A stretch of 64,000 bases of DNA from the NCBI GenBank assembly GCA_025451535.1, contig JANWKE010000075.1, positions 62,001 to 126,000 on the forward strand. Direction: 5' to 3'. The notes beneath the pieces are model-generated. The model did not search any database and was not told the origin of the DNA. It saw only the letters and a list, made by a program, of their open reading frames with translations. Shown here in pieces: positions 1 through 64,000 of the stretch. A program made the translations under genes and the position numbers. Source of the stretch: Verrucomicrobiia bacterium (GTDB taxonomy: Bacteria > Verrucomicrobiota > Verrucomicrobiia > Limisphaerales > UBA11358). The first letter of the stretch is position 1; every line of letters starts with the position of its first letter.

Positions 1-1481
1 CGCTGGATGATGGAAACTGTGCTGTCTGCCGCAGCCGCGGCCACCGCCACGTCCCACGTCGGCCCGATGTTTCCGAAATAGCTAAGGCCACTCCCCAAAC
101 TGTTGCCAAAAGCGGAGCTTGCAACCGCAGTCCCATTGGTGCCGAGCGTACTGTTCAGAAAATCAAAGAAAGACTGACCGTTGTTATAACCGCCGGCACC
201 ATTCACTCCCTGGCCGACCGGGCCACCACTGAAGTTTTTGGGAGCTTGCGACGCAGACACACCAAAATTCCACCCGCTGTTCACGTTCACGTCCATGATG
301 ACCGATTCAATCAGTACCTGCGGCAGCAACACGTCCAGTTTGGCCACAATGTCCTTGATCGTTTTCATGTCCTCCTTTGTGGCATAGACCAGCAACGAAT
401 TGCTTCGTTCGTCGGCGATGATTTTCGTCGGGCCCATCAGTTGAATTTCACCCTGCCCGCCCCCGGTCGCCGCACGCTGGATGATGGACTGTAATCGCTG
501 GCTGAAAGTATTGCCGCCGCCGGCGCCGCCGGCAGCCGTTCCAAAGGGCCGTGTGATTTGGCCACCGGGCTGATTGATGCCGCCGGGCTGATACTGATTG
601 CCCGTGTTGCCCATGCTGCCCGTGCCGCCGAAGGCGCCGCCCCGCGAACTGGGAGTGGTGGCATTGCCGATGGCCGAACTGGAACCGCCGAGGCTGTTCA
701 GGGCATTGGCGATATCGTCCACCATGGCGTACTTGATCGGAATCACCTCGGAAATAAATTCCTCCGGTAAAATCACGTCCACCTTGCTGATAAACTCCAG
801 CATCCGTTTGACGTTTTCGGCGTAGTCGCGAAGGATGAGGATGCCATTGCTGTCAATCGGGAAAACCCCGTTCGGAATCTTGCCAAATTGTTGCACGACG
901 GGGGCAAGCTCGCTCGGCTTGATGTATTTCAACTGGACAATGTGCGTGACGTATTGGCCGACGTCCGGCAGTTGGGTGGCCGTCTGGTTGTTGAATGCCG
1001 CACCTTCCTGGCTGGCTTGCGCCACCGGCACGGCCTTCACGAACTTATCGCCGATGTTGATCAGCGCGATGCCGTTGAGCGCGAGCACGCCCTGCAACGC
1101 CTGGACCACTTCGTCTTTGGTCAGGGGAGTCTCCGTGTAGAGAACGATCTTCGCCTGGGGCAAACCCGCCCGCAAAAGGGTGCGCCCCACATAACGGGCG
1201 TAAACGTCAAGAACTTGATCCACATCCACGCCTTGAAAATTGATGTCGCCGGCGGGGACCATTTGTGCCGAGGCAGCCGCCGGAAGTGAAGCATCAACCG
1301 GCTGGCCGGCAGTCGGCGATGACGGCAGTCCGGGCGTGGGCGCGGGCGGATTGTTGGCCGGGTTGCCGGCCGGGACTCCAGGACGTTGCGGCACGGGACG
1401 CATGCCGGGCGGCATTTGCGCCCGCAGGCCCAGGCTGGTTAAAAGCACGAGCAGGACGAACGTGGTCGTTTTCACAGTCAT
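1..1481 (-). CDS. Secretin (GspD/PilQ-like), partial, runs off the left edge
   Basis: Read on the minus strand from ATG at 1481: signal-peptide-like MTVKTTTFVLLVLLTSLGLRAQ, then INFQGVDVDQVLDVYARYVGRTLLRA and KIIADERSNSLLVYATKEDMKTIKDIVAKLDVLLPQVLIESVIMDV (secretin N-domain signatures). Absent from the ORF track because it is truncated. 4-bp overlap with the upstream gene. Confidence 0.88.
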   Translation of the reverse strand, partial: MTVKTTTFVLLVLLTSLGLRAQMPPGMRPVPQRPGVPAGNPANNPPAPTPGLPSSPTAGQPVDASLPAAASAQMVPAGDINFQGVDVDQVLDVYARYVGRTLLRAGLPQAKIVLYTETPLTKDEVVQALQGVLALNGIALINIGDKFVKAVPVAQASQEGAAFNNQTATQLPDVGQYVTHIVQLKYIKPSELAPVVQQFGKIPNGVFPIDSNGILILRDYAENVKRMLEFISKVDVILPEEFISEVIPIKYAMVDDIANALNSLGGSSSAIGNATTPSSRGGAFGGTGSMGNTGNQYQPGGINQPGGQITRPFGTAAGGAGGGNTFSQRLQSIIQRAATGGGQGEIQLMGPTKIIADERSNSLLVYATKEDMKTIKDIVAKLDVLLPQVLIESVIMDVNVNSGWNFGVSASQAPKNFSGGPVGQGVNGAGGYNNGQSFFDFLNSTLGTNGTAVASSAFGNSLGSGLSYFGNIGPTWDVAVAAAAADSTVSIIQ

Positions 1482-2053
1482 TTCAATGTTGCAGTTGTGT
1501 TCTTCGAATTACCTTTGGGCGCGGCCTTCTGATAACTGGCGATCAGCCGGATGTTGGCGTTAAGATGCTGGTGCGCCGGGTCGGGCTGCAATTCCAGATC
1601 ATGCACGCGAATCATGGAAGCGTCGGAACCGAGCTTGTAAAGAAAATCCACCAGTTGCTGGTCGCCGGCGGTGACGTTGATGCTTTGGGCCACTTCAACG
1701 AAAAATTCATTCGTGCGAGTCATCTGGCGGGACATGTTGACGATGCCAACACCACTCCGCGCGGACTGCGAATCAATTGTGCGGATGAAATTAATCGCCT
1801 GGTCTTCCGGGGCAACCGCCCCGCCCTGGCCTTCCATCTTTTTCACCAACACCCGGTAGTTGGCCGACTGCGCAATGGTTGTCTGGTACAGCTTTTGTTT
1901 GCGCAGGGTGTCATCCAATCGATATTGCAGCCGGCTCCAATCGGAAAAGTGCGGCCAGATGAAGACGTAATTTAACACCAGAAACAAAACCACCAGCACC
2001 GCCACCGCCAACCGGCGCTCCAGCGGACGCAATTGGGCAAAATACTTTTTCAC
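1478..2053 (-). CDS. PilO/GspM-like inner-membrane assembly protein
   Basis: 191 aa, one N-terminal TM then coiled coil; position between a PilM/N-like gene and a secretin; 4-bp overlaps on both sides. Confidence 0.65.
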   Translation of the reverse strand: MKKYFAQLRPLERRLAVAVLVVLFLVLNYVFIWPHFSDWSRLQYRLDDTLRKQKLYQTTIAQSANYRVLVKKMEGQGGAVAPEDQAINFIRTIDSQSARSGVGIVNMSRQMTRTNEFFVEVAQSINVTAGDQQLVDFLYKLGSDASMIRVHDLELQPDPAHQHLNANIRLIASYQKAAPKGNSKNTTATLK

Positions 2054-3426
2054 TTTGCTTCCTCCTGCTTGTGTTTGAGCATGAGCGAGAATTGCCAGCT
2101 CACCGTATTGACGCTGGTGCGAAAAGTCGGGGTCTCGCCGCCATCAAACATGGGTTGGCCGTCCACCTCCGCCTTGCGCACCGCGTCATAAAAATGGTCG
2201 GTGATCTGGGAGATTTGGTCCTGCGGGACGGTTCCGTTCAGGGACAATTGCTGGCCATCGGCAAAACTCATCCGTTGCAACGTCAGGCCGGCGGGCAATT
2301 GCTCGGCCACAATCTTCCAGCAATCCAGCGCCGCGTACTTCAAATCCTGCCGTTGTTGGAGCACCTCGTACCGCGCCTTGAGCTGCAGCGCATTCGTGTA
2401 ACTGCCATTCAACGCCGTCACCTGTCGCACTATCTGGTTTACGTGATACCCCAGCACCGTCGTCGCACAAAAATAAATCGTCACCCAGATGACGTATAAA
2501 ATTCCTGTCGCCACCAGACCCCGCAGCCACAATCGATCCACGAATTGCTGGTGATAACGCGCGGAAAATTCAGGAGGCAACAAAGTGCTGCGCACATCGC
2601 TTTGCGTTGAACGCCGGGCGGTCCGCGCCGCCAATTCCGCGAACGGCAACGGCTTTGTCACCTGTACCGGCTCGCCGAGGCTCGCGCGCAGGGCGTTTTC
2701 CCATTCGCCGGCGACCGCGCCGTCGGCGACCAGATGCCAGGTCGGTGGGGCAGTGAGCCAACCCTCCAATTCGCCCGCCCAGGTCAGTTGGGCCAACTGG
2801 TCCTTCAGACTTTTTTCGCGATCGCCGGTCGGCGGCAAAACCACAAAACTTAAACTCCGCAACGCGCCGTTGCACCACCACGCCACCAGCGCGACATTCT
2901 GTCCGGTAAAGGCAGCGGGATAAATCCATGCGCCGTCTTCCGTCGCGGGGGTGGTTTCCAATTCATCCAACATGGGCGCTTCGAGCCGGTCGGCCAGATA
3001 GCCCTGACCTTCAAGCTTGCCGAGAAATTCCTCAACCGCATGGCGGGCGGCGATGACGACAACGACCGTTTGCAGATCGGCCGCGGCTTGCGGCAACACA
3101 TGAAGCATCCACACCACCTGCGCCACCGGGAGGGGCGACAGCTTCTCCAACTGCAATTCCACCATGGCCAGCGTTTCTTCGAAGTTGCTCCGGGGCAACT
3201 CGATGACGCGTAGAAATACGTCTTCGGGCGGCAACCAGGCGACATTCAACCGGGGCTGCCACAGGGAGCGCCACGACTTGGCCACCAGGTTAAACGGCAA
3301 TGGTTCACCAGGCGCGCCAGCATGCTCGCGATTGAACGCGAAGCCGCCGCCCCTGGCCTCGAATTGCCAGAGACGCTGCGCGTCGGCACCGACGTGGAGG
3401 ATGTTGCAAAATTGCCAGCGCGGCAT
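2050..3426 (-). CDS. PilM/PilN (GspL-like) assembly protein
   Basis: 458 aa; N-terminal GspL/PilM-like cytoplasmic region, single TM (GLVATGILYVIWVTIYFCATTVLG), PilN-like C-terminus; operon context. Confidence 0.65.
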   Translation of the reverse strand: MPRWQFCNILHVGADAQRLWQFEARGGGFAFNREHAGAPGEPLPFNLVAKSWRSLWQPRLNVAWLPPEDVFLRVIELPRSNFEETLAMVELQLEKLSPLPVAQVVWMLHVLPQAAADLQTVVVVIAARHAVEEFLGKLEGQGYLADRLEAPMLDELETTPATEDGAWIYPAAFTGQNVALVAWWCNGALRSLSFVVLPPTGDREKSLKDQLAQLTWAGELEGWLTAPPTWHLVADGAVAGEWENALRASLGEPVQVTKPLPFAELAARTARRSTQSDVRSTLLPPEFSARYHQQFVDRLWLRGLVATGILYVIWVTIYFCATTVLGYHVNQIVRQVTALNGSYTNALQLKARYEVLQQRQDLKYAALDCWKIVAEQLPAGLTLQRMSFADGQQLSLNGTVPQDQISQITDHFYDAVRKAEVDGQPMFDGGETPTFRTSVNTVSWQFSLMLKHKQEEAK

Positions 3427-3495
3427 AAATCAATCTCCGCTTCCTGATTTCCGATTCCCGACTTTGGCAGCACGAACAACCCGCGAACAACGCGC

Positions 3496-3527
3496 GGCGA
3501 TCGGCGATCGGCAATCGGCAATCGGCA
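3496..3527. repeat. Short tandem heptamer repeat, about 4 copies of GCRATCG
   Basis: ggcgatcggcgatcggcaatcggcaatcggcag between the PilM/N-like gene and gspE. Confidence 0.8.
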
Positions 3528-3533
3528 GTTTCA

Positions 3534-5285
3534 TCACGCCTTGACCCACATTTCGGTTTTGGTGTCGCCGATGAGCGCCTCCATGTGTTCCTCGATCTGG
3601 GTGACACGCAGAACCTCCTCAATGGTTGTCTCGCCGGCCTTCACCTTGTTCCAGCCGTCGGTCCGCAGGGTGCGCATTCCCTGTTCGATGGCCCGGGCCG
3701 CGATGGTTGAAGCCGGGGCGCGGTTCAGAATCAACGGCCGTATGGATTCGTTCAGAATGAGCAGTTCATAAATGCCCTTGCGCCCTTGATAGCCGAGTTG
3801 CCGGCAATCTTCGCAACCGGCACCGCGCCAGAATTTCGCCGTGTCAATTTCCCTTTCGGGAAAACCGATTTTTTGCAGGTAATCACGCTCCACCTTCTGT
3901 TCGGTCTTGCAGTGCGGGCAGATGGTGCGGACGAGGCGCTGGGCCATCACCGCTTCCACCGACGAGGCCACCAGGAACGGTTCAATGCCCATATCAATCA
4001 GCCGCGTGAACGCGCTGGGCGCGTCGTTGGTATGCAGCGTGCTGAACACCAGGTGTCCCGTCAGCGACGCACGGATGGCGATTTCCGCCGTCTCCAAATC
4101 ACGGATTTCCCCGACCATGATTACGTTCGGGTCCTGGCGCAAGATATGGCGCAAGCCCATCGCAAACGTCAACCCGATCTCCGGCCGCACGGCGATTTGG
4201 TTGATGCCCTTGAGTTCGTATTCGACCGGTTCCTCAATGGTGATGATGCGCTTGTGAACGGAATTGATGGCGCTCAAAAAGGCGTAGAGTGACGTGGACT
4301 TGCCGGAACCGGTCGGGCCGGTGACGAGAAAGATTCCGTGCGGCTTGACAATGATTTCACGGATCATCGCCTCGTCCTGCGGTGCAAAACCCAGTTTGTC
4401 GAGGCTCAGGAAGATTTTCCCGCGCGTGAGCAGGCGGAGTGAAACGCTTTCACCATAGACCGTCGGCACGGTCGAGACCCGAATGTCAATTTCCTCGCCC
4501 TTGATGCGGACGTTGATACGGCCATCCTGGGGCAGGCGCTTTTCGGAGATGTTCATGCCGCTCATCACTTTAATGCGCGATATGAGGGCGGCTTGAAACC
4601 GTTTGAGTTGCGGCGGCATCGGCGTCTGATGCAGGATACCGTCAATGCGATAACGGATCCGCAGTTCGTCCTCCGCCGGCTCAAAATGAATGTCCGTCGC
4701 ACGGTCCTTGTGGGCTTCCCAAATGATCTGGTTGACGAATTTGATGACGCTGGCCTCCTGGTCGTCCTCGGTAATCTCCTTGTCGGTGGCGATTTCCAGT
4801 TCCATCGGCTCGCTCTCGCCAAGTTCGTCCAGCGTTTCCGCTCCGACGCCGTAGTATTTTTTGAGCGCCTTTTCGATTTCCGTTTTCGGCGCCAGCGCGA
4901 ACTGCACCGGGCTGTGCGCGTCGAACCGCACGGCGTTCATCATTGCCGCATCAAACGGATCGCTCACCACCACTTGCAGCGCGTCGTCGTTCACGGCGGT
5001 GGGGAGCACGAAATATTGAAATGCCACCTTGGTGGAAAGTTTGTTCCGCGCCTCCGGCGGGATGGTGTGCTGGTGCAGGTCCACATACGGCCAGCTGAGC
5101 GCATTCGCCAGCCGCTGCAAAAAAACGTCCTCGGCCAGACCACGCTCACGCGCAACGAATGACAACAACGACTCCGTCGAGCCGTTGTCCGCCGCCGCGC
5201 GCCACGCCTTGCGCCAATCGTCAAACTGCCCGGGAGTCGTCTCGGCAACCGCCGCAACCAGATTTTTTACTGAGTTAAAACCCAT
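3534..5285 (-). CDS. GspE/PilB-family secretion/pilus assembly ATPase
   Basis: 583 aa; Walker A GPTGSGKSTSLYAFL, Asp box IITIEEPVEYEL, MVGEIRDLETAEIAIRASLTGHLVFSTLHTNDA, CxxC zinc region CPHC...CEDC. Confidence 0.95.
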   Translation of the reverse strand: MGFNSVKNLVAAVAETTPGQFDDWRKAWRAAADNGSTESLLSFVARERGLAEDVFLQRLANALSWPYVDLHQHTIPPEARNKLSTKVAFQYFVLPTAVNDDALQVVVSDPFDAAMMNAVRFDAHSPVQFALAPKTEIEKALKKYYGVGAETLDELGESEPMELEIATDKEITEDDQEASVIKFVNQIIWEAHKDRATDIHFEPAEDELRIRYRIDGILHQTPMPPQLKRFQAALISRIKVMSGMNISEKRLPQDGRINVRIKGEEIDIRVSTVPTVYGESVSLRLLTRGKIFLSLDKLGFAPQDEAMIREIIVKPHGIFLVTGPTGSGKSTSLYAFLSAINSVHKRIITIEEPVEYELKGINQIAVRPEIGLTFAMGLRHILRQDPNVIMVGEIRDLETAEIAIRASLTGHLVFSTLHTNDAPSAFTRLIDMGIEPFLVASSVEAVMAQRLVRTICPHCKTEQKVERDYLQKIGFPEREIDTAKFWRGAGCEDCRQLGYQGRKGIYELLILNESIRPLILNRAPASTIAARAIEQGMRTLRTDGWNKVKAGETTIEEVLRVTQIEEHMEALIGDTKTEMWVKA

Positions 5286-5380
5286 TCAAATTGTTCAGAT
5301 TACTTTGTTATATCAACAATTGCAGCGAAAAAAAGTTGCGTTTTGGCTCGAAAAACCTGCAAAGTCCGACGCGACCAAAA

Positions 5381-6226
5381 ATGAGGCAATTTGCCACCAT
5401 CACTGTCATCGGGCGCGACAAAACCGGCGTCATCGCGCGTGTCACCGCCTTTCTGTTCAAGCAAATGGCCAACATTGAGGCGTTGGAGGAACAGGTCACC
5501 CGGGGCCAATTCAGCATGACGCTTCAAGCCTCCTGGTCAAACAGCGATTGCCGTGCCGCCACCCTGCGTGCCGGTCTGGACAAATTGGCGCAGCGACTCG
5601 GCATGGAAATCAAAATCCGGTTTACCGAGCCGGACCGCCGGCAGCGTTTCGCCCTCATGGTGACCAGGGAACCGCATTGCTTTGAGGCACTCATGGCCTC
5701 CCACCGGCGGAGTGAAATCAAGGCCGACCCCGTCCTCGTTCTGGGCAACCGGCCCGACCTCGCGCCGCTCGCCCGGAGGTTCGAGCTGCCATTCGTGCAC
5801 ATTCCGTGGAATGACCGCACCCGCGCCGAAGCCCGCGCCTTGCGCCTGCTCGAAGAGCACGAGATTGATTTTGTGGTGCTCGCGCGGTTCATGAAAATTC
5901 TCTCACCAAACTTCGTGTGGCGGTTCAAAAACAAAATTATCAACATCCACCCGTCGCTGCTGCCGAGTTTCCCCGGCCCGCAGGCCTACCGGCAGGCGTA
6001 CGAAAGCGGCGTGAAAATCGCCGGCGTCACCGCGCACTTCGTTTCGATGCGGCTGGATGAAGGCCCGATTATTGCGCAAGGCTCGTTTCAAATCCGTCCC
6101 GGCATGACGCTCAAGGACATCGTCACGCGTGGCCAGCAGGTTGAAGCCGACGTGCTCGTCAACGCCGTGAAGCTCTACCTTGGCAAACACCTCGACGTTT
6201 ATTGGGGAGTAGTCAAGGAGGTTTAA
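5381..6226 (+). CDS. purU: Formyltetrahydrofolate deformylase
   Basis: N-terminal ACT domain (ATITVIGRDKTGVIARVTAFLF) and formyltransferase domain (INIHPSLLPSFPG..AYRQAYESGVKIAGVTAHFV...GPIIAQ). Start at 5381 preferred over the ORF-track start 5291. Confidence 0.92.
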   Translation: MRQFATITVIGRDKTGVIARVTAFLFKQMANIEALEEQVTRGQFSMTLQASWSNSDCRAATLRAGLDKLAQRLGMEIKIRFTEPDRRQRFALMVTREPHCFEALMASHRRSEIKADPVLVLGNRPDLAPLARRFELPFVHIPWNDRTRAEARALRLLEEHEIDFVVLARFMKILSPNFVWRFKNKIINIHPSLLPSFPGPQAYRQAYESGVKIAGVTAHFVSMRLDEGPIIAQGSFQIRPGMTLKDIVTRGQQVEADVLVNAVKLYLGKHLDVYWGVVKEV

Positions 6227-6405
6227 AAAATCAACGTTCGGTAAAACGCGGAAAGCAGTAAACCTGCCCCCCTGGTTTTTCCGCTTTGGGGGCGCAGAAC
6301 GGGATCAAGCACCCCTGTTTCAACCTGACGTGCGAAAACTTTCTTATTCACATGGTTGAACCAATTTTGCCCTGGCGTGTCGGAAATAAAAAAGAGGTGA
6401 ATTTT

Positions 6406-6951
6406 ATGAGTACCGTTGCCAGGCATACAGAAACCCTTCCCGGCGCGATCTTAAAGGCCGTGATTATTTATGATGACTTTGATTCGGCCACACATGCCAC
6501 GGCGTTGTTGGAGCGTGTAGCCCTGCGCGTGGACCAGACCATAAAATGGGATATCAAGCCGTGGCGAGGCGACGTCCTGAAACAACCCACGCTGGCTGCT
6601 TTGACGGTGGCGGTGGCCGCAAACGCGGATTTAATCGTGCTTGCCCTGAATCACCTCCGTCCGCCACCGCTTGGATTGCTGGACTGGCTTAAAAGTTGGG
6701 CGAAACACCGACGCATCAAAGATGCCGCCGTGCTGGCACTGCATACCGGCACACGTCAATCGCCGTCAAATTCCTGGAATGAAATCAAAGCACTCGTGGA
6801 AGCACACGGTCTGACTTTTTTGGGCGGCCATCACGTTTGGCATAACCACAGTTCAGCGCCTTTTGTTCATCGTTTGCAGCAACGAAAGCAACTGGTCGCC
6901 CCGGCATCGCGGCCGCCGTTCGCCGAAGGGCTGCCGGTGCCACATCATTGA
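6406..6951 (+). CDS. Hypothetical protein, weakly universal-stress-protein-like
   Basis: RBS-like aaagaggtg upstream of ATG 6406; LKAVIIYDDFDSATHATALLERVA...NADLIVLAL pattern; no family firmly recognised. Confidence 0.5.
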   Translation: MSTVARHTETLPGAILKAVIIYDDFDSATHATALLERVALRVDQTIKWDIKPWRGDVLKQPTLAALTVAVAANADLIVLALNHLRPPPLGLLDWLKSWAKHRRIKDAAVLALHTGTRQSPSNSWNEIKALVEAHGLTFLGGHHVWHNHSSAPFVHRLQQRKQLVAPASRPPFAEGLPVPHH

Positions 6952-7218
6952 GAGACCAACGAATAAATCCACCTTCAGGTTTGCTTTGCCTTCGCGGCCG
7001 GCTTAAGGTGTGATTGGCGAAAGCTGATTTTGCGAGAGGCAAATTTGCCGCGGTGGATTTTCTGCCGCAGCGGCACGGAGTGGGTAAAACGCCCGCAAAA
7101 CGGTTGAGCTCACTCCGTGTCTTGGTTTAAGAGGGAAGTTGTTGAAGTTGGGAAGATTTCTGTATCGCAAAAATCCAGGGCGCCCTGGCAACAGGCGCAT
7201 AGAAAGGAATCACATCAT

Positions 7219-7512
7219 ATGGCAAAACAGACATACCCCAAAGGCGGCAACAATGGCCGGCAACAAACCTTCGCATTCTCCGCACCCGATGCGCTGAGCG
7301 TGCAGCTGGTGGGTGATTTCACCCGGTGGCGGGAACGTCCCATCAACCTGCAAAAAGGCGCGGACGGCGTGTGGCGGACAACGGTGCAATTGTTGCCAGG
7401 CACGCACCATTATCGTTTCCTGGTGGACGGTCAATGGCACGACGATCCCGATTGCATTCTGCGCGCTCCGAACCCTTTTGGCAGCGAAGACATGATGCGA
7501 CAGGTGGCCTGA
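7219..7512 (+). CDS. Single-domain CBM48/AMPK-beta-like glycogen-binding protein
   Basis: 97 aa: FSAPDALSVQLVGDFTRWRERPINLQKGADGVWRTTVQLLPGTHHYRFLVDGQWHDDP is a typical E-set/CBM48 sequence; AGAAAGGA RBS upstream. Confidence 0.8.
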   Translation: MAKQTYPKGGNNGRQQTFAFSAPDALSVQLVGDFTRWRERPINLQKGADGVWRTTVQLLPGTHHYRFLVDGQWHDDPDCILRAPNPFGSEDMMRQVA

Positions 7513-7913
7513 ACAGGTGGCGTCGATTGTTTCGCCCGACTGGAACACGGAATCGCCAGGGCGGTGTTGAAATCGCGCTGGAACGGTGGGTTGTAGTTTT
7601 TACACCTTCGCACCGGGAAAACCGCCCGGAAGTTTTGCACCCTCACCGCAAGCTGACGAGCCATCAGCGGACATCGCCTGAGCGGGGTCGGCTCGCCAAC
7701 AAGGCGCGGATGCATGATTCAACAATTCAGCGGTTTCCCCTGTCCAAAGGATGGGTGATAAAGCCCGCGCAACGGCCTCGTGCTGTGAGCGCAACCACCC
7801 GGCCAATACAGCAAACACACATGAAAACGCGCAAAGTTTGCTTTGCATGCACCCGGTCACGAACTGATTCGCAATTTTTGACCTTTATCATACCTGCGAG
7901 AAAAGGCCGCAAA

Positions 7914-8603
7914 ATGAAAATACGTTTGGGAAAATGGATATTGCCGCTGGGGTTAGTCCCGCTGCTGGTAACGGGTTGCGTAACCTACCCCATCGCCAAA
8001 AATCTCCAACAGCAGGCCAGACCGCTGACCCTGTCGCAAGTGGTGGCGGACCCTGACGCGTGCCAGGGAACCGTGGTCATCTGGGGCGGCAGAATCATCA
8101 AAGTCGTCAACGACGTCAACAGCAGCGCACTTTACGTCCTGGAAATGCCTTTGGGTGGTGATGGCCAACCGCTGGCATACGCCAATACTTCCGGGCGATT
8201 CATCGCCAGCAGCAAGGGATTTCTTGATCCTGAAGTGTACAAACGCGGAGAGTTGGTCACCGTGGCTGGCGCTATTGCCGGATTGGAAAGCGAGCCGGTG
8301 CAGAAAGCCAAATACACCTACCCGGTCGTGGCCATTATACAAACCCACCTCTGGCCGGTGGAGCGAAAATATTACTATTACCAGCCAGACGGATATTGGT
8401 ACGGATATTATCCGGACTGGTACTGGTGGGGGTGGTACCCGGCTTGGGGCTGGGGCTGGGGGTGGTATGATCGTGGCGGGGATTGGGATGGGGGCTGGCA
8501 TTCTCAAGGTGGACACTGGGAGGGAGCACGTCCTGGCGGCCATTGGGGCGGGGCTTATCATTACCAGGGGGGATCTCAGGGCGGAGGCCATTGGCATCAT
8601 TAG
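7914..8603 (+). CDS. Slp-family outer-membrane lipoprotein with W/Y/G/H-rich C-terminal tail
   Basis: Lipobox-like LLVTGC after MKIRLGKWILPLGLVPL; LTLSQVVADPDACQGTVVIWGGRII...; low-complexity tail. Start 7914 preferred over ORF-track 7326. Confidence 0.75.
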   Translation: MKIRLGKWILPLGLVPLLVTGCVTYPIAKNLQQQARPLTLSQVVADPDACQGTVVIWGGRIIKVVNDVNSSALYVLEMPLGGDGQPLAYANTSGRFIASSKGFLDPEVYKRGELVTVAGAIAGLESEPVQKAKYTYPVVAIIQTHLWPVERKYYYYQPDGYWYGYYPDWYWWGWYPAWGWGWGWYDRGGDWDGGWHSQGGHWEGARPGGHWGGAYHYQGGSQGGGHWHH

Positions 8604-8683
8604 AATCGGGCTCTCGCGGTGGCGATTGGTACCAGTGACGTTGGCATCAATGTCATCTGGCACTTGTGATGGCTCAATGTCAG

Positions 8684-8710
8684 GGCCGCCTTATCGGCGG
8701 CCGAATAAAA
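8684..8710 (+). terminator. Candidate Rho-independent terminator
   Basis: ggccgcc-ttatc-ggcggcc perfect 7-bp stem followed by gaataaaa; only a weak T-tract. Confidence 0.35.
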
Positions 8711-8846
8711 ATCCCGCCATCGCCAGCGGGCCAGTCTCATGACGTCAGTACAAGCAGGAACCCGAAAACTCCCTGGAACTTTTGTTTTTAAAAAATGGCA
8801 CTTGCCGTGTGGTTGTCGGTCGTCACATTTTAGACAATTCTATGCT

Positions 8847-9716
8847 ATGAAAATTGAATCGGAAGACTTTCGCGTCCGCGAAGGCAAAGAGGTCAAATTG
8901 AAAGATTGGCCGACAAGGGTGAAACCGTTTTACAGATCCAAGGAGCATTGCCAGGAAATGCTCAGCGACCACATCAAGGTACTCAGCCGGCAACAAGGCC
9001 TGCTCTACGCTCACAACCGCTACGCGGTGCTGTTGATTTTTCAGGCGATGGACGCCGCCGGCAAGGACGGCGCCATCAAACATGTCATGTCCGGTATCAA
9101 CCCGCAGGGCTGCGAGGTTTTCAGTTTTAAACATCCCGGCACCGAGGACCTGGCACATGATTTTCTCTGGCGCACGACCTGTCGTCTGCCGGAACGCGGT
9201 CGCATCGGTATTTTCAACCGCTCCTATTACGAGGAGGTGCTTATTGTGCGCGTGCATCCGGAGATTCTTCGTGCCCAACAGATTCCGGAGGAATTGCTTG
9301 ATAAAAAAAGGATCTGGGAAAAGCGCTATTGCTCCATTCTGGATTTGGAAAAACATCTGCACCGCAACGGCACATGCGTCGTTAAATTCTTCCTGCACCT
9401 GTCCAAGGACGAACAGCGCCAGCGGTTTCTTGAACGCATTGACAACCCGGAGAAAAACTGGAAATTCAGCCAGGCCGACCTCGCTGAACGGAAATTCTGG
9501 AAGGACTACATGAAGGCTTACGAAGATTGCCTTGGAGCCACCAGTACCGACCATGCGCCGTGGTATATTGTTCCAGCCGACGACAAGGAAAACGCCCGGC
9601 TCATCATTTCACAAATTATCCTCGATACATTGAAATCGCTGAAAATGAGTTATCCGGAACCCGGCAAGGCGCACCGCCGGGAATTGCAGTCTGTCCGCCA
9701 ATTGCTCGCAAAATAA
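8847..9716 (+). CDS. Polyphosphate kinase 2 family protein
   Basis: [37 protein letters not shown]...[34 protein letters not shown] is a PPK2 signature. Start 8847 preferred. Confidence 0.93.
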
Positions 9717-9728
9717 AAAAAGCCTGCC

Positions 9729-10991
9729 ATGACCGGCTTGATTGCCACCGTGTTTCCGGATTTTCACCAGCGGTCAGTGATTTTGGCGATTTTTGTGATT
9801 ACTTACACCGGAATCGCCATGGGCCATGTGCCGGGCTTGAAACTCAATCGCGTCGGCATCGCCTTGCTCGGTGCTATTGCGATGATGATTTTCGGCGATG
9901 TTACCACCGCCGATATCGTTTCTTACGTCAACTGGCCCACGATTTTCTTGCTGTTCGGGTTTTTTGTCATATCGGCACAACTCCGGCTGTCGGGTTTTTA
10001 TGATTTCGTGGCCGGCGGCATTGCCGCGCGGCTCGGACACCCTGCGCGATTCCTGCTGGTTTTGATGGCCGTCACCGGTGTCCTTTCGTCGTTTCTAAAT
10101 CATGATATTGTTTGTTACGTTTTTACGCCCATCGTCGGGGCAGCGCTGCTGCGCAGACAACTCAACCCTGTTCCATTTTTGATTGCCCTGGCCATCGCCA
10201 GCAACATCGGTGCGGCGGCGACCCTCATCGGTAATCCCCAGGACATGATGATCAGCCAGGTCGCGCACCTCGATTTCGGCCGATACATTCTTTGGACCTC
10301 CGTTCCGGTGGCTTTGGCGATGGCTGCCGCCTGCGGAATCATCTGGCAACTGTCGCGGGAACGGCTGCAACTCGCCGCACCCGTTCCCAAGGAGTTGAAC
10401 CAGCCAACCTATCCCTTCAACCGGCCCCACTCCATCAAAGGGATTATCATTCTGGCCGCGGCCGTCGGTTTATTTTTCACGCCGTTGCCCAAGGAAATCA
10501 TCGCTTTGGCGGCCGCCGGCATTCATCTGGCGAGCACCAAATTTCGCACCGATGATTTGCTGAGATTGGTGGAATGGCCAATTCTCGTTTTGTTCATGGG
10601 CTTGTTTGTTGTCACCGGCGCTTTTCAATCCACCGGTTATGGTGATCAAACCGTGCAACGGCTGGCCCACAGCGGTTTTAACCTGAACGCGCCGGCTGTT
10701 TTGGCCCTGACGACCGCGGGCTTGTCCAACTTGATCAACAACTCGGCGGCGGTAATGCTTTTGCTCAAGGTGGTCAATCTCTCGCAACCGAGCGCAGCTT
10801 ACATCCTGGCGCTGGCGAACAGTTTTGGTGGGAGTCTCATTATCATCGGCAGCGTTTCCAATATTATCGTGGTTCAACAGGCCCGCGCGCAGGGGATCAA
10901 AATTTCCTTCCGGGACTTTGCCCGGCTGGGTATTCCGGTGACGCTGGCCGCGCTGGCCGGGCTCCTCATCTGGATTACCCTGGCAGCTTAA
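9729..10991 (+). CDS. SLC13/ArsB/NhaD-superfamily (IT superfamily) anion permease
   Basis: About 11 hydrophobic segments; ASNIGAAATLIGNPQDMMI and LSNLINNSAAVMLLL motifs. Confidence 0.85.
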   Translation: MTGLIATVFPDFHQRSVILAIFVITYTGIAMGHVPGLKLNRVGIALLGAIAMMIFGDVTTADIVSYVNWPTIFLLFGFFVISAQLRLSGFYDFVAGGIAARLGHPARFLLVLMAVTGVLSSFLNHDIVCYVFTPIVGAALLRRQLNPVPFLIALAIASNIGAAATLIGNPQDMMISQVAHLDFGRYILWTSVPVALAMAAACGIIWQLSRERLQLAAPVPKELNQPTYPFNRPHSIKGIIILAAAVGLFFTPLPKEIIALAAAGIHLASTKFRTDDLLRLVEWPILVLFMGLFVVTGAFQSTGYGDQTVQRLAHSGFNLNAPAVLALTTAGLSNLINNSAAVMLLLKVVNLSQPSAAYILALANSFGGSLIIIGSVSNIIVVQQARAQGIKISFRDFARLGIPVTLAALAGLLIWITLAA

Positions 10992-11197
10992 ACGAAAAAC
11001 CCGTGGAAAACAGGAAGCTGCGGGGCGACAGGCGCGTTGGCGTGCCTCATTCCCGTAGCTGTATTTTCCCTGATTTTTTGTGAAACATTTTCCCGGGCAG
11101 CATCTTCATTCTCTGCACGTGTTGAATGTATAAGACCCGATCCAAAATATTTCAGCATAGATAATCCTAATCTCTCTGTCTTGTCAGATTCATCATT

Positions 11198-13018
11198 ATG
11201 ACTGAGCAATTCCAGGCACGCAGGTTCGTTGTGGCTTTCCTTGCGGCAGTAGTCCTGATGATCTCGCCCAGGTCCGAAGCCGTTTCCATCGTGTCGGGGC
11301 CCTCCTTTACTCCCGCAACCAACGCGCCGCTGGCAGGGCTGCTCCAGTTGACCACCGATGTGGACTCCAGAATCGGCGTCCTGGTCAGCGATGGGACGGA
11401 TCTCTGGGAAAGGGATTTTTATGATTACACTACGAATCATTCGCTGCCGCTGCTCGGATTCAAGCCCGATCAGTCGAACCAGATTCAGGTTACCGTTTAC
11501 GACAAAGACCGGAATGCCTGCACGGCCCCACAACTGTTGACTTTTGTCACCGCGCCGCTGCCGACGAATTTCCCCACCTACACCGTCCTGACAAATGACC
11601 CGGGCATGATGGAGCCGGGGTATCTGTTGTTCATGATTATGAACCGAAAAGTGCCCAACGTGGGTTACATTACCATGATGAACAATTCCGGCGAGGTGGT
11701 CTGGTATTGCCCATATCCGTCGACGCTGGATGTTGATGTGCGACAAATGGAAGATGGCGATTTGTTTGTTCAACAGCAAAGTCCATCGAACAGTTTCCTG
11801 GAGATCAACATGCTGGGAGAAACGGTCAGAACCTGGAATGCGCCGGCGGGTTACCCGGTAAACGTTCATGAAGGCCTCGTGACCGATCACGGCACCATTC
11901 TCTATTTGAGCGATGTCAAGGAGATCGTGTCCAACTTTCCGAGCAGCGATACCATCTCAAACGCTCCGTTGGGAACCAGCAATATTGACGACAATCCGGT
12001 GGTCGAAATCTCATCCACCAACTCGGCGCTCCTCAACACGTGGTCGCCGCTGAGCCTGGGTCTGGTGGATCCGACGCGCGTAACCTATCTCACCTACGGC
12101 ATCGCCTCCGGCTCTCCGGACGGAGTGGATAATGAGCATGCCAACGCGATCCTCGACGATACCAATGACAGTTCCATCATTCTTTCTTTGCGCAACCAAA
12201 ACGCGGTCGTCAAATTCTCCCGGGTGACGGGACAATTGAAATGGATTCTCGGGCCGCCGGCAAACTGGGGGACGAACTGGCAGCCATATCTGCTGTCACC
12301 GGTGGGCACGCCGTTTGATTGGAATTATGGCCAGCATGCGCCAGAACTCACACCTGAAGGCACCTTGTTGGTTTACAACGACAACAACTACCAGGCCAGC
12401 CCTTACGGCCCGACTGCGCCCGACCAGGACAATCACAGCAGCGCCATTGAGTATGGCATCGATGAAACCGACAGGGAGGCGTCCGAGGTCTGGAATTCCA
12501 CGTGGCAAACCAATCAAGACCGGCTCTTTACACCTTATGTAGGAAGAGTGCAGTGGCTTCCCCAAACCCGGAATGTCCTGGTGGATTACGGCGCCGTCAC
12601 CTATGTCAATGGCGCCCACCCCAGTTCTTACGCACCCAGTGCGTCCATGGTCCGGATCATGGAATTTACACATGATCCGGTGCCTCAGTTGGTATTTGAT
12701 CTTTCCTTTTTCGACTATGGTAACACCAGCCCGGGTTATGCCGGGTATATCTGCTATCGCGCCTATCAGCTTCCCGATCTTTATGTCCACCCTGCCGAGC
12801 CCGTCACCGACCTTGTCATGGGTAACGACAATCAAATACCCATTCTGGAGTTCCCAGCGGACCCGGCTTGCAGCTATCTTATCCAGGCTTCAACTGACCT
12901 GACGAACTGGATGACCATTGGCACACCGGTACAGGAAGGAGGCATCGGTGATTATGATTTTGAGGACATGAACGCAAACCGGTTCACAACCCGCTTTTAT
13001 CGCGTCGTCACGCAGTAG
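11198..13018 (+). CDS. Arylsulfotransferase (ASST)-like secreted protein
   Basis: 606 aa with signal peptide; YTVLTNDPGMMEPGYLLFMIMNRKVPNVGYITMMNNSGEVVWY, ...VDNEHANAILDDTNDSSIILSLRNQNAVVKF, QHAPELTPEGTLLVYNDN: ASST-like propeller motifs. Confidence 0.7.
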   Translation: MTEQFQARRFVVAFLAAVVLMISPRSEAVSIVSGPSFTPATNAPLAGLLQLTTDVDSRIGVLVSDGTDLWERDFYDYTTNHSLPLLGFKPDQSNQIQVTVYDKDRNACTAPQLLTFVTAPLPTNFPTYTVLTNDPGMMEPGYLLFMIMNRKVPNVGYITMMNNSGEVVWYCPYPSTLDVDVRQMEDGDLFVQQQSPSNSFLEINMLGETVRTWNAPAGYPVNVHEGLVTDHGTILYLSDVKEIVSNFPSSDTISNAPLGTSNIDDNPVVEISSTNSALLNTWSPLSLGLVDPTRVTYLTYGIASGSPDGVDNEHANAILDDTNDSSIILSLRNQNAVVKFSRVTGQLKWILGPPANWGTNWQPYLLSPVGTPFDWNYGQHAPELTPEGTLLVYNDNNYQASPYGPTAPDQDNHSSAIEYGIDETDREASEVWNSTWQTNQDRLFTPYVGRVQWLPQTRNVLVDYGAVTYVNGAHPSSYAPSASMVRIMEFTHDPVPQLVFDLSFFDYGNTSPGYAGYICYRAYQLPDLYVHPAEPVTDLVMGNDNQIPILEFPADPACSYLIQASTDLTNWMTIGTPVQEGGIGDYDFEDMNANRFTTRFYRVVTQ

Positions 13019-13224
13019 TACCAGGACCTGTTGCTGCTCCCCTCTTTCAGTTGTGGTGCATTGGGGCCGGAAATACGTGAATCGGAGGGAGGGAACGTCC
13101 GGGAACGATTTATGGCACAGTTCAATTGGAGCCATGGATGACAAATTTCGACATTGTGAAATGATAGACGCGCCATCCCTCCTTCCGCCTCGACTCCGGG
13201 TGCCGTCGAGCTTACGTTGCAGAA

Positions 13225-14415
13225 ATGAACCAACTTCTTATCGGCCTGGTGGGTGCGTTGCTGGCAACGAACCAGCCGCAGGCCGTCAGCAATTTGATCC
13301 AGCAAAATGCCGGCGTCTCGGTCAATCTTCCCAATCCGAACGATCCGGCCGAGAAGGAACTTGACCGGTTAATGACCGAAGACGATGCGGCCATGGCCGA
13401 GGTGGACAAATGGATTCAGGACAACAATGCCTTCGCCGCCAAAGGCGCGGGTGAATCTAAAGCGGAACTTAACAAACGCATCATGGCCCGGCTGGATGTT
13501 GTCCGCAAGAACTACGATGACTTTTTGCGTCGTCACCCGGATTTTGCCCACGGACATCTGGCCTACGCCAGTTTTTTGAACAACATCGGCGACGAGGAGG
13601 CCGCCAAAGTTCAGAACGAAAAAGCCCGGGAACTGGATCCAAAAGATCCGGCGGCCTGGAACAATCTCGGCAATTATTACGGCGAAAACGGCCCCATCAC
13701 CAACGCTTTTGTGTACTTTGCCAAAGCCATTGAGCTGGACCCGGCCGAATCGATTTATTATCAGAATCTTGCGGTAATGGTTTATCTCTATCGCGTGGAT
13801 GCCAAGGCCTTTTACCATATCGACGAGCAGCAGGTCTTCGACAAGTCACTCGCACTTTATCGCAAGGCCCTGCAACTCGACCCGGATAATTTCCCGCTCG
13901 TGACCGACTACGCGGAGAGCTATTACGGTATCCGCCCGCTCCGCACCAACGACGCGTTGGTGGCCTGGACCAATGCGCTTCAGGTCGCTCACGACGACGT
14001 CGAGCGTGAGGGTGTTTATATTCATCTCGCCCGGATTAAAATGCTGGCCGGGCGTTACACCGAAGCCCGCGCGCAACTCGAGGCCGTAACCAATGCGACG
14101 TATGCCGACCTCAAACAAACCGTCGAACGCGCCATTACCTGGCGGGAAAACGAGGCAACCAATTCCATCGTTGGCGGCGACTCAACAAATACACCGGGTT
14201 TTCCGGCAAAAAAATTTCCTGCGCCGACGAATGCTTTGCCCGCGGTCACGAATGCGATGACCGTCTCAACCAACTCATTGCTGGTGCTCACCAATGGGAT
14301 GTTCGCTCTCACCAACCCGCCGGTTTTTTCGCCAAAGATCGTCAACACTATGACAAATGTGCCGCCGGCGCCTCCGAAGACGTCTCATTTGGTCACAGTC
14401 TTGAATGCTTTTTAG
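13225..14415 (+). CDS. TPR-repeat protein with C-terminal TN-heptad tail
   Basis: Several TPR motifs (AAWNNLGNYYGENGPITNAFVYFAKAIELDPAES; YRKALQLDPDN). Confidence 0.75.
   Translation: MNQLLIGLVGALLATNQPQAVSNLIQQNAGVSVNLPNPNDPAEKELDRLMTEDDAAMAEVDKWIQDNNAFAAKGAGESKAELNKRIMARLDVVRKNYDDFLRRHPDFAHGHLAYASFLNNIGDEEAAKVQNEKARELDPKDPAAWNNLGNYYGENGPITNAFVYFAKAIELDPAESIYYQNLAVMVYLYRVDAKAFYHIDEQQVFDKSLALYRKALQLDPDNFPLVTDYAESYYGIRPLRTNDALVAWTNALQVAHDDVEREGVYIHLARIKMLAGRYTEARAQLEAVTNATYADLKQTVERAITWRENEATNSIVGGDSTNTPGFPAKKFPAPTNALPAVTNAMTVSTNSLLVLTNGMFALTNPPVFSPKIVNTMTNVPPAPPKTSHLVTVLNAF
14227..14322 (+). repeat. 21-bp periodic coding repeat (TNxxxxx heptads)
   Basis: ACN-AAY codon pairs begin at 14227, 14248, 14269, 14290 and 14311, exactly 21 nt apart. 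Confidence 0.85.
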
Positions 14416-14459
14416 ATTCAACTTTTGTCCCGGTGGATTTGTGCTAAAGTAGTCAACAC

Positions 14460-14849
14460 ATGGATTTTTACGACAAGCTGAAATTCGACGCCAATGGTCT
14501 GATCCCCGCCATCATTCAGGAGCGGCAAACCGGCCGCGTCCTGATGATGGCGTGGATGAATCGCGCCTCGCTGGAAAAGACCATGGAAACGGGCAAAACC
14601 CATTTCTGGAGCCGTTCCCGCCAGAAATTCTGGATGAAAGGTGAAACCAGCGGCCATGTGCAAAACGTCAAGGATATTGCGTTCGATTGCGACGGCGACG
14701 TGCTACTCATTCAAGTTGAGCAGACCGGTGCAGCGTGCCACGAAGGTTACCACTCCTGTTTTTTCCGGTCGGTGGAAAAAAACGGGAAATCGGTTAAGAT
14801 AACGGAGGCCCAACTCGAGACGCCGGAACAAATTTACGGAAAGAAGTAA
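14460..14849 (+). CDS. hisI: Phosphoribosyl-AMP cyclohydrolase
   Basis: [40 protein letters not shown]...[28 protein letters not shown]. Confidence 0.95.
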
Positions 14850-15469
14850 TGGACATCACGGTTCCATTTGATAGCCGCAAGTATCTTTTGATGCTGGGGC
14901 TGCTGGTATTCGGGCGCGGCATGGATTTTCTCAGCACGTGGATTGCCACACCGAATCTTGCGCTCGAAGGCAATCCGCTTGCCAAAAAACTCGGCTGGAG
15001 ATGGGGCTTGTTGCTCAATGTGGTGCTCGTCGCCGTCCTGGCCATGTGGCCGCTGTCGGCCATTGTCGTCGCCACCGCCAGCGTGCTGGTGGCCGCGCGC
15101 AATTTCCAATCTGCGTGGCTGATGCGCTCGCTCGGCGAGGATGCTTACCGCGAGTGGCACGTCCAGCGGGTGCAGGAGACACGCGTCACCCTTCATCTTT
15201 TTTGCCTCGCCGGCAATACCATGCTGACGGCCGTTGTCGGCGTGGCGCTGATCGGTTTCAGCAAACCATTGGAAGTACCCTTCGCCATCGGCATGGGCAT
15301 GGTGGCCTACGCCGTTGCCGTGGCATTTTACTCCATGCTGGCCATCTGGCGCATCCACCAGGCCACCAAACGCGAAGCACGCCGGTTGCAGGCTCTTCCC
15401 CATCAGCCGCCGGACGCCGGAGCTTTGGTGGTCGAAACGTACTCGCGTCCGCCCGACCAGATTGTTTAG
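14849..15469 (+). CDS. Multi-pass membrane protein of unknown function
   Basis: TAATG stop/start overlap with hisI; several hydrophobic segments. Confidence 0.6.
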   Translation: MDITVPFDSRKYLLMLGLLVFGRGMDFLSTWIATPNLALEGNPLAKKLGWRWGLLLNVVLVAVLAMWPLSAIVVATASVLVAARNFQSAWLMRSLGEDAYREWHVQRVQETRVTLHLFCLAGNTMLTAVVGVALIGFSKPLEVPFAIGMGMVAYAVAVAFYSMLAIWRIHQATKREARRLQALPHQPPDAGALVVETYSRPPDQIV

Positions 15470-15480
15470 GCTGTTGGCGC

Positions 15481-17034
15481 ATGTACTCGCCAACACTTGA
15501 AGAATTCTTGAAATTGGCCGGACAGGGAAACCTGATCCCCGTCACGCGCCGCTTGTTGGCCGACATTGAAACCCCATTGTCAGCCTACCGGAAAATTCGC
15601 GGACAGGGCGAATCCTTTCTGTTCGAGTCCGTCGAAGGCGGCGAACATCTGGGCCGCTACTCATTCGTCGGCTGCAATCCGCGCGCGGTCATCCGACAAA
15701 CCGGTGACTGCGTCGAAGTTTTGGAAAATGGCAAGGTCATTGAAAACTTTTCCATTGGTAGGGACGCACTGCCGCGCGTCCAGGCCGACCAGCAGGTCGG
15801 CCCTGCCGTGCGTGATGGTCTGGTCGTCGTCGAGCGCGTAATGAAAAAATACCGGCCCGTGACACTGCCCGGTCTGCCGCGCTTCACCGGTGGCGCGGTT
15901 GGCTTCATAGGGTATGAATTCATTCACGACGTCGAACCGGTGGTGCCGCGCCCGCCGAAGGACGAATTGGGCACGCCGACGATGGTCTTTCTCGTCGCCA
16001 ATCAATTGCTGATTTTTGACCGCGTGGCGCAAACCATCACGATCCTGGTTAACGCGATTCTGGACGATGCGACCAGTCCGGCGGACGCCTATGAAAACGC
16101 GACGAGCGAGATTGAACGGCTCATTTCCCTGCTCGAACAGCCAAGCGAACATCACCCGGTAACGGTGCCCGATGATGTGCCGGTGATTTCGTTTGAATCC
16201 AATCAGACGAAGGAAAAATTTTCTGCCAACGTCCTCAAATCCAAGGAATACATCACCGCCGGCGACATCATCCAGGTCGTCGGTTCACAACGCTTTTCCG
16301 CGCCGGTCAAGGCATCGCCACTGGACATTTACCGCGCGGTGCGTTCCATCAATCCATCCCCCTACATGTTTTTGCTGGAATTGGAGGGCTTCTCGCTGGT
16401 TGGCGCGTCGCCGGAAATTCACGTGCGTTGCGAGGACGCCAAGGTTGAAATCCGCCCGATTGCCGGCACGCGGCGCCGCGGGAAAAACGAGGAGGAAGAT
16501 TCGGCCCTGGAAAAGGAACTGCTCGCCGACCCGAAGGAACGTGCCGAGCACGTGATGCTGGTGGATCTCGCGCGCAACGACATCGGGCGCGTGTGTGATT
16601 TTGGCAGCGTGCAGGTGAAGGAATTGATGACCATCGAGCGTTACAGCCACGTCATGCACATCGTCTCGCAGGTGGAGGGCAAACTGTCCGCCGGTAAAAC
16701 GCCTTACGATTTGATGCGCGCAACCTTCCCGGCCGGCACGGTCAGCGGCGCGCCGAAAATCCGCGCCATGCAAATCATTGCCGAACTTGAGCAGACTGCG
16801 CGCGGGCCGTACGCCGGCTGCGTTGGCTACTTTTCTTTCAACGGCAATCTGGACACCTGCATCACCCTCCGGACTGCGCTCGTCAAGGACGGTAAAGCCT
16901 ATATTCAAGCCGGCGGCGGTTGGGTAAACGATTCCACGCCCGACGGCGAATTTCAGGAGACGGTGAACAAATCCATGGCCATGCGCAAAGCCGTCGCCAT
17001 GGCGGAAGGATTTGCGAAAAATTCCGGCGTTTGA
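15481..17034 (+). CDS. trpE: Anthranilate synthase component I
   Basis: [95 protein letters not shown]. Start 15481 preferred over ORF-track 14938. Confidence 0.94.
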
Positions 17035-17038
17035 AGTA

Positions 17039-20000
17039 TCAATGCTTTTCTTCGCGTGGGTTGCGGTTGTGGGCCATGAAGTAAAGCAATGGCACGGCCA
17101 CCGGCGCGATGATCATCGAAACCAGGCTGCCGGCCATCAGCGAAATCGCCAGCCCCTGGAAAATCGGGTCGAACAGGATCACCGTCGCCCCCACCACCAC
17201 TGCCAGCGCCGTGAGCATGATAGGCCGGAACCGGATCATGCCCGCCTCGACGACGGCTTCCTTCAGTGGTCGGCCTTCCGCCAACCGCAGCTCGATGAAG
17301 TCCACGAGGATAATGGAATTGCGTACCACAATGCCCGCCCCGGCCATGAAACCAATCATCGAAGTTGCCGTGAAGAAGGCATCCAACACGCCGTGCGCCG
17401 GCAAAATGCCCACCAGCGAGAAGGGAATTACCACCATGACAATCAACGGCGTGAGGAACGAGCGAAACCAGCCGACCATCAGGATGTAAATCAGTACCAG
17501 CACCGCCGCGAACGCCAGGCCGAGGTCGCGAAAAACTTCAATCGTGATGTGCCATTCTCCGTCCCATTTGATGGCAGGCGCGTTGTCGGTGAACGGCTGG
17601 ACGGCGTTGTAAATCCTTACCGTAGCCGCGCTCGTAAGAGCGCGGCCATCCCGGCTTGAAGCCGAAGAAGTTTGCTGCGGACTCACGTTCGCAGCTACGC
17701 CGCCAAAATTCCGCGCATCGAGTTGCCGGATCGCCTTGTTCATTTTCAGAATTGCGTAAACCGGGCTCTCGATGGAACCGGCCACGTCGCCGATGACATA
17801 GGTCACGGGCATGAGGTTTTTGTGATAAATACTTTTGTCAGTGATGGTGTGCTCGACGGTTACCAGTTCACGCAACGGCACGAGCGGCGCTGCCGTATTC
17901 GCCGACCCCGGTTCGGGCAGAGCGTTGGCGTCACCGGACCGCACGCGCAGCGCGAGCAATTCCTCCGGGCTGGTCCGGCTCGCCAGCGGCAGTTGGAAAA
18001 CAATGTTTACGTCCTCCTTTTCGCGGGGAACGTGGAGCAGATCCACGGATTCGCCGCCGACCGCCACCCGCAGCGTTTCGGAAATGGTCTCGGCGCTGAT
18101 GCCATGCAACGCGGCCTTCTCCTTGTCGATGACGAAACGCACCTTCGGCTGGTCGGCCTCAATATACCAGTCGGTGTCCACCACACCGGAAGTGTTATGG
18201 AAAATATCAATGACCTTTCGTGCGAGTAAGAGGCGGCTCTGCTCGTCCGGGCCGTAAATTTCTGCGACCAACGTCTGCAACACCGGCGGGCCGGGCGGAA
18301 CTTCGGCGACTGCTGCTCGCGCACCGTATTGGGCAGCGATGGCGGCAACGCGCGGACGCACCCGTTTGGCAATCTCGTGGCTCTGCGCGCGGCGTTCGTT
18401 CTTCGGCAGCAAATTGATTTGAATGTCGGCGATGTTCGCGCCGCGCCGCATGAAATAATGGCGCACGAGGCCGTTGAAATTGAATGGCGACGCAACACCG
18501 GCATAGACCTGGTAATCGGTCACTTCCGGCTCGGTGCGCACGGCGGCGGCGATTTCGCGCGCGGCCTCGGTGGTGCGCTCCAGGGAACTGCCCTCCGGCA
18601 TGTTGAGGATGATCTGGAATTCGCTCTTGTTGTCGAACGGCAGCATTTTGACTTTCACGAAGCCGATGGCGACGAGCGTCATCGAAACCAGGAGCAGCAC
18701 GACGAGGCCGCCGAGAAAAACGAATCGCCGGCGCGACTGTGCGATGAGTGGTTCCATCAGCAGCAAATAAACACGGCTGAAGAGATTTTCTTTGTAGGAG
18801 CCGACGTGAGGAGGCTCTAACTTGCTATCACTTTCCACTTTTTCTGTCAGAGCCTCATTACCTCGGCTCCTACGTTTCCATTGGAGAATCCGGATGCTGG
18901 CCCAGGGCGTAACCATGAACGCGATGGCCAGCGAGAAGAACATCGCGGCGCTCGAACCGATGGGAATCGGCCGCATGTATGGCCCCATCAATCCGCCGAC
19001 AAATGCCATGGGCAGCACGGCAGCGATTACCGCAAACGTGGCGAGGATGGTCGGGTTGCCGACTTCGTTGATGGCCTCGACGGCGATGGCGCTCCATTTT
19101 CGGCCCTGGTTGCCGGGCAGATGAAAATGGCGGACGATATTTTCAACCACCACCACGGCGTCGTCCACCAGGATGCCGATGCTGAAAATGAGCGCAAAGA
19201 GCGTGATGCGGTTCAGCGTGAAACCATAGAGATAAAAGACCAGCAGGGTGAGCGCAAGCGTGGACGGAATGGCGATGGCCACGATGAGGGACTCACGCCA
19301 GCCCAGCGCCAGCAGAATCAGGAGTGACACGCCAACGACCGCGATGAGCATGTGCCAGAGCAGTTCGTTGGATTTTTCCTCCGCGGTTACGCCGTAATTC
19401 CGTGTGACCGACACCTGCACGTCGGCGGGAATAATGCGACCCTTGAGCGTGTCAATTTTTCTGAGAACTGTATTGGCGACGGTGATGGCGTTGGCCCCTG
19501 GTCGTTTGGCGATAGCCAGGGTGACGGCGGGTTGTTCATCGTAGCGCAGGCTTCCAGCCTGCGGGTTCACGGAGCCTCCCGGCTCCGTGTTTCGACCGGC
19601 GGCAGGGATGCCGCCAGAACTCGCAGGCTGGATGCCTGCGCTACCAGTCGCTGCGCCGTTACCAAACAGCACATATTGATTCGGCTCTTCCGCGCCGTCC
19701 ACGATGACCGCTACGTCGCGCAGGTAAACCGGCTTGCCGCCGAAAACGCCCACGACCACGCTGCCGACGTCCTCGGCGCCGGCCAGGAAGCCACCGGTTT
19801 CGATCACAACCTCCTTGTTGTTACTGGTCAAGCCACCGGCGACATACTGGCGATTGGCTTGCTGCAGCATGGGAATCAAACCCACGGGACTGAGGTTGCG
19901 TGAAGCCAGTTTGGCCGGGTCAAGCAGCACCCGCACTTCGCGCCGGCTGCCGCCGATGAGGGTGGTCCCGGCCACTTGCGGCACCTGTTTCACCGCATCA

Positions 20001-20527
20001 TCCACCTGCGCCACGAGCCGGCGCAGCGTCAAATGATCGTAACGTGCGCTGTGAAACGTCAGGCAGAGAACCGGCACGTCGTCAATGGACCACGCCTTGA
20101 TGAGCGGTTGCGAAACGCCATGCGGGATTTTGTCGTAGTTGGATTGCAACTTCTGGTTGAGCTTCACAAGGCTGAGTTGCATGTCCTCGCCGACTTTGAA
20201 CCGTACGATCGCCAACGATTGGCCTTCGCTCGAAGTGGAATAGATGTATTCGACGCCGGGAATTTCCCACAGCAGTTTCTCCATCGGCCGGGTAACGCGT
20301 TCCTCGACTTCCCTGGCGCCGGCGCCGGGCATGGTGACAAGCACGTCCACCATCGGTACCTTGATTTGCGGCTCCTCCTCGCGCGGCAGCAAGAGTACCG
20401 CGAACACACCGAGCAACACCGACGCGATGATGATGAGCGGCGTGAGTTTGGACTCAATGAACGCCTGTGCCACGCGGCCGGCAATGCCCAGCGGCGCGGG
20501 AGTTGAAATTGGAATTTCAGATTTCAT
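17039..20527 (-). CDS. RND (AcrB/CusA-superfamily) efflux transporter carrying three in-frame repeat-derived insertions
   Basis: [83 protein letters not shown]; typical RND topology. Start 20527 preferred because the ORF-track extension to 20641 translates a repeat. Confidence 0.9.
17622..17698. repeat. REP/BIME-like element B (77 bp) inside the RND CDS
   Basis: gtag-ccgcgctc-gtaa-gagcgcgg ... spacer 29 nt ... inverted unit gtag-ctgcgaac-gtga-gtccgcag read on minus; ends CTAC. Confidence 0.85.
18794..18873. repeat. REP/BIME-like element C (80 bp) inside the RND CDS
   Basis: gtaggagccgacgtgaggaggctc ... 32-nt spacer ... gagcctcattacctcggctcctac; the two 24-nt arms match at 19/24 positions when one is reverse-complemented, with identical stems. 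Confidence 0.85.
19541..19644. repeat. REP/BIME-like composite element A (104 bp, four consecutive hairpins) inside the RND CDS
   Basis: gtagcgcaggcttccagcctgcg ... cgcaggctggatgcctgcgctac: arms 22/23 identical after reverse complement. Between them cacggagcc-tccc-ggctccgtg and ggcggca-ggga-tgccgcc. Confidence 0.88.
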
Positions 20528-20573
20528 GCCGGGAGACAGAGCGGGCCGACAAAATGTTGAGGCTTGTTTACAC

Positions 20574-20770
20574 TCGCCCTCACCCCGGCCCTCTCCCCCG
20601 GGGAGAGGGAGAGCGAAGTGACGCCGCTGGATAACTCGCAAGTCCTGGTTGCAATCACCCGCACCAAGTGATTCACGGCAAAGAATATCTGGTCACCAAG
20701 CCTGTTCGATGCGCTAGCTGACGGGATAATTTTCTCCCTCTCCTGGGGGAGAGGGCCGGGGTGAGGGCGA
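20574..20770. repeat. Inverted-repeat pair, about 38 bp each (element D), between adaptor and RND genes
   Basis: Left tcgccctcaccccggccctctcccccggggagagggaga; right arm reverse complement tcgccctcaccccggccctctcccccaggagagggaga. Confidence 0.9.
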
Positions 20771-20774
20771 ACGT

Positions 20775-21797
20775 TCATTTCACCTCCACCGGCTGCCCGT
20801 CGGTCAGCCGGGCGGCGCCGCCGACCACCACCCGTTCACCCCCTTCCACGCCTGAAACCAGTTCGACCTCGTCGCCAACACGTTTGCCGGTTTTGACGAT
20901 GCGCAATTGCGCGTGGTCGCCCGTCACTACGAATACCAGTTCCATTTCCCCGCGCTGTAACACGGCCGCGGCCGGCACACGCAGCGCCGAAGTTTCGCCG
21001 ACCGGCACGGCCACCCGGCCGAACTGGCCGGCGCGCGGACCGGGTGTCGATGGCAAATCCAGTTTGACCAGGAACGTGCGGCTGTTGGGATCGGCAGACG
21101 GCGCAATTTCGCTGACGACACCGGCGAGTTCGTTGCTGACGCCGGATAAGCGCACGCCCAGCTTGTCGCCAAGCGCGAGTCGGTCGATAACTGCTTCCGG
21201 CACGTCGGTTTCAAGCTGCAAATCACGGGCATCCTCCATTTCCAGCAACGGCTTGCCGGGCGCAGCGAGATCGCCCACGTCGGCATATTTACGGGTGATG
21301 ACCCCCGCAAAGGGCGCGGTGACCCTGGTGTAACCGAGCAGGGTCTTTGCTTCCGTCGCCGCCGCATCGGCCACACGGAATTTTGATTGGGCACTGTCGT
21401 ATTCGGATTGCGAAAGGATTTTCTGCTGGATCAGATCCGTGGCGCGTTTCAAATCACTTTCGGCCTGCTGGCGCACGGCGATGGCTTGATCTGTCTGAGC
21501 CTGGACTTCGCGCGCATCGAGTTGGACCAACAGCTCACCCGCCTTCACATCCTGGCCGGGCACGACCTGCATCTGCTCGATCTTGCCGCTGACCTTGGCT
21601 TCGATGACAGAGTGCAATTTGGCGCGCACTGTGCCCACGACCTCCTCCGTGGCCACGCGGCTTTTGCTTTCGGCAACCTGTGCCTGCACGGAAACTGCCG
21701 GCAAAGCCTTCGCGACGTCCGCGGGTTTGCGTCCGCAACCGTTCAAAATGAGTGCCACCAGCAACAGCGCGGCAGTGGGGAAATTGAGCCGGTTCAT
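20775..21797 (-). CDS. RND efflux periplasmic adaptor (HlyD/MFP family)
   Basis: Lipobox-like LILNGC; KLHSVIEAKVSGKIEQMQVVPGQDVKAGELLVQLDAREVQAQ...; TRVTAPFAGVITRKYADVGDLAAPGKPLLEMED. Confidence 0.92.
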   Translation of the reverse strand: MNRLNFPTAALLLVALILNGCGRKPADVAKALPAVSVQAQVAESKSRVATEEVVGTVRAKLHSVIEAKVSGKIEQMQVVPGQDVKAGELLVQLDAREVQAQTDQAIAVRQQAESDLKRATDLIQQKILSQSEYDSAQSKFRVADAAATEAKTLLGYTRVTAPFAGVITRKYADVGDLAAPGKPLLEMEDARDLQLETDVPEAVIDRLALGDKLGVRLSGVSNELAGVVSEIAPSADPNSRTFLVKLDLPSTPGPRAGQFGRVAVPVGETSALRVPAAAVLQRGEMELVFVVTGDHAQLRIVKTGKRVGDEVELVSGVEGGERVVVGGAARLTDGQPVEVK

Positions 21798-22033
21798 TTT
21801 CCCTGTGCCGGTTGAGCCGGCTCGACCGCACAGCAGCTTCCGGCATCACGACCGACGCAAATTTTCTTCAAAATCATTTCCATCGGGCAAACGTTGGTAA
21901 ATGACGATTGAAACAGGTTGAAGCCGACGAAGGCCGTAAACCAGAGCCAGTAACGACTGTGATAATACGCCAGCAACAGGCTGGCGAGGATGAACGCGCC
22001 GGCAAACCGGCGGATGAGCATGTGCATTTTCAT
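21794..22033 (-). CDS. DUF2892/YgaP-like inner membrane protein
   Basis: 79 aa; RRFAGAFILASLLLAYYHSRYWLWFTAFVGFNLFQSSFTNVCPMEMILKKICVG; 4-bp overlap with the adaptor. Confidence 0.8.
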   Translation of the reverse strand: MKMHMLIRRFAGAFILASLLLAYYHSRYWLWFTAFVGFNLFQSSFTNVCPMEMILKKICVGRDAGSCCAVEPAQPAQGK

Positions 22034-22057
22034 AACAGGTTTTTGATTGGTTTGGGA

Positions 22058-22231
22058 TTAATGAAAACTGGTCGCGATCAGCCCGCCCACGACCATGCCG
22101 TAGAGAGTGCTGATGAACGGATTACTTGTCAACGGGCACGCACCGGTCGGGCAACCGGTCGATCCCGCAATGCGGGACCAGCCGAAGCCGAGAACGGCCC
22201 CGGCGACCGCACCGATGAGCATACGCAGCAT
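22058..22231 (-). CDS. Small DUF6132-like membrane protein (57 aa), absent from the ORF track
   Basis: Read by eye: MLRMLIGAVAGAVLGFGWSRIAGSTGCPTGACPLTSNPFISTLYGMVVGGLIATSFH*. Glycine-rich TM, C-P-x-x-x-C-P, second TM; directly upstream of the YgaP-like gene. Confidence 0.75.
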   Translation of the reverse strand: MLRMLIGAVAGAVLGFGWSRIAGSTGCPTGACPLTSNPFISTLYGMVVGGLIATSFH

Positions 22232-22287
22232 CACAACCCGCCCCCGCTCCGGGATGATAATTCCGGTTGAAGGTTTAAGTCAATCAT

Positions 22288-22303
22288 GTTATAATCATAT
22301 AAC
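22288..22303. promoter_or_regulatory. Perfect inverted repeat GTTATA-atca-TATAAC, candidate ArsR operator
   Basis: gttataatcatataac in the divergent intergenic region, 12 bp upstream of the ArsR start codon. Confidence 0.55.
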
Positions 22304-22314
22304 TAAATAGTAAT

Positions 22315-22623
22315 ATGTCAAAGGAAAAGTTTGGACGTGTGGTTGTCGCGGAGGAACTCCAACGAATCGCGACCCGGTTCAAGATGCTGGGCGAGCCGAT
22401 GCGGCTGCGGATTTTGCAGGCAGTCTGCCAGGAACCGCACACGGTGAACGACATTGTGAACGCCACCGGCTCGACGCAAGCGAATGTGTCCAAGCACCTG
22501 GCGCTGTTGGCTGCCGCCGGCATCCTCACCCGTAAAAAGGACGGTCAGCGCGTCTATTACGGCATGAAGGACCAAATGACGGTCAAATTATGCGAGTTGG
22601 TGCGGTCACAGCTGGTAGAGTAA
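22315..22623 (+). CDS. ArsR-family winged-helix regulator
   Basis: FKMLGEPMRLRILQAVCQEPHTVNDIVNATGSTQANVSKHLALLAAAGILTRKKDGQRVYYGM. Confidence 0.92.
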   Translation: MSKEKFGRVVVAEELQRIATRFKMLGEPMRLRILQAVCQEPHTVNDIVNATGSTQANVSKHLALLAAAGILTRKKDGQRVYYGMKDQMTVKLCELVRSQLVE

Positions 22624-22689
22624 TCACGGTGACGAAATTGTTTGCAGCGGCCGCGGCCTCTGTTAGCCTGAGATTGAAGTCAGAAAGTT

Positions 22690-23961
22690 ATGAAGCGTTG
22701 GGGTTTCATCGTAATCGCGGGACTGCTCCTGGGAACGGCGGTTCAGGCCACACAGGTCGGGCTGATCAAAATTGACGGCGCCATCGGCCCGGCCACCGCC
22801 AATTACATTTCGCGCGCCATTGATGTCGCAACTAAACAAGCCGACGCGTGTCTTATCATCCAACTGAACACCCCCGGTGGCCTCGTCAATTCCATGGACG
22901 ACATTGTTCAGGAATTTTATGCATCGCCGATCCCCACGGTGGTTTACATCGCGCCGGAAGGCGCGATGGCCGGCAGTGCGGGCGTTTACATCACGCTCGC
23001 CGCGGATATTGCGGCCATGGCCCCGCACACCACCATCGGCGCGGCGCATCCGGTCGAACTGGAAAACGAAGGTGAGACGACCAACAGCATCATGATGCAA
23101 AAAATCGGCAATGCCTACACCAAGGTGATGCAGACCATTGCCGAGAAACGGCATCGCAACGTCGAATGGGCCAAATCATCCGTCACGGAAAGCAAGGCCA
23201 TTACTTCCGAAGAAGCGTTAAAAATGAAAGTGATTGATTTGATCGCAACGAACGTTCCTGATTTGCTGCTAAAATTGAACGGGAAAAAGATTGATGACAA
23301 AACGTTGCATACCGCGGATGCAAGCATCGTGGAAATCCCGATGAGCGCCGGCGAAAAATTTTTCCAATTGTTCTGGCAGCCCGAAGTAATGATGCTGCTG
23401 ATGCTCGTCGCCATCTATGGCATTATCGCAGAGATGAGCCATCCGGGTGCGATTTTCCCTGGCGTTGCGGGTGCGCTTGCGCTGATTTTATTGCTCTACA
23501 TGTCGGCGACCCTGCCACTCAATATCGCCGGGCTGGCCTTGATTGTTTTGGCGATTGCGCTGTTCATCATGGATATTTTTGCGCCGACGCACGGCGTGTT
23601 GACCGGCGGCGGCATCATCGCTTTTTTTCTTGGTGTGTTGATGCTGTTCAACCACGAGCCGGCCGGCTATCATCTGCCCATGACCTGGGTGATTTCAACC
23701 ACGCTCGTCACCGCGGCATTTTTTATTTTATTCGTCAGCAAAGGCATTCGCGCCCAATTTTTGCCCAAGCGTGCCGGCATGGAAACCATGATTGGTAAAA
23801 CGGTCAATACGCTGTCACGAATTGATCCGACGGGTGGCAAGGTTTTTATCGAAGGCGAAAATTGGAATGCGGTGAGCGAAACGACGATTGAAACCGGACA
23901 GCCGGTTGAAATTGTCGGAATCGAAGGGCTGACTTTGAAAGTGCGACGGAAAACAAATTAA
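22690..23961 (+). CDS. NfeD-family membrane-bound ClpP-class serine protease
   Basis: QVGLIKIDGAIGPATANYISRAID...CLIIQLNTPGGLVNSMDDIVQEFYASPIPTVVYIAPEGAMAGSAGVYITLAADIAAMAPHTTIGAAHPV; C-terminal NfeD OB-like region. Confidence 0.92.
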   Translation: MKRWGFIVIAGLLLGTAVQATQVGLIKIDGAIGPATANYISRAIDVATKQADACLIIQLNTPGGLVNSMDDIVQEFYASPIPTVVYIAPEGAMAGSAGVYITLAADIAAMAPHTTIGAAHPVELENEGETTNSIMMQKIGNAYTKVMQTIAEKRHRNVEWAKSSVTESKAITSEEALKMKVIDLIATNVPDLLLKLNGKKIDDKTLHTADASIVEIPMSAGEKFFQLFWQPEVMMLLMLVAIYGIIAEMSHPGAIFPGVAGALALILLLYMSATLPLNIAGLALIVLAIALFIMDIFAPTHGVLTGGGIIAFFLGVLMLFNHEPAGYHLPMTWVISTTLVTAAFFILFVSKGIRAQFLPKRAGMETMIGKTVNTLSRIDPTGGKVFIEGENWNAVSETTIETGQPVEIVGIEGLTLKVRRKTN

Positions 23962-23973
23962 CGGAGAAAAATT

Positions 23974-24750
23974 ATGGACCAACAACCAATAGAACATCTC
24001 GTCGGTGGCGGACTTGCCATCATCGTTCCGGTTTTAATCGTTCTGGTCGTTATTTTGCCGCAGGCCCTGCGTATCCTGCGCGAATACGAACGCGGCGTTA
24101 TTTTCCGGCTCGGCAAACTGCTGGGCGCCAAAGGGCCGGGCATCATCTTTCTTATCCCCATCGTGGACAAGATGGTGCGGATGGATTTGCGCGTCGTGAC
24201 CATTGACGTTTCCAAACAGGAAATTATGACCAGGGACAACGTGCCGGCCACGGTGGACGCCGTGGTTTATTTCCGTGTCATCAATCCGATGGACGCCGTG
24301 GTGAAGGTGGAGAACTTCTGGAAAGCGACCTCGCTCATCGCACAAACGACGCTGCGCAGCGTGCTCGGCCAGGCCTCGCTGGATGATTTGCTCTCGCAAC
24401 GCGACGTCATCAATCAAAAGTTGCAGGAAATCATTGATCGCCAGACCGAGCCGTGGGGCATCAAGGTGACCGCCGTCGAAATCAAGGACGTGGCGCTGCC
24501 GGACAGCATGAAACGCGCAATGGCCAAGCAGGCCGAAGCCGAACGTGAACGCCGCGCGAAGGTTGTGAATGCCGAGGGTGAATTTCAGGCCGCCGAAAAA
24601 ATGGTGCAGGCCGCCGCGATGATCAGCAAGGAACCGATTGCCTTGCAACTCCGCTACCTCCAGACCATGCGCGAAATGGCCAGCGAACACAACACGACGA
24701 CGTTCCTGCCGCTGCCGATCGATTTGTTCAGCGCGTTTTTGAAGAAATAA
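23974..24750 (+). CDS. SPFH/band-7 stomatin-like protein (slipin)
   Basis: [71 protein letters not shown]. Confidence 0.95.
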
Positions 24751-24863
24751 GGAGACGAATCGAAGTTGAATTTATTGGCATCGCCGGCCGGTTCCGTATT
24801 CAGGAGCTGACTGATTTGATAATTCCATTCGACAATCAATTACCGAAAACCGAAATTAGTCCC

Positions 24864-25109
24864 GTGCCTCTTTACGAATACGAGTTGTGTGAAGGCGAGT
24901 GCAAGGTGTGCGGCGGGCGGTTCACGCTGCGCCGGCCGCTGTCGGCCAAACCGCTCACGAACTGTCCGGCCTGCAAAAAGCCGGTGCGCAAAATTATTTC
25001 CGGCTTCAATACCCCCACCAAACTCAAGCCGTTGTCCATTTCCGACGCCAAAAAAGCCGGGTTCACGGTGCTTAAAAAGGTCAGCAAGGGCGAGTACGAA
25101 CGGCAGTAG
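24864..25109 (+). CDS. FmdB-type zinc-ribbon protein
   Basis: PLYEYELCEGECKVCGGRFTLRRPL...CPACKKPVRKIISGF; GTG start at 24864 or ATG upstream at 24816. Confidence 0.75.
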   Translation: MPLYEYELCEGECKVCGGRFTLRRPLSAKPLTNCPACKKPVRKIISGFNTPTKLKPLSISDAKKAGFTVLKKVSKGEYERQ

Positions 25110-25154
25110 ATCCGTTTTGACGCATGAGGTAATGTGCGGTAGGGTGAGGGTTGA

Positions 25155-26204
25155 ATGGATAGCCGCCCGCTTAGTTTAAGGTTGTCACTGTTTTTTGCCC
25201 TCGTGGCTCTGGCGATGGTGTCATTCGTTGAGGCCCAACCGGCGGCGACCAATGCCTGGAAACCCATTATTTTTTCAGCGCCGGCCGAAAACGATGTTTC
25301 CTCCAACCCCATTTCGCCCTCAACCCAGCCGGTGGCGCCGGCGGATCTTCGGGGCCTGTTTCAAGGCGCGACGCCCTTAGCTTCATTCAACAACTTCGCT
25401 CCGGCGGCGGCGCCGAACGCCGGAAGGCGGATCCCGAAAACCGCCGAGGACAGTCAGGATTGGATTTTTATGACGCCCGCGGAAATCATGGGTGTGTCGT
25501 CGGACCAAATCCTGCAAACCGGGAAAAACAAGGAGAATGGCAGGCAGGCAGGCTCAACGCCGATGGAACGCTACCTGGCAAGGCGAGACCCGTCCGCCCG
25601 GTTTAATCTGTCCGGCAATCCATCGCGGTCACGCAATTTTGAGGAACAGGGAAACGACCAGACGAACAGCGACATTAGTTCTTACGGTCTGATGAACAAC
25701 AGTCCGGATGACCTGCAGGCCACAAAGGATGCCGGCCCGTTCGTGAACACGACGCCGAATAATTATTTATTCGCGAACCCAAATGAGGATTCAACCTGGT
25801 CAAAAGCATTTGGTGCTCCGGCGCGGCAAGCACCTACCAGTTCTTCTGATCGCGCCCAACAACAGGCGCATCAACAGGCGGAAATGGATCAGTTTCAGCA
25901 GTTGCTCAATCCAGGCTCCGTGCCCGTGACCGCGGCGACGATAGTGCCCGACAACCCCGCTGCTTTTAAGGCGCAAAACATCTCACCGATTACCGATTCG
26001 ACCCAACCGCTGGTTAATCCAATCGGCGCCTCCTTCGCGCCATTAAATAGCGGCATTGGCCAACCGGCTGCTTTGACGCCCCTTCCGGGTATCACCCGGC
26101 CGGCCGGCATCCCGGCTGTGACCGCGCCAGCCTGGGCACCGCAGCCGGCTCCCTGGATGTCGCAAAACCCGCAGCCGTTTGCTGTTCCCCAGCGTAAATT
26201 CTGA
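25155..26204 (+). CDS. Secreted Pro/Gln/Asn-rich hypothetical protein
   Basis: N-terminal signal-like LSLRLSLFFALVALAMVSFVEAQ; low-complexity remainder. Confidence 0.6.
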   Translation: MDSRPLSLRLSLFFALVALAMVSFVEAQPAATNAWKPIIFSAPAENDVSSNPISPSTQPVAPADLRGLFQGATPLASFNNFAPAAAPNAGRRIPKTAEDSQDWIFMTPAEIMGVSSDQILQTGKNKENGRQAGSTPMERYLARRDPSARFNLSGNPSRSRNFEEQGNDQTNSDISSYGLMNNSPDDLQATKDAGPFVNTTPNNYLFANPNEDSTWSKAFGAPARQAPTSSSDRAQQQAHQQAEMDQFQQLLNPGSVPVTAATIVPDNPAAFKAQNISPITDSTQPLVNPIGASFAPLNSGIGQPAALTPLPGITRPAGIPAVTAPAWAPQPAPWMSQNPQPFAVPQRKF

Positions 26205-26218
26205 AGCTGCGGCGCAAA

Positions 26219-27955
26219 TCAGTGCGACGAAGTCATCACGATGACCTGTTCCAGCGTGGAAACGCCTTCCCGCGCACGATCCAGTGCGACCATCCGCAAC
26301 GTACGCATTCCCTGGCTGATGGCCACCTTGGCCAGCTCGCGCGTATTGGCGCGCGCAATGATAAGTTTGCGGATTTGATCGGACACAGTCATGGCCTCAA
26401 TGATCGCGAGGCGACCGCTGTAACCGGAATTTTTGCACCGTTCGCAACCGCGTCCACGCCAAAGCTGCATGCCATTGAGCGTGGTGGGGTCAATCCCGAG
26501 GTCTTCAAACATTTTTGGCGGATAGGTCACCAGCTCTTTGCAATGCGGACAGATACGGCGCAGCAGGCGTTGGGCACAGGAAAGAATGACCGAGGAGGAG
26601 ATCAAAAACGGGGCGATACCCATGTCATCAAGCCGGGCAATGGCGCCGGGCGCGTCATTGCAGTGCATGGTGCTGAGGACCTGATGACCGGTAAGCGCGG
26701 CTTCGATCGCGATCTCGGCGGTCTCCGTGTCACGGATTTCCCCGATCATGATGATGTCCGGATCCTGGCGGAGGATGGAACGCAACGCGTTGGCAAACGT
26801 CAGGCCAATCTCCTTTTTGGTGGGCACCTGGTTGATGCCGGGAATTTGAAATTCCACCGGGTCTTCGACGGTGACGATGTTGAAAATGGGGTTGTTGAGC
26901 TCGTTCAGCGCGGAGTAAAGCGTTGTCGTTTTTCCTGAACCGGTCGGGCCGGTAACGAGAATCAATCCGTGCGGGGCATCAATGGCGGCTTTGAATTGTT
27001 TGAAGGTTTCGCCGTCCAATCCCAGTTTGTCAACACTGGCGGAAAGATTGGTCTTGTCGAGCACGCGCAGCACGATTTTCTCGCCGTGCACGGTGGGCAG
27101 CACCGAAACGCGCAGGTCGTAGTCCTTGCCGCTCACACGCACCCGCATGCGGCCGTCTTGCGGCAGGCGCCGCTCGGCAATGTCGAGGCTGCTCATGATT
27201 TTGAAGCGCGAGGCCAGAGCCAGTTGCATCTGCTTGGGCGGGGGTGTGGCGTCAATCAATACACCGTCAACGCGATAGCGCAGTCGCATAACCTTCTCGA
27301 ACGGCTCCAAATGCACGTCGCTGGCGTGGTCCTTGATGGCTTGAACCACGATCAGGTTGGCCAGTTTGATAACCGGCGCCTCGCCGCTGGAGGCGGCCAG
27401 CTGGTCGAGATTGACTTCTTCGAGGGTTTCTTTGATGGTTTCGATGGAGGCGTCTTCCTCACCTTCACGCTGTTTTTCAGCGTCCTGAATGATGTCTTCC
27501 ATCGAGCCGCTCTTGGCGGAATCAATCGCGGTGAGCTTTTCGAGAATCGCTTTCTCCGAGGCAATCAAGGGGGCGATTTCCAGACGGGTAAGCCGCTTGA
27601 CGTCATCGAGCGCCAGCACATTCAACGGGTCGGCCATCGCCAGAAACAACTTGTTTTCCAGTCGTGAAATGGGAACCACTTTGTAATTGTGCGCGGCGTC
27701 CCGCGGCAGCAATTCGGCGATTTCAGCCGGAATGGTCAAACGGGCGAGATTGACGGAGGGCACGTTCAGGACGCGGCCCATGGAAACCGTCAAATCCTGT
27801 TCGCTGACGTAGGCTTTTTCGATGATCAATTTGACGAGTCGCGTGCCTCCCTTCTTCTGTTCCTCGAGCAACGTCTCCACCTGTTGGGACGTCAGCAGGC
27901 CATCTTCGACGAGGGCGTCAGCAATGCGTTCTCCGAATGATTTGACTTTGGCCAT
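26219..27955 (-). CDS. GspE/PilB-family ATPase, second copy, with MshEN-like N-terminus
   Basis: GPTGSGKTTTLYSAL, VTVEDPVEFQI, MIGEIRDTETAEIAIEAALTGHQVLSTMHCNDA; N-term FGERIADALVEDGLLTSQQVETLLEEQKKGGTRLVKLIIEKAYVSEQDL. Confidence 0.95.
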   Translation of the reverse strand: MAKVKSFGERIADALVEDGLLTSQQVETLLEEQKKGGTRLVKLIIEKAYVSEQDLTVSMGRVLNVPSVNLARLTIPAEIAELLPRDAAHNYKVVPISRLENKLFLAMADPLNVLALDDVKRLTRLEIAPLIASEKAILEKLTAIDSAKSGSMEDIIQDAEKQREGEEDASIETIKETLEEVNLDQLAASSGEAPVIKLANLIVVQAIKDHASDVHLEPFEKVMRLRYRVDGVLIDATPPPKQMQLALASRFKIMSSLDIAERRLPQDGRMRVRVSGKDYDLRVSVLPTVHGEKIVLRVLDKTNLSASVDKLGLDGETFKQFKAAIDAPHGLILVTGPTGSGKTTTLYSALNELNNPIFNIVTVEDPVEFQIPGINQVPTKKEIGLTFANALRSILRQDPDIIMIGEIRDTETAEIAIEAALTGHQVLSTMHCNDAPGAIARLDDMGIAPFLISSSVILSCAQRLLRRICPHCKELVTYPPKMFEDLGIDPTTLNGMQLWRGRGCERCKNSGYSGRLAIIEAMTVSDQIRKLIIARANTRELAKVAISQGMRTLRMVALDRAREGVSTLEQVIVMTSSH

Positions 27956-27959
27956 GTCT

Positions 27960-28814
27960 TTAACGGAAAGCTTTGCGGATATTTTGCATCAGTTCGGTCT
28001 GCGACGCCAGATACCAGAGCAACCGGTTGGTGGTGGTTTCGGCCAATTCCTTGGCCGCTTGTTGGTTGAACGGATTTGCGGTGGCCACCAAAATAGCCTT
28101 GCTCATCCGGTCGAACGGCAACAGGCACCACCGACGACACGTGGCCATCGGGAATCCCCGCGCCAATTCCATGTCCACTTCATATTTATCCAGCGGCAAA
28201 TAAGCCAGACGCGACTTGTCGGACAGCAGTTTGAGCGACTTCTCGATCGGCAAAACCCCTTTTTCTGAAAGTGCGTTGATGAACGGTTCAACCACATCCG
28301 AAGGCGCTTTGGTCAGGTCCGCCGACCGCCACCATAAATCGAAATCGCCGGCATTGATGATCCGACCTTCGACAAACACCTTATGCATCACCTTGCGACC
28401 ATCATCTATTTCCTCCGCCGCCGTTGCCCGCGTCTTTTTTCTGAATCGCGCCGTGTCGGAGGACATCGTCAGCGCCGTCGGTTCCACCCCCACGATTTGT
28501 TGAACGGCCACATTGTTGGCCTTGTCTTCAATCTGCTTGAGCGCCAATTGCACATCCGTATCGTTCGGGCGCCTCTGCAAAACTGTCTCGTATTCCAAAA
28601 TCGCCGAGGAAAGTTGTCCCATTTGGAGGTAGGCCTGCGCAATGCGCTTGGAGGTGGTGATGACCTCCTGCTCACGACCGAGCTTGGTGTACGCTTCCTT
28701 GAGAATTTCCAGCGACTGGCAATCGTTTGGCTGCGACTGGACAATAACCTCGAACATCTCAATTGTCTGCTGCAATTGAGCTTCTTCACTTGCATTTAAC
28801 GTCGCCGTAGTCAT
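27960..28814 (-). CDS. TPR protein with C-terminal GspE N-domain (MshEN)-like region, no ATPase domain
   Basis: TPR-like IAQAYLQMGQLSSAILEYETVLQRRPNDTDVQLAL; C-term SRLAYLPLDKYEVDMELARGFPMATCRRWCLLPFDRMSKAILVATANPFNQQAAKEL resembles GspE N-domain. Start 28814 or 28889. Confidence 0.65.
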   Translation of the reverse strand: MTTATLNASEEAQLQQTIEMFEVIVQSQPNDCQSLEILKEAYTKLGREQEVITTSKRIAQAYLQMGQLSSAILEYETVLQRRPNDTDVQLALKQIEDKANNVAVQQIVGVEPTALTMSSDTARFRKKTRATAAEEIDDGRKVMHKVFVEGRIINAGDFDLWWRSADLTKAPSDVVEPFINALSEKGVLPIEKSLKLLSDKSRLAYLPLDKYEVDMELARGFPMATCRRWCLLPFDRMSKAILVATANPFNQQAAKELAETTTNRLLWYLASQTELMQNIRKAFR

Positions 28815-28999
28815 GCCTCGAAATTTGCCGTCGCCATTCTCACCCAGCACATGCGGTAAGGCATCCTTTTTCAGCAATTTCCCTGCCACCTTAAATTATC
28901 ACTGCTGCCCGCAAACCCCCAAGGTGAAGCCTCTTTTGAATATTCGAGGAATTCACTTTTGCAATTTATATCCCTGCCTTTTCATGTTAAAAAACCCCT

Positions 29000-31900
29000 G
29001 TGGAACAACCGGTCCCAACCATGACGCCCGCACCCGGCGAACGCCTGGTGCGTTTCGTCGGTGATCACGTTCGTTTCACGTTGCGCGATGGCCGGCCATC
29101 CGGAAATCCGGCCCAGGTGGAAGAGGCGCAGGGTCGCTGGCGCGGTTTGCTCCGCACCAATCTTGGCCGCGGCGCCGCGCGTCGTCGTGAAATTATCGCC
29201 GCCCACGCCGGCGGAGTGGGCCAGGCGGGAACTTCGTGGCACGACGTGCCGATGCAAAAAAACGGCGACGTTTGGGAAATTGAACTGCCGCTCGTCGAGG
29301 TCGGGTTTTTCAAGGCCAAACCTTATTTGCAGGACGCCAAAGGCTGGCAGCACTGGCCGGAAGGGCATGACGTTGGCATCAGTGTTCACCCGGATTTTTG
29401 CCGCACGGCCAATGCCATTTACTGTGCCTTTACCCGACTGTTCGGGGCGACACGCACCGCCGCGATCGGTGTGGACCCGGAATTGAATTTTCAGCTTAAT
29501 CCCCTCGACTCCCAAGGGTACACCGTCATCCCGCCGTCCGGCAAATTGCGCGACTTGACGCAGCAATTGCCCCACATCGTGCAGACCCTCGGCTGTCGTA
29601 TCCTGCATTTGCTGCCGGTCCATCCCACGCCGACAACGTACGCGCGGTTCGGGCGATTTGGCAGCCCGTATGCCGCGCTTGACTTGACGGCGGTTGACCC
29701 GGCGCTCGCTGAATTTGATCACCGCACCACCGCCATCGACCAGTTTTGCGAACTCACCTCCGCCGCACATGCACTCGGAGCGCGGGTGTTTCTCGATATC
29801 GTCATTAATCACACCGGCTGGGGTGCGGTCCTGCAGGAAAATCATCCTGAATTTTTTCTGCGGCAGCCGGATGGCACCTTTGCCAGTCCCGGCGCGTGGG
29901 GCGTCACGTGGGGCGACCTTGTTGAAATGAAACAGGATGGGGTCGCGCTCTGGGATATCATCGCCGGCGCACTGCTGACGTGGTGCCGTCGCGGTGTTGA
30001 CGGATTCCGATGCGACGCCGGCTACAAAATTCCCGCCTCCGCCTGGCAATACATTATCGCCCGGGTCCAGGAGGAATTTCCCGAAACCATTTTTTTGCTC
30101 GAAGGATTGGGCGGTTCCTGGGAAGCCACCGAAAACCTGCTCACTGAGGGAGGAATGCAATGGGCCTACTCCGAACTGTTCCAGAATTATTCCGGACCGG
30201 AGGTAGCCAATTATCTCGACTACGCCCTGCGCCAGGGCGCGCGCATCGGGTTATACGTGCATTACAGTGAAACGCATGACAACGAGCGCCTTGCCAAGCG
30301 TGGTCGGGCGTGGTCGTTAATGCGCAATCGCCTTTGCGCGCTGACGAGCGTGAGCGGCGGGTTTGGCTTTACCTGCGGGGTTGAATGGCTCGCCGCCGAA
30401 AATATCAAGGTTCACGACTGTACGGGACTTTCCTGGGACAGCCACAATAACATCGTTCCCGAACTGGCACGATTAAACCAATTGCTGGCCGACCACCCTT
30501 GCTTCTTTGATGGCGCGAAACTCACGCGCTTGAGTGCGCCGGATTCTCCGATTTATGTCCTGCGGCGCGAATCCGCCGGAGAGAAGGATTCGGTTCTTGT
30601 GCTCATCAATACCGATCTCGAAAAGGAAAATTCAATCACGCTTGCCGGCTCCGAACTACAAATTCCGCACTGCGAATTTGAGTTGCTCGGCCAGCCGCTG
30701 CCGAAAACTGTCGCGGCTGGGAGCAAAATCACCTTCACGCTGCCGGCGGGAGCGTGTCATTGTCTCGCACCGACGGCGGAACCGCAGGGTTTGAGTGGTA
30801 ACGCCTACCGCCGGATTCGGGCCCAGGCGGCGTTTGCCGTCCAAGCGATGAGATGTGTTCTACCCACCGAATCAATTCCCGTTCTGCCGTGGCAAGGACT
30901 GGCGAATCTGATTGATGAAGCACCGGCCCGACTCCTCGCAGCCATCACCGATTTGGCCGGTGAATTTTCTCAGGCCCAGAAGAACCATTCTGATTTTTCG
31001 ACGATGGCCGCCCGGTTGACAGCGCTTGCGAAATCGCTGCAAAAATATCCGCGGGTGGTCGTGTGGACATTGCTCGACCGTCGCCGGATTACACCCGTAC
31101 CGCCCGGCCATTGGCTGTTGATTGAGGACAGCACCCCGTTCCGGGCCGTACTGGAAATCAGAAACGGCAATGGCCAGGGACGAACATCGCAACATGTCCA
31201 ATCGATCGCGGTTCGCAACGGATTCGCCGCCTGTTTTCCGCCGCAAACAAACGCGGCGGAGGCCGGATTGGGTTTGGAGCGCTACGCCGCGACTTCACAA
31301 AGGGTTTCCGCCGTTATTCGTTTTCTTCCGGCAGAACCGAAATCCGAAATCCGAAATCCGAAACCGGAAGACCTCGCCCTCCTGACCAACGGGATCGGTG
31401 GCATGGCGCGCATTTATGCGGACCTGAGCCGCGTCAATTCCAAATACGACTGTGTGCTCGGTGCGAATCTGCATCCGAGCGTGCCGGTGGACCGTCATGT
31501 TTTCGTCAAACGCATCCGTGCCTGGGTAAGTGCCGATGGTTTTCTCTCGCCGCTCGACTTCAAGAACCTGACGTCGTTTGTGCCAGGGCCCCCGGCGATC
31601 TGGCGGTTTGTGGCCAATGCCGGTGACGGGCGCACCGTCGAAATTGAGTTGCGTGCCGAAATGCTTGAGGGTAAAAACACAACGATTTTCCGGTTCAGCC
31701 GTCCAACTGCCGAACGGGCCAGCGGCAAACAATTGCCCGGCGACGCGGACGTGCGTCTGACCGTCCGATTCGACATTGAAGATCGAAACTTCCATTCGGA
31801 AACCAGGCGCAATGGCGGCGCGGACTACCATTTTTCGACGAACACTCATGATCTCCAAACCCCAAACTCAAAATCCGGGAACTTGACCGGTTTTGCCTTC

Positions 31901-33388
31901 ACGCCCGCGCCTGAACGTCAGTTGCGCGTGTTCGTGGACGCCGGTGAATATCATCCGCAACCGGAATGGAGTGAAAATATTCCGCATCCGGTCGAACAGA
32001 GCCGTGGCCAGACTGGCAGTGGTGACGCTTACAGTCCGGGCTGGTTTGAACTGCCATTGCCCAAGGGTGGAAGCGTAATGCTGATCGCGACAGCGGAAAA
32101 AGACGCCGAAGCCCAGGTTTCAGCTGGTAAAGCCGGTACCCTGAAGCGTGAATTTCAACAAACTGAACCTCCCCTCATTCCGTTTGAAAAGCAGCTTTTG
32201 TGCGCCGCCAAACAATTTGTCGTCCGTCGCGACCGAGGTAAAACCGTCATTGCCGGATATCCCTGGTTTTTGGATTGGGGGCGGGACACGCTGGTCTGTG
32301 CGCGCGGCCTGCTGGCCGCCGGAATGGCCGAAGACGTCAGGCAAATCCTGCTTACTTTCGCGAAATTCGAAAAAGACGGGACTTTGCCCAATGCGATTTA
32401 TGGTGACAACACCTCGAACTGCGATACCGCCGACGCCCCGTTATGGTTCGCCATCGCGTGCGAGGAATTTGCGGAGACTGCACCTCACGATTTTTATTCA
32501 ACGCCCGTTGGCACCAACCGTACCATCCACGACGTGCTGGCGAGCATTGCAGAAAATTATTCGCGCGGCACCCCCAACGGTATTTGCCTGGACACGGATT
32601 CAGCATTGATTTGGTGTCCAGGTCATTTCACCTGGATGGACACGAACCATCCCGCCGGCACACCGCGTGAGGGTTATCCGGTGGAAATCCAGGTTTTGTG
32701 GATTCGATTATTACGCCAACTCGAGAAAGTGGCCGCGCCCGCTGATCAAAAGAAATGGCGCGACCTGGCCAACCGTGCGACGGCTTCGTTTACGAAGCTG
32801 TTCTGGCTGGAAGACCGGAGTTGGCTCGCCGATGTGTTACTTGCCGGGCCGCGCGTTATGGCCCACGAGGCCACGCCCAGTGACGCGCTCCGCAGCAATT
32901 GTCTGTTTGGCGTGAGCCTCGGTCTGGTGACCGGCGAACGTGCAAAACGCTGTGTCGAAGCGGCGCTGCGTTATCTGGTCGTGCCGGGCGCGTTGCGAAC
33001 GCTTGCGCCGCTTCCGGTGTCTGTGGCATTGCCGGTTTACGACAAAAATGGCGGGCTTTTGAACAATCCCACCGAACCGTATTGGCCGCATTACGAAGGT
33101 GACGAAGACACGCGCCGCAAACCGGCTTACCACAACGGCACGGCGTGGACGTGGACGTTCCCGACCTTTTGCGAGGCGCTCGCCCGCGCGTGGGATTTTG
33201 CGCCGGACGCCGTGGCCACGGCGAAAGCGTATTTAGGCAGCATGGAAAAATTAATGAACGAGGGTTGCCTCGGCCAGATTCCCGAAATTCTGGACGGCGA
33301 CGCGCCGCACACCCAGCGCGGCTGTGACGCACAGGCGTGGGGAGCAACGGAGGCATTGCGGGTTTGGAAACTGCTGGATGGTCGTTGA
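29000..33388 (+). CDS. Bifunctional glycogen debranching enzyme (GH13 glucanotransferase-like + GH133 amylo-1,6-glucosidase-like)
   Basis: GH13 motifs VFLDIVINHTGWG, VDGFRCDAGYKIP, IFLLEGLGG, YSETHDNERL; C-terminal FLDWGRDTLVCARGLL...GTLPNAIYGDNTSNCDTADAPLWFAIA. Confidence 0.88.
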   Translation: MEQPVPTMTPAPGERLVRFVGDHVRFTLRDGRPSGNPAQVEEAQGRWRGLLRTNLGRGAARRREIIAAHAGGVGQAGTSWHDVPMQKNGDVWEIELPLVEVGFFKAKPYLQDAKGWQHWPEGHDVGISVHPDFCRTANAIYCAFTRLFGATRTAAIGVDPELNFQLNPLDSQGYTVIPPSGKLRDLTQQLPHIVQTLGCRILHLLPVHPTPTTYARFGRFGSPYAALDLTAVDPALAEFDHRTTAIDQFCELTSAAHALGARVFLDIVINHTGWGAVLQENHPEFFLRQPDGTFASPGAWGVTWGDLVEMKQDGVALWDIIAGALLTWCRRGVDGFRCDAGYKIPASAWQYIIARVQEEFPETIFLLEGLGGSWEATENLLTEGGMQWAYSELFQNYSGPEVANYLDYALRQGARIGLYVHYSETHDNERLAKRGRAWSLMRNRLCALTSVSGGFGFTCGVEWLAAENIKVHDCTGLSWDSHNNIVPELARLNQLLADHPCFFDGAKLTRLSAPDSPIYVLRRESAGEKDSVLVLINTDLEKENSITLAGSELQIPHCEFELLGQPLPKTVAAGSKITFTLPAGACHCLAPTAEPQGLSGNAYRRIRAQAAFAVQAMRCVLPTESIPVLPWQGLANLIDEAPARLLAAITDLAGEFSQAQKNHSDFSTMAARLTALAKSLQKYPRVVVWTLLDRRRITPVPPGHWLLIEDSTPFRAVLEIRNGNGQGRTSQHVQSIAVRNGFAACFPPQTNAAEAGLGLERYAATSQRVSAVIRFLPAEPKSEIRNPKPEDLALLTNGIGGMARIYADLSRVNSKYDCVLGANLHPSVPVDRHVFVKRIRAWVSADGFLSPLDFKNLTSFVPGPPAIWRFVANAGDGRTVEIELRAEMLEGKNTTIFRFSRPTAERASGKQLPGDADVRLTVRFDIEDRNFHSETRRNGGADYHFSTNTHDLQTPNSKSGNLTGFAFTPAPERQLRVFVDAGEYHPQPEWSENIPHPVEQSRGQTGSGDAYSPGWFELPLPKGGSVMLIATAEKDAEAQVSAGKAGTLKREFQQTEPPLIPFEKQLLCAAKQFVVRRDRGKTVIAGYPWFLDWGRDTLVCARGLLAAGMAEDVRQILLTFAKFEKDGTLPNAIYGDNTSNCDTADAPLWFAIACEEFAETAPHDFYSTPVGTNRTIHDVLASIAENYSRGTPNGICLDTDSALIWCPGHFTWMDTNHPAGTPREGYPVEIQVLWIRLLRQLEKVAAPADQKKWRDLANRATASFTKLFWLEDRSWLADVLLAGPRVMAHEATPSDALRSNCLFGVSLGLVTGERAKRCVEAALRYLVVPGALRTLAPLPVSVALPVYDKNGGLLNNPTEPYWPHYEGDEDTRRKPAYHNGTAWTWTFPTFCEALARAWDFAPDAVATAKAYLGSMEKLMNEGCLGQIPEILDGDAPHTQRGCDAQAWGATEALRVWKLLDGR
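31336..31366 (+). repeat. In-frame heptamer repeat (AATCCGA)n in the debranching-enzyme linker
   Basis: accgaaatccgaaatccgaaatccgaaaccgg translates to EPKSEIRNPKPE between the two catalytic halves. Confidence 0.8.
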
Positions 33389-33400
33389 GCCAAAGATCGC

Positions 33401-34735
33401 ATGACGATTTCCTTGTTTCAGTTGTTGGTTTGTCTGACAGCGGGTGTTGCCCTCATCGTTTTGCTTACCGCAAAATACCGGGTACATGCCTTTTTCGCCC
33501 TCCTGATTGCCTCATTCGTGGTGGGATTGGGCGCACAACTGCCCTTACCCGTTATCATCAATGCCATGAAAGACGGGTTTGGCAGCATCATGAAATCATT
33601 GGGGTTCATCATCGTGCTGGGAACAGCCCTGGGCATTTTGCTGGAACATACCGGCAGCACCCGGGTGATGGCTGCCTACATTCTACGAAAAGTCGGTGAA
33701 CGACACGCCATGCTGGCCATCGGCATCACGGGTTTCATCGTGGGATTGCCTGTTTTTTGCGACTCGGGATACATTGTGCTCAGCGGCTTGAATCGTTCCC
33801 TGGCCCGGCGCACCGGCATCTCCATGGCGGCAATGGCGGCTTCGCTGGCGGCCGGTTTGTATTCGGTGCACTGCCTGATTCCACCGCATCCCGGTGCGAC
33901 GGCCGCCGCCAGTGTCATCGGTGTGGACTTCGGAAAACTGATCCTGTTCGGAATTATGGTGGCGATTCCAGCCACGTTGGCCGGCTATTTCTGGGCCAAT
34001 TTTGCCGGGCGAAAGATTCCCGTGATGGTGGCTGAGGAGCAAATCATGGCCGAAGAAACATCGCGGCCGCCCTCCGTAACCAGGGCATTTCTGCCCGTGG
34101 TCGTGCCCATCATTTTAATCGGGGCCCGATCTTTTTTCACCATCCAGCCATCTGCCGTCAACGGCTGGTGGTTTTCCGCCTTGCTTTCATTGGGCGATCC
34201 GGTGATTGCTTTGTCCGTCGGCGTGCTGTTGGCGTTTAATGGTCATCGGACCTGGAACAAGGAAAGCGTCGGGCGTTTGTCGCAGGAAGCGGCGGAAAAA
34301 GCCGGCGGCATATTGGTCATCATTGGGGCCGGCGGGGCGTTCGGAGCCGTGCTGGCGGCAACCGAAATCGGCCGGCATTTCGGCCAGGCAGTGGCTTTGG
34401 ACAGTTTGGGCGTTTTATTCCCTTTTTTTCTTACCTCGGTTTTAAAAACCGCGCAGGGGTCGTCCACCGTCGCCATTATTACCGCGGCATCCATCATTCA
34501 ACCCTTGCTGCCGGCCCTGGGCCTGGCGACGGAAAAAGGCCAGCTCCTCGCCGTGCTGGCCATGGGCGCAGGTTCGATGATGATTTCACACGTGAACGAC
34601 GCTTATTTTTGGGTGATTACCAGGTTCTCCGGACTGGATATGAAAACCATGCTGAAGGTCTATTCGGTCGCCTCGGTGCTGATGGGGCTGGTTTCATTGC
34701 TGGTGATTTATTTGTTGTCCCTGATCCTGCGCTAA
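33401..34735 (+). CDS. GntP-family gluconate-type permease
   Basis: GFGSIMKSLGFIIVLGTALGILLEHTGSTRVMA...GLPVFCDSGYIVLSGL...HCLIPPHPGATAAA. Confidence 0.9.
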   Translation: MTISLFQLLVCLTAGVALIVLLTAKYRVHAFFALLIASFVVGLGAQLPLPVIINAMKDGFGSIMKSLGFIIVLGTALGILLEHTGSTRVMAAYILRKVGERHAMLAIGITGFIVGLPVFCDSGYIVLSGLNRSLARRTGISMAAMAASLAAGLYSVHCLIPPHPGATAAASVIGVDFGKLILFGIMVAIPATLAGYFWANFAGRKIPVMVAEEQIMAEETSRPPSVTRAFLPVVVPIILIGARSFFTIQPSAVNGWWFSALLSLGDPVIALSVGVLLAFNGHRTWNKESVGRLSQEAAEKAGGILVIIGAGGAFGAVLAATEIGRHFGQAVALDSLGVLFPFFLTSVLKTAQGSSTVAIITAASIIQPLLPALGLATEKGQLLAVLAMGAGSMMISHVNDAYFWVITRFSGLDMKTMLKVYSVASVLMGLVSLLVIYLLSLILR

Positions 34736-34759
34736 TCACAACCTGCGTACTTTGAAAGC

Positions 34760-35293
34760 ATGAATATGGACGTTGCCAAGCAGCGCCGGGTGGACAAAAA
34801 TTGCGGCGTGCATTTTCGTGACAAGATCATTGCGTGGGACAAACTACCAACCTGGCGCACGGCCTTTCGCGCAACCGGCAAAAAACTGGTCGTAACCAAT
34901 GGCTGTTTCGACATTCTGCACCTGGGGCACGTCACTTATCTTGAAACCGCGCGCGACCTCGGCGATGCCCTGCTGGTGGGTGTGAATGGCGATGAGTCCG
35001 CGCGGCAATTGAAGGGTGAGGGTCGCCCCGTGAACTCGGAAGCTGACCGTGGTGCCGTTTTGGCGGCCCTGGCCAGCGTGGCCGGCGTTTGTATTTTCGC
35101 GGAAAAAACGGCCGTAAAATTCCTGACGGCGGCACAACCGGACATTTATGTCAAAGGTGGTGATTATACCCCGAACACGCTGAACCAGGACGAACGTTGC
35201 GCGGTTGAATCTGCCGGCGGGAAAATCGTGATTATTCCATTTGTCCCCGGCAAATCCACGACGGCGATACTGGAAAAGATTTCGCGGTTGTGA
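34760..35293 (+). CDS. HldE C-terminal-type (RfaE2) heptose-1-phosphate nucleotidyltransferase, stand-alone
   Basis: KLVVTNGCFDILHLGHVTYLETARDLGDALLVGVNGDESARQLKGEGRPVNSEADRGAVLAAL...PDIYVKGGDYTPNTLNQDE. Confidence 0.88.
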   Translation: MNMDVAKQRRVDKNCGVHFRDKIIAWDKLPTWRTAFRATGKKLVVTNGCFDILHLGHVTYLETARDLGDALLVGVNGDESARQLKGEGRPVNSEADRGAVLAALASVAGVCIFAEKTAVKFLTAAQPDIYVKGGDYTPNTLNQDERCAVESAGGKIVIIPFVPGKSTTAILEKISRL

Positions 35294-36354
35294 AAATCCT
35301 GGTCATTTCCCTTGCCGGCATCGGCGATACACTCATCGCCACGCCGTTCATCCGTGAGTTACGCGAGAATGTCCCGGCCATGGCCATCGATGCGCTGGTG
35401 AGATGGCCGGGCGCGAAGGATTTGCTGGAACACAATCCGAACATCAACCGGGTGTTCCAGAAGAACCTGATGTCGTGCGGAAAGTTTGAGGCGCTGCGCT
35501 TCTTCCGGATGCTGAGACGGGAGCGTTACCAGCTTTCCATCAACACGCACCCGCAGGGCCCGAGGCTCTATCGTGTCGCGGCGTGGCTGGCGGGCGCAGA
35601 GGTGCGCATCAGCCACGAATACGAACGCTTTACCTGGCTTGACCGGCTGTTGGTCACCGGCACCTTGCCGCAGGATTATTCGCGACACTCAATTGAAAAT
35701 AATTTCGACGTGCTGCCATTGATTGGCGCAAAGAAAAAACTTGCGTCGCATGAAATGGAATTTTTTCTCGAGCCCGGCGACGAACGGCTGGCGGATGATT
35801 TTCTGGCAAAACACCAATTATCCGGTCAGAAAATTCTTGGCATCCACGTCGGCTCCGGCGGAACAAAGAATCTCCGGCTCAAACGCTGGCCGTTAAAGAA
35901 CTATGCCGGCCTGGCGCGGCGGTTGAACCAGGGGCGGCCGGACATCCGTATCCTGCTGTTTGGCGGGCCGGAGGAAATCACCGACCATCCGGTGGTACTG
36001 GCGCAGGCAAACCGCGATTTGACGCTGGAAGTCAAAACCCAAAACCTGCGGCAGACGGCGGCGTTGATGAAGCGGTGCAGCGCGTTCCTGAGCGTGGACA
36101 CGGTGCTCATGCACGTCGCCGCTGCAATGAAGGTGCCCAACCAGATCGTCATCGAAGCGCCGACATTAAACCCGACGAATCTGCCTTATGGACATCCCTT
36201 CACCCTGATAAAAAATCCCGCTGTGGCAGGGCGGAATCTGAATTACTACCGTTACGACGGCAGCGACATCAAAGGCACGCGCGAAGAATTGCTGGCCTGC
36301 ATGGCATCCATCACGATTGAAAACGTCTACGAGACGGTGAACAGGCTGATTTGA
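35290..36354 (+). CDS. Glycosyltransferase family 9 (heptosyltransferase-like)
   Basis: MKILVISLAGIGDTLIATPFIRELRENVP; ILGIHVGSGGTKNLRLKRWPLKNYAGLARRL; 4-bp overlap with the upstream gene. Confidence 0.9.
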   Translation: MKILVISLAGIGDTLIATPFIRELRENVPAMAIDALVRWPGAKDLLEHNPNINRVFQKNLMSCGKFEALRFFRMLRRERYQLSINTHPQGPRLYRVAAWLAGAEVRISHEYERFTWLDRLLVTGTLPQDYSRHSIENNFDVLPLIGAKKKLASHEMEFFLEPGDERLADDFLAKHQLSGQKILGIHVGSGGTKNLRLKRWPLKNYAGLARRLNQGRPDIRILLFGGPEEITDHPVVLAQANRDLTLEVKTQNLRQTAALMKRCSAFLSVDTVLMHVAAAMKVPNQIVIEAPTLNPTNLPYGHPFTLIKNPAVAGRNLNYYRYDGSDIKGTREELLACMASITIENVYETVNRLI

Positions 36355-36366
36355 CCCCCGATTAAA

Positions 36367-37086
36367 CTACAACGAAAATCCTGCCGCCTTGGCGTCGACG
36401 GCAAACATTTTCACGGTGTCCAGCGACATTTCCGGCAAACCGGTTCCCACCAGCTTCATCGCCTTGTTCAGAATGTCATGCGGTACGGTCACAATTTTAC
36501 AGCCGCATTCCTCGGCTTGAAAAATATTGAGTACTTCACGAACACTGGCCCAAAGCAACTCGGCCTGCGGCAGCCCGGCAAGGATTTTATTCGCATTGCG
36601 CATGTGCGGCATCGGGTCCTCACCGACATCAGCAATGCGACCGGCAAACACGGAAACCACGGCAGGCACTTTGGGATTGAGCGCCTTCGCCACCCCCGTC
36701 ACCTGTTCCTCGGTGAACATGGCGGTGATATTGAGCTTCACCCCTTCCTGGGCCAGTTCGCGCACGAGCGGCAATGAAGATTCGCTTCGCGTGTTGGTAA
36801 TGGGAATTTTGACATAGACGTTTTTTGCCCAGTCCTTGATTTTCAGCGCCTGCCGCCGCATTTCCGCAAACTCGTCAGAGAAGACTTCGAACGAAATCGG
36901 TTTTTCCGTGATGCTTTTCAAGATGTCACGCGCGAACGCCTCGTAATCATGAACCCCCACTTTGCGCATGAGCGAAGGATTGGTGGTCATGCCTTTGATC
37001 AGCGGGTTGGCATTCAGTTGGAGCATTCCGGTTTTGTCCGCGCCATCGGCGAAAAGTTTTACTTTGAGACTGGCTAAGTTTTTCAT
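36367..37086 (-). CDS. Transaldolase (TalC/fructose-6-P aldolase-like small form)
   Basis: VKLFADGADKTGMLQLNANPLIKGMTTNPSLMRKVG; VYVKIPITNTRSESSLPLVRELAQEGVKLNITAMFTEEQV. Confidence 0.9.
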   Translation of the reverse strand: MKNLASLKVKLFADGADKTGMLQLNANPLIKGMTTNPSLMRKVGVHDYEAFARDILKSITEKPISFEVFSDEFAEMRRQALKIKDWAKNVYVKIPITNTRSESSLPLVRELAQEGVKLNITAMFTEEQVTGVAKALNPKVPAVVSVFAGRIADVGEDPMPHMRNANKILAGLPQAELLWASVREVLNIFQAEECGCKIVTVPHDILNKAMKLVGTGLPEMSLDTVKMFAVDAKAAGFSL

Positions 37087-37124
37087 GCAGCCCACAACAT
37101 AAAACAACCTTGCCAATCTTCAAC

Positions 37125-37661
37125 TTATTTTGCGCCGGCGAGGATAATTCCGGCCGCTTCCAACAGATTTTTAGCGCGAAAATCAGGTTGCTGTTTCAAT
37201 TCCTCGGCATAACCGCGATCAATGAAGATGGTCCGGCAACCGGCTGCGTGACCGCAATCCACGTCGCGCCAGCGGTCGCCCACCATCCAGCTTTGCACAA
37301 GATCAATGTGCAATTCGCGTGCAGCGCGCAGCAGCATGCCCGGCTTTGGCTTGCGGCAATCGCAACCCGACAAACCTTTGCCCGGGTGATAACAAACCTC
37401 CACCCGATCCAACGGCAACTGTCGGCGCATTTCCGCGTGAATCTCTTCGACCGCCTCCTGTTTCAGGGTGCCGCGACCGACATCGGGCTGGTTGGTGGCC
37501 ACCACGAGCAAATAGCCGGCTTGCTTCAAGCGCCGGCAGGCTTCCGGCACCTCCGGAAAAATTTCGAATTCACCCAGGCTCGCTGAAGGATACGGTTTGC
37601 CATCGCGTTCCAGGGCACGGTTGATGACGCCATCGCGGTCGAGGAAAACGGCGCGGCTCAT
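37125..37661 (-). CDS. gmhB: D,D-heptose 1,7-bisphosphate phosphatase (HAD-IIIA)
   Basis: AVFLDRDGVINRALERDGKPYPSA...VATNQPDVGRGTL...CYHPGKGLSGCDCRKPKPGMLLRAARELHIDL..SWMVGDRWRDVDCGHAAG. Confidence 0.92.
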   Translation of the reverse strand: MSRAVFLDRDGVINRALERDGKPYPSASLGEFEIFPEVPEACRRLKQAGYLLVVATNQPDVGRGTLKQEAVEEIHAEMRRQLPLDRVEVCYHPGKGLSGCDCRKPKPGMLLRAARELHIDLVQSWMVGDRWRDVDCGHAAGCRTIFIDRGYAEELKQQPDFRAKNLLEAAGIILAGAK

Positions 37662-37669
37662 TTCAGATT

Positions 37670-38266
37670 TTACTTCGTTGATTCCCACTTGGTTTGGGCA
37701 ACCTTGAGTTTTGGATGGGAAACGAACAGATGCCAGATGACAGCCTGAAACGCCTCGCTATGCGGTGTGACGTGAGTCGGGTTCACCGTTGGCACGATCA
37801 CACAGGCTGTTGCCTCTTTGGCCGTGTAACCGCCGTCACGTCCGACTACGCCAATGACGGAAGCACCAACTTTTTTGGCGAGTTGAATGGCGCTGACCAG
37901 ATTCGGGCTGACATTTTTTTCCAGATTGCCGCCACCTACGGAAAAAATCAGCAAGCCATCCTTTGCGTTCAAGCGGCTGCCTTTGAGCCACTCGGCAAAA
38001 ATCGTTGCCCAGCCTTCGTCGTTGGTTCTTGCGGTCAGTTCGGAAACGTTGTCCGTGGGCGCGTACGCCTCGAAACCACAGATTTTGCGGAAATCATTCA
38101 CGGCATGGCCCGCGTTGCCCGCGCTGCCGCCCACACCAAGGATGAACAACCGCCCGCCGCGCTCCCGCACGCGTGCCAGTTCATCGGCGGCCTTTTCAAT
38201 GGCGTCAACGTTCAATTGCGTGACAACTTGCTGGACTTCATCAAGGAATTGTTTGGCAAAGCTCAT
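37670..38266 (-). CDS. gmhA: SIS-domain sedoheptulose-7-phosphate isomerase
   Basis: GGRLFILGVGGSAGNAGHAVNDFRKICGFEAYAPTDNVSELTARTNDEGWATIFAEWLKGSRLN. Confidence 0.85.
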   Translation of the reverse strand: MSFAKQFLDEVQQVVTQLNVDAIEKAADELARVRERGGRLFILGVGGSAGNAGHAVNDFRKICGFEAYAPTDNVSELTARTNDEGWATIFAEWLKGSRLNAKDGLLIFSVGGGNLEKNVSPNLVSAIQLAKKVGASVIGVVGRDGGYTAKEATACVIVPTVNPTHVTPHSEAFQAVIWHLFVSHPKLKVAQTKWESTK

Positions 38267-38979
38267 GGTGATTTTGATTGTAGCAGTGATTCCAGTTCCG
38301 CCAAGCCTGCGGGTGAACCCATTTCGTAAAAGCGCTCACGCACTTCATAGCCGGCCAGTTGTTTTTCATGGACCAGCCCGCCCATGACTTGGGCCAGATC
38401 CAGGGGCTGGTCGGGAGGGTACGTATTAAAGACCACCGCTTTAAACAGGCTCAATCCATAGTCAATATGTTGCATCTCCGGTACGCGGTTCTTTTTATCG
38501 TAAACCACAATTCCACCGTCCCGGAAAACGACGTTGCTGGTGTCGTAGCGGCCGGCATTGCGATAGACGGTCATGCAACCCGGTTTGCCGCTGCGATGGA
38601 AAAATTCCGCCACCGGACGGTATTCCACCGGCAGATAGGAATCGCCATAGAGCACAAAAAACTCGTCTCCGAGCAGGGGCAGCGCCCGTTTGACCGCGCC
38701 ACCGGTGCCGAGCAATTGGGGACCATCAAACGAATAATCAAGCCTCAGGCCAAAAGCCGAGCCCTCACCAAAATCCCGTTGAATCATCTCCCCGAGATAC
38801 CCGACGCATAAAACCACACGCCGAATTCCACGTGAGCGCAGCAATTCCAGCTGATGCGCCAGGAATGGTTTCCCGGCCACCGGCACCAGTGATTTGGGAA
38901 TTTTTTCCGTGATGGGCCGCAAGCGGGTCGCCAATCCACCCGCGAGAACGGCGACAGGAATTTCGAGCGAGGCACTCAC
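38263..38979 (-). CDS. Sugar nucleotidyltransferase (HddC-like)
   Basis: PVAVLAGGLATRLRPITEKIPKSLVPVAGKPFLAHQLELL; heptose gene neighbours. Confidence 0.82.
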   Translation of the reverse strand: MSASLEIPVAVLAGGLATRLRPITEKIPKSLVPVAGKPFLAHQLELLRSRGIRRVVLCVGYLGEMIQRDFGEGSAFGLRLDYSFDGPQLLGTGGAVKRALPLLGDEFFVLYGDSYLPVEYRPVAEFFHRSGKPGCMTVYRNAGRYDTSNVVFRDGGIVVYDKKNRVPEMQHIDYGLSLFKAVVFNTYPPDQPLDLAQVMGGLVHEKQLAGYEVRERFYEMGSPAGLAELESLLQSKSP

Positions 38980-39956
38980 GAAATCAACAGCTTGGTGCCT
39001 TCAAAGTCAAAACGGAAGCGGACTTCCTTGAGGCCTGCTTCACGCATGGCCTGTCGCAATTTCACCTTGTCCTCGGCGTAAAACATCAGAAATCCACCGC
39101 CGCCGGCACCGATGAGCTTGCCGCCCAGCGCACCGCTGGCCATCGCCCGGTCATACCACTCATTTATCTTCGGATTGGTCATGCCACCACTGCGTTGTTT
39201 TTTACGCTGCCAATGTACGTCCATGAGCCGGGCAAACTCCCGGAGATTTCCGGACTCAAGCGCGCGCTGGCTTTGCAGACCGAGCTCCTTGACGAAGTGC
39301 AGGTTTTCAATCATGGCCGCATCCGCCTGCTTTGATTTTTGATCCTGCTCCTTCAAAATAGTCGAGGCCGAACGGGAATAACCGGTGAAGAACAGCAGCA
39401 GATTGTCTTCCAAATTATCACGCGTCTCATCGGAAATCTTCAACGGCCACGCCTCCACTTTGCCATCCGGCAAAAAATTGAAACAGGTGACCCCGCCGTA
39501 AGCGGCGATGTATTGGTCCTGTTTGCCAATCGGCGCCTTCAACCGGTCGAGTTCAACTTCGCACGCCTGGGCCGCCAGCTCCGCCGGGTGAACCAGATTT
39601 TTTTTATGGGCATGCAGTGCCTTGAGCAGCGCGGTTGTGAAGCTGCCGGAAGAACCAAGACCGGTTCCGGCCGGAATGTCCGCCATCGAAGTCAATTCCA
39701 GCGCATGACCAGCCATACCGACGAGCGCGAACGCTTCGCGAAGAATCGGGTGTTTCAATGTTGTCGCGTCCGGTACCCGCTCCAACTCCGAATACTTCAC
39801 GATCAAATCCGACACGAACGTGTCGTGCAACGTAATATAGACGTATTTATCAATCGCCGCCGCGATGAGGAAGCCACCGAACTTTTCATAGTAGGACGGC
39901 AAATCCGTCCCGCCGCCACCGAGGGTAACGCGAAGGGGAGAGCGTGCGATAATCAT
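38976..39956 (-). CDS. GHMP sugar kinase (HddA-like heptose-7-phosphate kinase)
   Basis: MIIARSPLRVTLGGGGTDLPSYYEKFGGFLIAAAIDKYVYITLH; DIPAGTGLGSSGSFTTALLKAL; LIGAGGGGFLMFYA. Confidence 0.88.
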   Translation of the reverse strand: MIIARSPLRVTLGGGGTDLPSYYEKFGGFLIAAAIDKYVYITLHDTFVSDLIVKYSELERVPDATTLKHPILREAFALVGMAGHALELTSMADIPAGTGLGSSGSFTTALLKALHAHKKNLVHPAELAAQACEVELDRLKAPIGKQDQYIAAYGGVTCFNFLPDGKVEAWPLKISDETRDNLEDNLLLFFTGYSRSASTILKEQDQKSKQADAAMIENLHFVKELGLQSQRALESGNLREFARLMDVHWQRKKQRSGGMTNPKINEWYDRAMASGALGGKLIGAGGGGFLMFYAEDKVKLRQAMREAGLKEVRFRFDFEGTKLLIS

Positions 39957-39996
39957 TTCAAATTGGGCTGTTACGTCCGGGTTCTCGGACTAGGAT

Positions 39997-41004
39997 TTAG
40001 AGTTTTGGCGGCGCGGAGTCAAAGGTAATTCCACTTTGCCGGTAAATTTTGCCGACGACTTGAAGCGTGGCTTTAGCCTCCTTTAATCCCGCATCCGGTT
40101 TCCGCTGCAACTGGATATCCTTTTCAAATTCGGTCATTTCGATCCGCCATGATTCGTCGGGACCGGGAAATTCGTAAACCTGCGTATCGGGAATGCCCAT
40201 CTCCGGCTTCATCTGGTAGTGATACAGTTTTTCGATGCCGTAACTGCCGCCCAGCCCTTCGATGTGCAGCTTCGTGTTACGGCCGTAAATCTCGAATGAG
40301 AAAAGATTTTTCCACTCTGTGCAACTGACGTGCAGCCACGCGGTCTGACCTTTGGCCGTTCGCAGACTCAAAAATGCGTTGTCATCCACCGGCATCTTCC
40401 AGAAATAGGTCGTGGCGTAGCCGTCAATTTTTTGGAAATCGCCAAGAAACCAGTGCGCCAAATCAATCAGGTGGATACCCTGGTCAATCAATTCACCGCC
40501 GCCGGAAAGTTTCGGATTCGCGCGCCACTCCTTGTCGTAGCCAACCCGCCCGCCGTGACCGTAGCGGGCGCGGACGAACATCAATTCGCCCATCACGCCG
40601 GATTCAAAAATCTCCCGCGCCTTGAGGAACGCCGGATGATAGCGATGATTGAAGCCGACACGGACGCAAACGCCGTGTTTTTTGGCCAGTGCGATTAACC
40701 CATCAATCTGCTTCGCGGAAACGCCCGCCGGTTTTTCCACGAGTACAGGTTTGCCCGCGCGAATCGCGGCGGCGGAAACTTCGGCGAGAGCGGCATTGAC
40801 GGTTGCCACAATCACCGCGTCCACCTGCGAACTCACGACAGCTTGTTTGAAATCGACAACCGGCCGGCCGGCCGCGGCCAGCCTCACAAGTTCTTCGGCT
40901 CGGGCGAGATTCGTGTCACAGGCAACCGCGAGCCGTGAACCCGCCGGCAATCCTGCCAGCCGCTTTTTCCCAATCAATCCGCAACCGATAATGGCGTAGT
41001 TCAT
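39997..41004 (-). CDS. Gfo/Idh/MocA-family oxidoreductase
   Basis: MNYAIIGCGLIGKKRLAGL...KPVLVEKPAGVSAKQIDGLIALAKKHGVCVRVGFNHRYHPAF. Confidence 0.92.
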   Translation of the reverse strand: MNYAIIGCGLIGKKRLAGLPAGSRLAVACDTNLARAEELVRLAAAGRPVVDFKQAVVSSQVDAVIVATVNAALAEVSAAAIRAGKPVLVEKPAGVSAKQIDGLIALAKKHGVCVRVGFNHRYHPAFLKAREIFESGVMGELMFVRARYGHGGRVGYDKEWRANPKLSGGGELIDQGIHLIDLAHWFLGDFQKIDGYATTYFWKMPVDDNAFLSLRTAKGQTAWLHVSCTEWKNLFSFEIYGRNTKLHIEGLGGSYGIEKLYHYQMKPEMGIPDTQVYEFPGPDESWRIEMTEFEKDIQLQRKPDAGLKEAKATLQVVGKIYRQSGITFDSAPPKL

Positions 41005-41864
41005 TTGTCGCCCCAGGTTTTACCGCGGTCCTTTGGCGCAATGCGGCGCAACGTGTAAATGTCGCTGTTCAAGTCATTCTTGAATTCGTGCAATTTTTCC
41101 CACGGATCCCATTGCGCGCTGATGAGTTTGCCGGTAATGCCGTCGCTCTCCGCGCTGGCGAGATAAACCGCGAGCCGCGCGCCGAGTTCCAACGGCGTCG
41201 CGCCCTTTTCCTTCCACTGCCTGTTCTTCTCGATAAAAGCGGCGCCGACCTTTTCCGGCCCGGCGGCGAGCACCTCATCCACGAGCCGTGTTGCCAGCGC
41301 GCCCGGTGCGATCGCATTCACGTCCACGTGAAACGGCTTCAACTCCTCGGCCAGGGTCTCGGCGAGGCGGACGACGGCGGCCTTTGACGCAGCGTAGGAG
41401 CTGATGTTCGGCAGTGGATTCGTTGCGCCTCCGCCGGAAAGAACCATGATTTTGCCCCGACCGGTTTTTTTGAAATACGGAATGACGGCACGGCACGGCA
41501 GCAAAACGCCGCAGAGATTGATGTCCAGCGCGCGACGCCATTCAACGAGCGAAACGGATTCCGTCGGTCCCATCGGTCCGTAAACGCCGGCGTTCAGCAC
41601 GAGCGCCTGGAGCGAACCCAGTTCGCGCACTGCGAAGGCAACAAGTTCATTGGCCTGCCCTTCATTTGATACATCGCAGGTTTTCGCCAAAACCTTCTGC
41701 GCGGAGAATTTGGTCGCCAGTTCATCGCGGGTGGCGAGCAATTCCTTTTCGCCACGGGCGCAAAGGACGACACTCGCACCTTCGCGCAGGAAATGCTCAG
41801 CGATGGCTTTGCCGAGTCCCTGGCTGCCGCCGGTGATGAGCGCGTTGACGTTTTTCAGTTTCAT
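41001..41864 (-). CDS. Short-chain dehydrogenase/reductase
   Basis: NALITGGSQGLGKAIAEHFLREGASVVLCAR; SSYAASKAAVVRLAETLAEELKPFHVDVNAIAPGALATRL. Confidence 0.92.
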   Translation of the reverse strand: MKLKNVNALITGGSQGLGKAIAEHFLREGASVVLCARGEKELLATRDELATKFSAQKVLAKTCDVSNEGQANELVAFAVRELGSLQALVLNAGVYGPMGPTESVSLVEWRRALDINLCGVLLPCRAVIPYFKKTGRGKIMVLSGGGATNPLPNISSYAASKAAVVRLAETLAEELKPFHVDVNAIAPGALATRLVDEVLAAGPEKVGAAFIEKNRQWKEKGATPLELGARLAVYLASAESDGITGKLISAQWDPWEKLHEFKNDLNSDIYTLRRIAPKDRGKTWGDK

Positions 41865-43132
41865 TTTGCGCGTCCGACGGAAAGATGCTCGACCCCGGCG
41901 ATGCTTTTCAATTCCTTTTCCAGAAACCGGTTGGCGTCCACAAAAACCGGCTGTTTCATCGCCTGAACCGTTTTCGGCCAGTCAATCTGACGGAACTGCG
42001 GCCATTCGGTGCAAATGACGGTGGCGTCCGCGCCGTCCAAGGCGGCAGCGACATCGACTGCAAGTGAAACCTTGCTCAAATTGTTCGGCAGACTCTTCAC
42101 GGCCGGATCAAAAGCGGCCACCCTGGCGCCCGCCTTCAAAAGCTGTTGGCACAATTCAACCGCGGCGCTGCGGCGGAGCGTGTCGGTGCTTGTCGTGTAA
42201 GTCAGGCCCAGGACGGCGATTTTCCTGCCGCGCAGTTTTCCAAGACGCGACTGCAATCGCCGGAACGCCCAGCCGCGATGTAAATCGTTGCTCTGCTTGA
42301 TGGCCGGAATAACGGATATTTTTTCACCTTCGGCTTTGGCGAGTTTCGTTAAAGTCACCACATCGCGCGCGAGCGTGCCGCCGGCGAACGGCCCGCCGGG
42401 GCCGAGATACGCCTTCGGCCCGATGCGCGGCTCGCTCTTCAGCCCGGCGGAAACCTCCTTTGCGTCCGCGCCGACGTGCTCGCACAACCGCGCGATTTCG
42501 TTGATGAAGGTGATGGACAGCGCGAGGAACGAATTCAACGCATGCTTGACCATCTCCGCTGACTCAGAGCGCATGAACAAAATCTGCGACGTGAACGGCG
42601 CGAACAATTTTTCGAGCAGCGCCCTTTTGGTGCCGTCACGGATACCAACGATGACGCGCCCGGCCTTTTCAAACGCGTCAATCGCCTTGCCGAGCCGGAG
42701 ATTTTCCGGCGAGCAGGCGAAGTGAAATTGTGGGAATTTCTTTTCCAGCTTCGCGCATGCACCGACCGGCAATTGCGAGGAAATCAAAACCAGCGCATCT
42801 TCCGGCAAATGGGGCAGCGCCTTGCGAAGATTTGCCAAAACCGATTCCACGTCTGATTCGTCGTGCTCGTTCACGGGCGTGTCGTAACAAAGCCAGAGCA
42901 CGTCGGCATGGGCGCAGGCGATGGGCGCGTCGGCCGTGAATGAAAGTTTCCGGGCGGCAATCCCGGCGGCAATGAGTTCGTTAAGGCCCGGCTCAAACAA
43001 CGGCGCCTGGCCCTGGTTCAGCTTCGTAACGGTCACTGCATCGAAATCCAGGCCGGTGACCTGAAAATGTTTCGCGCAGCACGCAGCGGTGACGCAGCCG
43101 AGGTGCCAGAGGCCCTGGACGACAATCTTCAT
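41861..43132 (-). CDS. UDP-glucose/GDP-mannose dehydrogenase family protein
   Basis: MKIVVQGLWHLGCVTAACCAKHFQVTGLDFDAVTVTKLNQGQAPLFEPGLNELI; YLGPGGPFAGGTLARDV; VLGLTYTTSTDTLRRSAAVEL. Confidence 0.9.
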   Translation of the reverse strand: MKIVVQGLWHLGCVTAACCAKHFQVTGLDFDAVTVTKLNQGQAPLFEPGLNELIAAGIAARKLSFTADAPIACAHADVLWLCYDTPVNEHDESDVESVLANLRKALPHLPEDALVLISSQLPVGACAKLEKKFPQFHFACSPENLRLGKAIDAFEKAGRVIVGIRDGTKRALLEKLFAPFTSQILFMRSESAEMVKHALNSFLALSITFINEIARLCEHVGADAKEVSAGLKSEPRIGPKAYLGPGGPFAGGTLARDVVTLTKLAKAEGEKISVIPAIKQSNDLHRGWAFRRLQSRLGKLRGRKIAVLGLTYTTSTDTLRRSAAVELCQQLLKAGARVAAFDPAVKSLPNNLSKVSLAVDVAAALDGADATVICTEWPQFRQIDWPKTVQAMKQPVFVDANRFLEKELKSIAGVEHLSVGRAK

Positions 43133-44100
43133 CGTCGTTCGAGCACCCATTGGTTTTGCTGGAGCCATTGCAGCGTGCGAACAATGCCCTGTTCAATTGT
43201 CAGCGAAGTTTTCCAGCCGGTGGCACGGACTTTTTTTGTGTCGAGGAAAATGAACGGGTTGTCACCCACCCACCCTTTGTTGCCGCCGGAGTATTCAAGC
43301 CTGGGCTTAAGGCCAAGTGCGCTGCAAATAAAACCGACAGAATCGTTGACTTGAACGTATTCATCCGTTCCCAGGTTATAAGTCTCCACGCGGTGTTTCG
43401 CCTTCTTCGCCATGCCTTGCGCAATAACGTGGAGCATCGCCGCGAGACAATCGCCGATGTAGAGGTAGGATTTTTTCTGCATACCATCGCCGAGGATTTT
43501 CAAGCAGTCGGGGTGAGCGGTTAGTTGTTTGTAAAAATCCAGGACATGGCCATGCGTGTAACGTTCGCCGAGAATTGAAACAAACCGGAAAATGTATCCC
43601 TCAAAACCGTAGCCTTCGCAGTAAGCATGGATGAATCCTTCACAAGCCAGTTTCGAGGCTCCATAAAGCGAAGTTTGCACGGGAAACGGCGCATTTTCCG
43701 GTGTCGGGATGATTTCCGACTCTCCATAAACGCTGCCGGTGGAGCTGAAGGCGATGCCCTTGATATTGTTGGTGCGCATGGCTTCGAGCACGTTGAAAGT
43801 GGCTACGGCATTTTGTTGAAAATCCTTATGCGGGTGGTCAAGGCCGAATCGCACATCGGCGTTGGCAGCCAGATGAAAAACAAAATCGCAGCCAGCCATT
43901 GCGCGAGTCAGGGCGGACAAATCCAGGCAGTCCCCTTCGATGAGTTTGAACCTTGAATGAGCGCGCGCCGTCTGAAGAAATTCCTGTTGTCCGGTGGAGA
44001 AATTGTCCCAGCCAACGACCTTCTTGCCATCGCTCAAAAGCCGATCCACCAGGTTACTGCCAATGAAACCAGCCGCACCGGTGACAAAAACTTTTTCCAT
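43129..44100 (-). CDS. NAD-dependent sugar epimerase/dehydratase
   Basis: VFVTGAAGFIGSNLVDRLLSDGKKVVGWDNFSTG; SLYGASKLACEGFIHAYCEGYGF. Confidence 0.92.
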   Translation of the reverse strand: MEKVFVTGAAGFIGSNLVDRLLSDGKKVVGWDNFSTGQQEFLQTARAHSRFKLIEGDCLDLSALTRAMAGCDFVFHLAANADVRFGLDHPHKDFQQNAVATFNVLEAMRTNNIKGIAFSSTGSVYGESEIIPTPENAPFPVQTSLYGASKLACEGFIHAYCEGYGFEGYIFRFVSILGERYTHGHVLDFYKQLTAHPDCLKILGDGMQKKSYLYIGDCLAAMLHVIAQGMAKKAKHRVETYNLGTDEYVQVNDSVGFICSALGLKPRLEYSGGNKGWVGDNPFIFLDTKKVRATGWKTSLTIEQGIVRTLQWLQQNQWVLERR

Positions 44101-44295
44101 GATTGGGCGGGAAGCTTAATGCGGACGGGCAAAGTTCGCCAGTGTTTTTGAAAGCCGCAGCGGCCCGTACCGTTCTGAAGAAAATTCCGGCGATCGCGGC
44201 TGAAAGCGCTCCAGCTTTCCTTGACAGCCGCCGCCGCTCTTTTTAGCGTTCGCAACAGTGAATTTCAAAAATCATGGGCTCCAAAATCCTCGCGC

Positions 44296-45537
44296 ATGAA
44301 AAATGTCTGGCGCAGCGGAATCATTTTTACGGCAATCAGTTTCCTGACCAGCATCGTCTTTTATCTGTTCCAAATGATCGTCAGCCGGCAATTTCGCAAT
44401 GCTCCGGGCGAGTTCGGGCTGATGAACAACACCATCACCTTCATTGGTTTCCTCGCTCTTCCGCTGCCCATGGCCACGCAAGCGGTCACGCATTACATCG
44501 CGCGTTTTCATTTCGGCGGCGATGACGCGCGCCTGCACGGGCTGCTGGCCGGCTGCCGTAAATTCCTTTTCCACATCACGATCGTCGGTTCGGTCATCGC
44601 CCTCATTCTCGTCCGGCCGCTGGGCGATTTTTTTCACGTCTCGCGGACCAGTCTCACGTTCATCGCCCTCGCTTGCGTCCTCGGCGGACTTTGGGCGTCG
44701 TATGTGACGGCGCTCTGCCAGGGACTGGGCTGGTTCAAGCGATTGGCCTTGATTGGCTTGCTCGGCGCAACCGCGCGGGTTTTGTTCGGCTGGCCGACCA
44801 CGCATTTTCAACCCGTCGCCGAATGGGGCGTGCTCGCGTCGGCGGCGATGTTGCTGCCCAATTTAATCCTGCTGTTCTGGCGCAAGGAATTCCCCCGCCG
44901 GACCGATGTGGCAACGTCTCCGTGGACTTCGGAATTTGTCCGGTTTCTCATCGTCAGCGCCGCCTATGTCATCGGTTCAAACCTCTTCAATCTCGGGGAC
45001 AATCTCGTGGCGCAACGATATTTTTCCAATGCTGATCGCGATGCCTATTCCGTCGCCGAAAAACTGGCGGTGGCCCTGCCGACCGCGGTTGGACCGCTCC
45101 TGATTGTTTTGTTTACGCACCGTTCCAGCCATCATCACGCTGACGCGCGGCTGGAACAATTGAAACTGGCCGGCCTTTATGCCGCCGGGCTGGTTTCCGG
45201 GGCGGTTTGCCTTTTTCTGCTGCGAAAATTTTGCGTGCATCTTTTGAATCCCAACACGCCGGAAGCCGCCACGATGGTTGGCCGCCTCTCCCTGACCATG
45301 ATTTTCGCCGGGTTGCTGCAATTGCTCGGCATCTGGTCGCTCGCCAGCCGCTGGTTGAAGATCTCGCTGCTCTACGGTGGCCTTGGACTCGTTTATTGGG
45401 CGCTATTGCTGTACTTTGGTAAATCGCCCGCAAACCTGTTGTACGTGATGCCCATAACCGCCGGAACCGCCTGTGGAATTCTATTCCTTGTCTGGCTCAT
45501 GACGATGCGCCGGCATAGATCCATTCCACAAAGCTGA
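44296..45537 (+). CDS. Polysaccharide/lipid flippase (Wzx/MurJ-superfamily-like)
   Basis: Multi-TM; MKNVWRSGIIFTAISFLTSIVFYLFQMIVSRQFRNAPGEFGLMNNTITFIGFLALPLPMATQAVTHYIARF. Confidence 0.75.
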   Translation: MKNVWRSGIIFTAISFLTSIVFYLFQMIVSRQFRNAPGEFGLMNNTITFIGFLALPLPMATQAVTHYIARFHFGGDDARLHGLLAGCRKFLFHITIVGSVIALILVRPLGDFFHVSRTSLTFIALACVLGGLWASYVTALCQGLGWFKRLALIGLLGATARVLFGWPTTHFQPVAEWGVLASAAMLLPNLILLFWRKEFPRRTDVATSPWTSEFVRFLIVSAAYVIGSNLFNLGDNLVAQRYFSNADRDAYSVAEKLAVALPTAVGPLLIVLFTHRSSHHHADARLEQLKLAGLYAAGLVSGAVCLFLLRKFCVHLLNPNTPEAATMVGRLSLTMIFAGLLQLLGIWSLASRWLKISLLYGGLGLVYWALLLYFGKSPANLLYVMPITAGTACGILFLVWLMTMRRHRSIPQS

Positions 45538-45573
45538 TTTGAATTTGCCGCCGGTTTCGGTCAGACTCGCCTC

Positions 45574-46587
45574 ATGCCGTCCGGTCCGGAAAATCTACCG
45601 CGCGTCAGTTTCATCATGCCGACACTCAATGTTGAGATGTTGCTGGATAATGCCCTGTCATCGATCGCAAACCAGACCTACTCGCGCAACCGATACGAAA
45701 TTCTGCTGGCTGATGCACATTCGACCGACCGGACGCGCGAAATCGCCACAAAATACGGCGCGAGGGTCCTCGACGATGACGGCAAAAACATGGAGGAAGG
45801 CAAACGGCTCGCACTCCGCCACGCCACCGGCGAATACGTCGTCTTCATGGATGCCGATAATGAAATCACCCATCCCGATTATATTGAACTCGCCGTGAAA
45901 GCCTTGTCAGCAAACCCACAAGCACTCGGGGTGGAGGGCTATTATTTGCCATCGCCGAAAATGAGTTCGTTCTGCACCTACCTGACGCATCGACTGCACA
46001 TCAGCGATCCGATTGCCTGGTTGATGAGTACGAAACCAAGGCTCGTGGCGCGCGATGGGGAAGCAGAACGCTGGACGTTGCCGAGTAATTCGCTTTCTTA
46101 CCCGCTCGGCGCGAACGGCTTCGTCTTTCGCCGCGCAGATTTGGGATCGGTGAAGGTGGACGAACAATTCCAGGATACCCACGCGGCGTTGTACCTCATG
46201 CGGGCAGGCAAACGCGAATGGTTGCGGATCCGCGGGCGGGGAGTACATCATTATTATGTGCAAACCTGGTGGGGGTTCGTACAAAAACGCCGTCGGGCCA
46301 CCGTGCATTTCCTGCGCGTGCAGGAAGAAGCCAGGACGAATTGGATGAAGGAAAAACCGCGGGTGCCGCTCTGGCTGGCAGCGGTTTATTGCGTCACCTG
46401 GATCGGTCCACTCTGGCATACCCTCTGCGGTTTAATTGGTGACCGCGATTTGTGCTGGCTCTGGCACACGCCCGCGTGCCTGGCCAGTGTTTTCGGCGAT
46501 GCCTGGGGCGTGTGGACTTATAAACGGCGCGGCAAGGGAAAAAAGCTGATTGCCGAATTACAGGTGAAACAAACCTTGAAGCGGTGA
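45574..46587 (+). CDS. Glycosyltransferase family 2
   Basis: PRVSFIMPTLNVEMLLDNALSSIANQTYSRNRYEILLADAHSTDRTREIATKYGARVLDDDGKNMEEGKRLALRHATGEYVVFMDADNE. Confidence 0.9.
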   Translation: MPSGPENLPRVSFIMPTLNVEMLLDNALSSIANQTYSRNRYEILLADAHSTDRTREIATKYGARVLDDDGKNMEEGKRLALRHATGEYVVFMDADNEITHPDYIELAVKALSANPQALGVEGYYLPSPKMSSFCTYLTHRLHISDPIAWLMSTKPRLVARDGEAERWTLPSNSLSYPLGANGFVFRRADLGSVKVDEQFQDTHAALYLMRAGKREWLRIRGRGVHHYYVQTWWGFVQKRRRATVHFLRVQEEARTNWMKEKPRVPLWLAAVYCVTWIGPLWHTLCGLIGDRDLCWLWHTPACLASVFGDAWGVWTYKRRGKGKKLIAELQVKQTLKR

Positions 46588-47786
46588 ACCCCACGACACA
46601 TTTTGTGCGCGGAAAAATCCATTTCATCTCCAACGGTATTTTCAGCACCAGGATTGCCGGAGGCGATGTTCATTTTCTAAAACTGGCTGCAGCGGCCGGA
46701 CGCGCAGGCTACGAGCTGAATTTTTTTGGTGGTCATGCGCTGGCAGAGGTCATTGCCCGACACAATCTGCCAGGGTCAGTAACCCTGACGGACGACCGCA
46801 CCATGAACGAAGTGAATCAAGGCGCACTGGGTGGCCAGGTAGCCATGTTCCGCGACTTTTATCGGCGTTACCGGCGTAGCTTGCAGCTACTCCATCAAAT
46901 CGCACCGGATGACTTTGCCTACGCCGCGAGCGACTACTGGTTCGATGTATTGCCGGTCGTCCGCTGCCCCGCACGCCGCAAGCTGATGGTACTTCACATG
47001 GAAGCGCCCCGGCTTGGCCAGATTATCATGCGCAGCCGTCCCGACGTTGATCCGCTGCGTCTGGCATCGCTGCATTACTGGGCCAGCCAGCGATGGTCGC
47101 TGCGCCGTTTTGCCAAATGCAAAACCAAGCGTCTTTTGTATCTGCACCCACTCATGGAGCCACGTCTTCGCAAATCAGGCGTGCGTGACAACGAGGTAAC
47201 TTTAATATCCTACGGACTGGACGTTGCCGCTACAGACGCCGTACCAGCCCAAACGCGCACTTACGACGCCGTCTGGATCGGCCGTGTGCATCGACAAAAA
47301 GGCATTGATGACCTGCTGGCCACACTCGCTTACCTCGCCCCGCGGTTGGGAAATTTTCGCGCCGTTTTAATTGGCAATGTGCGCGAGGGGATTTTGCCGC
47401 ACGTGAAGAAGTTCGGCATTGAAAAAAATGTGGAGTTCAGCGGTTTTGTCAGTGAAATGGAAAAAATCCGTATATTCAAAGCCAGCCGTGTTTTTCTGAT
47501 GCCGAGCAAACACGAGGGGAGCCCGCGCGTCATTGGCGAGAGCCTCGTTGCCGGCACACCGGTTGTGGCTTACGACATTCCCAATTACCGCCCATTGTTT
47601 GATGACCTCGTCCGTTACGCGCCGCCATTCAAGCTTGAGGCTTTTCAGCAAACCGCCGAGCGTGAAATACAGGAAATGCGCGCCGGTAAAAATTATCTGG
47701 ATACTCGTAATCTGGCTGATTTCAAACGTGAGAATTCCTGGGAGGCGACCCGGGGGAAATTCATCCAGACCCTGGAAAGCCTGTAA
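46584..47786 (+). CDS. Glycosyltransferase family 4 (GT-B), GTG start
   Basis: YDAVWIGRVHRQKGIDDLLATLAYLAPRLGNFRAVLIGNVREGI...RVFLMPSKHEGSPRVIGESLVAGTPVVAYDIPNYRPLF. Confidence 0.88.
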   Translation: MNPTTHFVRGKIHFISNGIFSTRIAGGDVHFLKLAAAAGRAGYELNFFGGHALAEVIARHNLPGSVTLTDDRTMNEVNQGALGGQVAMFRDFYRRYRRSLQLLHQIAPDDFAYAASDYWFDVLPVVRCPARRKLMVLHMEAPRLGQIIMRSRPDVDPLRLASLHYWASQRWSLRRFAKCKTKRLLYLHPLMEPRLRKSGVRDNEVTLISYGLDVAATDAVPAQTRTYDAVWIGRVHRQKGIDDLLATLAYLAPRLGNFRAVLIGNVREGILPHVKKFGIEKNVEFSGFVSEMEKIRIFKASRVFLMPSKHEGSPRVIGESLVAGTPVVAYDIPNYRPLFDDLVRYAPPFKLEAFQQTAEREIQEMRAGKNYLDTRNLADFKRENSWEATRGKFIQTLESL

Positions 47787-47867
47787 AATACCGACCCAAA
47801 AACGAAATCCGGATTGCATGCGGGATCGGCGCTGAAACAGTACTTTCCTTTTGGCAAAATTTGAGAT

Positions 47868-48623
47868 TTGATGACGCGAAACTCTATGTTCAGAAATCTG
47901 TCTTTTCGATTCAGGAAATTCTTGTTCAAAGGTGTGGTTCTGGCATCGCTGATCGCACGGCATGGTTTGAATTTTACGCGAATTCAGGAACTTAAGAACA
48001 TCCCTTTGGAACGCCAGCGTCGCGCCCTGGCCACGACCGTTGATTTTGTGGAAAGGAATTTACGCCTGGTGGATTCGACGGGATCAAAAACGGAATTGTT
48101 GACCAGGGCTTTCAAACGGGCAGAAGTTTCAGGGAACCGGCTCGTCTGCGAGTTCGGTGTTTTCACGGGCGTGTCCATTAATCACATTGCAAAAATGACC
48201 GAACAACGCGTCTTCGGTTTCGATTCTTTTGAAGGATTGCCCGAACGCTGGTGGGATGGCTGGAAGATTGGTGCGTTTGCCGTTCCTAAACTCCCCAGGG
48301 TCCGCGGGAATGTCACGCTGGTTAAAGGTTGGTTCAACGAAACGCTGCCTGGTTTCCTGAAGGAGAATCCCGGCAACGTCGGTTTCCTTCACGTGGACAG
48401 CGACCTCTATTCGTCTGCCAAAACCATCTTTGAATTGCTCGAACCGCGACTAAAACCCGGCGCCGTCATCGTGTTTGACGAGTATTTCAATTATCCCGAA
48501 TGGGAACAGGGCGAACATAAGGCGTTCACGGAATTTTTGGGGCGGACGGGTTATTCGGTTGAATACATTGGCTATGCCCGCAATGAAGAACAGTTGGCCG
48601 TCATTTTAAGGGAGAACAAGTAA
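47868..48623 (+). CDS. TylF-like class I SAM methyltransferase
   Basis: LVCEFGVFTGVSINHIAKMTEQRVFGFDSFEGLPERW...GNVGFLHVDSDLYSSAKTIFELLEPRLKPGAVIVFDEYFNYP. Confidence 0.82.
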   Translation: MMTRNSMFRNLSFRFRKFLFKGVVLASLIARHGLNFTRIQELKNIPLERQRRALATTVDFVERNLRLVDSTGSKTELLTRAFKRAEVSGNRLVCEFGVFTGVSINHIAKMTEQRVFGFDSFEGLPERWWDGWKIGAFAVPKLPRVRGNVTLVKGWFNETLPGFLKENPGNVGFLHVDSDLYSSAKTIFELLEPRLKPGAVIVFDEYFNYPEWEQGEHKAFTEFLGRTGYSVEYIGYARNEEQLAVILRENK

Positions 48624-48635
48624 CCAATCGAATTT

Positions 48636-49451
48636 ATGCGAATCCCCGGTGTTTCCTGGGCATGGGAGTTGATTCGAACCGGCCAGACAAACTACTTGTT
48701 CGCCGATGCCTGGATGCGTTTTTACAAGTTCATCCAGGAGGGGATCTTCTTCCTGCATTTTCGGGTGTTCGGCAAACTGCCGGCGCCGGTTGACCATACG
48801 ATCCGGTTGGACACGCAGCACACCGTCGCTTTTGAATCACCTGACCATCGGATTCCCTGGGGCACGAGCCGTGACAACAGCACCAACAAAAAATTTGTGA
48901 GGTTCATGCGCGGGTGCATCGAGCGCGAATTTCCCGATACGACGTGCGGAGCTTTGGATTTGGGGTGTTCCGGCGGCCAACTCGTAGCCGACTTTCGCAG
49001 CTTGGGCTGGCTGGCGGTCGGCCTGGAAGGTTCGGATTTTTCCCTCAAACACGGTCGTGCCAACTGGCCCGCGCTGGCGGGGAAAAATTTATTTACCTGC
49101 GATATCACCAAACCTTTCAAAATCACCGACGATGGGCAGCCTGCGAAATTTCATCTGATCACCATGTGGGAAGTTTTGGAACACATTCCGACACAGGATT
49201 TGCCACAACTTTTTGACAACATTGTCAATCACCTGGCAAAGGGCGGTTACTTCATCGCCTCGACAACCTCGGCACCGGATATTCATGACGGTGTTGACCT
49301 GCATCAAACAAAATGGACGAACGACCAGTGGCAAGGGTGGCTCTCAAAGACACATCCTGAATTGGAAACCGCCCCCCTCCGCCTGAAATATTACCAATTC
49401 GTCCGCCATAACGAGGAGCGATCATTTCTAATTTACAGAAAGACGAGTTGA
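48636..49451 (+). CDS. Class I SAM-dependent methyltransferase
   Basis: CGALDLGCSGGQLVADFRSLGWLAVGLEGSDFS...FHLITMWEVLEHI. Confidence 0.85.
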   Translation: MRIPGVSWAWELIRTGQTNYLFADAWMRFYKFIQEGIFFLHFRVFGKLPAPVDHTIRLDTQHTVAFESPDHRIPWGTSRDNSTNKKFVRFMRGCIEREFPDTTCGALDLGCSGGQLVADFRSLGWLAVGLEGSDFSLKHGRANWPALAGKNLFTCDITKPFKITDDGQPAKFHLITMWEVLEHIPTQDLPQLFDNIVNHLAKGGYFIASTTSAPDIHDGVDLHQTKWTNDQWQGWLSKTHPELETAPLRLKYYQFVRHNEERSFLIYRKTS

Positions 49452-49550
49452 ACCGTTTACGGATCGTCAAACGGGCAAAACCAACCTGATCAATGCTTGC
49501 GGAGAAAAACTGGCCTTGCCCCCAAAAAGCAGTCTGGCAGGCTGAGCCCA

Positions 49551-50420
49551 ATGTTCAAAATTCTGGTAACCGGTGGTGATGGACTGCTCGCTCATGCGTT
49601 GCGTGAGCTTCAGCCGGCGGATTGCGACCTGGTTTTTCTTTCCCATTCGGACTTCGACTTGACCGCGCCAGCACGCATGCAGGAGCAACTGGACGAGATC
49701 GCCCCGCACGTCGTCATCAACACCGCCGCGTATAATCTGGTGGACCATTGCGAAACCGAGCGTGAACTTTCCTGGGCAGTCAACGCAGTGGGTCCACAAC
49801 GCCTCGCGGAATTTTGTGCGCGCGCTGACATTCGCCTCGTTCACTACGGAACGGATTATGTATTCGACGGTAAGAAAACATCTCCCTACTTCGAAGCCGA
49901 CACGCCGAATCCATTGAATCATTACGCGGGCGGAAAACTCGCAGGCGAACAAGCCGTATTACGAACGTCGACGAAACATCTTGTTCTGCGTACGAGCTGG
50001 GTCTTTGGCTGGCACCCCACTCAAACGAAGACGTTCGTTCATACCATCTTACGCGCGGCGTGCAAGGGTCACGAATTAAAAGCCACTACCGATCAAGTGT
50101 CCGTACCAACCTTTGCCCCTGATCTGGCACAGTGGACATTGGAACTGATCCGCCTTGGCGCTACGGGTTTGATACACGCGGTCAACGATGAAGGCGTGAG
50201 CCGCTACGACTGGACACGCGCGATTTTGGAAGAGGCGGTGCGGGCAGGATTGACCCCGCAAGCACCGCCGGTGGAAAAGGTGACGACGGCGTTCTTCAAT
50301 TCCACCATGCGACGTCCAACGTACACCGTGATGAGCAACGAAAAGTTGACAAAATTACTGAACCACCGGATGGGTTCATGGCGTCCGGGCCTGCGGAAAA
50401 TGCTCGCTCAAATGAAATGA
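49551..50420 (+). CDS. dTDP-4-dehydrorhamnose reductase-like (RmlD superfamily)
   Basis: MFKILVTGGDGLLAHALRELQPADCDLVFLSHSDFDLT...VHYGTDYVFDGKKTSPYFEADTPNPLNHYAGGKLAGEQAV. Confidence 0.88.
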   Translation: MFKILVTGGDGLLAHALRELQPADCDLVFLSHSDFDLTAPARMQEQLDEIAPHVVINTAAYNLVDHCETERELSWAVNAVGPQRLAEFCARADIRLVHYGTDYVFDGKKTSPYFEADTPNPLNHYAGGKLAGEQAVLRTSTKHLVLRTSWVFGWHPTQTKTFVHTILRAACKGHELKATTDQVSVPTFAPDLAQWTLELIRLGATGLIHAVNDEGVSRYDWTRAILEEAVRAGLTPQAPPVEKVTTAFFNSTMRRPTYTVMSNEKLTKLLNHRMGSWRPGLRKMLAQMK

Positions 50421-50441
50421 TTTCGGGTAGCCTGCGCTGAC

Positions 50442-50957
50442 ATGACCACAAGCTGGCAACCTGTCGAAGTGCACGGGTTTTTCGAGATTCCCGGATTGCC
50501 CGGTGTGCGTGTTGAGGCCTTGCCGGTTTTCACCGACCCGCGCGGCAGTCTTCACGAACTGTATCGTTCGGACGAAATTCCGAAGGATTTTAAGCCGGTG
50601 ATGGCCTGTTGCTCCTGGTCAATTCCAGGGGTGACGCGCGGGCCACATCAGCATGTTTTTCAGGACGATTATTTCGTTTTTGCCGGCCCGTCGGATTTTC
50701 GTGTTTATTTGTGGGACGACCGCTCCGGTTCCCCCAAGGCGGCAAAAGGCTGGTTCATCAATACCGGTGCCAGCGCGCCGGCTCGAATCTATGTCCCGCG
50801 GGGAGTCGTCCACGCCTATCGTAACACCGGCGCTGTGCCGGGCATAGTCGTGACCGTCACCAGCCTGCTCTTCAAGGGTGAAGGCCGCCGGGAGCCGGTG
50901 GATGAAATCCGTCACGAATTGGACCCCCATTCGCCTTATCGCCCTCCTCAACCATGA
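50442..50957 (+). CDS. dTDP-4-dehydrorhamnose 3,5-epimerase-like cupin (RmlC family)
   Basis: FTDPRGSLHELYRSDEIP...GVTRGPHQHVFQDDYFVFAG...PARIYVPRGVVHAYRNTG. Confidence 0.82.
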   Translation: MTTSWQPVEVHGFFEIPGLPGVRVEALPVFTDPRGSLHELYRSDEIPKDFKPVMACCSWSIPGVTRGPHQHVFQDDYFVFAGPSDFRVYLWDDRSGSPKAAKGWFINTGASAPARIYVPRGVVHAYRNTGAVPGIVVTVTSLLFKGEGRREPVDEIRHELDPHSPYRPPQP

Positions 50958-52201
50958 TTTACGAACGCACGCATTGCCGCACCTGCGGCTCGAAAAATCT
51001 CCGGCTCATCCTCGATCTCGGCAGGACGGCGCTGGCCAATGATTTTCTTAATCCCGAGGAAGTTGCCAATTACAAAATCTCACTGCCGCTGCGTGTCGTG
51101 TTGTGCCAGGACTGTTCATTGGTGCAGTTGGCCGATACGGTTGACCCGAAGATCCTCTACTCACGCTACGCCTACATCACCTCAACCTCCCGGACAATGG
51201 ATGCGCACTTGAATGACCAGTCGGCGCATCTCCTGTCGATCGGTCATTTCGGTGCACGGCCAAAGATTCTGGAAATTGCCAGCAATACCGGCGTGTTCCT
51301 GAAAAAGTTCAAGGCGCGTGGTTGTGAAGTGCTCGGCGTGGAACCGGCGGAAAACATATGTGAGGTTGCCGTAAAGTCCGGCATCCCGACCCGGGGCGAA
51401 TTTTTCAACGCCGCCAGCGCCAATAAAATCAGGGCGGATTGGGGTGCGGCGGATTTGATTTTGGGCCGGCACGTCTTCGCGCACATCGATGACCTGCGCG
51501 ATTTGCTCGCCGGACTGGAGACCGTTTCACACAAGGAAACGCTGATTGCCTTCGAAGTGCCCTATCTGGTTGATTTCTTCGAGCGCACGGAATACGACAC
51601 GATTTACCATGAACATTTGTCCTACATCCCGGTTCGCGCGCTGGAAGCACTGGTCAAGGATTCGCCGTTTTCCCTGTTCCGGATCGACCACTACCAGATT
51701 CATGGTGGTTCGATTTTATTTCATCTGCGTCACCGCTCGTCGAAAGTAGCCGTGCACGAAAGTGTCGCGAAGGCCCTGGAAGGGGAACGCCGTATGAAGC
51801 TGGCTGAACCAGACACCTGGAGGAAGTTTACCGAAAGGGTCGATCACATCCGGACCGAACTGCCCGCCCTCATCCGCAAACTCAAGTCGCAAGGCAAACG
51901 CATCATCGGCTATGGAGCGTCCGCCAAGGGCAACACCCTGCTCAACACCTGCGGCCTGGGGATAAAGGAAATGAACTACGTCATTGATAATACACCGTTT
52001 AAACAAAATAAAGTCGCGCCCGGCTCGTGGCTGCCAATTCGCCCGCCGGAAACCTTGCTCCAGGAACAGCCGGACTTTGCATTGTTACTGGCGTGGAATT
52101 TCGCACCGGAAATCATCGGGCGCGAAACAGAATTTCAAAAGCGGGGCGGGCGGTTTATCGTGCCGATTCCTGAGCCAAAAATTATTGAATTTCGAGCATA
52201 A
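50954..52201 (+). CDS. Sugar C-methyltransferase-like protein (zinc-binding N-term + SAM methyltransferase)
   Basis: CRTCGSKNLRLILDLGRTALANDFL...VVLCQDCSLVQLADTVDPKILYSRYAYITSTSRTM; KILEIASNTGVFLKKFKARGCEVLGVEPA; IIGYGASAKGNTLLNTCGL. Confidence 0.87.
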   Translation: MIYERTHCRTCGSKNLRLILDLGRTALANDFLNPEEVANYKISLPLRVVLCQDCSLVQLADTVDPKILYSRYAYITSTSRTMDAHLNDQSAHLLSIGHFGARPKILEIASNTGVFLKKFKARGCEVLGVEPAENICEVAVKSGIPTRGEFFNAASANKIRADWGAADLILGRHVFAHIDDLRDLLAGLETVSHKETLIAFEVPYLVDFFERTEYDTIYHEHLSYIPVRALEALVKDSPFSLFRIDHYQIHGGSILFHLRHRSSKVAVHESVAKALEGERRMKLAEPDTWRKFTERVDHIRTELPALIRKLKSQGKRIIGYGASAKGNTLLNTCGLGIKEMNYVIDNTPFKQNKVAPGSWLPIRPPETLLQEQPDFALLLAWNFAPEIIGRETEFQKRGGRFIVPIPEPKIIEFRA

Positions 52202-52231
52202 TTATCCGACGGGAAAGCCATCAAAACGACA

Positions 52232-53299
52232 ATGAATTCTCGCGGCACAACGAATCAGTCCTTCCTCGTCAGCGTCGTGGTGGTGAATTACAACTGCAAA
52301 AAATGGCTTGAACGTTTTTTCCTATCGTTGCGCGCGCAAACGATTTTTGACCGCACCGAGGTTATCATGGTGGATAATACGTCCAAAGATGGTTCGGCCG
52401 AAATTTGTGAAAAAGAAATGGCAACATGGCCAAACGGGGTCTTTCTCCAAACTGGCGGCAATTATGGCTTTGGCGGCGGCAGTAACCGCGGCGCAAAAAT
52501 TGCCCGTGGCAAATATCTTTTCTTTCTGAATCCTGATGTCTGGCTGGAACCTGATTGTCTGGAAGAGCTTGTCCGGTGCGCCGAAGGCAATAAAGTGAAA
52601 ACCGCCGGCCCGCTCGTGCTGGATTATGACAGTAACCATATACAGGTGATAGGGGCGTCAGGTTTCGACCTGTTCGGCGGCATGATTCCGGTCCGTCCTG
52701 ACGAGAATTGCGACCAATTGTTTGCCATTGGGACTTTTTTTTTCATCGAGCGCGAATTTTTTGAGAAGCTTGGAAGGTTTGATGACGAATTGTTTCTTTA
52801 TAATGAGGAAATGGACTTGTCATGGCGCGCCTGGATAGCGGGCGAATCGATTGTGCCCGCCTCCTCCGCCCGCATCCACCATCAAGGCGCATCATCCGGC
52901 GAGCGGGCTGTGGAAAACCGAACCAACGAAACAAAGCGCTTCTACGCAAACCGCAACCAGCTGCTTGTCATTTTCAAAAACACCCAATTTCTGCTCCTGG
53001 GGTTGGCGTTGAGTCAGACCACGCTCATAATGGCCGAAGCGGTAATGGGCGCCTGTCTGGCGCGGCGACCTTCCTTCTTCTACTGGGCACTGTTGAAACC
53101 GGTAACGGATTGCTGGCGCCTGCGTCGGCACATTTGGAAACAACGGGGGGAAAATCGCTTGATTCGCCGACGTGGGGACTGGTGGATATTGAAGCATTTC
53201 TTCCGTTTTGGTTTTGGCCGATGGACGGATGTGAAGCGCTTATTCAAATTCGGCGTCAAGATCGACCCATCACGGTCAACAACCGCATCCAAAAAATAA
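52232..53299 (+). CDS. Glycosyltransferase family 2 (rhamnosyltransferase-like)
   Basis: VSVVVVNYNCKKWLERFFLSLRAQ...GGNYGFGGGSNRGAKIARGKYLFFLNPDVWLEPDCLEEL. Confidence 0.88.
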   Translation: MNSRGTTNQSFLVSVVVVNYNCKKWLERFFLSLRAQTIFDRTEVIMVDNTSKDGSAEICEKEMATWPNGVFLQTGGNYGFGGGSNRGAKIARGKYLFFLNPDVWLEPDCLEELVRCAEGNKVKTAGPLVLDYDSNHIQVIGASGFDLFGGMIPVRPDENCDQLFAIGTFFFIEREFFEKLGRFDDELFLYNEEMDLSWRAWIAGESIVPASSARIHHQGASSGERAVENRTNETKRFYANRNQLLVIFKNTQFLLLGLALSQTTLIMAEAVMGACLARRPSFFYWALLKPVTDCWRLRRHIWKQRGENRLIRRRGDWWILKHFFRFGFGRWTDVKRLFKFGVKIDPSRSTTASKK

Positions 53300-53423
53300 A
53301 GTTCGATCACTGATATAGAGTATTCCTCCTGTTGACCGGATAATCGTAAACAGCAGAACTGATTTGCCGGGGTTGCCAATTACGCCCGATAACGCCACAC
53401 TGGGCTAAAACGTCAACAGCTCG

Positions 53424-54197
53424 ATGGAAAGCCCTTCGCCCAATCCCAGTAGTCCGCCGCTGAAACTCTTGTCCGTGGTGATTCCCGCCCGCGACGAGGA
53501 GGGCTGTATTGCGTCCACAGTGGAGCACTTGCATTTGGAACTGCGCCTGCAAAACATACCACACGAAATTGTGGTGGTCGACGACGGGAGCACGGATACA
53601 ACCTGGAAAATTTTGTCTGCCTTGAAAACTGAGATCCCGGTTTTAAATCCATGCCAGAACCCGCCGCCGCACGGCTTCGGACGGGCCGTGATTTGGGGTT
53701 TGGATCATTCGAGCGGTGACGCCGTGGTCATCATGATGGCCGATGAATCAGATGACTCCCGGGACGTCGTCAAGTATTGGAAATTGTTGGGGGAAGGCTA
53801 TGATTGCGTGTTCGGCAGCCGGTTCGTAGCCGGTGGCGGTGTGATTGATTATCCACGGGTCAAACTGTTGCTCAATCGGCTGGCCAATCTGTTTATCCGC
53901 ATCTTATTCCGAATCAAACTCAACGACACGACCAACGCGTTCAAGACTTATCGGCGTGAAGTCATTGATGGTTGCCGGCCTTTAATTTCACCACACTTCA
54001 ATTTGACGGTGGAGTTGCCACTCAAGGCCATTGTGCGCGGCTTCTCATGGACGACCATGCCCATCACGTGGCGCAATCGCCGGGCGGGAAAGCCGAAACT
54101 AAAAATCAAGGAAATGGGCAGCCGTTATCTTTTTATCTGCCTTTACGTTTGGCTGGAAAAATACTTTAGCCGGGGTGATTATCGCCGAAAACTATGA
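53424..54197 (+). CDS. Glycosyltransferase family 2 (dolichyl-phosphate mannosyltransferase-like)
   Basis: LLSVVIPARDEEGCIASTVEHLHLELRLQNIPHEIVVVDDGSTDTTWKIL; YDCVFGSRFVAGGGV. Confidence 0.9.
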   Translation: MESPSPNPSSPPLKLLSVVIPARDEEGCIASTVEHLHLELRLQNIPHEIVVVDDGSTDTTWKILSALKTEIPVLNPCQNPPPHGFGRAVIWGLDHSSGDAVVIMMADESDDSRDVVKYWKLLGEGYDCVFGSRFVAGGGVIDYPRVKLLLNRLANLFIRILFRIKLNDTTNAFKTYRREVIDGCRPLISPHFNLTVELPLKAIVRGFSWTTMPITWRNRRAGKPKLKIKEMGSRYLFICLYVWLEKYFSRGDYRRKL

Positions 54198-54922
54198 CTC
54201 ATAGCGACAGCGAACTTGCCGTCATTTATGACCAGCGGTTTAAAGGCAGGCAAAATTACCGCAATCGCGTCTGGCGAATCCTGATTGATGATTTCATTCA
54301 AACTTACGTTCCGCTTGAAGCCGCAGTACTGGATATTGGTTGCGGCTATGGAGAATTTATCAACAACGTCCGGTGCCGTGCCAAATTTGGAATGGATTTG
54401 AATCCGAATACAGCCAAACTATTGTCAGCCGATGTGCAATTTCTCCAGCAGGATTGTTCCACAACATGGAATCTTCCGGAAGCCCCGTTGGATGTGGTTT
54501 TTACAAGCAATTTTTTTGAGCATCTTCCCAGCAAGCCAGCACTAGCCTCGACCTTGAAGCAAGCATATTGCTCTTTGCGTCCCGGGGGAAACCTGATCGC
54601 GATGGGGCCCAACATTAAATACTTGCCGGGGGCCTACTGGGATTTTTGGGATCACTATCTTCCACTAACTGCAACGTCTTTAAAGGAAGGCCTCAAAATT
54701 CACGGCTTCGAAATGATTCGTTGCGTAGATAGATTTCTGCCTTACACCATGGCTCATGGAGTCCAATATCCAATCATTTTCCTTAAGCTGTATTTGAAGA
54801 TTCCATTAGCCTGGCGTTTTTTGGGAAAGCAGTTTTTCCTGGTTGCACAGAAGCCGAAAGCCGGTTCGGATTCCGCTAAGGATTGTGCTCAAACTATCCA
54901 CCACCCCCGTGCCATGCCTTGA
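54194..54922 (+). CDS. Class I SAM-dependent methyltransferase
   Basis: EAAVLDIGCGYGEFINNVRCRAKFGMDLNPNTAKLL; 4-bp overlap with upstream GT2. Confidence 0.87.
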   Translation: MTHSDSELAVIYDQRFKGRQNYRNRVWRILIDDFIQTYVPLEAAVLDIGCGYGEFINNVRCRAKFGMDLNPNTAKLLSADVQFLQQDCSTTWNLPEAPLDVVFTSNFFEHLPSKPALASTLKQAYCSLRPGGNLIAMGPNIKYLPGAYWDFWDHYLPLTATSLKEGLKIHGFEMIRCVDRFLPYTMAHGVQYPIIFLKLYLKIPLAWRFLGKQFFLVAQKPKAGSDSAKDCAQTIHHPRAMP

Positions 54923-54932
54923 ATTGAACCGG

Positions 54933-56003
54933 ATGAAGACGTTAAAGACAAAATTTGTTTGTTCCTTTGTGGCTCTGTCGCTGGCTGTTACCTATTACTA
55001 TATCGTCAAGCCCTTCGCCATGGGGACTCCGGGAAACGGAACGAATTTCTGGGTTTTTTCCGCCATGTCCCAAACCAGCCCCCATTTAAATACCATTTAC
55101 CCTGTCTGGCGTTCCCGCATTGGAGGCATGTGGATTTCAGGCAAACTGGTGGATGGTGAGGTAAAAGATGGCCAACTTCGTGTTGAGGATGCACAGGAGG
55201 TATTTGGGATTTACCACTCGGCGTGGCTTTTCCTTTTTTTCTTGATGCTGATTTTTCTTGTGGACGACCCGTTGTTTGCCATTACGGCTTGTTTCGCATG
55301 CATGTTGTACATGTTCACACCCAAGGCGAGTTATTACGCCTATCCGTGGGACATACCAGGGATGACCTTCTTCACTTTAAATTACCTTCTCTGGCGGAAG
55401 AAGCATTATAATTCAATGTTATTGGTGATGTTTGTTGGCTACTTCTTCAAGGAAACCATTGTTTTATCCGGCGTGCTTTTCTTTTTCACCGATCTAACCA
55501 AAGGGAACAAGGTTCGATATCTTGCAGCCACCGCCGCTATTGCTCTCGTCATGAAAGTCGGAATCACCCTGGCGATTGACGGTAAAATTTCACTCGTTAC
55601 CAACCAGTTCATTTCCGGCACGCAGAAAAACCTCTTCAGGGATTCCACATTTTTCCTCAACCTTAAAGAATTAACCACCCCAAGTCTGAACCACTTCATT
55701 TTCGTTAATGGCGGTACTTTTATCATCTCCCTGTTGCTGCCAATGCGAACAAAAATCGAAAAAGGCACCAAGGCGGTGATCGGCATTTTCTCTCTGGCTG
55801 CATTGCTGGCAGGGGCTTTGAATGAATTTCGTATCATGCTAGATATCCTGCCGATTTCGATTCTAGCCATCCGTGAGCATCTCGTGAATTCAAGTGGAAA
55901 CATTCTGCCCGCACAAGTATCCGACAAACGGCCTCCCTCCAAAAATGAGCGGACGGGCAAAGCTGCTAATTCCCAGAAAAATGACGCTGACAACAAAAAA
56001 TGA
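54933..56003 (+). CDS. Multi-pass membrane protein of unknown function in the glycan locus
   Basis: Several hydrophobic segments; starts MKTLKTKFVCSFVALSLAVTYYYIVKPF. Confidence 0.65.
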   Translation: MKTLKTKFVCSFVALSLAVTYYYIVKPFAMGTPGNGTNFWVFSAMSQTSPHLNTIYPVWRSRIGGMWISGKLVDGEVKDGQLRVEDAQEVFGIYHSAWLFLFFLMLIFLVDDPLFAITACFACMLYMFTPKASYYAYPWDIPGMTFFTLNYLLWRKKHYNSMLLVMFVGYFFKETIVLSGVLFFFTDLTKGNKVRYLAATAAIALVMKVGITLAIDGKISLVTNQFISGTQKNLFRDSTFFLNLKELTTPSLNHFIFVNGGTFIISLLLPMRTKIEKGTKAVIGIFSLAALLAGALNEFRIMLDILPISILAIREHLVNSSGNILPAQVSDKRPPSKNERTGKAANSQKNDADNKK

Positions 56004-56028
56004 CCCGTCGGAAAATGGTATTCAATTC

Positions 56029-57108
56029 TTAAAAGTCGGCCGAAAGTTCCAGCCAGTTTTCATGCTCCTGGGCATGACGCGCAACTTCGTCAAAGATTTC
56101 CGCCAATTTTGTTTGAGGAAGCCACTTCCAAAAGGCGCCAGCGCGATTGGAGTCCATTACCATCCAGGGAATGTCAAACCGCCGCGGCGCAGGGTCAGCT
56201 TCAATCTTATGTTCGCCAAACCGTTCAACACACCAGCGGCTGAGTTGCAGCAACGAAAACGAATTAGCCGGTCCGCCGCCAAAATTGAAAATCCGTGTTT
56301 CCGGCTGGCCATGATAATCAAACTGTTTGAACAACAACGGCACCAAATCGCGCGGGTGCAGCACATCACGCGTTTGATGGCCGTGACTGCCGAAACCGAT
56401 GTATTTGAGCGGGCGACGGCGCAAGCAGGCATTAATCCAAAAACTGACGATGCCTTGATCGGCTCGCCCGAATTGTCCCGCGCCCGCCAGCAGGCCGCAG
56501 CGGTTGATCCAAACCGGCAGGCCAAATGCCTCACCATATTCGAGCGCGAGAAATTCCGAAGCCAGTTTGCTGGCGCCATAGAGGGAAAGTGGCGGCATGG
56601 TGGAAAATTCTTCGGACACGCCCTGTGCAGAAACTCCCCCGGGCAACGGCTTGTTGAAATCGAGTGTAAATGCTCCGTCTTTCTCCAACATCGGCAGGCC
56701 AGCCAGTGCTGGGATGGAGTAAACACGGCTCGTACTCAATAAAATGAAACCCGCTTTGTGGCGTTTGCAAAGTTCCAGCACGTTGACGGTGGACAAAAGA
56801 TTATGGTCAAGCATCTGCCGGGTGCTGGTCTTGCCATCCACGCCCGCCAGCACGCTCGGATTGGCCGCTGCGTCAATAACCCAGTCGAACGAAGGCAATG
56901 CGTCCAAGTCCGGCGCCAGGCGCAAATCGCCATGATAAAATTTTATCCCGCGCTGTTTGAGGGTGCGCCGGTTTGTTTCGCTGCCGGCGCGGGAAAAATT
57001 GTCCACGCCAAAAATCGTTAATGCTTCACCGGCACGGCGTTGGTCCTGCAAAGCACAGGCTATGGTTGACCCAGCAAACCCGCAAATTCCGGTAATCAAC
57101 AGCTTCAT
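56029..57108 (-). CDS. NAD-dependent epimerase (CDP-paratose 2-epimerase-like)
   Basis: MKLLITGICGFAGSTIACALQDQ...IFGVDNFSRAGSETNRRTLKQRGIKFYHGDLR...DWVIDAAANPSVLAGVDG; SLYGASKLASE. Confidence 0.83.
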   Translation of the reverse strand: MKLLITGICGFAGSTIACALQDQRRAGEALTIFGVDNFSRAGSETNRRTLKQRGIKFYHGDLRLAPDLDALPSFDWVIDAAANPSVLAGVDGKTSTRQMLDHNLLSTVNVLELCKRHKAGFILLSTSRVYSIPALAGLPMLEKDGAFTLDFNKPLPGGVSAQGVSEEFSTMPPLSLYGASKLASEFLALEYGEAFGLPVWINRCGLLAGAGQFGRADQGIVSFWINACLRRRPLKYIGFGSHGHQTRDVLHPRDLVPLLFKQFDYHGQPETRIFNFGGGPANSFSLLQLSRWCVERFGEHKIEADPAPRRFDIPWMVMDSNRAGAFWKWLPQTKLAEIFDEVARHAQEHENWLELSADF

Positions 57109-57242
57109 CTTTGTGGACTTATGTTAGAGCGGCGGAGGTGGGCAAAGGCAAGATTTAGTTTCGCAAGGTTCACCAGTGCAGCCTTGACACTCGTTTGGAG
57201 GAAAACTATGAGTATGCACACGTTTCGCCAGACAGTGCATCT

Positions 57243-59906
57243 ATGAAACCAGTCAATTCGATTCAAAAACCGAAATCACATGCGTTAGAGGTACTGGCAC
57301 TGCTGGCCATCATCCTGGGATTGCTCTTCTGGAAATGTTTTTTGCCGGGTTATGTCCATTTTTCCAACGACGGGCCCCTGGGACAGCAAAATGCCGCATG
57401 GCTCAAGCTTCCCGCCGGCTTTACAGGATGCTGGTATGACTTGAATGACGTTGGCAGTAATGTCGGTACCGTCGTGCCATCTTTGAGCATGATGATTCAT
57501 TGGGCAATTGGTCCTGTTGGTTATGCTAAATTCCTCACCCCGATCGCGTTGTTTATTTTGGGGTTCGGCGCCTGGACTTTTTTCAGGCAATTGAAACTCT
57601 CATCCTTGGCAGCGACTTTGGGCGCGTTGGCCGCTGCCCTTACTTCCACGTTCTTTTCGGATGCTTGCTGGGGCACGGCTCCACATCAGGTCGCTTTTGG
57701 CATGGATTTCTTTGCGTTGGCCTTGATGATTTCAAATTCAACCACGACACCATGGTTCGTTCGTTGGACGCGGCTGGCTTTGGCAGGATTCGCTGTCGGC
57801 AACAACGTGGTTGAAGCAGCGGACATCGGCGCCATTTTTAGTTTGTTCGTTGCCGCGTTTGCTCTGTTCCAATCGCTCGCGGAAGAGGGCGCCGTGGCAA
57901 AAAAAATAGGTCGCGGAATTGGACGCACTGCGGTCATTGGGCTATTTGCGGCATTCTTCGCCGCTCAAACCATTCAAGCGCTGGTTGGTACCAACATTCA
58001 GGGCATCCTCGGCATGAAACAAAATGAGGAGACAAAAGCCGAACATTGGGACTGGGCCACCCAATGGAGTCTCCCCAAGATTGAAACGTTCGGAATCATT
58101 GTGCCGGGGTTGTTTGGCTATCGGATGGACACACCCGATGGCGGCAATTACTGGGGCGCCGTAGGACGTGACCCGTCATGGGATCGTTATTTTGCCAACG
58201 GTGAACAGGGTTCACCCAAAGGGTTCCAACGTTTTTGTGGCACTGGCAATTACGCCGGTATACTGGTCATTCTGGTGGCCTTGTGGGCAATTGCCCAATC
58301 GTTGCGAGGGCAAAACTCCGTATTTTCTGAAAGCCACCGACGATTTCTCTGGTTCTGGACGGGGGTGTTGATTGTTTCACTGCTTTTGGCATTTGGCCGG
58401 TTCGCGCCGTTTTACCAGCTGGTCTATGCGCTGCCATATTTTTCGACGATTCGCAATCCCATCAAGTTCCTCTTCGTTTTTTCGTGGGCCATCGTCATCC
58501 TTTTCGCCTACGGTATTCATGGGTTGAGCCGGCGCTATATGGAAATTCCGGCCGCGAGCTCCGCTTCGCCCCTGGCCCAGTTCAAAACGTGGTGGGCAAA
58601 AGCCCGCGGTTTCGATCGGAACTGGATTTCAACCTGCATCATTATCGCAATCGGAAGTCTGCTGGCCTGGCTGATTTACGCACTGCAAAAACCGAGCCTG
58701 GTCGCCGATTTGAAAACGATCGGCTTTGCCGACGACACCCTGGCCGGCCAAATCGCTGCCTTTAGTATCCGCCAGGTTGGCTGGTACATCCTGTTCTTCG
58801 GACTAGCGGCGGGATTGCTCGCGTTCATTTTGGGTGGTGCGTTGGCTGGACGCCGGGCCAAATGGGCCGGACTCCTTCTCGGGATATTACTCGTTTTGGA
58901 CCTGGGACGTGCGGATTTGCCGTGGCGGGTATTCTGGAATTATCCGCAAAAGTACGCGAGCAATCCCATTGTGGATCTTCTGGACGACAAACCCTACGAA
59001 CATCGCGTTGCGGACCTTCGCTCGGAATCATTGTTTGAGAACCTCTATGTCATCGAGTGGTCCCAACAGCTTTTTACCTATTATAATATCCAGTCGCTCG
59101 ACATCATCCAGATGTCGCGCCTGCCTGAGGATTTGGCTGCTTATCAAACGACCTTGACCACGATGGGCACTCCGGGCATGGCTCGCCGCTGGGAATTGAC
59201 CAACACCCGCTATCTCCTTGGCCCGGCGGCTTATCTCAACTCGTTGAATCAGGAACTGGACCCCGACAAACGCCGCTTCCGAATTGTCCGGCGATTCAAT
59301 GTTATGCCCAAACCGGAAATAACTGTCCCTCCCGGTGTTTCGCCTGAAAAGTTTGCAAGTTACCTGCCTCTCAACAAATTGACGGCGGTCCCCACTGACG
59401 ATGGGGAATACGCCCTCTTCGAATTCACCGGCGCACTGCCGAGGGCAGCACTCTACGCCCATTGGCAAGTCAGCACGAATGACAGCGCCACGCTACAAAC
59501 CCTCGCAAGCGCGGACTTTGACCCTTGGAAAACTGTTTTGGTTTCCACCCCTTTGCCCGTTTCACCGGCGATCAACGCAACCAACGCAAATCCCGGGAGC
59601 GTTGAGTTTAAAAGCTATGCCCCGGCTGACATTCAATTCAGCGCTCAATCTGATGCGCCGTCCGTGCTGCTGCTCAATGACAAGTATGACCCGAATTGGC
59701 ACGTGTTCGTGGACGGCAAGCCCGCGCCCCTGCTGCGCTGCAATTTCATCATGCGAGGTGTTTATCTGACGCCCGGCACACATATGGTGGGATTCAAGTT
59801 CTCGCTTCCCATGGGTCCGCTTTACGTCAGCTTGTCGGCCATTGGCGTGGGAATTCTTTTGTGTGGATTTTTAATCGTTTCCACGCGGCGGATGTCCTCC
59901 AAATAA
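57243..59906 (+). CDS. Large YfhO-like membrane protein
   Basis: About 887 aa, many TMs, soluble C-terminal region ending DKYDPNWHVFVDGKPAPLLRCNFIMRGVYLTPGTHMVGFKF followed by a terminal TM, as in YfhO-family proteins. Confidence 0.75.
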   Translation: MKPVNSIQKPKSHALEVLALLAIILGLLFWKCFLPGYVHFSNDGPLGQQNAAWLKLPAGFTGCWYDLNDVGSNVGTVVPSLSMMIHWAIGPVGYAKFLTPIALFILGFGAWTFFRQLKLSSLAATLGALAAALTSTFFSDACWGTAPHQVAFGMDFFALALMISNSTTTPWFVRWTRLALAGFAVGNNVVEAADIGAIFSLFVAAFALFQSLAEEGAVAKKIGRGIGRTAVIGLFAAFFAAQTIQALVGTNIQGILGMKQNEETKAEHWDWATQWSLPKIETFGIIVPGLFGYRMDTPDGGNYWGAVGRDPSWDRYFANGEQGSPKGFQRFCGTGNYAGILVILVALWAIAQSLRGQNSVFSESHRRFLWFWTGVLIVSLLLAFGRFAPFYQLVYALPYFSTIRNPIKFLFVFSWAIVILFAYGIHGLSRRYMEIPAASSASPLAQFKTWWAKARGFDRNWISTCIIIAIGSLLAWLIYALQKPSLVADLKTIGFADDTLAGQIAAFSIRQVGWYILFFGLAAGLLAFILGGALAGRRAKWAGLLLGILLVLDLGRADLPWRVFWNYPQKYASNPIVDLLDDKPYEHRVADLRSESLFENLYVIEWSQQLFTYYNIQSLDIIQMSRLPEDLAAYQTTLTTMGTPGMARRWELTNTRYLLGPAAYLNSLNQELDPDKRRFRIVRRFNVMPKPEITVPPGVSPEKFASYLPLNKLTAVPTDDGEYALFEFTGALPRAALYAHWQVSTNDSATLQTLASADFDPWKTVLVSTPLPVSPAINATNANPGSVEFKSYAPADIQFSAQSDAPSVLLLNDKYDPNWHVFVDGKPAPLLRCNFIMRGVYLTPGTHMVGFKFSLPMGPLYVSLSAIGVGILLCGFLIVSTRRMSSK

Positions 59907-59928
59907 GTTCGGGCGTCCAAACTGAATT

Positions 59929-60690
59929 TTACAACCCTGTCGGATGGTCAAGGAACGACCAGGGTACCCGGAACTTTTTAGACAAATGCACGGCCAGCGC
60001 TTTCACACCGAACGTTTCCGTCGCGTAATGGCCGCCGTAGAATACGTTGAGGCCGAGCTCCTCCGCCAGCGCGAAGGTCCAATGCGGGCCTTCGCCGGTA
60101 ACAAACGTGTCCACACCTTCATCGGCCGCTTGTTTTAAGTCGCCGCCCGCACCGCCGGTCACCACGCCAATGTGCCGGCAATTTTCTCCGCCTCCGGGAA
60201 CGACGCAGGGTTCGGTGCCGGTTGCTTGTGTGAGCCGTTTGCCCAGTTCCGCACGGGAAATTGTCATCCGCGTCTTGAAACCGATGGTCTGGCCATGGGT
60301 CAAAAAGAACGGTTTCAGGTTTCTGAAGCCGAGGGCGGCGCAGAGTCGCGCGTTGTTGCCCAGTTTGGAATGCGCGTCGAGTGGCAGATGTGAACTGTAA
60401 ACCGCGAGATTGTTTCCGGCCAACAACCGGAACAGTTCATAATTTTTTCCGGTCCATGGCTGGCGTACGTTCCAGAACAAACCGTGATGGACGATGAGCA
60501 ACTCCGCCCTGGCCGCTACCGCCAGTTTCACCGTGGCCAGGCTTGCGTCCACGGTCGCAGCAATGCGGCTGACCGTGCCGCAATTTTCCACCTGCAAGCC
60601 GTTGGCCGCGTCGTCGTAATCGCCAATTTCCTTTGTGCGAAGAACTTTGTCGCAATGGGCAACCATGGTTTTGAGTAAAACCTTCGGCAT
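59929..60690 (-). CDS. Nif3-like dinuclear metal-center protein
   Basis: NGLQVENCGTVSRIAATVDASLATVKLAVAARAELLIVHHGLFW; YSSHLPLDAHSKLGNNARL; DTFVTGEGPHWT. Confidence 0.92.
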   Translation of the reverse strand: MPKVLLKTMVAHCDKVLRTKEIGDYDDAANGLQVENCGTVSRIAATVDASLATVKLAVAARAELLIVHHGLFWNVRQPWTGKNYELFRLLAGNNLAVYSSHLPLDAHSKLGNNARLCAALGFRNLKPFFLTHGQTIGFKTRMTISRAELGKRLTQATGTEPCVVPGGGENCRHIGVVTGGAGGDLKQAADEGVDTFVTGEGPHWTFALAEELGLNVFYGGHYATETFGVKALAVHLSKKFRVPWSFLDHPTGL

Positions 60691-60759
60691 GAAGCGATGA
60701 AAACAGTTTTTTCGCGTGTTGCAAAGCGTGAAGCGACTTGAAAAATTTTGGCCCGTCTC

Positions 60760-60787
60760 TTGAATTTCGCGCGCCGGGTTCTATAGT
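60760..60787 (+). promoter_or_regulatory. Sigma70-like promoter candidate TTGAAT-16-TATAGT
   Basis: ttgaatttcgcgcgccgggttctatagt, 13 nt upstream of the VOC gene. Confidence 0.5.
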
Positions 60788-60799
60788 GCCCCTGTTTTT

Positions 60800-61213
60800 A
60801 TGATCAAAACCCTCGGCCATATTTGCATTCACTCAAAGGATTTGAACCAAAGTCTCGATTTCTACTGTGGAGCGCTGGGATTGCAGCGGCACTTTGATTT
60901 CTTCAAGGATGGCGCCTTGTTCGGATTTTATCTTCAGGTCGGCCCCGGTCATTTCATCGAAATTTTCAAGGCCAGCCCCTCGGCGGAAATCCGCAGCCAG
61001 CGGATTCACCATTTCTGCCTGGAAGTGGAGAACATCGACGCGATGCGCGACACCTTGATCAAACACGGCGTGGAAGTGACGCCGAAAAAGCTGGGTTGCG
61101 ACCAAACCTGGCAGTTCTGGTGCAAGGACCCTGATGGAACGGATTTGGAGTTTCAGCAGTACACGGCCCAAAGTTCGCAGCTTACCCGCAAAAACTGCGT
61201 TGTCGATTGGTAG
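60800..61213 (+). CDS. VOC/glyoxalase-family protein
   Basis: LGHICIHSKDLNQSLDFYCGALGLQRHFDF...VGPGHFIEIFKA...WQFWCKDPDGTDLEFQQY. Confidence 0.9.
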   Translation: MIKTLGHICIHSKDLNQSLDFYCGALGLQRHFDFFKDGALFGFYLQVGPGHFIEIFKASPSAEIRSQRIHHFCLEVENIDAMRDTLIKHGVEVTPKKLGCDQTWQFWCKDPDGTDLEFQQYTAQSSQLTRKNCVVDW

Positions 61214-61268
61214 CTTGAAATTGGCCCTGGCGCATTTTTTCTGTTTCGAAAATATTTCATTCCGCGTA

Positions 61269-61296
61269 TTGAATTCTCCGTCCAGCGTTCTATAGT
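61269..61296 (+). promoter_or_regulatory. Sigma70-like promoter candidate TTGAAT-16-TATAGT
   Basis: ttgaattctccgtccagcgttctatagt, upstream of speA; same arrangement as 60760-60787. Confidence 0.5.
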
Positions 61297-61313
61297 TCGC
61301 ATGGATTCATGAG

Positions 61314-63250
<1,937 letters not shown>

Positions 63251-63254
<4 letters not shown>

Positions 63255-63952
63255 CTGAAACTCACAATCCAGAAGCAGAAACCCGAAACAAGGCTGACCT
63301 GCTCCGCTCCCTGGGGCATCTCGCCCGCGGTTTGTCCGCCTTGTTCTGGGGATTGCCTGCGTCGCTGGTCATTTGTGTTGAGACGGCCCGGACCGGTTGG
63401 CTGAAATCGTTCGGCTTCATTCCCGCGCTCGCCGCCACCGGCCTGTTGATTTTCGGGCTCTGGCAAATGGGCGATTTCCAAAAGCAGGAGCGTCCCTGGC
63501 GCAACGCGTTGGATCGGGCAAAACTTCTCGGACTCGTCAACTTCGGCCTTTGTCCGTTTCTTTACTGGCACAACCGCATGCCGCGGGAATCTTTTTTCAG
63601 CGCTGCCATTCTTGTGCTGGTCCTGTCGGCTGTGCTTTTTCTTTTCAATTTGAACGCCGTCCTCAAACAACTCGGTGCCATGCTGCCGGATGAAACGCTC
63701 CGGCACGAAACCGGCCTGTTCACGGCGCTCAATCGCTGGCTGTTGGCCTTGCTTTTCCTGCTCAGCATCGCGTATGTGGTTTTGCTCCGCGTCTCGCAAA
63801 TGCCGCTGGAATTCGGTGTCCTGGTCATCTGGCTCGATCGCCTCGGTTTGTGGCTGCTGACCTTCCTTGCCCTGTTGCCGTTGGCCATGACCATGGCGTT
63901 AATCTGGAAGACCAAGGAAACCATCCTCGACAGCGTCTTTGCCGTAAAGTGA
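63251..63952 (+). CDS. Multi-pass membrane protein of unknown function
   Basis: 4-bp overlap with speA; five or so hydrophobic segments. Confidence 0.65.
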
Positions 63953-64000
63953 AGAAAACATCAAACGTCGAACACCCAAAGCCGGACAAGGAAGGCTTCG
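63949..64000 (+). CDS. Start of an unidentified CDS running off the right edge
   Basis: GTGA overlap with the preceding stop; open for the remaining 17 codons (VKKTSNVEHPKPDKEGF). Confidence 0.3.
   Translation, partial: MKKTSNVEHPKPDKEGF

Follow-up and report, generated by a model that had tools for sequence, protein, structure and literature searches.

How can the gene of a bacterial efflux pump accommodate three different palindromic repeats and still be read from one end to the other? This question is raised by a window of 64,000 nt (the whole stretch of DNA that was analysed) on contig 75 of a draft metagenome assembly of 4.40 Mb in 188 contigs from an uncultured member of the Verrucomicrobiota, here called G000, in which a single gene of the RND family contains three elements, A, B, and C, that begin with GTAG and end with CTAC. 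An initial annotation of this DNA had described them as repeats of the REP/BIME type, inserted in frame and belonging to the kind mobilised by RAYTs, the REP-associated HUH tyrosine transposases. Upon rechecking, the coordinates, the lengths of 77, 80, and 104 bp, the terminal GTAG and CTAC motifs and the unbroken pump frame were all found to be correct, and A, B, and C represent three distinct families inside one transporter gene. It is very likely that all three are GTAG REP/BIME elements belonging to the RAYT kind, which became inserted into a functional pump and whose peptides are read through.

The features of the window, together with the host genes of relatives that are discussed below, are collected in Table 1. 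The true start of the pump is probably Met39, at position 20527. Orthologues of the pump are present in many relatives, and the nearest named genomes that carry it are Verrucomicrobiota MAGs, one of which bears the label 'Verrucomicrobia subdivision 3'. Repeats of the CCCTCTCCC/GGGAGAGGG type flank the 5' end of the gene (20575-20613 and 20729-20769); the first of these is read as an N-terminal extension of the pump, and further copies of this type occur at other loci of G000. The neighbour of the pump gene, trpE, harbors a fourth REP-like element, which covers TrpE residues 93-109, a region with extra residues in comparison to anthranilate synthases of the PDB, and whose family is that of the repeat found beside a RAYT gene of the same genome (L097).

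Table 1. Positions of the pump locus features in the window, and loci of relatives in which a RAYT gene lies in frame within a host gene.
Feature	Position or locus	Strand	Genome	Remarks
RND efflux pump gene	17039..20641	minus	G000	1200-aa open frame; PF00873 ACR_tran, E 6.6e-155
Membrane-fusion partner of the pump, HlyD/CusB-type	20775..21797	minus	G000	PF16576, PF13437
Putative ArsR-like regulator, divergent	22315..22623	plus	G000	suggested by the ORF list and sequence resemblance
Element A	19541..19644		G000	104 bp, four-hairpin, BIME-like, GTAG...CTAC; pump residues ~333-367, periplasmic porter domain
Element C	18794..18873		G000	80 bp, inverted 28-nt arms GTAGGAGCCGACG...; pump residues ~590-617, cytoplasmic TM6-TM7 loop
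Element B	17622..17698		G000	77 bp, three hairpins GTAGCCGCGCTC...; pump residues 982-1008, directly before TM8
Fourth element, REP-like, shorter	15758..15807		G000	GTAGGGACGC...GGTCGGCCCTGCC; in frame in trpE
AlaRS with in-frame RAYT	L273, L274, L275, L276, L279		G004, G021, G026, G040, G057	
ClpB with in-frame RAYT	L267, L268, L269		G006, G014, G031	
DnaE with in-frame RAYT	L264, L265		G026, G035	
ThrRS with in-frame RAYT	L280		G045	
DinG-type helicase with in-frame RAYT	L266		G030	

All three elements possess inverted arms, of 43 nt in A, 26 nt in B, and 28 nt in C, as in a dimer or BIME arrangement, and as single strands they fold better than their dinucleotide shuffles, with z-scores of -11.2 for A, -5.5 for B, and -5.8 for C (0 of 200 shuffles folded equally well). 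The paired inverted hairpins with a GTAG foot that had been described for each element were recognized in A and B; C has the inverted arms and the GTAG motif, but its best fold is one long hairpin in which both 28-nt arms are paired, rather than two small hairpins. A loose scan for GTAG hairpins over the whole window yielded 6 matches as compared to 1-6 in shuffled sequence, which is not significant; this generic count was thus dropped as evidence, and significance rests on repetition. Element A has 27 matches in G000 at approximately 19 places, B has 5 matches at 4 places only, and C has 41 matches at approximately 30 places, so that none of the three is single-copy, a possibility that the initial annotation had left standing. 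When base composition and GTAG ends are held constant, an open frame is expected by chance with a probability of 0.70 for A, 0.67 for B, and 0.26 for C; an open frame is therefore unremarkable by itself, and is accounted for by survival under selection.

Alignment of pump homologues (28 sequences, later 34), which had been proposed as a test for gaps at the three peptides, revealed that the B peptide is missing from the orthologues, and the A peptide from most of them. Element B adds 22 residues that are found in no other aligned sequence. Element A adds 31 residues, and within the alignment is otherwise present only in G022, where a 104-bp A element, 86% identical, occupies the identical nucleotide site; in G064 a different, hairpin-rich cassette lies at precisely this site (L241), and in G002 a short hairpin is found there (L065). 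Element C occupies a loop that is naturally variable in length, and stands in place of nearly all of the native loop (87 vs 81 nt). The expectation that each insertion keeps the frame by bringing a 1-mod-3 number of extra bases proved to be wrong, since native bases were lost instead: relative to the closest orthologue, A lengthens the gene by a net 93 nt (104-11) and B by 66 nt (77-11), with a net change of about 80-74 nt at C, and it is the 2-mod-3 number of native bases missing at A and B that restores the frame. To our knowledge, insertions of the IS200/IS605 type are not known to leave such a deficit of native bases, which counts against the RAYT interpretation. Target-site duplications, a trait of DDE-type MITEs, were not visible at the pump inserts, where the empty sites are not clean.

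The pump is not the only host of these repeats in G000. At least 11 other genes recognized by Pfam carry copies in frame, including genes for a Ser/Thr kinase, HypF, DnaX, PheT, HrpB and an ETF-QO-like protein (A-type), a PD-(D/E)XK nuclease, a phosphodiesterase and a U32 peptidase (C-type), and a GT9 transferase and an ABC-F protein (B-type); the alignments of PheT and HrpB to their PDB relatives break at the insert. The genome-wide search for copies, and for the share of them inside ORFs, identified clear in-frame intragenic cases of A at roughly 7 of the 19 places, such fractions being counts over matched loci only, while several copies are intergenic. Ambiguous cases, all N-terminal, concern OEP, apiosidase, MGDG synthase and altronate dehydratase. 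It is of note that in the kinase (L002, G000:C45) the A-type element lies within the activation segment, between the DFG and APE motifs. In two related genes, one of them apiosidase-like (L015 and L024, G000:C185 and C127), REP elements that resemble each other lie at the same place near the N-terminus.

The consequences for the protein were approached through sequence divergence and structure prediction. Pairwise ω values were obtained by the Nei-Gojobori method, and are rough where synonymous divergence is high; in comparison to G024 the pump gene has an ω of 0.086, indicative of purifying selection. Between G000 and G022, insert A displays an ω of approximately 1.0 over 35 codons, whereas the remainder of the gene has an ω of 0.15; the stems of the insert are conserved while its loops vary, as expected for repeat DNA. 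The AlphaFold model of the pump (pLDDT 82.7) retains the RND fold, its best PDB matches being pumps of the AcrB/OqxB type (TM 0.74-0.80, query-normalised). The three longest internal segments of low confidence coincide with the inserts, at 297-327 for A, 553-579 for C and 947-966 for B (protein numbering minus 38), although low pLDDT is partly expected here because the alignment has no partners at these positions, which biases confidence downwards. The model thus suggests a pump that would work with three floppy extra loops, in the periplasmic porter domain, between TM6 and TM7 in the cytoplasm, and before TM8.

Together, these results establish that A, B and C are multi-copy insertions that keep the frame and lie in loops. 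They very probably reflect a scheme in which three non-autonomous, GTAG-tagged REP/BIME families entered a working RND pump gene, each insertion being accompanied by the loss of a few native bases, and in which the only surviving outcomes were those in frame, devoid of stops, and in surface loops. The pump would then be read through, with three extra peptides of approximately 25-35 residues that are mostly unstructured; we infer that these peptides are translated.

Other explanations have to be weighed against this scheme. The peptides could be native variable loops, their palindromes being coincidental or the product of faulty assembly, and the natural length variation of the C loop would fit such an idea; it is however scarcely credible in view of the presence of the same repeats at many other places of the genome and of fold z-scores that range from -5.5 to -11, and it is refuted for A and B. 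An assembly artefact, which the initial annotation had entertained, is unlikely because a second genome, assembled independently, has A at this very site. A gene that holds three insertions might also be a gene in decay, in which insertions are tolerated since function is already gone. The full open frame, the intact RND sequence and predicted fold, the intact adaptor gene next to it, and the purifying selection detected in the comparison with G024 all speak against decay, which we regard as highly improbable. The opposite notion, that in-frame REP peptides have been selected as useful pump loops, for instance in regulation or in contacts with partners, could draw on the reuse of the site A loop, which is occupied by A in G000 as well as in G022, and by a different hairpin cassette in G064; nevertheless, co-option appears improbable, given that insert A evolves at an ω close to 1.0 within a gene that is otherwise constrained, that the sister genomes G024 and G011 have no A, and that the inserts are predicted to be unstructured.

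That one site has been used repeatedly across species could reflect separate insertions, or one insertion followed by losses or exchange. Element A may have entered the pump a single time, in the common ancestor of a clade of five species, and then disappeared from G024 and G011; alternatively, G000 and G022 acquired it independently. Its nucleotide position, orientation and length are identical in the two genomes, and a run of sites beside the insert groups G000 with G022. On the other hand, the tree joins G000 and G024 with 95-99% bootstrap, synonymous divergence is 0.16 in the insert as opposed to 0.91 in the gene, and the empty site of G024 resembles those of outgroups G045 and G030, and a single insertion is possible, though the less likely history. 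Local divergence was also used to look for gene conversion at the shared site, and the short shared run that was detected is suggestive but too small. A single-insertion history would in any case be compatible with insertion of A as a REP/RAYT element.

The origin proposed initially for all three families, through RAYTs, is supported for A, since in three relatives (G008, G021 and G024) RAYT genes have A-type elements on either side; for B and C we infer such mobilisation. In a further relative, A-type elements are repeated in tandem every ~139 bp next to a RAYT gene (L253, G009:C81:5300-8300). Over 59 genomes, the A-type RAYT subfamily and A elements co-occur (12/14 with vs 13/45 without, Fisher p = 3e-4), a statistic that is only indicative because the species are related. 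RAYT genes flanked by B or C repeats were not found, and none of the RAYTs found in G000 is bordered by ends of the A, B or C type; the best matches to the A-type RAYT in this genome have E values of only ~1e-19, and both RAYTs with GTAG flanks (L096 and L097) have ends that differ from those of A, B and C. Three other loci with IS200-like and RAYT-like genes (L093-L095) were set aside as partners, GTAG hairpin repeats being absent beside them. We know of no direct demonstration in cells that RAYTs mobilise REPs.

In this group of genomes, it is not only the repeats that reside within genes. In G000, a complete RAYT element of 604 bp with GTAG ends lies in frame in priA (L096, G000:C188:7899-11240, element 1370-1973), in the linker that precedes the Walker A motif, and the encoded RAYT retains the catalytic HUH motif and the YIxxNP motif. 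The same PriA RAYT is found in G024, with a core that is 91% identical and an ω of 0.15 (bootstrap 95% range 0.07-0.27). Its synonymous divergence between the two genomes is 0.31, vs 0.83-1.18, and its immediate flanks are near-identical; recent transfer or reinsertion was considered as an explanation for this low divergence, which the flanks do not settle. The same linker holds RAYTs in G018, G030, G031 and G035. The PriA linkers of G008 (L215) and G021 (L217) are also enlarged, by other repeat-encoded peptides. RAYTs are present in frame in five further host genes (Table 1), while the AlaRS case of G037 has a frame that is broken upstream. Where it could be measured, ω of the RAYTs inside these hosts is 0.04-0.16, which points to purifying selection, with synonymous sites saturated in several. 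Six genomes were checked for each gene, and in all of them the AlaRS or PriA that bears a RAYT is the sole copy found; these host proteins thus very probably work despite the insertion. No report of RAYT fusions with PriA or AlaRS, or of in-frame RAYTs, was found in the open-access literature.

These observations lead us to propose, tentatively, that the RAYT/REP system of this clade may be compatible with coding sequence and intein-like without splicing: stop-free elements would reuse the same loops of conserved proteins, RAYTs would be translated inside the sole copies of AlaRS, PriA and other proteins, whose essentiality would both protect and express the transposase, and the pump inserts would be its non-autonomous members. 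Hairpin repeats may thereby add protein segments rather than destroy genes; should their peptides be translated, they would represent a steady source of new protein segments in these bacteria, and not of gene loss only. The RAYTs in essential genes also make it testable how REPs and RAYTs persist despite the fact that their movement is rarely seen. With regard to annotation, RAYT domains and REP peptides in AlaRS, PriA, ClpB and RND pumps of Verrucomicrobiota should be read as insertions and not as new domain families.

Among known systems, the closest precedent is that of Di Nocera et al. (2013), who described GTAG REPs in frame inside genes, with the highest number in Opitutus terrae (Verrucomicrobia), at 20-30 residues per insert, as opposite-orientation dimers and sometimes two per gene, as in two uvrA genes, many of them in replication and repair genes (PMC3733652). 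The statement that such elements are normally intergenic is correct in general, but in-frame intragenic cases have been published, above all in a verrucomicrobium; extragenic location, which none of the three pump elements displays, is typical of GTAG REPs and BIMEs without being strictly defining, because of this published minority (PMC3733652). GTAG hairpins, inverted dimers and in-frame intragenic positions are common to both sets, whereas the locus described here differs by its three families in one transporter gene, its elements of three or four hairpins, a site reused between species, and complete RAYT genes in frame in essential genes. The REP/BIME elements of E. coli and Pseudomonas share with A, B and C the GTAG foot and the paired inverted units, and have RAYTs between their own repeats, but are mostly extragenic, while a large share of the A copies is coding and in frame. 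The analogy with Rickettsia palindromic elements drawn in the initial annotation is apt and partly published (PMC3733652): these too are mobile palindromes, inserted in frame into a large number of unrelated genes, and ORFs contain almost half of the copies reported for R. conorii (review PMC10969869). Some of them end in CGTC, a class apparently without a dedicated transposase (PMC3733652); the pump elements were not filed with them because their ends are GTAG and CTAC. A-type copies also flank RAYT genes. Inteins resemble the RAYT-bearing AlaRS and PriA in being lodged in frame inside essential conserved proteins; in Pfam searches, however, neither the pump nor the proteins that carry a RAYT displayed an intein domain, splicing is not suggested, and the sites used are a variable PriA linker and pump loops. 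What appears to be new in comparison to these systems is the combination of three families in one gene, the repeated use of a site across species, and the presence of whole RAYTs within essential genes.
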